Part shown: positions 1 to 64,000 of the stretch, piece by piece
Layout of the letters: every line of letters begins with the position of its first letter
Position numbering within the stretch: the first letter of the stretch is position 1
NCBI GenBank assembly: GCA_963691655.1
Contig: OY829326.1
Coordinates: 24,416,878-24,480,877, forward strand
Length of the DNA: 64,000 bases
Source of the DNA: Toxonevra muliebris
Lineage: Eukaryota; Arthropoda; Insecta; Diptera; Pallopteridae
Reading direction: 5' to 3'
Program-made: the position numbers and the translations under genes
Notes under the pieces: model-generated
Databases searched by the model: none
What the model was told of the DNA's origin: nothing
Seen by the model: the letters and a program-made list of their open reading frames with translations, nothing else

Positions 1-773
1 AAAGGGATTTTATTCTCTTAGCGCCAATACAAATTCAAAGAACTTTACGTTCCATTTGAATTGAAAAAGAATATTGAGAAGGATTTCCCTTTGACCTCTC
101 TCCCGTGGATATAAGATATATTTTAAAATAATTTTTATCAGGACCGAAAAATATCGGCTTGACCATAGAATCTTGGCAATCAACAGGCACCGCCTTATAT
201 CGTCATAAATGGATGTTCACCGCTTATTCCAATAGAAAAAAACATTTTTGAAAATGTTGATGTGTATTTTAGCGCAGCTATAAGATCCGCCTAGATTCGC
301 ATCCTAAACTGTTACATAGCGAGGCTCAAGAATGAGATCGTTAATGAATAGTTTTAGAATGCGGGTTTAGTTCACATAACACGGCACACTTCTTAAGTTG
401 ACATCAATACTCGATTTTCAATTTGGAAAAACCTGTGGATGTGATCTGTACTTTGGTCGTTGACCTTTGAGTATATGCAAACAAAAATGCTGCTACAGTT
501 CCCATAACCCTCCCTCGAACCTCTCCACACTCTGGGGTTTGACCTTACTTTTGATTAAAATAGATTACTTAAATACGGATAAAGATTTCGATTGAGATTG
601 CTACAATAACAACCGCTACAGCTCCCATAATCTTTTCATAAATCTTTGCAACCTCAAGCTCAGAATTCAACATTTGTAATTGCAGAGCATTCCAGCACAT
701 AAATAAATTATTTAAAATCTTTGCAAGTCTGTTGTTGTAATCGATTGGATAAGTTTAAGCGCAATATTAAAGT
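1..773. other. No gene recognised
   Basis: AT-rich sequence with no open frame, TIR or repeat that I can support. It ends at a candidate 8-bp duplication, ATTAAAGT (766-773), at the left edge of the hAT-like element. Confidence 0.5.
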
Positions 774-2746
774 CAGGGATGCAAACCGGTTTTGAGCCAT
801 TCACAATTTGAGTCTCTCGAATCGAATCGTGAACTAAACCATTTTTGTTTTATTTAAGTTGAACCAAATCAAAACCAAACCAGGTTTGTTCGAAAAAATG
901 GTCTAATATAAGTCAAAAAGTAAACCATTCCTTAGAGCCAAGAATAAGTTCTGAAGTAAATGCAAATTCAGCATAATTTAGAAAAACTGTTGTGAAAATT
1001 GGGGATATCAGACAATTACCATGTACTGTTCTGAATATTTTCAGCGTTGGATCATAATCGCCCATACCATACATACCATACAAGTGATACTTTCAAAGTG
1101 CAATATCAAATTGAACACTACGAGATTTTTGAATCAAACCATTTGAACTCTGAGATAGGCATCTGGGCCTAATTAGGCCCATTTTGAGTTTAAACACGTA
1201 TATTTTAGTTGTTTCTTGACGAATCGATCTGAAACACCATGACTTCTTGCACCAATTTTTTCTGAGCACAAAACAAACAAAATTTGTTTCAATCGGAACA
1301 AGTTGATAGAAAAACAAATTTTTTTTTTATTGTCTCAACCTCTAGGCTAGGGGGTAACTAGGCCTAAGTAAGCCAAGGTGTTTATTTTGTGTACTCGTAA
1401 AATTTGTAGCAAATTATTTTGAATTTGAAGTTTATTTAGACGCAAAAGGTAATTTTGGGGTTTAAGGAAAGTATATATAAAAAAGCTAGTGCCTTCTGTG
1501 TTTCCTATGGTTTGGAGGAAGAATGTGAAGAGACGGCGGATCACTTTCTTAGTGTCTGCCCCGCTTTCTGCCAGATCAGAGTAAGCATATTTGGTACTGA
1601 AGTGTTGGGAGACGAACACCTGAGCTCTCTAACACCGCAGGATATACTAAGATTTATTAATAAGTCTGGTAGATTTAAAGAATAGCAAAAGGGAACACAG
1701 GATCTGGTACAATTGACTTAAAACTTGTGAGTGCTGTATTCTTGAATACTTCGTTTGTCTGTTCCAAAAAAAAAAAAAAAAAAAAATGTATAAAAAAAAA
1801 TTTATATAAAAAAATATATGTATGTATGCGTAAATACATACACACACACACACATACAAATTATTGCCACATCTATGTGTTTTGCTTATGTAATCATAAA
1901 CCGTTTATCTGATCTTAGTCAAATTTGGTGTAGAGATGCACTTGTATGTGTGTCAAGTTGTGGGCTATAAAATGTGGCCGTATCTCAAAGTGGGCGTGGT
2001 ATTTTCGCAAAAATCCAATATTTTTGAATATCCACGTAAAATGGTAATCCGATAGTTCATGAACTGGTGAACAGTGAAATATATAAAATTTTAACTAAAA
2101 ATTACTTGTTACTTCCAAAATTGGTATAACACTAAGAAACGCTATTAATTTCAATTAATATTTCAATAAAAAAAATATTTTTGGATTTTAAAATGCAAAA
2201 TTTTAAACTAAAATTAAAAAAAAATTTCAAGTTTATTTAAACTTTGAACTTAAATTCCACAAAAACTCTCTAAACAAAGGGTCGATTCAAATTACCTCCA
2301 AACATCACCTAAATCACAACAAAAATTTTCATTAATTAAAACTATACAGTTTTCCTAAATTTTGTAATTATGCAAACACCTTCTTTGCTTGTAATTTTCA
2401 AGTAGAAAAACGCATGTTGGTAATTCGGATCGATTTTAAAAGTTAATTTTTTTTAGCATACTTTCTAAAAAGGTACTTATTTTTACCAAACTATAGTAGA
2501 ATATTTAGTGAACAAAACCCTATATAAATTTTGAGCAACAACATGCTGTAATATCTATCGTTTTAATCACTGGGGCCTAATTAGGCCCAAGAGATCATGT
2601 TAGCGCCTCCTAAAGAGGTGCCCATCGAAGGGTTAATACCGAACCAGTGACTCGAAAATGCAGAAAAACCGGCTTTTAAGCCGAACCACTGGTTCAGAGA
2701 GACCATGAATCGCTGAACCACTAAATTAGCTTGGTTCACATCCCTG
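774..2746. mobile_element. hAT-like non-autonomous element (candidate)
   Basis: The left end starts CAGGGATGCAAACCGG and the right end finishes GGTTCACATCCCTG, so the termini are inverted copies of CAGGGATG followed by a related AACC-rich stretch. The flanks ATTAAAGT (766-773) and ATTAAAAA (2747-2754) agree at 6 of 8 positions, which fits the 8-bp TSD of hAT transposons. The palindrome GGCCTAATTAGGCC occurs near 1167 and 2574. No transposase frame is visible. The element carries a LINE 3' fragment at 1446-1786. Family assignment is from termini and TSD length only. An imperfect TSD leaves room for two unrelated ends. Confidence 0.5.
1446..1786 (+). mobile_element. LINE 3' fragment with poly-A tail (same family as 11735-13138)
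   Basis: From about 1489 to 1765 the sequence matches 12835-13113 almost base for base. The coded C-terminus has the same Cys-x2-Cys ... His-x4-Cys zinc-knuckle region, with EEECEETADHFLSVCPAF readable and ending GRFKE-stop at about 1685. About 80 bp of 3' UTR and 21 A residues (1766-1786) follow. Only the 3' end is present, as expected of a 5'-truncated insertion. It lies inside the hAT-like element and is therefore younger than it. Confidence 0.85.
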
Positions 2747-2754
2747 ATTAAAAA

Positions 2755-5700
2755 TACCCCGGTCATTGTTGTGTATTTATTCACAAAGCAGTAACTATTT
2801 AGAAATAGTACATAGTATATTTAAATAATATGTAGGTATGTATGTAAAAATAGAAAATGGAAATATGATGTCCGTGAACGATGAAAATTGTGTCAAACGA
2901 CGACTGTGAAAAGGTCAACTCACTTAAATATGGAAGCAATGAGCAAACATAAATAAACACAAAAACAAAGTTTATTCAAGGTATGAAATAATAATTTGGA
3001 AAATGAAAAACGACAAATATGAGTTTTTATTTTTATAGATATATAATATTATTTCGAAAACACTTTCTTAACTTAAATTACATAAGTTAAAGTCGTAACT
3101 CATTAAAATACGTAGATATTATGTAACTAAAAAGGAAATGTCAGCGTGGAAGTGAAGGTAGAAGCAGAGAAGAAGCTAGCAATATTTTGGCAAACATTTT
3201 CCAACACTTAAGTACACACCATCGTACACAGAGCACTTAAAACAATCAGAGTGGGAAAAGTTTTTGTACCGAATTTAATTGTACTTAATTGTACTCAAAA
3301 TTATTATATTTAAAATAATAAACAAAACTACGTAACAAAGCAAAACAATAGAAGATTGAAGCTGACACAGAAGCAGAAGAAGCAAAAGGATAAATTCAAA
3401 AAGTTCTTCGTTGCTGTCACTACAAGTGACAATAAAACTTTCATCATTTATGGCTGTTTTTTTTTGGTTGCTGATTGCGTAACATTGCGTTGACGTCTGT
3501 TGTTGATGTGGTTCTTCTTCTTCTGTTGCTGCTGCTGCTGCTACATCTCATTGACGTTGATGGGAGTTTCATAAAGTGTATATATAAAGTGTATGGAATT
3601 TGTTTGTGTCTTTGTGTTTTGCTTGACAAATTAAGTTGAAACGTGAGGTGAAATTTTGTGCACTTAGCTTAAAAGTGTCGCAACAAAAGTAACACAAATT
3701 TATAATTTTAATCTACATTCATAATTTCTTTGTTTTAAATAGTGTGAAGTTTCATTTTTTTTTTGTTGTTAATTGTTGCTTGCAACGTAACGCTGTAAAC
3801 GTTGCTTAAGTTGCGTTGCGTTGTCATTAGAATTAATTGAAAAGAAAACAATTTATGGCAGCTCATTACTATGAGTCATTTGTGTGTGCAATTGCAAGTG
3901 TGTGCGTGTGTGTGAGATAGTGAATTTAATTGAAAAGGATATTTCTTGGAGAGAGCTTTTAACGCTTTCTTAGATGACCAACAATTGTTATTCGTGATAT
4001 TTTAAAAAGCATATAATTTTTTTTTTATTTTCCGTGAATTCTAGTTTTTAGCTTAATGGTAGGAAATAATAAAAACTAATGTGGAAATATGAATTATTTA
4101 AACTCAGAATGCACGCACACTTATCTATGCCTATATGCTTATAGGCTGACTATGAATAAATTACTTTCGACTGTTTTTAAATTTGTTTTTTAGTATGAAA
4201 TGTTGTTAGAAATGCATTTCTTTCAGATTGAAGTTAATGCCCGTATAATAAATATCACAATAATCTAAGCAAGTAATTATATGTTTGGTTTATAATCAGT
4301 TATCAATGATGCGGTCAGCGCCTCTCTTACCGACCCTAAATACCAACACAAGCGTGTTGCTGTAAGGTCTTAGGAGATGTTTCTAGGATCTTGCTTTCAA
4401 CCACCGTATTATAGTACCATACACAGGGAATGGTCTGAAAATGTATTGGTGGATTTATCTACCATCTTGGGTCTTAAGCTCAAAGCCCGCTTCTAACATT
4501 CGAAAACATATCAATTACATTTTTTTGATTTTACCCGTTCTACCCGTGAAATATTTTAATTTTTGCCAAATTTGTTATTGATTTATATAAGGCGTAATCC
4601 AGATGGTACATCTTCCAATTGTTTAATATTCCACGTCACCTCACAGCCTCATTGATCCTCAGAATTAAAACCAAGAATACAAATTTTTTGCTCTTTACTT
4701 TTGATTTTGAACTCAAAAGAATTATTCTCCTCTTAATGGATTGACAAGAAATGCTCTTATCTTTAGCTGAAGCTGGCAAGCAATGAACAGAAAAAGTATG
4801 TCAAAAACTGACGTTTTTAATGCAGGTATGACAGGGAATTATTTTTTCATAAAACCTATACTAAACTGATAAAGGATAATCTAAATGTAAAGCTGGGGTT
4901 GACTAGAATTATTACATTATCGTTAAAAATCTCAATAGATACTGGTTCCTTATTCGAGACTTAAAAAGGAATGCCTTATTGCTATGTTCAATATGAAAAG
5001 AAATACTTTTATCGTATAGTTTTGCGAAATATGTATAAGTACAACTCCTGTAAAGTGCGCTGGCGACTGTAAATATCTAGATTGAAATTTGCTACTGTTT
5101 GCCAAGAAATAATACCGATTTCAACCCAACGCAGTTTCAAGCTGAATACACCGTTACGTGTTATAAATTAAATATTACTCATACGCACCGACAGCCAATA
5201 ACATTAATCGAATATTTAATATGTATAGATATTTGCATTATTATTTGCTAACAGATATACATTAAAATGAGAAAATTCACTTTATGACTAACAAGAATTC
5301 CCTTAACTTACATACACTACAAAATATCAATATAAATATAATTCTCCCACTCTCTAGACTAATCGTCATATTTTCAATGACTTACAAGTGGCTCTAAAAA
5401 AAGCAATTTTGTAATGTAGTCACGTTTTTACTTTAAACATCAGCATTATAAGCTGAAAAAGACTTTGCCCAGTGTATCATCTAGAAGGAAAAATGCTTCT
5501 GATGTTACTCCTACTGCTACACACCTCGATGAGCAGTTGTTTTATTGGAAATATATTGAACTTTTTTGCTTCTCCTGTATATTTTTTAATAAACTTTGAT
5601 AACATATAAATAAAATATTGCAATGTATAAAAAAAATATAAGGGAAGTGTAATGCTTGACAGTATAACTTGAGCGTTGGTGGATACTTTAAAAAGATGAT

Positions 5701-7379
5701 GGGCTCACAAAATGCTTCAAAGCAAGTCATATGCAGACATGAACGTCTGATTATGAAGGAAATAGAGGGGGGTCGGAGATAAAAGATATTTAAGGTAGAG
5801 CTTGTTTTAGATAGAGGTTCATTAAAAGAAAAGGCGTTTAAAATATGAGGTCTTTAGAGACCGGAGGTTCTGTAGCTCTGAAATAATACATTATCTGGAC
5901 TAGACTCTGGTTTTACGTTTTGTTATAAGCAAGTAGAGATTTGTTTTTCGTATGGTATGGATAAGCTTTAAGTCCTTAACTGATGTTAAGTATTTCATTT
6001 CTCATTTAAAAATATTAATTTAATTTTAATCTCTGAGATATTTATCTGCATTAAGTGTTTTTTTCTTAAAAAATATGAGAATGTTTCGTGTTCCCTCTTT
6101 TCTTTTTTAAGAGACGCTCAAGAATTTTACAACAAACAAAATGGCCGCATTGATGTATTTTTTATGTTTTGCATTATGTTGAAGGCGCTTTTGAAGTATG
6201 TGTCTATTATTTTTACATATACTACATACATAAGTTTTTATGTATGTATTTGTGCGTTGGATATGCTAATGTGCAATAAATATGCGTATTGCAATAAATT
6301 TAATATTTACCTACAAGTGGGTATGAATAAATATAATATACGCATATAGTTGTATAACAGTTGAAACATTAAAATTGAGGACTGAAGAAAATATATTTGA
6401 TTTTAGCGAATTCAACCAAAAATTTGCATGTGTATGAAAATTTCAACAAAAAATTTGTTAAGAATTTAAATTACTATTTACTATTATGAATAATATTAAA
6501 GTATGATATACATGCTGTAATAAAATATGAGAAAATATTATTATTAAAATTATTTTTTGCATCCAATGTATATTTTTTGCTGCTGCCTTATTCCCTCCTC
6601 TCGTACAAAATGGAGTAAAATGAGTCTCGATATTTTCGCTATGACTTTCAATGGTTGCTCTTCCTTTTTTTTTTTGTTATGCGTGTATGTATGTGTCTTG
6701 TTGTATTTTGTGTTTATAAATGCGCATTTTCATGCTCTTTTGTGTGTGTGTGTGTGCGGCAAAGTTATGATACCTTCGAGAATTGCGCATATTTGAGAGC
6801 ATATTTCAATATAACTTTTATAGAAACACATACAGATGAAAACATACGCTTATGTATAGAACTACATGCTTTAACATATACATGCTAGGAATGCATGTGG
6901 ATGCACTCAAATACATGAACAAATGCATGTAAAGTTCCTATGCATAAACTGTTTTGAAAAATAAAAAATAGCTTGCAAATGACTATAACATTTTATGAAT
7001 CATGAAAAACAGTCACATAAAAAGAAGTTTCAAAGTACAAACAAGAACCGTGTTTTTTCCCATGTAATAACGAGATAAGGTTAATAATCTGACGGATAAA
7101 AAAAAAAACATAATAGAAAAATTCTGGCATCTGGTTGATGATGAAATGTGGTATTAGTATTGGCATGTTATAAATTTTACTTCAATTTAAAAATATGAAG
7201 TGGGAAGAATAAGTAAGTATTAAATAAATAACTCGCTTTCTTTGTTGCTGTAGTATTACTAATATTTTCTTTACTTTGTTAATGGTTTACCTCATTTTGC
7301 TAAGAATTCATTCTTGGACCTGGAAACTGGACAGGAATCTAATGGTGTACAAGCGGAGAATGAAGATGAGTCAAGCAAA
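2755..7379. other. Non-coding, no gene recognised
   Basis: AT-rich sequence with many short microsatellites: a CTT/CTG run at 3508-3542, TG runs at 3890-3925 and a (TG)n at 6741-6757. The open frames here are short, overlap on both strands and have microsatellite-driven composition. I see no TIR element or RNA gene. It could be intron of the collagen gene or intergenic DNA. Confidence 0.5.
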
Positions 7380-9080
7380 CATTTAGGAAGACTTAAATGT
7401 CTGAATTTAAAGTCTTCAGAGTGAGTAAAGTTTCCTTAACTCCTGCTCGGAAGGTAACTGCAAATTCTAATGAATTTTCCATTTTTCATTCCATCTAAGA
7501 ATTTTGAGTTTCTGTAGTTTCAACAACTGGACCTTCAACTGCCAAGAGACAATTTCACTTAGCACCAATACTCAAAATTCTGAGGTGATAAATTTTTTCA
7601 AGATATCCAACCGTCAGGTTCACAAAAGCGACATGCTCTGTAAAATTCAAGTTTTCCAGGTGACAGGTTCCTTAAAAGACAAATCACCCAAAAGTTAAAT
7701 TCACCAAATTCCTCAAGTAACAAAATCACTAAGCGTCAAGTTTCCAAAGAGTCCAAGTGAACACAAATTATGTTTAGTTTCTCCGGAATGCAAACAAAAA
7801 TGACCGGTTTTCCGATTTCTAAGCCGCTTAAGTGCAAAGTTTTTTAAGTGCCAAGCTACCCCGATTTCCAAAATCTCTAAAAGCCAGGTTTTTCAAATGC
7901 TAAGACTTAAAATTCTTCAGGTGATAAGTTCCTCAAGTACCAAGTGCACCCTAATTACTTATGCACAGTGGCTGTAATATACAAATAAAAGGTTCTCCGA
8001 TTTCTATGTTCCCAAGTGTCTGGTTTCTTAAGTATTATGCTTCCCAAAAACCAATTTGCTTAAGTTCCCCAAGTTGGGAGTTCCCCAACCTTTGAAGTTT
8101 TCAAATGCCAAGTTCTTTAAATGCAAAATCCTCCAAGTGCCAAGCTTTCCAAGTTTATTTTTTATTGATTAACTTAAAATGGCAAACACTCCGATCTCAA
8201 AGAAATTATCCAAGGTACCCAAGTTGAAAGATCTTCAAAAGCCAGGATCCCTAAGTGGTAAGATTTCTTAGTTTCAGATTCTTCACGATCTAAGACTCAT
8301 AATAAGGAAGTTCGGCAAGAATTATATTTTCAAAGCTCCAAAATACCCAAGAGCCAAGTGCAAATCTGCTAAAGAGCTAGGTTCCCCAAGTATCAAATTC
8401 TCCAAGTTTCAATACTCCTAAGAGTTAAATTTTCTAAGTTCCAAAAGTGTCGAGTTCACCAAGATCCAAGATAACCAAGAGCCAGGTTCCCAAGTTTTAA
8501 GTTTCATAAAGTGCCAGGTTCCCCAAGTTCTAAGATTTTCAAGAGCTAGGTTCCCCAAGTTCCCGTTTCCCTAAAAGCCAGGTTTCCTAAGCTCTAAAGT
8601 CCTAAAGTGTGAAATTCTTTAGGTTTTAAGGTCATCAAAAGCAAGGTGCCCAAGTGCCAAGTTCCCCAAGTTCTAATATCGCCAAGAGCCAGATCCCCTA
8701 GGTAAATGTTAAATTCTCCCAGATCCTCAACAGCATGGTTCCTTAAATATTCCCCCAGACTCATGTTTCTCAAGGGCTAGGTTTCCCAGGAGCCAAGTTC
8801 CCCCAAGGGTTAAGTTCTCAAGTGTCAAGTTCCAAGCTCCCCAGGTATCAAGCTTCCCAAATGTCATGCTGTCTAAGTGTCAATTTCCGTAAGTGTCTAG
8901 ACACCCAAGCACCAGGTTCCCCAAGTGTCAAATTTCCTAAGTTCCGAGATCACCAAGTGACAAGTGTCAAGTTTCCAGGTATCAAATTTGCCTTCACTAA
9001 GATCTACATATAAGTTCCTTAAATGCCGGAATCCCCAGCATCAAGATTTCAAAGTTTTAGGTACCTCTAGTGACAAGTTT
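7380..9080. repeat. Degenerate short-period array, word like CAAGTTCCCCAAGTGCCAAG
   Basis: About 1.7 kb in which the words AAGTTCC, CCAAGT, GCCAAG and GCCAGGTTCCCC recur every 15-25 bases in one orientation, densest at 8330-8960. Units are too diverged for an exact period. The sequence is CCAAG-rich, unlike its flanks. Open frames across it are by-products of the repeat. I infer an old, decayed minisatellite-type expansion. Confidence 0.7.
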
Positions 9081-9129
9081 TTCAAACTCCAAGTTTTACA
9101 TTATATTGTATTGTCAGAGAGAGATTTAT

Positions 9130-9640
9130 ATTGATTGTACAGCGACCTGTAAGATCTATTGTAAGTCCCTCTTCTTTATCTGGTCTTATCTGCCTAGAGT
9201 ACCTTATGCAGTTCAGTTCCCCTCAGGAATTCAGGAATCTCCGGATCAATGGATGCTAGTTCATTGCTTTGCACTTGGTACATGTCGAGACATTTCATTA
9301 TTTTGTGGATTAGTGCTCCCCAATGAGCTAAAATATGTTCTGATGGTTCCTCTTCCTTATTGCAGTTTCCCTCAATACTTATTTTACAGAGATATTCTCT
9401 GAGCCCGCAGTGCCCGGTCAGAATACCAGCTAATATGAGCATTTTTTTTTTTGTTAGGACTAATACAGAATGGATGTCTACTTGTATTATAGTTACGTAG
9501 AAGCGTTTTGGATAGTTTTAGTGCCGGAAGATTGGTGAAGAGTTCTTGCCTCTTGTTTATCTCTTCCTGACTCAGTACTTCCTTGATAATGCTGTCTCCT
9601 ATTCAACAAAAAGGTTGAGGTCTCATAAGTGCTGTCGATG
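9130..9640 (-). mobile_element. LINE 3' end: RNase H C-terminal region, zinc knuckle and 3' UTR
   Basis: Read on the minus strand, the sequence encodes a remnant with LSQEEINKRQELFTNLPALK, then ILTGHCGLREYLCKI, then a CNKEEEPSEHILAH stretch. This is the layout seen C-terminal to the RNase H domain in RNase H-bearing insect LINEs, with a degraded Cys/His knuckle. The frame stops at about 9194. Downstream, 9142-9167 is a 3' UTR stretch that resembles the tail of the SINE at 17907-18377. The poly-T at 9443-9453 interrupts the frame. It is a 5'-truncated pseudogene. Confidence 0.75.
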
Positions 9641-11734
9641 CTATATTTTTAGCAACCATTCCTTTCTTTTCCTAAGTATCTAGGATCCTAACATTGAGAG
9701 ACTTTATTATCTTTGCTTAGTTCATTGAGCTTTCTCAAACAATCCCACACTAATTTAGAAGTGATCTCAAAAGAACAAAGTGCTTAAACGCCGAGTTCTG
9801 AGTACAAACTCATGTTGTTTGAAATTTATGATTCAAATTTGTGGTTCAGGAGACTATTATTTTTTAAAATTCTAGCCTAATTTCAAGAAAAAAAGGTTTC
9901 CACGAAAATTTACACAGAAATTATTGTGATGTATTTATTTTAAGGTTTAAATGTAACTGAATGCAAAAAAAAAAAAATAACATAAGGAAGTGAAAATAGT
10001 TTCATTTGTTCGTTTCAATTGTAGCATAACTAACTTTTTTCACTCTCCTCTATCTATAGCTTAACAGAGTCCACTTGAGTGTAAGAGTAGCAACAGTATG
10101 TTAACCGGAAGTTTGGTAGATAACTTTACGAATATTTATTTACTCGTGAAGCGTTTTGAAGCTTTATAGAATTGCATAGGAGGGCATCGCAAATTCAGTG
10201 AACTCTTTTGTTTGTTTCTTCTTTTTTCGCTTTTTTATTTCGCATGAATTTGTGCTTTTTTGTGTTGGCGTCTGTATAAATGTGAATGTATTTGAATTAA
10301 ACTTTTCTAAAATGTTTAACTTTATAGGTGTATGTACTTTGTAAATTTTCAGGTAAAAGAAGAAACAAAAAAATTAAAGAAAGGTTACTTCTGTGGTCTA
10401 GATTGTGGTGAAGTTTTAAACTTTAAGTTTCAATGATTTTTAAGTTTAAAAATATTTGAAAAAAAACCAACACTTACCACTGCATTAAATATAGTCGTTA
10501 AATTAAAGCGAAATGCTTAGTGTTGCTTGAGGCAAATAAAAACAAAAATTCTATACTTTTTACGAAGCAATATTTAAACCACACTTTCTTTCAAAATGTT
10601 TTTATTTTTGTTGTGTTTTCTTGTAATAAATACTTGAATATATTTGTTATATTCGAATGTTTTAACATTTTGGCCAACCGCAACAGTAACATTCAACATT
10701 ACATATATGTATGTACATAGGTACATATGTATATACATCAACAGTTACTGTGCAACAACTCTACAACTTACTTACAACATCTCTTACTTACTTACTTCAT
10801 CTTAAATGTTTTTTTGAGTTTTTCAATTTTTTATTTTTATTGCATGGCAGCAACAAACAAACAACTACAAAAAAAAAAGGCTTTAAATGGGTCACACAAA
10901 AATTTTATATTTTGCAAATATTGTGTAGAAAATGTTGTTTGTAAAAAAAAATTGTAAAACTTTTACCATATATTTGGACTTTTATTGTACCCAAAACTCT
11001 TTTGGGCATGCGAAAAGTTTTAAATTAAAATTGAAACATTTGCTTTGGCTCAGTAACAGCAGCAGCGGCAGCATAGAAGTAAAAGTGCAGAATGAGAAAT
11101 ATGATATAATACTAGTAGCTGGCTAGCTAGCTAGGGGCTAGAAAATTACTACTGCTGTTGTTGCCGTTCTTGCTCTGAGAAAGTTTGCGGTTTTAACTTG
11201 TAACTTGCAAATGTTGTTGCACACAGAAAATTCTAAGAAAATGATAACGTTTTTTGTACAATTTTTAATGTATGATGTGTTGAAATTTTGACACAAACTA
11301 TAGTAAAATCGTAAAAAAACTTGAAAGAGTTCTTGCTATTAACAAAGCAGGTATATGCAAATATTTACTATAAACTGAGTGAACAGCATTTGATTTTTTA
11401 AACCTATTCACTGTGGGTTGTGAAACTACTCGAAAGTGGGAAAAATCTAGTATTATGAAAGTTGATGTAATTGTAATTGATGGACCCTGTGGAGGAGCCC
11501 CTCATTGAGTTTGACTAGTGCACTAACCGTCCCCACCACCATCTATTCCGTCTGAAGATTTGAACAGTGTTTTTGAGGTCGTTCATTTCGGCTTTGACAT
11601 ATAAAGTTATAATTATTTTTAAAATGTAACTGACAATATTATTTGAAGGTCTAGTTAAAAAAAAAATAAAAATTGCTTATTAGGAATTTATAATATCTGC
11701 AAGGTATTTAGCGCCAGTACTCCGTTATTTTTAT
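9641..11734. other. Non-coding, no gene recognised
   Basis: AT-rich DNA with short simple repeats (poly-A at 9965-9976, a TTAC run near 10783-10797). The several 60-77-codon frames are low-complexity and overlap one another in different phases. No element ends are seen. Confidence 0.5.
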
Positions 11735-13138
11735 CCAATATGTAATAAATGTAGGGCTATTTTTGGCAAAACATGGGGCTTATCACCTTATAAAGTCTTA
11801 TGGCTTTATAAGGCTATGGTTCGACCCATCATCACCTATGCATCCATAGTCTGATGGAGCAGACTTAATGTTGACAGCGTTGGGAAAGCTATTGCCAGAC
11901 TTCAAAGGACTGTCGCCATTTACTGTACGGGATCATTTCCTACAACACCTGGTCCATCCTTGGATGCATTGCTTAACTTACCACCCCTTGACATTTTTGC
12001 TAAAGGAGAGGCTGTCAAAGCCATCTGTAGGCATAAACGCAATAGGTATTGGTATGACACTTGCTGGGATATTGGTGACATTATTGAAGGTACTGATATG
12101 GACCTAACAGTTCTATCAATGCCATCCGATACAATGCCAACAATTCCAATTTTAAAACAACGCTATACAATACAAATTCCAGAGGCCCAAACTTGGTTTT
12201 TGCCGGCCGAGAGTTGATTGTAAGCGTATTTTCACTGACGGCTCCAGAACAGAATTCGGTTCGAGTTCTGGAGTCTTAATTGAAAATGATGGAGTGCACC
12301 TTCACTTCTCTCTTGGGTTGTATGCTTCTGTTTTTCAAGCAGAAGTTTTTGCAATCATCAAGGCAATGGACCATGTTATTGATAATGGTTGCAGAGAAAG
12401 GAGTATCTGTGTATTTAGTGACAGTCAGGCTGCGCTTAAATCCTTGCTCAATCCTCTAACCACGTCTAAACTGGTTATGCATTGTAAATCCAGGCTTGAT
12501 TGTTTTGGAAAACATAATAGTCTGCTGTTAATCTTGGTTCCTGGACACTCAGGAATTTCAGAAAATGAATCTGCTGACCTTCTAGCCAGAAAGGGTTTGG
12601 AAACTGGTTTCCTGGACCCAAAACCTGTACTCTCTTTGCCGTCTACGGCCATCAATACCACCATTAATGAGTGGGTTGACTTGACCCACAATCGTAAATG
12701 GGAGGACCTGAGGGGCTTTGGACAGACAAAGACCATGTTACCTGTTATCTCGAAGCGTCTAACGGACTTTCTGTTATCACTTAACAGAAAGAGTTGTAGG
12801 CAGCTGGTGGGATTATATACAGGTAATTTCTCTTGGTGCCTTCTGTGCTTCCTGTGGTTTGGAGGAAGAATGTGAAGAGACGGCGGACCACTTTCTTAGT
12901 GTCTGCCCCGCTTTCTGCCAGATCAGAGTAAGCATATTTGGTACTGGAGTGTTGGGAGACGAACACCTGAGCTCTCTAACACCGCAGGATCTGCTAAGAT
13001 TTATTAATAAATCTGGTAGATTTAAAGAATAGTGAAAGGGAGCACAGGATATAGTACAATGGACGTAAAACTTGTCTGAGTGCTGTATTCTTGAATACTT
13101 CTTTTGTTCGTTCAAAAAAAAAAAAAAAAAAAAAAAAA
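11735..13138 (+). mobile_element. 5'-truncated LINE: RT C-terminus, RNase H, zinc knuckle, poly-A
   Basis: The readable order is the end of the reverse-transcriptase region (FGKTWGLSPYKVLWLYKAMV, about 11765), then a linker (VGKAIARLQRTVAI). RNase H follows, with its expected acidic residues visible: TDGS near 12236, FQAEV near 12337, FSDSQ near 12417 and PGHSG near 12540. A C-terminal knuckle (CASCGLEEECEETADHFLSV) starts at about 12844. There is a stop within YASIV-stop-WS near 11850 and frameshifts near 12215 and 12830, so it is dead. The 3' UTR ends in 25 A residues (13114-13138). A second 3' copy lies at 1446-1786. The element belongs to the RNase H-bearing LINE groups of insects; the clade is not resolved. 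Confidence 0.88.
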
Positions 13139-16100
13139 TTATAATAAATTATATACCGTGATAAGCATTTATACTTTTGTTTTGAAACAGTGAACAAAAC
13201 TAGCGGTATGGGAGAAACTATTGAGAGACCTCTAAAGATCGCCTTTTGGTCTTAAGCTCTGATTTTGAGGGTGTCTTAAAAGTTCCTTCAATTTACTGAT
13301 GTCGATGTGTTTATAAAATTTAAATAAGTATTAATATTTCCAAATCAATCAGTCTATGTACAACTTAAAACTCTTTACACTTATTCTACCAGAAAGATTT
13401 CGACGATCTTTCAAAAATGAATTTAGGAATTAATCTCACGAGGAGGATTTTAATAAGCATATACCAGTCCAAATATATAATGAAAATGTGACACCATATT
13501 GGTTTTTAAGAGTAAATTATGCCTTTCAATAGCGGAATCGAGCACAGTTACTTAATCTAAATATCAAATAATGTTACGACCGCACTTACTTAGTACAAAT
13601 TCCTCTTTTTTAAAAACAATCATATTTAAAGCTATATTAAATTCATCAGTTGCTATTTTTCATCATATTAAAAACCTTTCACTTTTTATGCGGCTTAGAA
13701 ACTCTTACCTTGAGAATAATAAAGCATACCTTATACATTTCAAGGAAATTACAATCTTTCATTGTATTAAAATTATCTCATTCACTCCACCCTAAGAGAA
13801 AGAAAAAGAAGGAGATACTAATCTCAAGACAATGCAATATACATAATACAATTCATTAGAATTGTATGTACATATGTATACATTTATTTATAATATGCAG
13901 CAAACTCTCGGTGGTGCCAAAGAAAGCTGTAAAGGATATAAATAAACATAATGAGTTGTGTCAGAAACAAATACAATACAGAGAGAGCTATAGTTCTGCA
14001 ATGGTCTTAAGTGGTGCTGTTATCGTAGGGAGGAGGGAAGAGGGGCTGCAGAGATTATGGCTGTTCACAAGGCAGAACATTTTTCGAGTTTACGAAACAT
14101 TGAAAAGTTGCTGGTCATCCAGAATACAAGAGGAAACTAAGTTTCTTAAGTTTGAATGATAAAACCCAACTGATTCTACTTCCTCTGCATGGGGTTACCA
14201 ACTCTTTAAAAGAATAGCTCTTCTTTTTTTCAATATTGGAGGCAAGCGTGCTCTTTATTATTAATTATGTTTTACACTTGAAAGTATATTATTTAATTTT
14301 GGCAGCATTTGCTTCAAATACCAAATTAATTTCAAAATTAATAAATGTATTCATTTGCAGACGAGTTTTTTCGACAGTCCAATATTTATTAGTTGAAGAA
14401 AAAACTCGTTTAACTGGAGTGTTTGTTTCAAAAAAACAAAGCACATATTGAATAATCTTTGCCATTCAATTCATTGGAATGTCTTACTTTCGAATATTTT
14501 AAAAAATTTCGACCCAACGTACATCAACTTTAATTTATTTAGTTTTTCTTTTTTTTGAATGTTTTCTCAAAATCTGGGACGGGCAAAAATCATTCTTGAG
14601 GTCTGATCTGGGACAGTCACGGATAATCCTGGGTGCCTAGTCATATTATCGTGCTTAAGAAAACGTGATTTAAGGGTTTGACTTGAATAACTCCAGTTAT
14701 TTACCTCATATATGTTATAAAGGAGTTTAAATTTATGCACTTGATGAAAGGTATTCGAAGTACAATTATTTTATGGAATCTTTAATGTAGAACCTAAATT
14801 TGGCCACTATTTAAGGTTACCATATTTTCGAGTTTTGATGAAAATACATATTGGCCGAGTAGAAAAAAACTAAAACCGATGCCTTTGCAATTAAAAAAAT
14901 CTAAACACTGATCCAGCGTCTAAAAATCCAAGATCTAGTATATATCTGTATTATTTGCAAAAAATTTCGAATTCAAAAATTAAAGAGTTTTTGGCTCATT
15001 TGGTTAGTCTAGATGAATAATGATGATTTTACTCCCATAACGCACTTATAATTCCGCCACTGTAGAGTATAGGTATGTAAAGTAAAAGTCCAAGCGTTTT
15101 GACATTGTGTAAAAGCAGTAAAGGAAATGCTTGACAAGCAACTCATTGTTGTTGTTATCTTCGTCAGTAGCAGCTGGTCACAATGCCTGCTGTTGCTGTT
15201 GCTATTGCTGCTAAAGAAGATTTTAACTCCCTTATTTGGCAATCACTTGAGACATGATTGAACGATGGGCATTGTGTATATGTGTGTGTGTGTGTTTATT
15301 CTTGATATTTTAATCTAAATGCGAGTGACACATACACTTGCACAATTCATTCTACTATATCTACATATAACTCAAAGCAGCAGGCATAATACTAACATAT
15401 TTTCATAACTATATAACCTAAAGATGCTACTAAAGTTATTCATCTCTGCAAACACTTTACTATTTTTCTTTAGCTTATCTTCTTTGAAGCTGCTTCAACT
15501 TTAATTTTTTCTTTTCCCCTGTTTATTTTTCTTTGTAAAGTTCTTTTTTTTATTATTATTATAACTAACGCAATTCACTCACTGTTGCTTCAAAGCATTC
15601 GCTAGGATAAAGGATTAGTTTAATGTTTAAGACGAGCAGTAGATATCTCAACCTCAATTATAAAAGCTGCTGCCACTCCTGCTGTTTCCATGCTGCTTTC
15701 AACATAATGAAATGGGCGTTAACTTCGAGACATTGCTGCTCATGTACGTCCTTGCATGTCCTTGTTATTATGTATGTATTTGTGCTCATTTCTATATGCT
15801 TGCAACTCTCTTGTCGTAATATTGGTTACTTGTTTGTGTGTTCATTTCGTGTTTGTGTGAATTGGTATTCATAAGCTTGTGTCGCTCTCCTTTACAAAAG
15901 TGGTTGGGATGCACATTTTTCATGTTAAACATTTCTTCTGACAATTTCTTCGTTTGTCCTTGCTTTCATTATTTATCTTTTTTTTTAGTACTTAGAATTA
16001 CCTGCGAATGCTGATCATTTTCTTTTGGAGAGGTACTTTTTATTCACTATTTTTTTCTTTCTGTTTTTAATACAAAATCGACAAATAATAAAAAAAATTT

Positions 16101-17145
16101 AAAAGAAATTGAATTGGTCGAGTAGACATTTTTAATTCCTTACACTTGTTGAATTTTTGTGGTAATTAATAAAACTGTTACTTGTTATTTAAAATTTCTT
16201 ATGAACGAAATTTTTTCAATGAGAATAACAAAATATGACAATCAACTCTCACTCAATCAATGAAAGTTCTGATTTTTCCCAAAACACATTTATTCCACAA
16301 TAAGGTCACTTTTCAATGCAATTGCCGATTATTGAACTTGTTCCACTCATAGCTGTTCAAGGAAAAATTATATGGTTTTCTTGTCCGCTTAAAATTCAAA
16401 CAAATATCGAATTAAAATTTGTCAAAACTGTATAATTGAGTAAATGAAATCTATCCCTTATCATTTTTTTTTTAATAAAATGAAGTAGTTTTATATTTTT
16501 AAGTTTGCTTACAATTAAATAGTTCAATAAAATAAAAAAAACAACAATTTAGGCTTCAAAACACTGAAATCGTGAAAGCGTATCAGTAAGATATTCATAA
16601 GTACGTAAAATTTAGGTAGCGTTAGTATTAAAGTAGTATAAAATACCGTTATGGTTCTAGGGATAAAGGACCCTGTTACAAGACTACACTACTTTTTAAA
16701 AAAGAGCATACAAATTTTATATTTAGCAAATGAGGTAAGAAGATTTTATAAAACCGGGAAATCTAAAGCATGTTTTGACCCATAATTTTTCTGTATTTGA
16801 ACTAATTTCAGACTGTAATTCAATAGAGCTGTCGTGGTTGTAGTGTCTGTTAATCGTCATACTATTTCTGTTCGTAAAACATAGAGTATTGACAGAACTC
16901 TACTAAACTGGTTCCAATTTTTTCCAGAACTGAAAATCTCGTTTAATGATGCATTATATTCTTTAATTTTTCTCTTAAGTCTAGGTTTCTACTTCCCTAT
17001 GGACTGAGCATTTGAGCACTTTTCTTATGTCTAATTAATTTTGATTTATTGATCTTGATCTTGATTGATCTTCTACTTCGTATATTCGTTAGTTTATGTA
17101 GCAGCATAGTACCTATATTCAACTTGCTCACCCGTCAACCTCAAC
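13139..17145. other. Mostly non-coding; one unassigned 98-codon frame at 13866-14159
   Basis: AT-rich DNA with no element ends. The + strand frame 13866-14159 has a less biased composition in its second half (YRESYSSAMVLSGAVIVG, then REEGLQRLWLFTRQ) and may be a fragment of a decayed coding sequence. I recognise no family. A CTG-rich patch lies at 15180-15215 and a (TG)n at 15281-15294. Confidence 0.4.
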
Positions 17146-17752
17146 TACGGAGCCAGATTTTTTAACCGCGAAATCAGTACATTAGACGTTGGGAAGCAGT
17201 GAAAATCAGTACAAATCAGTACAGTTTTATGCTTTTATTACCTAGTAATTTCAATGTAATATAGTGATATAAACGCCCTGTAATTGTTTCTTTATTTTAC
17301 ATTTTTTTTCTTCGTCAGTATACAATGTTGATTGCATAGCAGTTTTCTAATTTAGAAGATTGTGAGAGCTGAGAACAATAATCGAATTCAATTAATAAAT
17401 AATTCCTTTCACTCATTTAAAAACTTACGTTAACTGACTTTCCTTCAAGTTAACATTGCTTTTCTAGTCTCGATAGCAGCAGTGCGTAGTCTGTTCCATT
17501 CAACCATACGTATTTTATTTTGTGAGCAATCAGAAAAAGAAGCAAACAGGGTGATACTGTCAGAAAAAACGATTTTAAGATCATTAAGGATAGGCACAAA
17601 AATTCTTAAGGTATGAATTTTAAAAATCAGTACAAAATACAAAAATCAGTACATTTTCGTACTGATTTGGAGATTTCACAAAATCAGTATTTAAAAAAAA
17701 AGTCAGGACTTGTACTGTTCCAATCGTCTGTACTGTTCCGTAGTCTGGCTAC
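17146..17752. mobile_element. Candidate MITE with subterminal AATCAGTAC repeats
   Basis: The left side contains GGAGCCAGATTTTTTAACC and the right side, reverse-complemented, GGGTAGCCAGACTACGG, so a short shared AGCCAGA lies near both ends in inverted orientation. Clusters of the word AATCAGTAC sit at both ends: three copies at about 17172-17222, two at about 17624-17654, then one inverted (GTACTGATT) and one diverged copy at 17685. Subterminal repeats of this kind are typical of hAT and other DNA transposons. No convincing TSD was found, so the limits are approximate. Confidence 0.35.
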
Positions 17753-17906
17753 CCTAACTTCAACAGCTCGTGGTATCCCCTGTTTTACTAACGAGGGTCA
17801 GGCGACCGAATAGAGGTGGTAAAACTCTTTCCTTCGTTTTTAGAGGAACTCTGACGTCATCATGGACAAGTAGTGGTATTTTATTCTTTATTTCATCAAA
17901 AGTATG

Positions 17907-18377
17907 TACAATATACTATTATTTTATTATTATTTCAAGGAAGGACGACTAGAAAGTCAGGCACTGCGACCTATAAGATCTATTGTACAAAAGCCCCAAG
18001 AAATAAAGAAAGAAAGGAAGAGAGAAAGAAAGATAGATAAGAAACATACCCAAGCCGAGAATCGAACTCGGGTCTCCAGAAACAAGAGTCTGGCACTCTT
18101 CCACTAGACCACAGTGGCGATGGTAGGACCTACAGTTTAACGCCGATTCCGAACGGCTATGTGGCAATTTTTTATCAGCTCGGTGGTTTTGCCATTACCA
18201 ACCAAGGTGTGTACTTGTACACATTCTTATAATTCTCATCCACTTCATATCGATAGTGAATATAAGAAGTTTATGAGAATTAACCACCAGACCAAGACGG
18301 GAATCGAACCCGCAACCTTCTGGATGAAAGTCTAGTGCACTATCCACTAGATTATCGAGGTCGTCTACAATATACTA
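17907..18377 (-). mobile_element. Complete dimeric tRNA-derived SINE with 12-bp TSD (SINE-A)
   Basis: The TSD TACAATATACTA is perfect at 17907-17918 and 18366-18377, so the element is 17919-18365 (447 bp), read on the minus strand. First comes a tRNA-Glu-like head (18365 to about 18291) with A box TAATCTAGTGG, anticodon-loop region ACTTTCATC and B box GGTTCGATTCC. A linker of about 170 bp follows. Then a second tRNA-like unit (about 18118-18046) has A box TGGTCTAGTGG and B box GAGTTCGATTC. A (CTTT)n-rich stretch, a LINE-like tail with ACAATAGATCTTATAGGTCG, and an AATAAT-type end complete it. Polymerase III promoter boxes are expected to drive it. The tRNA parts are not functional tRNA genes. 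Confidence 0.88.
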
Positions 18378-19339
18378 AATTTTAGACTAAATTTTTGTAA
18401 AAAAAAAAAAAAAAATCATACGAGTTTGACTTATAATACGTCGTCAGTCGGACAATCGGTACCCTGCGCAGCGCGTTGATCCCATACAAAAGCAAACATT
18501 TTCAAAATTTTTGACTTCTTGCATCTTCAAAAATCATAAAGTTTAACATTGTATCAAATATTAAGATTATTGCGTTTTTAAACACAATGAAAACGGTATG
18601 TTTTACTATTTTCATATTTATCAAAAAAAAAAAAAAGAAAAGCTAATTCATATTGTTCTAGCCACAAACGTAATTTTGAAAATTTATGGAACCATCTACG
18701 AGCAAAAACTTGACTACTAATTATTTTTATGCGAAAAACATAAACATTCTAGTGCTGTTAACTTACAAAAATAATTGTTTAAAAAAAGACATTGTTGTTT
18801 CATATTACTTGACATTTGACCTTTAAAATAGTACCAAGATTGCTGGATTTGGTTTCATTAAGTTTTTTGAATTTTGTCTTTAGGACGATGCACTGTGTAC
18901 CGTGTCTGCTCTTCATATTATGGGAGGCTGATTGAAAAATTGAAAGACATCAACAATCAGCGCCAGTTTCCCATGGAACGCTGGGAATCAATTTTTTCAA
19001 GAAACATGGATTGAAAATTATGAACTCACTTGCTTCGATAGCATAAACGTCGAATTTAATGGTGCAAATATAAATGTTTATACTGAGAATCACATATATC
19101 TAAAACTGTTAACGGTATCATACTTCCTTTGTAATTATACAGTCTTTTAAACAAGAGCGTGCACGGCTTAATTGTAAGAACAACTTTAAGTACCAGGTTG
19201 AACTTTATTTTCAACATTCAACATTTCATTGCAAATGGCACTGTATAACCTTTCATAGAATCGCAATTAAAATTTTTTTGTTTAAGCAATTTTTCAAATC
19301 GTCTCCGTTGTATGCAAGACGTTTTTAAGCTGCCATTCT
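18378..19339. other. No gene recognised
   Basis: AT-rich sequence; homopolymer A runs at 18399-18415 and 18626-18638. It may include the unrecognisable 5' part of the Tc1-like relic that becomes readable further on. Confidence 0.4.
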
Positions 19340-19995
19340 TTGCTCACATCTAAAGGAATCCAAAATGTCTTAGGAAGGTGCTCCAAATATCTTGAGAAGT
19401 TGAAGGCATTCGGAAAGAAATGGAACCAACTTTTTTAAGACACCAGAATGTTTACGACTTACCAAATCATTGTGCTTCTAGAGGAACATCACAGCAGCAG
19501 GATTCGATGATAGCATGAGTTTTTGAAGACAATTTTATCATTACACTTAAATCAATCCAACAAAAACTAGCGCAGAAGGTCACTAATATATCCCTTAGTA
19601 TAATTCAAAGTCGTTTAAAAGAATTCCAAATTGAATTCTGAGTTACCATAACCGAACTCTTACTGACGGCAAAACAAAAAAAAAAAAATGGTAGGAATGG
19701 GCTGTCGAACTATCATGAACTGATCGAATGGGGACCGTTCAGAAAAAATGACACCTAGAATCATTTTCTCACAAACACACACACTCCCATGTACTAGACT
19801 TTCAAATAACGAACTGTTATGCAGACTAGCTACAATGGGAAAAAAACAACAACATAAGTGTATAGAACGGTAGTGGTAGTTTCTTTCAATATCTCTATTC
19901 AGTGAAGATATTTGGAATCAAATCCGTAATTCTGGGTTATGATTTCAAATATTAGTAGCTTATATAGGATATTGAAAGATTAAGAACTATCACTA

Positions 19996-20044
19996 AGATC
20001 ACTGATGAGGAATTGTGGCGGATTCCGAAACGGCCGTCTGATTT
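19996..20044 (+). ncRNA. Type I hammerhead self-cleaving ribozyme, copy 1
   Basis: All core elements are in order. Stem I is AGATCA (19996-20001) paired with TGATTT (20039-20044), with one G-U pair. The conserved box CTGATGA is at 20002-20008. Stem II is GGAAT (20009-20013) paired with ATTCC (20022-20026), closing an 8-nt loop. GAAA is at 20027-20030. Stem III is the minimal A-C/G-U stem (20030-20031 with 20036-20037) closed by GGCC. Predicted cleavage follows C20038 in GTC. A very short stem III is characteristic of hammerheads in Penelope-like elements and retrozymes, where it usually acts as a dimer. Activity is not tested here. Confidence 0.87.
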
Positions 20045-20479
20045 GCCCGTCTCTATATACATTGTTGTTGTGATGACTACATTTGTTCATTAAGCCTGTT
20101 TATATATAACTTCAAATAACGAAATTGACATGAACTTAAGTCATGACTTTGAAAATTAACCTCTAGATTTAATTTTCATAGTCTCCTAAAAAACTATCAT
20201 GAACTGATCGAATGGGGACCGTTCAGAAAAAATGACACCTAGAATCATTTTCTCACAAACACACACACTCCCATGTACTAGACTTTCAAATAACGAACTG
20301 TTATGCAGACTAGCTACAATGGGAAAAAAACAACAACATAAGTGTATAGAACGGTAGTGGTAGTTTCTTTCAATATCTCTATTCAGTGAAGATATTTGGA
20401 ATCAAATCCGTAATTCTGGGTTATGATTTCAAATATTAGTAGCTTATATAGGATATTGAAAGATTAAGAACTATCACTA

Positions 20480-20528
20480 AGATCACTGATGAGGAATTGT
20501 GGCGGATTCCGAAACGGCCGTCTGATTT
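20480..20528 (+). ncRNA. Type I hammerhead self-cleaving ribozyme, copy 2
   Basis: This is an exact second copy, 484 bp downstream, with CTGATGA at 20486-20492, GAAA at 20511-20514 and predicted cleavage after C20522. A transcript spanning both copies would be expected to release a 484-nt linear RNA (positions 20039-20522) with ends suited to circularisation, as described for retrozyme RNAs. Confidence 0.87.
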
Positions 20529-21330
20529 GCCCGTCTCTATATACATTGTTGTTGTGATGACTACATTTGTTCATTAAGCCTGTTTATATATAACTTCAAA
20601 TAACGAAATTGACATGAACTTAAGTCATGACTTTGAAAATTAACCTCTAGATTTAATTTTCATAGTCTCCTAAAAAACTATCATATGGATTATGATTGGA
20701 GCGATGTGGCCTTTACAGACGAATCTTTTTTATGAATGGCAGGTACCATAAAACGTGCATTGTCCATTAAGGGCAGTAAGATGGTTCTGAGATTAGTGAA
20801 GCATCGACGAAAAGCTCATGTTTGGAGATGCTTTTGAAAACAGAGTTAAGACAGGATAATCATGTTTCCGAGAAATTTGGATATCTAGTACATAATCCAT
20901 TTATATCAGCATAGACTCCTATCTGCTGCCAATAACCGGTTTGTAAGAGGAAATCGAAATTGAGTGCTTTAAGAGAGCAGGACTCTAAACATCAAATTCA
21001 CTTATGCAGTAAGTGAAAAGAGGATAATTGGATAAGAATGCGTTTCTCCGTCTTCAGATGCTAAGCACATTGAAAATTTTTCAGCAATTATTAAGCTTAA
21101 AATGAGTAGAAAAAATGCTAAGAGAATTGCGCAATTGAAACGACAGATTAAGTTAAAATGGCGGGGCTTGCCGCAATCGTACGCCGAAAAGCTAGAGATA
21201 ATATGACCTGGCGTTACCACGAAATTACTCAAAATTACGCTCTTGTTGAAAAGACTGTATTTGGTTGAATAAATTTTGAGATGCGGGGGTGGTATCTGGT
21301 TGAATTTGGTTTGTAAGGAGTTAAATGACC

Positions 21331-24300
21331 AGCCGCACCAAAACAACCAATATTATATTCTACTTGATTCTACTTGAAGATTTATCGTTTCTTATTAATT
21401 AATAGCTGAGATTAGTTTTATATGCTCTAACTATGCTGCTGCTTGGCTGCTTATCTTAAATATGAAGTATTTCTTTGAACTGCCTTCTGATGATATTACA
21501 TTGACCAGATATGTGCTCCCAATCTCGAAGCTATTTGCCTTCGTTTTGTTGATGTTAGGTTTCAGATCAACCCTGATAGATTCTGAGATTAAATGATCGT
21601 CGCTTTTTGCATGCCTGAAAGTTTGAGCAAAAATAAGAGTATATCACTGACATTATCAAAGTCCTCAAGGTGTTTTGTAAAATTCTGTGAATTAGAATGT
21701 TCAATACGTTCCTAAAAAGAGCAAATATGTGGACACTATGAATTACTGCCACTTTGCAATTCGTTCTAATCCATCCACTGTTCACGATACATGCCAATAC
21801 GAATTGCTTATTGAGTGTGAATACGAGTTCCGTTGAACGGATTAGCGCTGAAGTTGATAACGTATGGATTCCGTAAAAACTTCACTAATGTGATTGGAAG
21901 TTTTTAAGTGACCCTTTTAGCTTAGGAGTGCCATAGAACTTGATCCTTTTCCCAACCTTTCACTTTGCCTTAGTAAAATCGTTAACGTATTACATTCGCT
22001 CTTTACTAAATTCAACGTGAGCAGTGTACATAAATTAAATATTTATTCCCTATTTTCTTCTTTTTTTTAATATTAAATAAAAGTGAATTATGATGATTGA
22101 AAATGCTAAAATAATAAAATTTTCTGCTATGTTTAGCAACACATATATATTTAATTTTTTATGATAGATTAATTATAACAAATAATTAATAAAGTCAAAG
22201 TTACATTAATCAATCATAAAAGGAAAAAATACGAAAAATGTGTAAAAATAGAGCACCCTTTGCTTATTATTATTAATTTATTAACATTCACATATGTTGT
22301 TCACATGCTCATTGGAATTCAAAATTTTCACATGAAATTCTGTTAATCTGGAAAAGGTTAATAATTTAGTTTCTTTTATTTTAACATATATAATTTTCTA
22401 CTTAGCCAAAGCCAACATACCTAGTCAATACACATCCGAAAATATGTAAACTCAAAAGAAAATCGAATGAATATAGAAACCAAGGTTTGTAGCACACCAA
22501 TACAAATACAAATGCACAGACTTATGCACACATATGCGACGGTAACATTTTATGACAGCACTCAAAAAGTTTTCCTCTTTTTTTTTTACAGACTTTTAAG
22601 CACAGGTGTGCGGAAAAATGTCCACTTTTTGTAGAGGGAGGAAATATGTGTGAGAGAGGGAAGGGAAGAAGAGAGTTCAAGAAGAAATAGAAAACATATA
22701 AAATAGTCGAAACAGCATTCGAGTTGTAAAGAAATATGCATTTTGTAGCTATTTTCATTGTTCATGCATAAAAACATAAAAAAAAAACAATGAAAAAACA
22801 AAAAGTTCACCACTCAATTTTGTTCTCTCTTGCGAAAATTGAAACACATTTTAAGGTGGCTTTTTTTGTTTTTGTAAAAACTTTTAGGAGTAAATAAATT
22901 CACGGCATTTGTGGTTAAATAAAAATATTGGAGTAAAATATTATTAAATTTAAAAGAAAAAAGCGCAAGTTATGTACTTTAAAAGTAGAAAATATAATGT
23001 TGGCCTTACTGGAAAATTGTCCGCTTTTTTTTGTTAGCTGTTATGCCTTTTCTATGAGCTTTAGCCATTGGCAAAACCACAAGGTGAGGAATAAAATAGT
23101 GCCTTAAAAGCTGGGAAAGTGCAGTTTTCTAAATTTTCAAACTTTCAGTTTCAAATCCTAAATCTGCACTTACTGAAATTTTGTTATAAATCTAATGTGA
23201 GTTTTTGTGCCGAAATTTGTTTTGTGTGGGAAAAAGTACACTCAAAATTATCAGCAAAAAAAAAAAAAAATAATAATTTGCAATTATTTGTAAATTATTT
23301 ATTGATCTTCACCGCAAAATATTAATATTACAATAATAATGCAAGTATAATTTTTCTTAATTTTTATCACGATTTTATTGCTATGCAAACATTTAAGGAA
23401 ATTACTAAAGTTAAAGAAGAAGAAAAAAAGAGAAGTTGTGATATAAAAAGCATATACAATTTAAATACCTAACATGATATTAAATGATTTGTCCACATAT
23501 CCTTATCTACTTATACAAACGACCTCAACAACTAGCAGAATATCGTGCTGCATTGCTTTTATAAATTTTATTGCGTTACTCATCTTCCTGTTTTCTTTTC
23601 TCTTTTTCTAACTATAGTTTTTTTTGCTCCTTTTTTTATTAAAAAATTTATTTTTTAATCAAATTTTCGTTCTTTCATGTGTGATTATATGATTTCATTG
23701 TAAGCGCTCAACTGTAAATTTCTGTATGTGTTTTTATGTATGTAAATGTAGTCAGCTTGAGGTCATAAGCAAATACATATTTACACTATTCTTTCAATTT
23801 CCTCACTATACCTTTCCCGCTCTCTCCCTCTGTTACCAATCGAAGCATATAATTAGGGGCTTATTTTTATTTCATGAATACCTTAGTGATTGCGGCTTAA
23901 GTTCATCTTGTAAATATTTCAGTACATTTTTTAATTTTCAAGTTTTCTTTCTTTTTCTTTCTTTTTTTTCCTTTTTTCATCAAACAGTATTTAGGTTTTT
24001 TATTTGTTTTTGTATCTATTTCCCATTCATTCGACTTCCTCGTAATCCTTATCGTGAACAATAAGCCAAATCATCACATGTCTTTGAATATTCATCTTCT
24101 TCCATACCTTTACCGCACAAATTTCGTCAAATTTTGCTTTTACCAAATCACTGCTTAATTAGTAGCTGAACCTTAAACCAAAAACTGAATGATTCACAAG
24201 GTCTTGATGGTGACATTTTCACCACGATATAACATTCAACAGGCATCTAAAATAGATATGCTCGTTTAAAGTTGCTAAATGAGCTCTATAAAACTATATA

Positions 24301-25913
24301 AATGAAGACTTCTTTTAATTATTAATAAAAACATTAAGCAATAAAAAATATTTTTAAAATCTGGGCTGTAAATTTTTATAAGAACAATTCTACTAGTTAT
24401 CATTTTATTGAAAAAATAAAGAATTTGAAACAACAATTCTATTTACAATGGAAAAAATTATTTTTTTTTTCCACTCTCAGGCAACTCACATTCAAAATTC
24501 GATGGATGGTTAACGTCAAAAAAGTATGAAAGAAGTTGAAATTAGCAAAATCTTAAATTTACGGAAATTTCTTATTTATAGTTGCAGTTTTGTCCACCTT
24601 GTAAGCAATCAGTAATTAATCTTCTATCATAATCAGAAAAAACTTAAAAATATTTCAAACATTTCCTCACTAGTGTGAATTGAATTTTTTAAGTGTGCCA
24701 AGAGATTAATTTAATCTAATTAATTATGTTTCTAAAATTTTCATTCACAAAACAAAATTTACTCAAATTCTCTTACTCTCTCTCAGGCCCTTCATCGTTC
24801 TGTTTGTATATTGATTGCATGTATTTCCAAATAATTAATTTCAAATAACAGAAATCAAATTGTCATAGGTCAATTAATTATACACAGACACTATGCAGAC
24901 TCAGGTTCATTATCTTAGTAATCCACAGAGCTCAAACAATATCTGAACAGTGCACACATATAAAATAATATGAACATATGTTTAAATAATTAAAAACAAC
25001 CACACTGTAAAGCTACAATTTTACTTCTTCGTTCGTTCAATATGCCGCATAAGCCGCCAAGCTCATGCTTCAATTCAAAGTTGAAATGATACGGAACTAT
25101 TAGATTATGAAATTTGATACTATGCACTGACTTGGTATTTTAAATCTGGATTATCAATTAGTTGCTTGGTATTCGTAGTGTGGTTGAGAACAATTTTTAA
25201 TACAAACGGGAAATTAAAAAAAAAAAAAATAATATTCAAATTAACTTTCGAATGATGAACACTCGTTACTAAAATTGAAAAAAAAAAAAAAAATCAATTT
25301 AAAATTTACGTCATTCACCGCTAATATGTCGAAATTTTTCTTAATTTTCGTGTTAACGATATTAGTTGAGCGCATTACTTATATATCGGCAGTTGTAAAA
25401 AGACAAAACGGTGTGTAGCAATTAGTTTGATTCAATTCGTCAATTTTTATCAAATGTTCATACATATATTAAATTTGTGACATAATTTCTGTCGCTGTTG
25501 TGCTGTGTGCTAGAAACGATTTAGTTTTTTGAATTATACAGAAAAGTTCATCAAATCATTTGATAACCTTAAGAATCTTAGCAAAGCAAATTAAAAATGA
25601 GGAAACATTTAGTTAATTGGTTAAGAGAGAGATACAAAGCGAGAGATGATTAAATTGGCAAACATTTTGGTGGAAAAAGAAAAATAATTTGTGTAAAAAC
25701 ATATAAAAAATAATTATCTTTTTGGAGATCTGCAAAAAAAGAAACCTACTTTGAAGGCATGGTCTTGATATTTATTTTTTCTGACTCACTTTCATTTCCG
25801 TCACTGATTAGATTTTCATATCATGAACAAAACTGCTGATTGAATCACTGGATTTTACGCTTCTTCACTGTTTGAATTTAACAGAATTATTTTATTAAAT
25901 TATAGAGAAAGGT
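21331..25913. other. Non-coding, no gene recognised
   Basis: Very AT-rich DNA with TAATTAAT-type stretches, an A run at 23256-23270 and pyrimidine patches at 23940-23985. Open frames here are short and low-complexity. I could not find an upstream collagen exon, signal-peptide exon or element end. Confidence 0.45.
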
Positions 25914-26024
25914 AATTCGTCGCCCGAGAATTAATTTGGCGTATAGGTATACGAGAATTAATTTGGCGTATAGGTATACGAATTTGTACACACATACGCT
26001 AAATCAATTCTCAGGCGACGAATT
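25914..26024. mobile_element. Fold-back MITE-like element with internal 27-bp duplication
   Basis: The arms 25914-25944 and 25994-26024 are inverted repeats of about 31 bp with 3 mismatches, starting AATTCGTCGCC. Between them a 27-bp unit is directly duplicated (25925-25951 and 25952-25978). A diverged relative lacking the duplication lies at 55963-56041. No TSD is clear. Confidence 0.7.
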
Positions 26025-26320
26025 GATGAACTGAGTGAATACTTCGATCGTGGCAATCTCAGAACTGACAACCGAAATCAACAACTAAAATTACATATTT
26101 CATCATACTGTCTACTACTGAGATTTCAGATGATTCGCGATGTCTGTTAAAGATTCGATATTGATTACTTTACTGTGATGGAAATATATTCCACTCTAAA
26201 GTAACGGATAAAAAGGGGAGGAAGTTTCGGTATGAGAAACAAGTTCTGTTAATGAGTTATTAAGAAAATTTGAGTTGTGGCTATTGGTTTGTATGCACTG
26301 AAAACTTTGTCACTTTCTTT
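26025..26320. other. No gene recognised
   Basis: Plain AT-rich sequence between the fold-back element and the pyrimidine tract. Confidence 0.4.
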
Positions 26321-26642
26321 TACTTTTCTTACCTTGCATTTTCCTTTTTTCCTTTTTCTCTCTCCTTTCTATGCCCATCCTCTCTTTCCTTCCTTCTAAT
26401 ACTATCTATCTCTCTTGGAAAATTCTCTACAACTCTCTTCTTTACTCTCTCTGTTTCCTATCATTGTCTCCTTTACTTTCATCTCTACCTTTTTCTACTG
26501 TCTCCTTCTATTTCCAACCTCTCCCCCCACTGTCTCGCTTTCTCTCTCTCTTCGTTCCTTTTTTATTCACTCTCTATCTTCTTCCGCTATTACGCTTCTT
26601 TTTCCAACCTTTTTTATTTTGTTTCTTTTCTCTTTCACTAGA
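26321..26642 (+). repeat. Long polypyrimidine (C/T) tract
   Basis: About 320 bases almost free of purines except scattered A, dominated by TTTCTC, CTCTCTC and TTCC words. Its long open frames (Ser/Leu/Phe-rich in every phase) are composition artefacts. It lies about 370 bp upstream of the first recognised collagen exon, in the preceding intron. Confidence 0.75.
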
Positions 26643-27015
26643 GCACTGCGAAACTGATTTATATCTATTTGAAAAAAGACACAGCCGAGCTCGACTTAGT
26701 GTTATATATTATTATATATGTATTTTTTCGGTAATAGTCTTTAGTTGGAGCATAGAGTCTCTTAAAATATTTCTATAGTTTCTAGTAGAAGAAATATCAA
26801 ATAAACTTTCCATAATAATTTTAACCCGCTAACGGAGAATTTGGGAATTTCTTAAGACTTCATATCAAGAAACCCAGTAAAACTATAAAATCCTTTGACG
26901 TGCCTTATATTCCTCCTTTATGCTACTTGACTTACATCTTAGAAAATTATTTTTACTGCTTATATAATATAATTCTGTTTTACAAAATAATGAAGAGTAA
27001 ATAAATCTCTTCCAG

Positions 27016-29459
<2,444 letters not shown>

Positions 29460-29488
29460 TAGTTGGGATTATTATTATGTTGCCAACA

Positions 29489-29696
29489 AATAAATAAATG
29501 CATACTAACATATTTGTTTATGTGTGTATGTATATAAATAAGTTATACATTCGTACATTTTAAATTTCTATTACTTTTTAATCTTTCCTTAAACAATTTA
29601 TCATATTTTTCTTTCTGCTAAACTGAAACTAAATAAACTTAAGAAGAATACAGAATCTAGTGCATTCTTCCATGAATCTATTGCCAAATAAATAAA
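29489..29696 (+). promoter_or_regulatory. Candidate poly-A signals of the collagen gene
   Basis: AATAAA hexamers occur at 29489-29494 and overlapping 29493-29498, 29632-29637, 29687-29692 and 29691-29696, that is 30-237 bp after the stop codon. The first and last pairs sit in similar TTGCCAA-AATAAATAAA contexts. Which one is used cannot be told from sequence. Confidence 0.55.
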
Positions 29697-29923
29697 CTAG
29701 GTCTGTCTCTGTCTCTATGTATATGCGTGTGAATAGTTTTGCAGTAAATTTGTGGCTTTTTCTTTATTTGCCTGTTGACATTTGCGTTGAGCTTGTCAGA
29801 GCTGGAGGTTATGTCAGTTACATTGTCACTTATGCACTTAAAGTAGGTTTATTCGTTTGGAAAATCTCTATCATAAACACACACACACACACATATGTAC
29901 ATGTTCAAAGATACATGCATATA

Positions 29924-30478
29924 CAGTAGAGTCCCGATAATTTGTAATTGCAAGGGTCCAGCGATTTTTTTACGAATTACAGGGGTTTTCGATATAACGA
30001 GATTTCGATTTAAGGAAAAAAATTAAATAAGAAAATTACGAATTAATGAGTTTATTTTTTTAATTTATTTAATAGAAAGAAAAAAACAAAAACCATTATT
30101 CATTTACATTGCTTTCTTTTCTTCTGTTTAAGGCTCTTCTCGCGTATCATTTCCAAAACGAAAAATACAAAAAAAAAAAAGATCCATAAGAAAAAGTGAA
30201 TGGTAAACGTAGCCGGAGCTGCCTATTATGATTGATTTTTTTAATCATAGTTCCATAGAATTTTGCTTTGCATTATGAATTATAAGAGGTTGTCAACAAA
30301 CAATTACAATTTATAAGACGTTGAACAGACCTTGTATTGAAAAAAATACGAATTAGCGAGGGGACCAAAATGTATGGAGTTTTTGCGAATTAAAGCGATT
30401 TTTTCAGGGGACCAACAGTTTGTTGCGAACTATTGAGATTTTCGAATTAACGGAGTTCGAATTATTGCCATTCTACTT
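29924..30478. mobile_element. pogo/Tigger-like MITE with TA target site
   Basis: TA (29922-29923) precedes CAGTAGAGTCCCGATAATT, and the other end reverse-complements to AAGTAGAATGGCAATAATT before TA (30479-30480). The termini resemble CAGTA-type ends of pogo-like Tc1/mariner elements. Inner sequences repeat the words CGAATTA and GGGACCAA near both ends in inverted orientation. No transposase frame remains. It lies about 230 bp past the last candidate poly-A signal of the collagen gene. Confidence 0.6.
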
Positions 30479-30480
30479 TA

Positions 30481-32639
30481 TATATTTTTACACGCATATA
30501 TAAAAAATATCAGAGAAAAATGTAAGTGTTGAATATGTGAATATTTGCTTTCCTGTTTAAATAACTGCAAGTGTGTGATTACATAGATACACATACATTC
30601 ACATTTACATATATATTATATACATACACACATATATATGCACATGCACATAGACATATTCACTTGAGTTTGTCAACACTTTCATATTTATATTGTGCAT
30701 TTATATTTGCATTGAGATTAAAAAGAGAGATATGTGAATATTTGATTTGAAATATGTATATTGAAGATAACAACAAATCAAAAAGAGAATCTTTAAAACT
30801 ATATTTACAAATAAAACTAGCTATGATGTGTTTCTTACATTGTTGAGCAAAAGTGTAAAAATTATCAGCAAATTACTGTTTTAGATTTTTAATTTTTTTT
30901 TTTCAAACTGAGTTCTTAACACTTTAATGGATACTCAAAATTGTATTGGGATACAAAAAGAGACATATGGTATATCTCTTAAAGTAATCGTAATATTCAA
31001 ATTTTGATTATACACATTTTTTTCAAGTTATATATAATGAATTCCATTCACTTAGATTCACAGATCAATTTAGTTGTGGATTAAGTGGATGCTAAATGGA
31101 AATGGATTATAGATTTGAATATTATAGCTTTCATGCCATACTGAGTCACCATGAAAATGAATTTTATAGCATTCACTTCAGCGAGCGTATTAACGTCACT
31201 TTACATTATTTTAGCTTCTCAAGAAAGTGTCTCATTCTCAATTTCGTTTTATTCTTCTATTGATAAAAGTTCTGATTAGAAATATCACTTATACATACAT
31301 ATATTCATAAACATTTTCATTTACTTCGTTATGTTTCAATTAATCATTTCCAATCACATTCACTTCCGTTTCATATAAAAAACATTTCCTCTTCAAAAAA
31401 TATTACACAAGTATGTGGATGGGGCCTCGTTGTCAGCGCACAACATCCTCCTAATAAAACCAAGCCGCCTGCCTCATTAAAGTTTTAACAACATAATTCT
31501 TTGGTGGTGGTGTTTCGTTAATTCTCCTAATGTTTTAAGGATTAATTTAAATATTTGTTGTTGTTTTTTCTCTTCTAATTTTTATTAGGCTTAAAAAAAA
31601 AACATCGACAAGGCTAAAAACACAATTGGATTAACGTGTGATGATTTTTTAATTGCTTTAAGCTGCTTTGAATTTGAAATTGAACGTGAATGAATTTCGG
31701 GTTGTTGGCAAACAACTGTGAAAGGGCGGAAGTGTTTGTTTGTGTGGGCATGACAAGGGCGATGGCGTTGATTTCTTATTTTTATATATTATTTTGTATA
31801 ACTTTTTTGTATGCTTTTGTGCCTTCCACTTGTTCGCACGCTCACTTAAAGAAGTCAATTAATTTTATGACTGAAATGTGGTTTAATTTTCATGAGAGAC
31901 TTGTTGCTTTGTTTTCCTGTTTTGGTTTTAATAAGGTTTCTTTTCATTTGCTGTGTTGATGGTAGCTGAATAAATACCAAAAAAAAAAAAAATCGTGCAA
32001 CATTGAATTTATGAAACTCAAGAGTCAAAAAGTTTTTTTTTTCGAGAAAAACTTTAAATTAAATTGTGATTTTAAATTGATTATATTTTTTTTTCTGTGT
32101 CTTTTTTTATAGTTATGTATTTTCTTCGACATCAAAAAATGTTTGCTACTCTACCATTATAAAGTAGTCTGCTTTTACCATCCTACAACAAAGAAATTTT
32201 TATTTCCCCTGCGGTTGGAAATGCTAACAAATTTAAATGCATACATACTTGTCTCTATTTTGTGATGAGTACAATTTTGTACAATTTTTGTCTGGTTTTA
32301 CTTTTTTATCTGGGAAAAAATTGCATAGATGTCATTGTACTCTGGCGCTATGGTGCTAGAGTGCAGAAAGTTATATGCATGGCTTCATATAGTAGGGGTG
32401 GATGGGATAATTTTGTTGTCCAGGAATGCTTAAAACCAATTCAAAACAACACAAATTAATTTAAGCAAAAATTCTTAATTAAATCACAAAACTCTTTTAA
32501 TATTGGTATAGACTTTGATGTACTACAAGATCTACGATCTGGCGTTTCTATACTGAGTCTTAATTCAAAGTTGTGTGCTCTATAGTAGTCTTTTTTGAAC
32601 CAATTACCTCCAGTATAGTCCAGTCCGTAGAGTAAAAAA
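30481..32639. other. Non-coding, no gene recognised
   Basis: AT-rich DNA with TATA/CATA microsatellite-like stretches (30590-30660) and poly-A/T runs. Frames at 31658-31959 overlap on opposite strands and show no family features. Confidence 0.45.
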
Positions 32640-32643
32640 TTAA

Positions 32644-33203
32644 TGGGGGTATGATAGATGAAAAAACTATAAAAATCAGTTCTGGGGTTGCAGAGCGAGT
32701 AATGTCTTGAACTAAAAGAAAATACATTTATAACATATAGTGAAACCAGTTATTTTTATTAGGCCTACAAATAGTAAAAGTAGTAAAAACCAACAGACAA
32801 CTATACTATATTGTTATTTTAGAATACAAAAAATTATCCGTTGTCAATGAAAAGGATGTTAAACCTTATATCCTCGTCAAAACCCTTTTTATTTTTCTTC
32901 CCAGATTGTTTGGTTTTCGAGTAATTCAATCATCCACAGTACTAAAATTGTAATTTCTTAAATATTGAATATCTCAAAAAATATGACACATACAAAAAAA
33001 TCACTTAAGACCTTTTTTTTAGGAAATCACTCAAAGTTTTTATATGTTGTAGATAATTTTTTGATATCTCCAACCGCTAAACAGTTATTAGTACAAAAAG
33101 GCTTTTTCCACCAAAGAGGGTTTTTTTTTTTGGGGGGGGGGGGGATGCTCGCTCTGCAACCCCAGAACTGATTTTTGTGGTTTTTCCATCTATCATACCC
33201 CCA
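32644..33203. mobile_element. TTAA-flanked MITE with 56-bp terminal inverted repeats
   Basis: TTAA stands at 32640-32643 and 33204-33207. The ends, starting TGGGGGTATGATAGATG, are inverted repeats over about 56 bp with 3 mismatches (32644-32699 against 33148-33203). The 560-bp interior is non-coding and holds a T12/G13 run at 33120-33144. TTAA duplications are characteristic of piggyBac transposition, but these termini do not start CCY, so the superfamily is open. Confidence 0.8.
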
Positions 33204-33207
33204 TTAA

Positions 33208-33709
33208 CAATTACTGAAGAAAAATCTCAGTTCAGAATTTTTATGATGTTAATCTTTATAATGACTGGACTAGTAGTCGTATCTCAATAAAATGTTCCTT
33301 GAAAATCCTATTCGGTATAATTGATTCTCATAATTTTTCATATTCATTCTCTTGTACTATCACTCTGCTTTTCATACCCCTTCTTCCCCCATAAATACGA
33401 ATACCAATTTAATTTTTGTTTCTCCATTGCAAGAGTGAGCGGCGATGCCTGGGTTGAATGTGATGGCGTGGGGGTGATAATGCAATTGCAGTCAGAAGCC
33501 AGCAGCCAGCAGCTAACAGCACTTATGCAAACTTCATCATTTTGGGAATAATATTATTTTTATGCATGAAGTAAATTTTCTCATGAATGTTTTCATTATA
33601 ATACATTCGTTTACTATATACTATGTTGGCAAATAGAAGCAGTAAAGCTATTTTTCTTTTTTATAAATTGTAAAATTTGTGATTATCTATACGCTATACG
33701 TATTGAAAC

Positions 33710-33742
<33 letters not shown>

Positions 33743-34060
33743 AGGACTCGCTTTTTTCCTCACATATTAGAATACAAATAACTCAATATCAGTTTTAAGT
33801 TGATTGCTATAAAAATATCACACTAAATTTTCGGGATTTTTTTAAACAGTAAGTACTTACTGCAAAATTTTAATTTTTGTTTTCGCCCTTAAAATTTCGA
33901 ATGATATATTATAAAAAAGTCACGAAACTGTAGTTTCTACAGCATTTCTAGTCCACTTACTGTCTCGTTATAAAGTCAAAAAATTAAGAACTAAAACAAT
34001 AAATAACTGCTTTAATTTATACGGATTTAACGCCCCAAGCAAAGTGGTTCAATATAATGA
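33208..34060. other. Non-coding, with a 31-base poly-A at 33711-33741
   Basis: The A run at 33711-33741 is the longest in the window, but no LINE or SINE is recognisable upstream of it. The frame at 33321-33551 has no recognisable domain. Confidence 0.45.
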
Positions 34061-34413
34061 GATATAGATTTTTTAATTGAAATCCCCCTTCTATCTACGA
34101 ATGCTGTGAAGCTTTATATCCCTATTTTCCAACAGAAATGTTGAGAAATCGACCTTAATGTCTTAGGTTAGATTTCTTGAGCGAAACTTTTGTTTTTCAA
34201 GAGAATAGTGGCTTCAAGGGTCTGGTGATCCAGTTGTCATAGCGACCGTCTACACTGACGCCTTCAAAACATAATTTAGCGTAGGTGCAGCGTTCTTTGT
34301 ACTCAACAGTAATACCAAAAAATCTTTTAAACTTCCCGACAGCGCCTTTCAAGCTGAAATAGAGGTAATATACATTTCATCTGAAAGCCTCATGAGTAGC
34401 GCAAATGATTTGT

Positions 34414-36968
34414 GAATAATTACACAGGGCGACATGAAAATTATGCAGGGGTTCTGACCCATACAATTTCCTGTCAAATTACATTAATTTTCTTTTCAAT
34501 CAATTTGTACCTCTTAAACACAAAATAGTCAAGCACAAAGACACGCCATGGTTCAACTCCAACATAAAGAAATTGATTTTAATTCGAAATCGGGTATATA
34601 TGAGATGGAAGCGGTATAAAACTCCATTTTAAAGTTACTAGATACGTGGTAAACAAAGCCATCAAACTTGCAAAAACTAGTTATTATAAACAGAAATTCT
34701 GTAACGTCATAGATTCTAATCAAACTTGGAAACACATCAAAGATATTGGGTTGGGTAAAAGTACGGTACATGTGTACATAAGTTAAATTCCAAGTTCGTT
34801 AATTCTTCAGTTCCAGATGTAAATAATTGTTGTGATCATTATAGTAATCGTGTAAATGTTACAGACAGCCCTTTTGGATTTGTTCGTGTTGATGAGTGTG
34901 ATGTCGTTCAAGCCATGCTTTCTGTTAAATCGAATGCCGCTGGTTTCGACGGAATTCATCCCGTTTTCCTTAAAATTATATTACCAAAAAATCTTACCGG
35001 ATTTGACTCATTTATTTAATACAATTTTGACTACTTCCCATTTTCCTAGCTGTTGGAAAATTGCAAAAATAATTCCTGTTAATAATATTCTGCCATTCTT
35101 ATCTAAAGGTTTTGAATGAATTGTTTACAAACAAATTTGTTCGTATATTTATGAAAATAAACTCATAACTGATAGACAATCCGGTTTCAGACCTAAAAGA
35201 AGCTGCATAACAGCGCTTTTGGATGTATCGGAGGCATTAGGACTGGATAATAACAAGATTACTTTTTTGACTCTTCTTGATCATTCGAAGGCTTTCGATT
35301 TAGTTGATCACAACCTCCTGTGTCTCAAGTTAGAAAACTTGTTTAATTTCTCTAGTCATGCAAAAAATCTAATCAAGACGTACCTTAGTGACAGAATACA
35401 AGCAGTCAATGTTGTTAAAAGTTGTTATCCTAATTCTATTAGTTCTTGTATTCGCGATCTAAATTCTGATCAGTGGGTGTCCATGAATGGCTTATGTTTG
35501 AGCCCCAGTTAATCTAAATGTATTGTTATTAGTAGAAAATCAATTGATTTAAGTAACTTTAGTGCAATTAAGCTGAAAATATCTGAAATAAAATATGTAG
35601 ACGCAGCTAAACATCTTGGTGTTACTTTCAACAGGACATTGTCCTAGAAGGACCACATCTATAGTACGATAGGTAAAGTATATGGAATGCTCCGTGCACT
35701 TTGGGCAACCCAGTACTTTATCCCTGAAAATATTCGACTGCTTATTACTAAAACGTATCTCATACCTACTCTTATGTATAGTTGTGAAATTTATGGACAG
35801 TGAATGTAGAAATAAGTTAAATGTTCTTTACAACAACATTGCCCGATATTCGTACGGGTTAAAACGATTTGACCATATATCAGCTTACGCAACGCAAATT
35901 TTTTCTGTCTCCTTTAACGATTTACTTGAAATAAGATCATTTGCAGCTTTGCATAAAATCATTTATACAAAGAAACCAGCATCACTATATAACAGGCTTC
36001 AATTTACACGCTCATCGCGAACCGGCCAGTTGATACATGTAAAATATCGATTTCTCATGCCTGAACGTCAGTTTTTGAAGTGAAACTTCTTTTCTCTTGT
36101 CCTAGAGTAAAACCAACCGGATGTGACGTCGCGCGTAAGTTTGCAATGCGACATAATTTTGTCGAGCAATGTGCATGAGGGGCTAAATACCAATATTCCG
36201 TAGCTGAATTCATGAGCAAACTATATAATAAACGATTCATAAATAGTTTTAATTCAATATATCATATTAATTACACACACACACGCCTATGGCAGAAAGA
36301 ACAATATGTAGCGTCGCCATCTTAAAGTTTATGACAGTTATACATTTCACATACAGATGGCGCAAATATCCAAAGAATTACATGAAGATGTCGCACACAA
36401 AAAGAGTTCGTCTACAATTGTCATCGAAAATTACCGGTACAGAGTTGCAATTTTTGTTCTAGCATTAATCCCAAAAAAGCAAATGAAATTAAAAAACACA
36501 AGCCAATGAATTAAAAAATTTAGCGATTGAAACATTTCATTTGCTTGTGTTTCGTTTAGTTCACAAGAAGTTTCACTTCTGCCTTGTGTTCGTTAATGCA
36601 CAATTTAGTTTTTTGTCAACACAACTCGTCTTTGGAACTCCCTTCCGATTAGGATAAGTCTAATAGCTAATGCACTGCAATTTAAAAACGAATTATTCAT
36701 ATTTTATAAGCATGCCTAATTAATTTTTTGCGTATATTTTTGTTTTTCCTCCCCCTTCAAGAGTATGTATGTAAACTCATAACTTATATTATCAATTCAG
36801 AGTATATTTTATTATCTCTTTACATTTTTAATTTTTATCTTATATCTAAGCTTATATTTTATTGTTATTGACAAATTGTGACTAGCACTATAAAATAAAA
36901 TATTTAATATTTAATACTTGTGCTAGGATTAAGTTTTAATTACAAATAAAATAAAAATAAATAAAATA
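34414..36968 (+). mobile_element. LINE-B: decayed RT-bearing LINE inserted in LINE-A
   Basis: A Jockey/CR1-type RT region is broken by frameshifts. Readable parts are HKDTPWFNSNIKKLILIRNR (about 34530), SNAAGFDGIHPVFLKI (34930), DRQSGFRPKRSCITALLDVS (35170) and FLTLLDHSKAFDLVDHNLL (35265). YVDAAKHLGVTFNRTLS comes at about 35600. The block that should carry the YADD catalytic motif is missing between about 35435 and 35490, an internal deletion. LWNSLPIRISLIANALQFKN at 36630 marks the C-terminus. About 350 bp at 36262-36610 are foreign to the frame. The tail is AAATAAAATA-rich. Confidence 0.78.
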
Positions 36969-37446
36969 CAGTTGGGTTGGCCATGAAAAATAACGACTTT
37001 CTGGGCTTACCAAATTTTTCCATCACTTCAAATTTTTTTTTAGGCCGACTTGAAGATTTTTCATACTTTGCGAATGTAACGTAACGTCTAGGCATCCGAT
37101 TTTCAAAACATTTTTAAGCTGCTGTATTGTTCGAGTATACTTAAATAGATAGAGTTATACTCTGAAAAAATAAATTAAATTTTTCTTATATTTGCCCTCT
37201 AACTTCGGTATTTCTTAAGATATATTATAAATTTATATATCGTTGTACGCAGCTAAATATTCTTTTTTGAGTGACATATAAAAATTTACTCATTAGATAA
37301 ATAAAAATAAAGTTACGGGCAAGTATTTACTTCAACCTATCAAAAATAGATTTTTCGGCCCTAAGTCCAGATTTTGACAGTCAATTCCAAATTTTGAGTA
37401 TGCAGTTTTTTTTTTGCTTGACTAGACCAACGACACTAAAAAAAAC

Positions 37447-38550
37447 AATGGATGCGTGCAAGGCACGCAAGATATTTGATGTGTTTACAGTTAAACCAGC
37501 TGAATGCCATATACATAAGCTCATATATGTATAACCATATATAGGGATTTGATGTATAATCTTTATGCTTAGGTAAATAATTCAAATTAAAACAATTCTT
37601 TTATAAACTTAAAAATTTATTAGATATCATTATCTTCTATATATATGTAATAGCCCAATTCACTATAAATTGCAAATGGCCTTGCATCAATGCAATTGCA
37701 AATTTTTGTTCCATATCGCATGTATTTGTTGTTGTGATAGCAGAAATATTTTGCGTTTGCACCAAATCGTGAATAGGGCTGATATGTTGTAGTTGCATCA
37801 TTTTTCCTTTACTCAATGCATCGGGAAAATTTTTATAATGCCGTGGTTTGCTATCATTATCACTACATTTTCTTTATACATTTATTGAAACCCAGATTCT
37901 TTATTTCTTATCATTTTATATTGTTTTTATATTTTAAAAAATATTTAATTTTAATCCAATCTAACTAACCGAATGCAAAACCTATCAAACGCCTGTGTTT
38001 GCTACGGCGACTTCTCTGCTTGTATGGTATAGTCGACCTCGATAGCCTAGTGGATAGTGCACTAGACTTTCATCTGGGAGGTTCGGGTTCGTTTCCCGTC
38101 TTCGTCTGGTGGTTAATTTTCATTACTTTCTTATATTCACTATCAATATGTAGTGTATGAGAATTATAAGATAGTGTAAAGGTACACACATTGGTTGGTA
38201 ATGGCAAAACCACCAAGCTGATAAAAAATTGCAACACCGCCGTTCGGAATCGGCGTTAAACTGTAGGTCCAACTATGTGGTATCACAATGGGTTGTTCAG
38301 GCCTAAGTGTGTCTCTCGACAGCCACTCCAACCTAACATAACCTATGGTATAGTCGATCTACACACGTTTAACACCAACAAATAATTCTGCCACGAATAA
38401 ATGTACACATACATTTTGTTTTCGTATGTACATATATGTGTGAGTAAATTGGTCGAAACATAAACAAACAAACTCCTCTCGTATTTTAATTTCTCCCTCT
38501 CTTCTTCTCTTTTCTCTTCTCTTTGTTGTTTAGAGTAGCACAGTCATGCC
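37447..38550 (+). repeat. Unclassified repeat R, copy 1 (contains SINE-B)
   Basis: About 800 bp, excluding the SINE, is collinear with 55489-56672 at high identity, from AATGGATG through the internal palindrome GCGTGCAAGGCACGC to AGAGTAGCACAG. No TIR, tail or open frame identifies its class. Compared with copy 2 it lacks 425 bp after GCATCGGG (37824-37831) and has the SINE insertion. Confidence 0.8.
38037..38343 (+). mobile_element. tRNA-Glu-headed SINE with 14-bp TSD (SINE-B)
   Basis: The TSD TATGGTATAGTCGA is perfect at 38023-38036 and 38344-38357. The unoccupied site exists at 56473-56486 in repeat copy 2. The head has A box TAGCCTAGTGG and B box GGTTCGTTTCC. The linker ends CGTTCGGAATCGGCGTTAAA, as in SINE-A. 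The 3' module then differs: TGGTATCACAATGGG, CAGGCCTAAGTGTG, CAGCCACTCCAACC and a TAACATAACC end. It is a complete 307-bp insertion and a pseudo-tRNA, not a tRNA gene. Confidence 0.88.
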
Positions 38551-39455
38551 GCGCAGTAGTGTGAGCGAGAGGGGAACTGGACGTTACAGTTATCTTACAT
38601 CTTACGTTACCGTTATACTTAAATTTTACACATTTGAAATTTTGCCCTTACCGTGAGCTAAAATGTTTACACATCAAAAATTCGAAGTGATGGAAAAATT
38701 TGGTAAACGCAGAAAGTAATTATTTTTTATGGTCAACCCAACTGTATGGGTCTAAAATCCTGTATATTAATTTTTTTTTCATTTGTCGCATAGTGTTATT
38801 TATTCAGACAGTCAACCTGCTTTGAAGGCCTTGAAAAGCCTTACTATAAATTCTAAGTCGGTAAAGAAATGCTACAACTCTCTTAAAATTCTCAGTACCA
38901 GCAATATGCTACAACTTTGCTGGGTACCAGGATATTCTGGTATAATGGGCAACGAGGTGGTGGACGAGCTTGCAAGGCAAGGTACATCCCTTGAGATAGA
39001 GCCTTGTATTTTATCGTCATCACTCGGTTTCCATTACGCAGTTTTAGATAAACAACTTTTCTTCGCCTCAAGTAGAAGATGGAGGCGCCAAAACTTTTCC
39101 CGTATTGCAAAACTTTTTCGGCCTCAATACTCTCGTAATAAAACTGAATTTCTGTTCTCACTTTAGCGTAAAGAATACAATTGGCGTAGTTATTGGACAT
39201 TGCTTTTTGAAGTGTCATGCCAAAAAGCTTGGATTGGTGGAAAATTATCTATGCAGAACATATTTTTTTTCATTGCCCAACACTAGCCTTCTTCTTTCCA
39301 GGCTCTATTAAAAAACTTCGCACAGGCTATGGCTAGTTTCAAACTGGAAACAGTGTTAAATATAACTCGTAGTTCTTATTGACTCTAGTACTAGGGACCT
39401 GACGGTCTATGTGAGGAAATCGCCGCCACTTCTAACCTAACCTAACCTATCTTAA

Positions 39456-42400
39456 TTTCTTTAGAAAAACTGTTTCTCGGCAAAAACTAGTGTGAGCTCT
39501 AAAGCAATACAAACACGTCCGAGGCATATATTCCCTAAGAAATCTTAACAGACCGTTAAGCTGCGTTCACAGATCTAAATTACAACAGATCTAAATAACA
39601 GCTAACTTTCGATGTATGAGTAAATAACGCAATACTTTAAATTGGATTTAACATTATATCAGGATAAGTTATCTTTTCGAATACTGTGCAGCGAAAGGGA
39701 GTGGACGGAATTCTCAACGAACCAAACTCATGAATGCTTTAACTTATATCGATCAAAAAGAAAACCAAAAGTTAGTAAGCAGATGGAATTCAATGATTTT
39801 CAGCTGTACCTTTACCCAGGGCTTTATGAATACTTTGATCGATCACTGCAGGGGTTCAGTCCTCTGGATGAAATTTCAAAGCTCCACTCATTTATCCTAT
39901 TATATTAAACTTTCAAGATGATTTATGATTCCAATAGAACCTCCGAGCTAGTTTCACAATGTTCTCTTTTGTGGGGCATAGGGTAACGAAAATCTCATTT
40001 CATTTATTTTAATCTGTTATTAGATGTTTTAGTTGCAGTTTTTGTTGTTGTTAATTTATTGTCCTCTAGATTGTTGCTAGTTTTGCAACTCTACATGAGC
40101 TTTGACGATTCCATTCGAATGCCTGGTTTGTAAGATGAATAATGTTAGTTTAGGCGCGTAAGTATATTTCATTTGAACTCCAGACCTTTGTCACTGCTTA
40201 AAAAAAAAGAAAAGTTGGCTGACAGATTTCAGGTTTAATACAAATTATGATGTGATGTAATAGGATATCAATTATTTCTGTTTTTTACGAATTTTTCATG
40301 AGCAATTTCGTTTTAGTGAATATAGCAACTTCAAAAATACATTCGCAATGCAATACAATGTAAAAATAATAATTTTAAATTATTTTAATAATATATTTAA
40401 TTTTGATTTAGTTGTTAAGTTTTTATTAAACTACGTAGTTTGCAATCTCTTCTCCATATGACTTAAAACTTTATTGCGTTCTGATTTTAAAAATTACCTC
40501 CAGACATCCATCAGAAATATTAAATATTTTTTAATTATTGCGATGCAATTTTTTCTCACACATTCATAGTTCGTTACAAGTTAAGAGTTTTATAACTAAA
40601 CAGCAAAAGTGAATCCTGGTCACGTCTCAATGATGACATTTAGAAAGGAGGAGAGATAAAATCTCTTTCTGACATTAGTAGATCCCAGTGCAATAAAGCA
40701 AAAAGAACATATACACACACACATTTACAAGTGTATGCATGTGTGTGTATGTGTTTCAATTGTATATTTATTTCACATATTTGTCATGCTGGACTTGAAT
40801 TTTTCATTGTGCTTTTCATTGTAATTTGATTTTCATTTCTGTTATGCTGCTCTTTCTTTTACTAGATTGTATTTTTGATTTTTTTTTTTTGCTACGCTTA
40901 TACTTACTTATAAGCGTATGTGTGCGTGTAAATCCTTTTTTTTTTTTTGTTTTGTTGCCACCACATCAGCAGCAGTAATAGCAGCAACAGCAGAAAAAGC
41001 ATCAGCAGCGACATCACGTTCATTTGTTGCTGTTAGGGATTTATTTTTAATTTCGCAACGTTTTGACATTTGTGTGACGGTTGGTCATATGAAAGTGTCC
41101 CAGTGTTTCAGTATACACTGTGACATATACACACACATGTGTATATGTTTTTATATGCAATTATGTGTGTGTATTTGTATGTACATTACACATACATTTC
41201 TCTTTGTTCGTACGTGATTTTCTGGTTAAATTTAATTAACAAGCAAATACTTGACTTTAATTGACAATTGCACATACACATTTGTACAAATGTTTATATG
41301 TATGAATGTGTATGTGTGCATTTACAAATTAGTGACATAATTGTCATAAAGCGTTTCTGGGACAGCAGCAGCAAAAGAAACAGCAATCGCTGATTACAAA
41401 ATAACAAATCAATTAAATCTTAATGCAAAGTCAAAGAGAAAAATGCTTAAAGGAATTTTACTGCATACAACATTTTAAGTAATTAATATTGATCTTAATG
41501 AAATAGAATATGTGAGAAAATACTTACGAGAACTTACAATTTTAAATCTTTGTCTGTAATTTTTGAGTCATCAAATCATCAAATTAAATACAATTTAGAT
41601 TTTTTAATTTTATTATTTTTAAAGTGGATCCGTGTCAAACTAAATACTCAAATTCCCAGATAAAATATGTTGCGAGGCTTCAAATAAGAGAGTCTCTAAA
41701 GAAACTTAAAAATTGGCAACTAGAAGCTTTCTATAAGAAATCGATTACTGAATAAAGGCGTGGAATGAGATAAAAGTAATAGGCAAAACAACATAACTTC
41801 ATTATGCTGCTTACTCAAGACGCTATGCGTCTTCTGGGTTTAGTAGTTTATTCAGTTTCTCTGAATCTCGAATTGAGGTTGGCGAATTTGAGTGTGGTAT
41901 TGTTGTTATTTTGGTTCTTGGATTCGTCCATAATACGAAAATCAATTTTAAGGTCGACTTTTCCCTCACTATGAATATTTCCGCTAAGATTTGAGCCTAT
42001 TCATAACATCTGATTAGGTAAGCCATCGAATTTTTTAATACTTCTGGTCTAATGTCCGACAGAATATTCGACTTCGATTTGGTTCTTCGGGTATTCGGCC
42101 TAAAAAAGCAACTTTGGCTATTTTTCCCGAAGCCGAAGATTATAAGTTATTTTGTTATTTTGTAGTAAATTTTACTACAGATTGACAATGGAAACCTCTT
42201 ATTTAGAATTATTTATTCATACAAATAAATAAATTTGAAGTGGTTATATAAGAATTATATATATGCGGTTTCTGTATTATATTTTCTCCATTTGCTTATT
42301 CCATTTTTACAATCAAAAGTTACAGGAGGCTAAGCTAGGCAGGTGGTGTATTAGAATTTTCAATATGCATGACCTATTTCAAAAATTCTTCGGTTTCGGC

Positions 42401-42619
42401 TACGGCTAAAAAAACACCTTCGGTCAAACCCTACACTGGCCTTACATATCTACCAATTGTTTTCAAGCTAAGAGTTATTTTTGCAAAATCAATCTTACTT
42501 TTGACATATTCAGGGAAACTGATAAATTTAGATGTGGTTGACTAAAGAAACTAAGAAATTCGTCTTCAGAAACTAAATAGATCTTTTAAAATTCTTTTAA
42601 GTCTAGTTAAAATGATAAA
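39456..42619. other. Non-coding, no confident element
   Basis: AT-rich DNA with CA/TG microsatellites (40711-40754, 41128-41200) and CAG runs near 40965-41010 and 41365-41380. The frame 39642-39908 (88 codons) has no recognisable domain. Around 42085-42125 and 42385-42430 the words TTCGGCCTAAAAAA and TTCGGCTACGGC suggest a decayed transposon, but I could not define ends. Confidence 0.4.
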
Positions 42620-43330
42620 AACAAATCAGAAAAATTAGCATTGATTTTTCATTGTAAACAATTTCATTACGATTGAAAACTTCAATGGTAAATTTAAATT
42701 AATTTCATTTTTAATGCAAGTATTAGTTAAATTTGATATCCATTCAAAATTGTATTGCTAATTTAAGTTTCATTTCATTACCATTATATATTTTAAAGCT
42801 AAGGCTAGTTTAAATTCATTGCTATAAAAAATTTAAATGCTAATGAATTACCATTTAATTTCATTGCTATCAAAATGCTTGAATGCTTATGAAACTGCGT
42901 GTCATTGCTAATGCTAGTTTAATTTCATTGCCACTGAAAATTTCAATGCTAATTTGTGTATACATATGGTATATTTGAGTTCATTTCCATTGGAGCTTTT
43001 TATGCTCTAAAAATTTTAGTACTAACCCTGGAGCAATAATATTAATTTTAGTTTATTTCGTTTCCTATTAAAAAATGTAATGCTAGTTTTATTTTGATTT
43101 CATTACTATTAAAATTTTAATACTAATGTTTATTCATTTTTAAATTTTATTGCGTAGCTTTACTTCACTAACATTTAAAATTTTCACGCCAGTTTTTGAA
43201 TGTTAGTTCAATTACATTGCCATTGAAAATGTTATTTAAAATTTGATTACCAATGAACATTTTAATACTAATGTTTTGTTTAATTTCATTAACATTGAAA
43301 ATTTTAATGCTTGCGCTAGGTTAGTTTATT
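42620..43330. repeat. Degenerate array, word like TTCATTGCTATTGAAAATTTTAATGCTAA
   Basis: About 700 bp of recurring ATTTCATT, CATTGCCATTGAAAA, ATTTTAATGCTAAT and GCTAGTTTAA words, all on one strand, spaced roughly 50-70 bp apart and strongly diverged. Similar words recur sparsely at 49960-50000 and 51400-51620. It is not coding. Confidence 0.6.
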
Positions 43331-43451
43331 CCTTATAAGCTAAAATTTATCATAAGAACAATAAACGTAAATAAATTTCGAAGAAGGTATAAGTTCTACT
43401 GATGGAAAGCTTCTGTAGGCGAGCATTCCTTTAATGCTGTAGTATTGGGAG

Positions 43452-43596
43452 CACTAGCGACCACAAAGGGGGATGTTTGGGGTCAAAGAAATCCCTCCTT
43501 GCATTATTATCATTAGTCATGAATCAATAAAAATTTTAAGGGACAAAAATTAAGCCCACTACCTCTCCTTTTAGGTAATCTTTGGATCTGCTAGTG
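43452..43596. mobile_element. Candidate CACTA-type MITE
   Basis: The left end is CACTAGCGACC; the right end reverse-complements to CACTAGCAGATCC. The size is about 145 bp. CACTA termini suggest an EnSpm-like origin. A similar left end, CACTAGCGGATCC, occurs at 53415. No TSD was recognised, so support is weak. Confidence 0.25.
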
Positions 43597-43689
43597 GTTA
43601 AGAGTAATGCAATATTTTAAAAATGCATTGATCGTTTTATTTTAATTGAAAAATCCACTGCTGATGAGAGCTACCTACATTTTTTTTAG

Positions 43690-44165
43690 TATTAAATAGC
43701 GCTAGAGTGATGTTTAGAGTAGAGATACCTAGAGTAGAGGTTCTCACGTTCTACAGCGTTACTTCGTCATTTTAACTAGTACTTAAAACTATAGAATATA
43801 AAACGGATTGGTGATACATAAGAGGCTCTTATAGTTGTAGTATAAAGAGGAGAGCTTCTTAGAGAAGAGAACCACAGAATAGAGGTCCAACAAATAGATG
43901 TCCTTAGAGTTTATGTATTTTGAGAGAAAAAAAATTTAAAAATTTCAATTCAGAGGCGAGAATTTCAGAGTCGTGAATTTTAGAGTCAGGAATTTCAAAG
44001 TTAAGAATTTCAAATCCGAGAGTTTCGGAGTCGAGATCTTTGAAGTAGAGATTCACATAATAGAGGTTCCGACAGTAGAGAGCCCGATTATAGAGAGATC
44101 AAGTGTAGTAGCATCTAGGGTAGATATCTCAGAACAGAGTATACCTTATATCACTAGCGTATCTA
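43690..44165. repeat. Degenerate purine-rich array, word like GAATTTCAGAGTCGAGA
   Basis: Recurring AGAGTAGAG, GAATTTCAGAGTC, GTTCCGACAGTAGAGAG and similar words with G/A excess on the + strand, densest at 43950-44110. The frame across 43973-44209 (VKNFKSESF..., VEIHIIEVPTVESP) is a product of the repeat. It ends at the Tc1-like element. Confidence 0.55.
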
Positions 44166-45958
44166 CATCATCTGTCCAACGAATTACGAACTATGGAATT
44201 TTTTTATAATATGCCATTTTACGATCAGGTTTTCTATTTAAAAGACAATGCAGAAGCCTTTTCTAATATATCAAATATCTAGAAAATCGTTTCAAAATTT
44301 AATTAGGTCCCCTACTTTTTGAATAATGGTTCAAAACCAACGAAGCTATTGATTTTATTCATTCGTTCTTAAAGTCTTAGCGATTTTACTCGAAAATTAT
44401 TGCAAAAAATGGCGAAAATTTATAATTTGCGAAACTTGCTAAAGATTTTGACAAACGTGAGTAAAAAGATTTGGATTTTAGTTATATGTAATTTTACCCA
44501 AAACATTGGTTTGTTTTCGTATTGAAGTTTTTTTTAGAAATGGCTCGAAATGGCGAAAAAATGACATACAGGTGGAGAAGAAGAAGCAAGTTGCGACTCT
44601 TCTGAAAGAGAGAAGCTCTAGATATTCCAAAATAGGCCAAATTGGAATTTCAAAAACAACGGTGGCTGATATCGCGAAAAAGTTCAATAACTCATCTGAT
44701 GAGATGACGACTTTTTACAATGATCGGCAAAATTGCACGGGCAAGCGGATAACTACCTTGAGAGAAGATCTCTTAATTGTGAGGAAAGCATTGGAAGTTC
44801 GAGCTGCAATACCACAGAATATTTCAGAAGAGAGAGAGAGAGACTCTGGTGTTGATATATGGCTTCATACACTGCGTAGGCGATTTTATGAAAATGCTTT
44901 AATATATAGGAGGGCAATTTAAAAGCCGAAATTAACGAATTTAAGGCGGCGATGGCGCTTTTTGTCTGCTCAACTGCATAAGGATTATAATGTAAATTAT
45001 TGGAACAATTTCGGTTTTTTTTAAATAAATTTTTGGGCTTTTTATATTTGAAAGAAAGAACACCATTAAATTTTAGCTTTCTAATTTTTTTCGTAGATCA
45101 TCTTTAGCGACGAATGCCGTCTGGAGGCCGAGACTGAGATCGAAAGATATGTATCGAGAAGGATGGGGGAACGGTTTTCTAGCCACTATATCCTTCCTAT
45201 AATCAATCATTTACCTGCAGTTTTGGTTTGGTGCTTCATTTCCAGCGAAGAACCTGACCCTATACAGTTCGTTGAGGGTGCCATGCACTCTGGACAGTAT
45301 ATTGCTGTTCTAGAAAATGTTTTGGTACAACATCCAGAACACCTGCAGCTTCTGCCAGAAGAATACACATTTATGCAAGATGGTGCGCCTTGCCACACAT
45401 CCAGGGCCAGTATTAAATGTTTAAATTCATTGAATTTAAAGGTGCTTCCGTGGCCTGGCAATTCTCTGGACCTTAACCGCATAGAATATTGCTGGACTTA
45501 TCGTAAATGAAAGGTCTATCAACGTAGAAATATCAGAGTTGCAGATCTAAAAGATAACATTGAAGACGTGTGGGCAAATGGACTTAGAGCAATGATAGAG
45601 AATTGTATTTGAAGCATGTCTGCTTTAATAAAGGTTGTTCTGAAGAATAGGGGTGGGGTAACAAAATATTGAAAATATGCAAAACGTTTAGTAAGACAAA
45701 TAAATTACATGTTTTGATGAACAATTAAAGTGCAATTTTGTTAGGTTAGGTTAGGTTAGGTTGGAGTGGCTGTCGAGAGACACACTTAGGCCTGAACGGC
45801 CCATTGTGATACCACATAGTTGGACCTACAGTTTAACGCCGATTCCGAACGGCGGTGCAATTTTGTTAATTTAGACACAATTCTTTTTTTTTTTATTACT
45901 ACTCAAAGTTAAAATATTGCATTTTTTTCATCGTTCGTAATTCGTTAGACAGATACTG
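44166..45958 (+). mobile_element. Tc1-like transposon, complete ends, decayed DD34E transposase
   Basis: TA flanks both ends (44164-44165, 45959-45960). The left end starts CATCATCTGTCC and the right end reverse-complements to CAGTATCTGTCT, then both share AACGAATTACGAAC. An N-terminal DNA-binding part (SKTTVADIAKKFN) is open in 44506-44922. The catalytic part has IFSDECR (about 45105), FMQDGAPCHTS (45375) and LDLNRIEYCW (45470). There are 34 residues between the second Asp and the Glu, the Tc1 DD34E spacing. The C-terminus is KNRGGVTKY. In-frame stops (RRAI-stop, TYRK-stop) kill it. About 86 bp between YWNN and IIFSDECR is non-coding and ends TTTTTTTCGTAG. A SINE fragment disrupts 45744-45854. 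Confidence 0.88.
45744..45854 (-). mobile_element. 5'-truncated SINE-B fragment with (TTAGG)-like tail and 14-bp TSD
   Basis: The TSD GTGCAATTTTGTTA is perfect at 45730-45743 and 45855-45868. Read on the minus strand it starts CGCCGTTCGGAATCGGCG, continues through the SINE-B tail module and ends in four AACCT repeats. On the + strand these look like (TTAGG)n but they are the SINE's own tail. It lies inside the 3' end of the Tc1-like element. Confidence 0.85.
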
Positions 45959-45960
45959 TA

Positions 45961-48717
45961 AAGGTTGCAGAAGTGGAGGTTTTCTATTTTTGCAATCGTT
46001 CAAAAAATCTTTTAATTCAGGTTCAACGATCATTATAGCTGAGTAAGATGTATTGGACTTAAACCCCTCCCTTTGGATTCACTAGTGCCTTATTATCTAA
46101 TGATTTTTTCGGGAAGCAGAAAAATTATTTACCTTGTCGACCAGTGTAATCTTTCAACTTTCAGCTCAAGAGCTTAATTAAATTAAACTTTTGAAAAAAT
46201 AAACGCACATATTTACAGATTCATACACACTCTTTGTTTTTTGTTTTTTTTGTTGGCACATGTGAAAATACACCCACTGCATACAGACAGACAAATGTAC
46301 GCTGAACATTTCTGACACATGCACACATACATGAAAGTTAACACACAATCGCACCAACACCTTTAATCCTTTAAATTGAATACTTTTGTAAAATGCAAAG
46401 GTAGGAGATACAGTCTGATACCCGCATACACACACACATCAGCGCCTACATACATATGGACAGCTATACATGACTAACTTCCTGACTTCATGTACCTACC
46501 ATTGCATATAGCTACTATTTTGAAAATTAACTTCAATGTAAGTAAAACATACAACACACGTTGTTGGTGCTGCCTGCTGTAGCTTGTTGTTGCTTTCTGC
46601 TGCTGTTGCTTGTTTGCTGCAGTCAAATCAAGATAATATTCAGTTAAATTCATGAAAGTTGGCTGAAAGCGGGATGGCCACATAAAAGCTTCGACTATCC
46701 ATTCCAATTTACTCTTCTCCTCCGCTCGACTATCAAATCCATTCAATGTTATATTATGAAAGCAGCCAGCAGCGCGACTATGTAAACGGACTGACTCCCT
46801 GACTGACTGAGTATAATGTAGCTCACGTTTTAGGCAGACTAAGGTAGGGTTTAACATTTTTTTAATCAACATCCTGCCACCAGGAAAGGTTTTTTTTTCA
46901 GTTGCTGTTGGTTAGTCGTTCCCATTGCTGTTGTTGTTGGTGTTGATGATGAGGTACTTTTACGTGTATAACATTGATAGCGTAAGTAGATAGATACTTT
47001 AAGTACTAAAGGTTCTAGTACATACACTGCTGTGTTTCGGCAATAGCAGGAGCATTTGTTAAGGAACATGCTGTCATGTTTGGCTGTTTAATTTATTATG
47101 TGGTTGTTTTTGTAGCTACTGGCTGTGTATACACTAGGCATTATAGCTGCTACTTATAATGATAGTAAGAAATTAAAAATTAAATAAAGCAGTGGTAAAT
47201 AGAAATGTGAACATAATTAAATACATTTGAAATACATTTAATTTGAGTGGGGTAAAAATGTGTGTGAAATTTTAGTAGTTTTCTTGAGGTCAAGTTGGAG
47301 ATGATTTTTAAAAATTTGTTACTTCAATTATCACTCTACCAATACAGAGTTGTTTAATTACAAATCAAACTTCACGCATCTTTAAAAAAAATCGGTCCTG
47401 CCGCGATGTGTTTCATATCAAAATTTTCAACTTACTTGATCTGAATGCATTTGCGAGATATATCCTGATGCCATATCTATTTTAAGCTTAGGGTTTTCCC
47501 CCAACATTTGTTACATCCTAATAATTTTCTTTTTGTAAGTCGAAGACATTGAAGGTCAACCAAAGCCAGGCAAGTCTTCAACCACTTGTTGTCCTTCCTG
47601 GAATGATTTAAATAACTCGTGCTCACGAGTTTTCGATTAAGCTGACTCGTTGTAATTCTAGTTCAACCATTCAGTAGATAATATTTTGTTGGCTAAAAAA
47701 AGTTTGAGGCAAACTTTTTTTCCATATTTTTATCTCTTTTAAAAACCTCAAGGCACACTTGAGGTCGATTAACTTAATCAAAACTTATATATATATACTG
47801 GTCGACAGTTACATACCTTTCATACCTTTAAGGTGAGATTTTGATGATAAAATTCTTTTCTCTCTTCAAGGTGAATACTACAGCCATTCAAAATCATCAG
47901 ATTATTCATGAATTATAACATTTTTTGAGGGAACGAAAAACTTAAATCTTAAAACCAATCTTTTGATCTTCTAGTGAACTCTTGTAATACAATATTACTC
48001 AAGCTAAGTACAAATCAATAAATTAATAATTTCTTAACCAATAAAGTTTCCTCTGTCTCTGTTTATCTTAATGCCTGAGGAAGAATATGCATGAATAAAA
48101 AATTATATTTTTCTCAGACAAGTAAAAATATTTAAGAAAATTGTTTTTAAAATACTTTTTTTCCCTAAGTTAATGTAAAAGAATGAAACAAACATTTTCG
48201 TTGTAAAAGAGATCAAGTTGCAAAGTGGAATAAAAAATAAAAAGATACAAAAACTTTCTAAATTGCATTCAATAACAAACAAACAACAAATTCAAAACAA
48301 TCTTTGGCTATAAAGATTTGCTTGCTTTATAAATTTAAGTTGCTCTCTTTCTTGCTAGTTCTGTTTTTTGTTTAAGACAAAAATGAACAAAAAATAGAAA
48401 TACAAAAAGCAAAAGACCAAATCGTAGAAAAAAGTAAAGTATAAACAAAATATGAAAAGGGAAAAGAAAAAACAAAAAGGAAAAAGGAAAGACCAAATTC
48501 AGATTATGATGACATTGGCGTCTTATTAAATATTAATGAAAACCAAATGGCACTCATTCAATACACAAAAGAAAACGTTTTACGCACTTCCCCTCTCTCG
48601 GTTTTTGTTGTTGTCGTTTTACATAAAAACCGAAAAGTTTAAAAAGTTTTTTCTTTTTGTTTTTGGTTTTTTTGGAAAATGTTGCACACGGGACATTTCG
48701 GTATCAAAGTTTATTTA

Positions 48718-48749
<32 letters not shown>

Positions 48750-50020
48750 CAAACAAGCAAGGCGAGTGGGCAGTTGGAGGGGAGGATCAACATGCGTAGG
48801 GGCTGAAAATTGACTACAATACCATTGAGACATAATATTTGTGATTTTTGGCGTTGAGTTTTAATGTTATTTTTTGTTGTTATTATTATTTTATGATAAC
48901 TTTTAAAACAAGTCTGAGAATTATGTTTATTTTATGGAAAATAATGACAATAATTTTTTGTGTTTTTTATTTTTTTGCTTATTAAAACGTGACGAAATTT
49001 TTAAATAAAATATTTGGTTATTGGTTTTAGAGTTTATATGGTAGGCTGCTAAAAATTTGAAGTTATGTTTTTTTTGCTTTTTGAAGGTACAATAAAGATA
49101 ATAATTTAAAGTTAGATTGCGTTATCAAGCGCAGAAAATGTTAGAAAGGAACAGCTACGGAAATTTACTCTGAACCTTGGAAGTACGATAGCAGCGAATA
49201 TGAGTGACTATTCCTACTATTCATACCATTCATTTATTGCGTTTGATGATGTGCGTTGAAAATTTGGCAGCCTTTGATTCTTCCATAAGCTGACGTTTGT
49301 TTTCGACCAGGTCAAGGCATGAGGCAAAACATGTTCAATCTTTTTCTCATATCTGCAACCGTTGAAGACATTAGCCATTGCTAGAAATCCCAAATGAAGG
49401 AGTTTGAAGCTTTGTTTGAAGGCTTGCGCCATCTGGTTTCTGCAACGTCAACAAGTAATACAGAAAATCTTCAATCATTTTTAGCATTTCGTCACGCCAC
49501 CAACCTCTTTGGATAATAATGGAATCGAGAAGCATTTTTTTTAACAACTAAGTGAAAGTAAGTTGCTGACTGAACTACAGTGCTTGCTAATTAGCATTTT
49601 ATCGGTTTTTGCATTGATTAATTAATACATTATAATTGAAATAATCATGACTAATGAAAGTTCAATTGCATTGAAGATTATAATATTAATGTTGCAACTT
49701 AACTTTGTATACTTGCAAAATAATAACAATGAACATAAACTTTCATTAATGTATTCAAAGTTAGCAGACAATGAAATTCGAAACAAGAGTTTGCCTTCTT
49801 CTGATTTCTGCGAAATTAGAAAGTAACACAGAAAATGTTCAAGATATTTTACCTTGCCTCTAACTCTGCAACCTTTTAAAATATCAAAATAAAATGAGGA
49901 CCTATTTAAAAATCTTGCGCTGTTTTCAGTGAATAGCCAAGTAGTAATGAAAGTGATCATGTATTGGCATTGAAAAATTTAATGCCAATGATTTAGTTCA
50001 AATTCACACGAAAACCTTAA
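45961..50020. other. Non-coding, no gene recognised
   Basis: AT-rich DNA with CA microsatellites (46420-46437) and CTG runs near 46560-46620 and 46905-46945. The 132-codon minus-strand frame 46474-46872 runs through CTG-rich sequence and lacks domain features. Poly-A at 48724-48747; (AAAAG)-rich at 48400-48490. Confidence 0.45.
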
Positions 50021-50139
50021 CCCATTAAGGATGAGCGGAAAACAAAGTAGATAGATCAAGAAAGTAACTTGAGAAAAAAATTATTTTTGAACCTGGCTCA
50101 GCGACAAGTTGCCATATGACACCGCTAGGCATTACTGGG
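50021..50139. mobile_element. Candidate TTAA-flanked MITE, 119 bp
   Basis: TTAA lies at 50017-50020 and 50140-50143. The ends are CCCATTAAGGATGAGCGG and, reversed, CCCAGTAATGCCTAGCGG (13 of 18 matching). CCC ends next to TTAA fit a piggyBac-type MITE. The arms are diverged. Confidence 0.5.
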
Positions 50140-50143
50140 TTAA

Positions 50144-50715
50144 ATGATAAAAACGATAATGGTTGACCATTTTGACTATTTACTTCATCGGCGCGGTTAG
50201 TAATCGAAATAAGAATCTCTTGGCTAGTGTACTGTTTGCTCCCAACAACTTGTCATGTAATCATGTAAACCAACAATAGATCTCTAAATTTGGAGCGGGG
50301 ACACAGGTTGTTAATACAAATTACAGGACGAAAGTGGGTAGAATTGATAGATTTTGCGTGTCATCTCCCCATTAGTTGGTGAAAACGTATTTCCTTGAAC
50401 GTCATCCACGATGTAATGTGGAAATTATGTACCTAGATCAGTCCCGTTTTATAGTTTTGCGGGGTCCTGAGAGAATGTAAAATAGGGGGACCCTCTACTT
50501 AAATGAAGTTCTTATTAGTGAATAGAATACTCTCTATTCATATCACGTCCACATACAGTGTCATTCTAAAGTTTTGCAGGGCCCTGTGCGACGCAAACGA
50601 GAAAAAATATAGGCGATATGTGATATATATAAATAAATAGTACAATATCTGATTCATTTACGAGAATTGCGTGTGTGGGAGATACGACGTCAAGGGAAAG
50701 ACAAAATACGAGTAT
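50144..50715. other. No gene; short direct repeat
   Basis: The words TTTTGCGGGGTCCTG (about 50456) and TTTTGCAGGGCCCTG (about 50572) sit in similar context 116 bp apart. No element ends are visible. Confidence 0.3.
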
Positions 50716-50788
50716 GGGTGCGCTCCAAAAGTCGATAGAGTTCTAGTCGCACATAATTTTTGGCTCTATCGACTTTTGAAACGCACCC
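50716..50788. mobile_element. Short hairpin / fold-back element
   Basis: Arms of 25 bp with 2 mismatches (50716-50740, starting GGGTGCG, and 50764-50788, ending CGCACCC) enclose 23 bases. Both sides are flanked by TAT. It could be a minimal MITE remnant or a transcribed hairpin. The sequence alone does not decide. Confidence 0.55.
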
Positions 50789-51799
50789 TATGGGATGTAC
50801 ATTTAACCCTCAACGGGCTGATAAGGTAACCGGGTACTTGAATGGTTTTTAAACTGTGTTATTTCTCGAATTATGGGTTTTATGTGGCTGAGTCCTCGTG
50901 AAATCTTTAAAGACTTTATTTGGAGTTCAAAATTATAATTTCCTTGATTATTTTATAATAATTTCTTAAAAAAAATACAAAAAACTAAAACCAAGTCTCT
51001 TTCCAAGGTTCTGGAAAAAGAAATATGAAACAAAAGTTTGATACCTTTTGATTTCTGCAAGGAGAAGGAGCAACAAAAAAAAAAAAAAAAAAAAAAAACA
51101 AAAATTGTTAATCAAGCTAAAGTGGCATTGCTAACTAAGCAATTTATTGTTAATTAAAGCTGCAATGCAACATAATTTTGAACTCTTGGGGTGCATTATG
51201 ATGAACATGAGCAATCCATTCTATTACAAATGAGAGGAAGTACAAAACAATAATTTTGACGTCTCCTGAGTTCTGAAATGTCTGGAAGCAAAACGAAAAA
51301 TCTTCAATAAATTTTACCGTCTCCTTACCCTTGCTACTTTGCCAGATAATATTGAATGCAAGGGGAATTTTGTTGAATCTTGCACTTTATGCAATGAGTA
51401 GTATTTTGGTAATGTTAATCATTGAAAAATTCTTAAATAAAGTTTAAATAATGAAAAGCAAGCATAATTATCATTAAAAATGGCTCTATTTGATTGACAT
51501 TGCTTATTTTATCGCCTATGCTAGATACATACATTTCATTATCATTGAAAATTCATTTAAATTATGTCACAAACTTTATTTCATTGCTGATCGAAAATGT
51601 AATGCCAAGTGCATGGCTAATGAAAGAATCATTCCATTTTAGTAGATACTCACAAACAGATCCATGGGAAGAGTAGCAAATGTTTAGCAGTTAATCTTCC
51701 CTTCCTTTCTAAAGGAATAAAAAATTTAAAACATTTTAGTCCAAGGAATTTTGCCGATTAAGGAAAGGGAACTGTTGGATGAATCTTTACAGTATTTGA

Positions 51800-52695
51800 A
51801 ATTTATTTATTTATTTATACAATAATACAGACTTAATGCTAGATAGTTTCTATGAGAAGCATTTTAAAACTCTTTTTTGCAATTGAAAAATCTAAAAAAT
51901 GTTCTTCAGCGATTCTATTATATATCGTTAAAGCCCTGGTAATGGGTTCATTTGAGGCATAATTAGTTTTGTGGAGATTTACGTTATACGTCATACATTA
52001 TGACATAGACGCAAATTCCGTGCAGGTACTTTAAAAGTAATCAATTCTAATAAATACGAGCAGTCAATATTGCCACAGATAATGTCATATACAAACATTA
52101 ATGAGAGAGTTGCTCTTCTAGTTTCAAGCGATTTTAAGCTCAAAAGCAAGCATCGCGCATTATAGGATGGAAGTGGTTCCACAAAATTTAGGGATCGCAA
52201 AGCGTATTTAATGAAAATTTTTTGAATACGCTCGAGACGGTTGGAATGTACAGCATAGAACAGGTTCCAAATAAATGCTGCATATTCTAGCTTTGAGTGG
52301 ACAAAAGAACTATATAACAACTTATGTGTATATGGGTCCTTGAACTCAAAACTATTTCGACGAACAAATGCCATAACGGAGTAAGCTAATTGAGATGCTG
52401 CACAAATGAAAGGCAGGAGTCAAAAATAACTCCAAGATCCAATATTTCCTTTAGCGAATTGAGACAGTTATTAGCAATACTAAATGAGGATGAGATTGGG
52501 TTGCGCAGTCTAGAGAAAGTAATATGCGAACATTTAGTATAATTAAGATGTAAATGATTGGCTGTACACCAATTAACAAAATTATTGAGTTCAGATTGTA
52601 AGATGTTAATGTCCGATGAATTTCTAATGGCAAGGTATAATTTCAAGTCGTCAGCATATAAAAGATAATTTACTCTAGAGAAATTGAGTTACATA
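51800..52695 (-). mobile_element. 5'-truncated LINE with intact YADD motif (LINE-D)
   Basis: The minus strand reads NYLLYADDLKLYLAIRNSSD (about 52665-52605), the catalytic motif of reverse transcriptase. It continues FVNWCTANHLHLNYTKCSHI and, after a frameshift near 52380, YSVMAFVRRNSFEFKD, KLEYAAFIWNL and RLERIQKIFIKYALRSL. This is the order of a Jockey-type RT C-terminus. The 3' end is a (TAAA)n-like tail at 51800-51816. No RNase H domain follows. Confidence 0.82.
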
Positions 52696-52699
52696 GTTT

Positions 52700-54739
52700 T
52701 CTAAATGAATGAAAACAATAAAATTGATCTGCATTGGCAATGCATCTTTCAATTGCAATGCAAATTTCTTTTCATTGGCATTATATTTCTCAATAATAAT
52801 GAAAAATCAATCCAAATGCCTTTAATTCTATTTCTACTGAACCTAAGCCTATGTATTGCCATGTATTTTCATTACTTTGCATTAAACTTAGTCAGCTGAC
52901 CTTGCTCCTGCCTTACGACAGTAGACAAGTTTGATACTGCGAACTCAGATAACTTTATCAACTGGCAAGCTTACTGGAAAGTTAATCGGCTAAATTTGAA
53001 ATAGAATTGCTTCTTATTTTTTTGGCCTTGCCACTTGCCAGAAACGTGTACAGCAGGCAAACAAAAATGTATATCTAAATGCACAATGACGGCTCAATAT
53101 TATCTGAATGCCACAGAAATATTTACAAGGTAGAAGGTGCATTTGAAGACCATCTCCAAAACGAAATAATTTCAAACATACTTTCGTACACAGTTGCAAA
53201 CCTACACATTCAAATAACTCTCTTCCAATCCATAGAGGACCATGTTCAAAGGAACAATACCAACAAATGTATGCAAGAGATTTCCTGCATATTAAATTCC
53301 ACATAATTTATTGCTAATCAAAAGCATATAATCTACTTAAAGTGACATGCCACCAACCAAGCATTGAAATGAAGTGAGGCTGTAATATTCCTTGTATGTG
53401 ATTGCATGTGTGTGCACTAGCGGATCCTAGGTAGGGTATTTTGGGGATATAACTCAACCGCTTACTGTTAAAAACCTCAAACATTTTAATCGTTGGTTAA
53501 GGAACAAAAAAAAAAAAAATTGCTGACAAAGAAAAATATGACCCCCCTCAGGAAATGTCTAATGTGTGGGCTAGAGTGCGCGTACTTATATGCTTACATA
53601 GAAAAGATTGCATGTGTATTATGTATGTGTGGTCTTCGTTGGAATTCATGTTCAAGTGAGAAATGTTTTACTCTATGCAGGTGTGTTGGTGTGTGTACGA
53701 TAAAAAGTAATAGGCTAAAATTGTAACCTGCATAGGCGAGAGTGATTGTGTGAGCATGCATACCTGAGTATAGTTGGTTGGAACACAATGAAGTCTTCTA
53801 ACTAAAAACACTTTTATCTACAATGAACACCTCACACACATATTTACACAATCTTGAAAGCTAGTGATAGTGTATGAATGTAAAAACTGAAGAAATATTT
53901 AAATTTTAATATAAAATTTAATGCTTGTTTAAATTTGTATAAGTAATTTTAATGATACTGAAATTTCTACAATTGCTTTGCAATTTCTGTATATTAATTA
54001 GTAATAATTATGTGCTTGCATAACCGCAATTACTATCATAATGGCGTAAATCACAACACATCGAAATACATAAATGTATGTATTTATATTTTGGGTGATT
54101 ACATTTAAATACTCAATAAAATCAATGCGCTTCTCTTAATACATAATCTGCTCATGTCATAACAAATTTTGCTTTCAATAGTAATAATAATATTCATGGA
54201 TAATAATCGAACAAAACAAACCAATAGAAAGCAATAACAATATGTCAATACCGAGCATATACGCGTTGAATCACTATTGAATAATAGGTAGTAAAATTGA
54301 ATTATTAATAACTTGCTGGGCGAAAAGTTTTGCTCAGGGAGGCTTGAAGCGAATATTAGTAAAGTATTGAAAATTTAATGGATCATAGAAATAATATATT
54401 ATTTTTGTGTTGAATGCTATTTTAAACTCCATCAAAGTTGACTGGAGCTGTACTGGAGAAATGCTACTCTAAATTCAGTTAAAGTTTTTGAGGTTTGGTG
54501 AAATGATTATGCTTGATTTGTTAAATTGTGTTGATTGCTTAGAAAACCATGTTAACTTAATTCTTTTAAATTCGTTTCAAATATCCTAAACCATAAATTG
54601 AAACAAAACATTGAACCATGAATATATTTTGAAATATTTGCAAAATTGCAAAACAATTGCAAAACAAAAATAAAAATATTAAATTTTTTTTGGAAATAAG
54701 TTTATGTTATGTAGAGCATATAAAAAGTTTTTGTGGTGG
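52700..54739. other. Non-coding, no gene recognised
   Basis: AT-rich DNA. Overlapping opposite-strand frames at 53014-53306 have no family signature. CACTAGCGGATCC at 53415 may be one end of a CACTA-like relic. Confidence 0.4.
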
Positions 54740-55160
54740 TAAAAATTAAGAAGATTAGAGTAGACGAGAGACAATTCCAAAAATTAGACAAAAACTCAAA
54801 GCAAAGCACAGACCAAAAGTGAAACAAAATTAAAAGGAAAGTCAAACTAGAAATCTAATTGGACTTCCTACTAAAATTTAGTCCCAAATTTAAGCAAACG
54901 TCAATCAAAGAGCAGACTAAAAATCAGATCAAAATTCTTAACAAAACCAAAACTTAAACCAAAAATTAGAGCATAGACAAATTATAAAGATGAAGAAGTT
55001 TAAAACAAACTAAACTAGATAAATTTCAGTAACCAGGTCAGAAATCGAAACAAGGCCAATATCGATTAAAGCCCGATATTCGGATTGAAATTCATACAAA
55101 AATCAAAGTAAAATTCAAACGAATTCAGAGAAAAAGTCAATATAAAAATTAGAGAAGTAT
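54740..55160. repeat. Degenerate A-rich array, word like CAGACCAAAAATTAGA
   Basis: Words such as AGACAAAAACTCAAAG, CAGACCAAAAGTGAAAC, GCAGACTAAAAATCAG and ACCAAAAATTAGAGC recur every 15-30 bases. The consensus resembles the reverse complement of the array at 59700-60250. Confidence 0.55.
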
Positions 55161-55962
55161 TACGTTAATTTTCTTAAAACCAACAAAACTTTCTACAATA
55201 ATCTTAGTATTGACAACACTTTCATCTTGTAGTAATTAGTTACTGAGATATTCTATAGTAATTTGATTATATGGGAGGTGCCACACCCTTTTTTCTACTC
55301 TTTACTGCAAATGGTTTTGAAGATATACCCAAAAAAAAGTATAAAGTTTGTATGGAAGATGCCCATTCATAATTAGGAATTCGGAGTATCATAAAAACTT
55401 AAATTTCAGTCTGATGAACAGTCTTTTTTGATACGCGGGGACACACATTCACACACATCCGTTATATATGTCGATTATTATAGAAAATAATGGATGTGTG
55501 CAAGGCACGCAAGATATTTGATGTGTAAACAGTTAAGCTTACTGAATGTCATATACATAAGCTCACATATGTATAGCCATATATAGGGATCTAATGTATA
55601 ATCTATATGCTTAGGTAATTAATTCAAAATTAAAACAATTCTTTTATAAACTTAAAAACGTATTAGATATATTATATATAATAGCCCAATTCACTATAAA
55701 TTGCAAATGGTCTTGCATCATTGCAAATGCAAATTTTTATTCCATATCACATATATTTGTTGTTGTGATAGCATAAATATTTTTAATTGCACCAAATCGT
55801 GAATAGGGCTGATATGTTGTAGTTGCATTATTTTTCTTTTACTCAATGCATCGGGCACTATATGCTCGCATATACGCAGCTGCAATTGCATCCTTTTTTT
55901 TCGCGCTTTAAGTTTTTCTTCCTGTCGATTTGGAATTTTTTTAGATGTGAAAATTTTACATA

Positions 55963-56041
55963 ACGTTGCCAGAGAATTGATTTGGCGTATAGGTGTATGA
56001 ATTTGTACACACATACGTCGAATCACTCCTCAGGCGACGAT
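55963..56041. mobile_element. Fold-back element, diverged copy
   Basis: It shares GAGAATTGATTTGGCGTATA, AATTTGTACACACATACG and CTCAGGCGACGA with 25914-26024 but has a single copy of the 27-bp unit and a more decayed left arm. Confidence 0.65.
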
Positions 56042-56060
56042 AAGTGCTTTCCGCATTTAA

Positions 56061-56266
56061 CCTTAGAAAGGCAACAGGGATGACTAGTCACCCCACTACT
56101 TTTTAAAAGTACCGCAAAGAGAGTTGTCTTAACTGCATTTAATAAAAATAAAAAAGAATGTATTTTTATTGAAGTAAATAAGTGATTTTATAATAAATAA
56201 GTTTGATTTTTTCTGTTTAACATTTTTGCTATTTACATAGATAAAAAAAGTGTTGCCTTTCTAATG
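56061..56266. mobile_element. piggyBac-like MITE, 206 bp, TTAA target site
   Basis: TTAA stands at 56057-56060 and 56267-56270. The termini are CCTTAGAAAGGCAACA and, reversed, CATTAGAAAGGCAACA. The CCYTAGAAAG start next to TTAA is the hallmark of piggyBac ends. There is no coding capacity. It lies inside repeat R copy 2. Confidence 0.82.
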
Positions 56267-56672
56267 TTAATGTACAAAGCAAAATTTTTATAATGCCGTG
56301 ATTTGCTATCATTATCACTACATTTTGTTTATATATTTATTGAAACTTAGATTCCTTATTACTTATCATTTTGTTTTTATATTTTAAAAAATATTTCATT
56401 TTAATGCAATCTAACTAACCGAATACAAAACCTATCAAACGCCTGTGTTTGCTACGGCCACTTCTCTGCTTGTATGGTATAGTCGATCTCCACACGTTTA
56501 ACACCAACAAATAATTCTGCCACGAATAAATGTACACACACATTTTGTTTTCGTATGTACATATATGTGTGAGTAAATTGATCGAAACATAAACAAACAA
56601 TCTCCGCTCGTATTTTAATTTCTCCCTCTCTTCTTCTCTTCTTTTTGTTGTTTAGAGTAGCACAGACATGCC

Positions 56673-58799
56673 TCCTACTTCCTTGCAACTACGGCTTCAG
56701 TCATGCTCAGTAAATAGACCCAGCCTTTTCTCAGTGTCTTGTTGATTCCTACTTAACTGGCGTGCTGGTCTCTTTGCCTTCAGAATGTAGATATAAGGAG
56801 CATTTTGAATCAGACCTTTATACTGCAACTACTCAAGTTGACTTTGAGTTCTTTCTCTTTTTTAAGAAATTAGAGCTTTCAATTTTAAAGGTTTTTTCAA
56901 TGTTTCGCTTATTGTAACTGTTCTCTATAGCAGTGAAAGAAATACTAGATTCTGTATTTTCTTTGCTTGATGAATCTATAGCAAATCAATATCTTATTGG
57001 TTCAGTTCAACCAGTATAGGTACAAAAAATTATCAGAAACTCGATTTTGGTAAATTGACATTTCCCATAGATATTCGAATTTTTTGTTGATAACCTGAAA
57101 TCGAATTCACTAACCATTTTGATCTTAACAAAAGTCACCAACAAACAAATTATCCTAATTATATACTCGTATAGATGTAGATATATCGTATTCATGCATA
57201 TTTGTTTTATGAATATGTATTATGAATATTTAAATCATTAACACCACATAACAAAAATACAATATCTAAAGAACTACAACATTCATGCAGCAACAATATA
57301 TTAGGCAAACAAAGCAAATATTATACATGATGAATATAACAAGTAATTGTTAGCCAAGCATGCATATTTAATCTGTTGTCATATTGATAGTGATAGGTCC
57401 TCACACACACACGGACAAAATTATTGAATATTGAATGGTAGTATTTTGCTGTTCGAAGTTATTTTACTAATTATAAACTAATTAAGAGAAATTAGCAAGA
57501 GCAAAGACATTTGCAGGGCATGTATTCGAGTTTAATCTACAGTCACTTTACTTGTTATTTGTATTAAAGTTTTTTAAAATAATTCAAACAAATATTTGAA
57601 CTTTTGCAAGAAACATATTTTTTGGAATACGACAACATGTGGCTCCCTAACTGATGAGTTCAGATGTTTGATTCTGAATAATAATATTTATTAATTGTTA
57701 TTTTCATAATTTCCAGTAACTTTCGAGACATTTTATTGAGATTTTTTAAACGTCCAAGGAAGCATTAATAATTATAAAGAAATATATCGATCCTATTTCT
57801 TTCGGATTGGAGAGTAAGCTTACTTGCATTTTTCACAATTTTTGGAAGATTTATTGCATTTGTGGTATACAAAAAAAATCAAGTGCATCAACTGTGAACT
57901 TACCATATTCTGATCGCAATACTGCATTCATATTCGCTACATGCGAAACGTTCGCATAATTTTGACATTCGCATCCGCATTCCTAATTTTTTTTTGTTGG
58001 CGAATGTATAAAGAATGTTTAAATTGGGCAACCGCACTTACACATTTTGTTTATTAACATGTTTGCTCAGTTTTTTATGCAACTTTGTTTGCTTTATGTC
58101 AAAACCGGTGCCTCAGAGATCACCGAGGCGTGCGAGTCTTATAATTAATTGATATTAGTTTTATGAATATTACAGACTTTTATAAACTTTGTGCTTTTAT
58201 TTACTACTGCCACTGTATGTGTGTACGAAAGTTATGCTTTGTGTTTGTGTTCGTATTGTCTATAGTAATTGATGATTTAGTTTGCAGTTGGTTGAATCAT
58301 CGTACAATAAATAATAAATACTTTCAATTGTAATCGTTAATCTTTTTCAATTAAGTAGTATGTGTATTTCATTTGTATATTTATAAATATGTGTATATCA
58401 AAGCTACAATTTTGCTGAAAGTTTATTGAAAAACTTTTTTACTCATTACCATGTACACATATGTAACACTCAAGGAAAAATTAAAATTAATGTTAATTTT
58501 AAAATTTCATTTAGTGAAACAAAAATACAGGCTCCATAGCAAAGAAATACCATGAATCAGAGTCGTCGAGTGAGTAGCATACATTGAACTGTACGCAGCG
58601 TGGCCTAGTTCGACACTCGGCAGGGTAAAAAAATCCAAAATATAAAATAAAAATTCTTCTGAACGGCACAAATCCACAGGTCTCATTCATTCGTATACAA
58701 ATATAACAAGCTCAATATAAATTGATGCAAAAAACCGACTTAGGCCCTCATTGGGCTCTTGCGTCATGATAGTGGTACGAGTCGGAACAAAAATCTAGT
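56673..58799. other. Non-coding, no gene recognised
   Basis: AT-rich DNA without element ends. A GTGGCCTAGTTCGACAC stretch at 58600 resembles part of a tRNA-like A box, but no partner B box follows. Confidence 0.4.
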
Positions 58800-59560
58800 A
58801 AATCTAGAATATAACCTTTTATCAGAATCGAAATTGTTAAGCTTTTGAAACAAGAAGTTAAAATGTGAGTCATATTCTAAAACGTGAAATTATAATCAAT
58901 TTTGTGTGAAACTTTTTGAAATGAGGCCAATTGGTAGATTTCTAAAGGTAGGAGTAAAATTCATAGACTCGGAATCGGGCACTAATTTTTTATATAATAG
59001 GGTCAGAGTTGTTGTTGGATTTCTGATATTTCTGAGTTAACTCTTTCATGTTTCATGACATAAAGTCAAAATTAACTTTTTCTAGGAGTTAAATTTTTGA
59101 ACGACGATATTGAAGTTAACTATTTGGCATTCTAAAAGCTAGAGTTAAGATTTCAAATTTTTTGTTTGAAGTATTAGGAATAAACTTTTTTAAATTTTTG
59201 AAACCCAAGTCATAGTTAGCATTTTTAAGTTTTAGAGTCAAAAATAGACGATTAAATTTTACAAGCTGACTTTTTCTTTGCTTTCTTATTTTTTGACTTA
59301 GAATTTAAATTCTAGATGTTGAATCGATTCTATTTTTATGAAGTTTTTGTGAAAATTGTTTAACATAATTTTTGGTATTCTAGCAGATAGAATTCGAGCC
59401 ACTTCGAGCATTAGTTCTTTCAGTTGTTAAAATTCTAGGAGATTAGAAAATATAGATATTTTTTGTCAGAATCAAAACCGGGATTCATAATTTTTTAATT
59501 TTAATATACTTGGAGAACATCGACTGTGCGTCATAATCGATGTTCGCTTTATGAAATTAT
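58800..59560. repeat. Weak degenerate array, words GAGTTAA / GAATCGAAATT
   Basis: Recurrent AGAGTTAA, AAATTTTTGAA, AGTTAACT and GTCAAAATTA words. Less regular than the other arrays and possibly just AT-rich drift. Confidence 0.3.
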
Positions 59561-59699
59561 AAAAGTTTCAGTTTACAGGTGGAACTAAGGAGCTGTAACT
59601 GCTCCCAAAAATATAAATGCTTATACCCTTTAAATATCTTTGCACAGAGCAATCAACAAATTTAAACTTGGACTGTATTAAATCTGTTTATAAACTGCG

Positions 59700-60250
59700 T
59701 ATGTTGGTTTTAAGTCTGGTTTATAATCTGAATTTCTTAAACTTTAATTATATCTGAGTTTTTGGCTGATTTTATCTAAAGTTTGGCCTGAGTTTTTGGA
59801 CCAGTTCTTAGTTTTGTTCTGAATTTCCATTTAATTTGGTCTGGTTTCCGTTCGATTATCATTAGTATCATTAGATTTAGTCTGATTTCTGGTCTGAATT
59901 TTTGCTTAAGCTCCGTTCTGAGTTTTATTCAATTCTTGTTCTCATTTTCAGTTTGAATCTGGGTTTAATTTTTGTTCTGAATTTGGTTTCCTTATGGTTA
60001 TAGTTTTGGTTTGGTTCTGGTTTGAACTTCGGTCTGATTTTTGTTTTGAATATTGTATTTGATTCGTATGGTTTTTCTTTTGAATTTTAATCTGATTTTT
60101 GGTCTGTTTTTTAATTTGAGTTGAACTAAATTTCGGCTTAAATTTTATTCTGAGTTTTGCCTTAATTTAGTTTGAATTTTATCTGATTTTGGTTTGCATT
60201 TTGGACTAAATTTCGATCAGATTTTTAAATTGGATTGTCATCTGTGAATG
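59700..60250. repeat. Degenerate T-rich array, word like TTTTGGTCTGAATTT
   Basis: About 550 bp in which TGGTCTGATTTT, TTCTGAGTTTT, TTTTGGTTTGGTTCTGG and similar words recur every 15-25 bases on one strand. It is not coding. Its consensus is close to the reverse complement of the 54740-55160 array. Confidence 0.65.
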
Positions 60251-63200
60251 GTTTTTAGTCTGGATCAAGTTTTTGGTCAGCGTTATAGTATAGCTATGGA
60301 TATGAAATCATTTTATAATTTAAAAAAATTCAAAAATTCAAATTCTTGATCCGCTAAATTTTTGTTGTATTGATGCTAGCTAACCTTTTGAATAAGTTGA
60401 TAAAATATAACTGCAAGCTGTATGCAGATTATTTGTTACCTAACCACAAATTTTTTTTTACTACATAACCCTTAAACACAATTGTTATGTTTACTAAAAA
60501 CAAAAAAAAAATACCTAGAATTAAATATGAGCTCTTAGGGTCTTAAGTGAAGAGTTTAAAAATGCATAAATGGTAAAAAAATTTTACTTAACTTAAATGA
60601 TTTGATTTTAATTATTTTTACATAAAATTTTCACTATGAGTAACCACTAAAATAGGTTCATGTCTGTGTATGTAAACCTACATTCGTACACATAACCAAA
60701 CATTTACAACAAAGACTCAAGCAAGAAAGCGTTTATCATTATGGCTTAAATGTGTGACATAAAGTTTTCATAATTAATTTTGCCACTCATACACACTATC
60801 ATACGTACACACACATACACATAGCCATAGAAATACAGACAGAAACACACACGCATTTACGCATTATCGCACATAATTGCTTTAAAAGTCTCATTAAATG
60901 CTTTGACTTTACGCTATAACTTTGTGTTTGAATGTGTGTGTGTGCATTTGTGCTAATGAATTTGTGTTTACTTATATATACGTGTCTGTGTGTGTGTGTT
61001 TGGTATTTGTATGCGTGCTTTTGTATTGAAAATGACATACACTCATAAATATTTATTTAGTTGTAATAATGTGTTACACATAATCATTAGATTTCTAGTC
61101 TACTCTAAGTAAACACATACATACCTACCTTATATCTATATGTATTAGTATGTGTGTGTGTGTGTTTAGGTGAATATGTGGCTGAGAAAGTTTCTGCTTT
61201 GTGCTTTGAAGAGTAGGTAATGGCATGAAAATATAATTAATTGTTTTATTAAGCTTAAGCGTAATAGAAAATTAAACAGAAAAAACTAAGAAAATTGACA
61301 TAAATTCAAAGTTTTCTGCTTTAAAGATTTCTATAAAGGAAAAGTGTGAAACTTTTATGATTTCTTTACTTTTATTTGTTTTTTAAGTGAATCTTGCACT
61401 TTTCATCATCATCATTATTAGCAAGTTGAGGAGCAGCTGAACTGAAAAGGAGCCGAAGTAGTAGAAGTTTCCAACGTAATATTAAAGTGTATAAAAATTT
61501 TTGCACTTAAATCTTTGCATAAATTAAAAATGTAAATTCAATTTTGTACATTCTTTTGAGCAAACATTGTGTGGAAGAAAGGCAAGCACAGGGAAGAGTG
61601 ACAGGGGGGATCTTGCATTTAATGCACAGACTCTATGTTCACTATTTAAGCTATACTTATATGAGTTCTACTGACTAATTGTGTTTATTGAAAGAGAAGA
61701 ATACGATACATTTTACAATGTTTCAGGACAAATAACTAAACTGACAGTTTCTTGAAGTCCTATCTTACGGTTTCAAGGGTCACTGCAATAATAAACTTAT
61801 GCTTTTAGTTTCTCTCGTATACAATTATGCACAATATATTTATTTTTGATAATATTCATGATTTCAACTCCTTGATAAGAGAAAACTGGGCAAAGTTTTC
61901 ATGAATTTCAACTTCTATATTCAATAATAGTGAGAATAAAGTTTTGTCAACATTTTTTTAATTGTTACTCATTATTCATATTAAAAAATTGTTCCTATTA
62001 CAAGCGATAAAAACCTAATTCAATTAAAAGTTCAGTTCGTGGATTGAGCAAAACTCATATAATTTTCAAATTAAGAGGAAATTTGTTTATCAATTTGACG
62101 TTTGAAGAAATTTTAACTTTGCGTACCTCTTTTACATAGCTTAATATTTGGCAGAGTAATAAACGGTAGAAATAATAGGAATAATCACTCATACGCCATG
62201 AAGTCCTGTCAGCATACAATTTCTCCAGCTTTCATAGCTTTAACTACAACAAGTTCGACTTTTTTTATTTAGAACAGAAAAAGCCGTTAAGATATTAAAA
62301 AACTGAGGTTTCAGAGAACTAACTTTAGATTTTATAGGAAAAATAAAATTGTAGCTCACTTTTTGTCGTTAAAAATATAATAATTTTGTTACTTAAGCAA
62401 ATTTATATTTAATTCACGAACTTTTCAATTTAATTGTTAAATCACCCGGACAATGCTGATTCCATTCATAAGATAGTGACTACAGCAAACACAATTTTTT
62501 AATAGCAACAAAGATTGCAGCGCAACAAAAGTTATTTGAATCGTTGGAAAAAATGTGGAATAAAAAAATAGAAAAAAAAAAAAATTGAGAAAATTCATAG
62601 TCGAATGAAATTTTCCCAGTTTCAGATGCCATGTTTAATAGTTTTGCTGTTGGTGATGTTTTTGCTTCATGATTTTTTTTTATGTTTGGTGTGTTTGGAT
62701 AAATGCTATGGGTTGCGTTGTCCACGAAAACATAAGTGGAGTTCTATGCTCATAAGATTTTAGCATCATTGGATTACAGCAATAGTGTTTGAAGTGGTTT
62801 TAGATTCGTGTTAAATTTTCTTTCTAAAGGGTTACATAATCGTGTGTTTTTCACACCCGAGAATTAAAGTTGTCGTTTCTTTTGTAGCAATTAACGCTGA
62901 ATCAGATTCTGTTACTTTAAAACTTATAGAAATTCTAAAATTTAAAATTTTTAAATTCTTTATCTATCTATTGGATGGAATGATCTAATATTAAATCGAG
63001 CCCTAGAAGAATAAAGATAATTAATTACTCATACACCATGTAGTCCATACTTGACTGTTATTGTTTTCTTAAGTTTTTTGAGTTTTAAGCAATGTAAATC
63101 TACAAGCAGATTAGATTTTTATACTAGAAAAAATAATGAAAATATTTCCAAAATTATGTTTAACAGAACTATCTACTGACTCATATCACTCCAGTTAAGA

Positions 63201-64000
63201 CTGATGCCATAAAATAATGAAAAATGTGGAAAATTTGTATTTGGTTTTTATATCACATTAGACATAAGTATATATATGAAAATATGTTGCAAGTTCGTAA
63301 AAAAAAAAATTAAAAGCGTTGATAAAAAGAGAGAGTATAGCAACTTGCAATTTTCCATTTTTGGAATTTTATTTAAAATTTTACTAAAAATTTAGAGTGA
63401 TTTAAAATTTTGTTTTCAATTTTCTCACAGGTTCTTTTTTTTTTGTTTTGGTTTTTGCGCTTGCTGTTGCTGAAATTGCATTTTCGGCTTGCAGAAATTG
63501 CTCCAGTAACAACAATAACGACAATACTAACAACCAAATGACACTCTCTTTCTCTTACTTACGTCTAGAAACATTAAAGTCGTTTATTGCGCATCCAAAC
63601 TGCAATTGCAATTGTTGTTATTGTTGCTGTTGTTGCTTTTATTACATACAAGCCATTTCCCTCACTTCGTTATGTTGCAACAGCAGCAGTTAAAATAACA
63701 ACAACAGTAGCAACGAATGAAGGAAAATGAAAAAAAGAATATTTAGAAAAGACGAGCACATGGAAAATGATATTTTGTGCCTTGGAATAAACTTGCCTAC
63801 AAAATTTTTTTTTAATTTAACTTAGCTTTATTTCACAGTGTGTGTGGATTTGTATGTGTATATGTGAGTGCTTGTTGTATCATTATTTTATACCCTACAT
63901 TTCAGTGGTTTTAAAAAGGCCTGATTTCTACTAACTATAAATCGAATTTCTGTGATTAGTCTTGAAATTTGTGAAGCAATCAGTATGGAGACTCAGATTA
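60251..64000. other. Non-coding, no gene recognised
   Basis: AT-rich DNA with CA/TG microsatellites (60787-60852, 60930-61010, 61150-61166) and a GTT/GCT-rich patch with CAG repeats at 63605-63710. No open frame with domain features, and no element ends found. Confidence 0.45.

Follow-up and report, generated by a model that had tools for sequence, protein, structure and literature searches.

Two hammerhead motifs stand in tandem in the window, by which we mean the whole 64,000-nt stretch of Toxonevra muliebris DNA analysed here. To what kind of element do they belong, and by which enzyme was this element inserted? Penelope-like elements (PLEs) have been proposed as partners of retrozymes on the basis of co-occurrence and shared hammerheads (PMC7761336, PMC7229834), and section 9 of PMC7761336 states that the repeats show no motif helping to deduce the partner. 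Parts of each cited paper are the source of what is said here about published work.

Results

Two type I hammerhead motifs in a 484-bp tandem array

An earlier note on this DNA had claimed two complete hammerhead cores in a 484-bp tandem, and the letters are as claimed (Table 1). In motif 1, CTGATGA (20002-20008) is followed by stem II (GGAAT/ATTCC), GAAA (20027-20030) and then GTC. Stem III consists of an A-U and a C-G pair and is closed by GGCC, while stem I has six pairs including one G-U. Both motifs are identical and are spaced 484 bp apart. Both strands of the window were scanned for the core together with a stem II of at least 4 pairs, a stem III and a stem I of at least 5 pairs. Exactly these two motifs were found, and 150 dinucleotide shuffles yielded none. 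The tandem spacing was confirmed by a repeat period of 484 with 2.0 copies and 100% matches over 977 bp, or about 2.02 units when mapped. Positions within the unit are given below as phases (ph), ph 1 being 20039, the first base 3' of the predicted hammerhead cut.

The covariance search that the earlier note had suggested as a check did not match the hammerheads: Rfam reported none in the window at the gathering score and none at E ≤ 1 on 19600-20800. The RF00163 profile gave 0 matches in the genome of this species, with positive controls equally silent. Moreover, when folded in isolation, the 61 nt have a minimum-energy structure other than the catalytic one (z 0.73). Since Rfam is silent and the isolated fold is non-catalytic, the ribozyme is called from its agreement with the core and helices and not from a model score. 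The linear 484 nt fold far below shuffles in energy (z -8.2), and the same sequence treated as a circle has a predicted fold of -130.6 kcal/mol. No stop-to-stop open reading frame (ORF) of at least 100 aa was found in the array.

Table 1. Positions in the window of the hammerhead motifs, the array and the features of the unit
Feature	Position	Strand	Remarks
Type I hammerhead motif 1	19996-20044	+	predicted cut after 20038; sequence and structural scan
Type I hammerhead motif 2	20480-20528	+	predicted cut after 20522; sequence and structural scan
Retrozyme array, 2.02 units of 484 bp	19708-20684	+	ph 154 to ph 162
Monomer predicted for release and circularisation, 484 nt	20039-20522	+	inferred
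Possible stem GTTCAT/ATGAAC enclosing a loop with AAGCCTG and site B	20085-20135	+	fold shows the GTTCA/TGAAC part
Stem arms	GTTCAT 20085-20090, ATGAAC 20130-20135	+	AAGCCTG 20092-20098, ph 54-60
Site B, ph 73-89	20111-20127	+	3'-end cluster, at 3' edge of predicted single-stranded loop; repeated at 20595-20611
39-nt hairpin between stem-loop and site A	20145-20183	+	predicted fold
Site A, ph 155-169	20193-20207	+	other 3'-end cluster, at 3' edge of A-rich unpaired stretch

The array seems to sit within a decayed, transposase-like stretch (19480-21300), possibly a Tc1/mariner copy; on the flank to the right of the array, read through stops, Pfam gave no match. Both array ends have the 9-mer AACTATCAT, which site A contains as well; target DNA and retrozyme RNA may thus have shared 9 bases at this insertion. 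Elsewhere, the window contains a DDE_3 transposase-type fragment (45097-45507, E 1.1e-10) and Gly-X-Y repeat frames of a collagen-like gene (28142-29373). It also has a tRNA match on the minus strand (18047-18118) that scores 33.1 bits, the gathering score being 29; ARAGORN lists none there.

The array belongs to a young, dispersed family

The 491-Mb genome was searched with the unit, which gave at least 159 matches, the best 40 of 1676 candidates being scored. At least 16 full matches, counted among the same best 40 and including the window copy, are free of any difference. The further tandem arrays for which the earlier note had proposed a search do exist. We mapped the 40 loci with a full unit match, selected from the 1676 first-look candidates, and their arrays comprise 1.28-4.67 units (median 2.10), with unit lengths of 484 and 486 bp. 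Divergence among copies is 0.27% in the hammerhead and 0.39% elsewhere. Of the 111 unit copies read, 109 have an intact hammerhead, as expected in the earlier note for a conserved core; because the copies are so alike, this point is weakly informative and says little about selection. The array in the window represents one member of a new metazoan non-LTR retrozyme family, which is young and dispersed.

Insert ends fall into two clusters

Sense 3' ends lie in two clusters at all 40 loci, 19 of them at site B (ph 56-89) and 21 at site A (ph 155-169). Within the B cluster, 17 of the 19 ends are at ph 73-89, with outliers at ph 56 and ph 64. The array in the window itself terminates in its second copy of site A, at 20684 (ph 162). 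By comparison, the 5' ends of the 40 loci are scattered over the unit (KS p 0.58). A second set consisted of 20 copies picked by the ph-1 pattern, in 2 of which the end was not reached. Here, 17 of the 18 readable ends are at A or B (12 at ph 159-165 and 5 at ph 76-87), and one copy terminates at ph 127, outside both sites. In the predicted circle fold, three stretches stand out as the most unpaired, and A and B lie at the 3' edges of two of these; the commonest end positions (about ph 81 and 161) are largely paired in that fold.

Fourteen of the 40 loci contain inverted pieces. After exclusion of L019 and L044, which border runs of N, every complete insert with an inverted second piece has one end at A and the other at B (12/12), in both orders (0.5^12 = 2.4e-4).

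Target site duplications exceeded the 99% level of a mismatched-flank null at 20 of the 40 loci and were below it at the other 20. Sixteen duplications are exact, with a range of 8-14 bp and a median of 12 bp. In the nine inverted inserts the duplication begins A-rich (75%) and finishes T-rich (78%), so that both primer 3' ends would be T-rich. In the eleven simple inserts T makes up 36% of the duplication end against a window background of 34%. The difference in T-rich ends between inverted and simple inserts gave a Fisher value of 2.8e-4, counted on bases, which are not independent within a site. The retrozyme-like reading of the earlier note is upheld by the dispersed tandem type I hammerhead units, the target duplications and the lack of an ORF of at least 100 aa.

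Tandem units in uniform arrays would also be expected of a common satellite, propagated through unequal exchange or extrachromosomal DNA circles. However, each of the 40 mapped loci holds fewer than five units, in contrast to the long arrays at few places that mark a satellite. Together with target duplications in half of the loci, fixed 3' ends and inverted pieces, this makes a satellite origin hardly credible.

PLEs of the same genome have a similar insert-end layout

A GIY-YIG search led to PLEs in this genome, in which both the reverse transcriptase (RT) and the GIY-YIG domain were identified. The RT search gave at least 151 matches (150 of 179 candidates scored), and among the best 120 of 721 relatives of the PLE protein, all with a species given are dipteran. 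The pLTRs of these elements contain minimal hammerhead motifs, and we counted the end positions from each PLE's own hammerhead cut. Family 1 ends at +80..88 (7 loci) and +114..117 (4 loci, one of them an inverted piece), and family 2 at +74..85 and +111..124. In a genome-wide list for family 2 (best 40 of 446, which favours the longer form), the end falls at +110..124 in 35 rows and at +76..80 in three. Some PLE matches terminate elsewhere, namely L077 (+52), L075 (+69), L061 (-22) and L051 (-7), and the match of L064 breaks at +75 through divergence. Three more divergent PLE loci were set aside with an unrecognisable start region. At L081, a locus of a third PLE family, positions 421-620 contain CTGAAGA..GAAATATT, which resembles a hammerhead, and a GGCCTT/GAGGCC stem-loop with AGCTCG is predicted there.

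Inverted PLE inserts with both ends in view have a different site at each end in five of seven cases. These are L067, L069 with L105, L071 and L106 in family 2, and L057 (+116/+84) in family 1. The rule is broken by L058, with one end at +80 and an inverted piece that reaches -54, and by L055, in which the inverted piece is a 101-bp fold-back of ORF sequence. Two loci were left out of this count: the match of L070 reaches the locus end, and the main 3' end of L063 is not in view. Duplications of 13 bp running from A to T flank L067 and L071 and, as judged by eye, L057; at L069 no target duplication was seen. Among ten truncated PLE loci, four have duplications of 7-11 bp, and in six a duplication was not found.

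This layout agrees with what has been published on PLEs. A PLE protein is reported to cleave both strands of AT-rich DNA and to initiate at two neighbouring internal sites, and the stretch between these is the optional Penelope tail (PMC11167929). There, the hammerhead cuts 26 nt into the ORF and the main start lies at 111-118 nt, from which we derived a start at about +85..92 after the cut. Inverted pLTRs, with the tail optional on one of them, and duplications of 8-10 bp have been described as well (PMC3846280). Poseidon of Anolis (PMC11167929), Penelope of Adineta (PMC3846280) and the PLEs of this genome share with the retrozyme a hammerhead upstream of two internal starts. They also share the AT-rich target and the inverted piece at the 5' side, and both strands prime in vitro in the Anolis system (PMC11167929).

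The two kinds of element differ in three respects. Unlike PLEs, the retrozyme has no RT/GIY-YIG ORF; its end sites are about 80 nt apart, as against 30-40 nt in PLEs; and its hammerhead is fuller, with a 2-pair stem III. Nevertheless, the insertion footprint, comprising two end sites, one per end, and duplications of 12-13 bp, ties the retrozyme to the PLE machinery. Since the layout of the insert ends is much like that of PLEs of the same genome, the PLE enzyme likely spreads the retrozyme.

Duplications of about 12 bp with an A-rich start, inverted 5' pieces and 5' truncation are all compatible with insertion by a LINE. A non-LTR element with an APE-type endonuclease might accordingly move the retrozyme by target-primed reverse transcription with L1-like twin priming. 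The window itself contains fragments of RNase H and RVT_1 type (12156-12872 and 35120-35509) that probably derive from LINE-like elements. Yet the insert ends of the mapped loci lack a consistent poly(A) tail, and the two clusters of ends are internal, one at each insert end in 12/12. The same rule holds in 5/7 inverted PLE inserts, the comparison being with PLE inserts, three of which have 13-bp duplications. The distance of site B from the hammerhead is likewise close to that of the PLE end site. We therefore regard mobilisation by a LINE as clearly unlikely and that by the PLE protein as the better reading.

Array units are uniform

Arrays mixing the 484 and the 486 form were not found among the 26 arrays with at least two scored units (0/26). 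Among substitutions, 15 are fixed in all covering units of their array, as against 8 that each occur in a single unit. Variants fixed in several arrays are never partial, as at ph 381 (five arrays), ph 17 (two) and ph 280 (two). For this count the 2-bp insert was scored by its exact letters, substitutions only were considered, and 20 nt were trimmed per array end. An untrimmed first count had given 15 fixed against 147 partial cases, most of which we judged to be the 2-bp insert placed in two ways by the aligner, gaps and array-end bases. In L029, one unit has a 19-nt deletion. Going by these sequences, the uniformity fits several rounds of copying on one monomer circle. The main alternative source of it could be amplification after insertion.

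Five inserts extend precisely from ph 1 to site A, and four of the 12 inverted pieces terminate within ph 1-5, for which a uniform distribution gives a chance of 5e-6. Both observations would fit run-off of the cDNA at the predicted 5' end made by the hammerhead, which we treat as a lead since the 20 copies were picked by their ph-1 pattern. Counting 51 pattern matches as 51 ph-1 ends was abandoned: of the 20 fetched, 8 have real ph-1 ends, and the other 12 comprise 9 arrays with a changed last hammerhead base, 2 deletions and one 5-nt duplication. Five solo inserts (within L085-L104) extend from ph 1 to ph 161-165; they have no complete hammerhead and are SINE-like.

The template might instead be the uncut multimeric transcript of an array, with no circle involved and the hammerhead irrelevant to transposition. 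In line with this, hammerhead mutants left PLE insertion in vitro unaffected (PMC11167929), and PLE inserts follow the one-per-end rule although PLE RNA is not known as circular. We had taken the pairing of one A with one B as proof of a monomer circle, and dropped this argument because PLEs largely follow the same rule. What speaks against an uncut template is the variants common to several arrays that are fixed in every covering unit, the lack of mixing of 484 and 486 forms, and the ends at ph 1 of both the five inserts and the inverted pieces. On balance we consider an uncut template rather unlikely and prefer a monomer circle.

Sequence and predicted fold of the start region

The earlier note had offered a Penelope-derived unit as the other possibility. 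The insertion footprint is indeed PLE-like; the unit, for its part, holds no Penelope protein and no clear match to PLE sequence. When the unit was compared by BLASTN with 30 PLE loci, the matches were all short and at chance level. Local alignment of the region after the hammerhead gave p 0.013 for family 2, 0.75 for family 1 and 0.52 for family 3 (1000 shuffles each, uncorrected). Primary-sequence likeness between retrozyme and PLEs is thus weak.

In predicted folds of PLE families 1 and 2 and of the retrozyme, AAGCCTG or AAGCCCG lies at the 5' side of the loop containing the first end site. AAGCCTG is at +53 in family 2 and at +54 in the retrozyme, and AAGCCCG mostly at +58 in family 1. We propose that the retrozyme stem-loop of Table 1 may correspond to the GACCAA/TTGGTC stem-loop of PLEs, in which AAGCCYG is found at +53..58. 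AAGCCTG itself was rejected as an invariant RT-binding motif: in the second retrozyme set (L085-L104), 11 of 17 readable copies have AACCTG, with G56 missing. Given the weak sequence likeness and the variability of this motif among retrozyme copies, we based the link to PLEs on the footprint and not on homology.

Site A is 155-169 nt from the cut, compared with 111-124 nt for the second PLE site. Equating the two sites requires that the 39-nt hairpin between the stem-loop and site A be an insertion. Such an insertion would account for the larger A-B spacing of the retrozyme, and no counterpart of the hairpin was present in the PLE regions folded.

Discussion

We conclude that the family is a non-autonomous retrozyme with predicted RNA circles, likely mobilised by a PLE protein through twin-primed rolling-circle reverse transcription, and assign a probability of about 0.75 to this reading. 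Self-cleavage of the retrozyme, its circles and the action of the PLE protein on its RNA are what we infer from the genomic copies. Transcripts of an array would be cut by the predicted hammerheads into 484-nt RNAs, which are probably circularised. The PLE enzyme of the same genome would nick both target strands, and the T-rich target ends would pair with the A-rich stretches of sites A and B on a single RNA, or be positioned there. The cDNA started at one site would then make repeated rounds of the circle, giving up to 4.67 units. The other strand would sometimes prime at the other site and give rise to an inverted piece, and certain cDNAs seem to have ended by run-off at ph 1, the 5' end that the hammerhead would make.

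The family closely resembles the metazoan non-LTR retrozymes of Acropora, Mytilus and axolotl (PMC7229834). They have the same short tandem type I hammerhead repeats without a protein, the same duplications of more than 4 bp, strongly folded RNA and PLEs in the genome. In our case circular RNA is predicted, and the unit of 484 or 486 bp compares with about 170-400 nt in those retrozymes. The insert ends, the two-site rule and the array uniformity were mapped here; in the sections of PMC7229834 that we cite, they are not described. Plant LTR retrozymes are likewise non-autonomous elements bounded by hammerheads, for which an RNA circle model has been put forward (PMC4918200). In these elements the hammerheads are of type III, LTRs and PBS/PPT are present and the duplications measure 4 bp (as summarised in PMC7229834), whereas the hammerhead here is of type I and the duplications are longer.

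What is new here, besides the family, is how the retrozyme inserts, as read from its insert ends. Among the titles and abstract openings listed by searches of open-licence PMC papers, none describes mapped insert ends of retrozymes. The insert ends are a footprint common to the PLEs of the same genome and to a PLE protein in vitro, and the uniformity of units within an array provides genomic evidence that a monomer circle was copied. The footprint thus speaks to the question of the enzyme by which animal retrozymes are moved. We lean towards the view that animal retrozymes are parasites of PLEs, carrying a PLE-type start module by means of which the enzyme would seat both nicked target ends on one circle, one per loop, with reverse transcription then proceeding around it. 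This module would consist of the hammerhead, the stem-loop and the two loops A and B.
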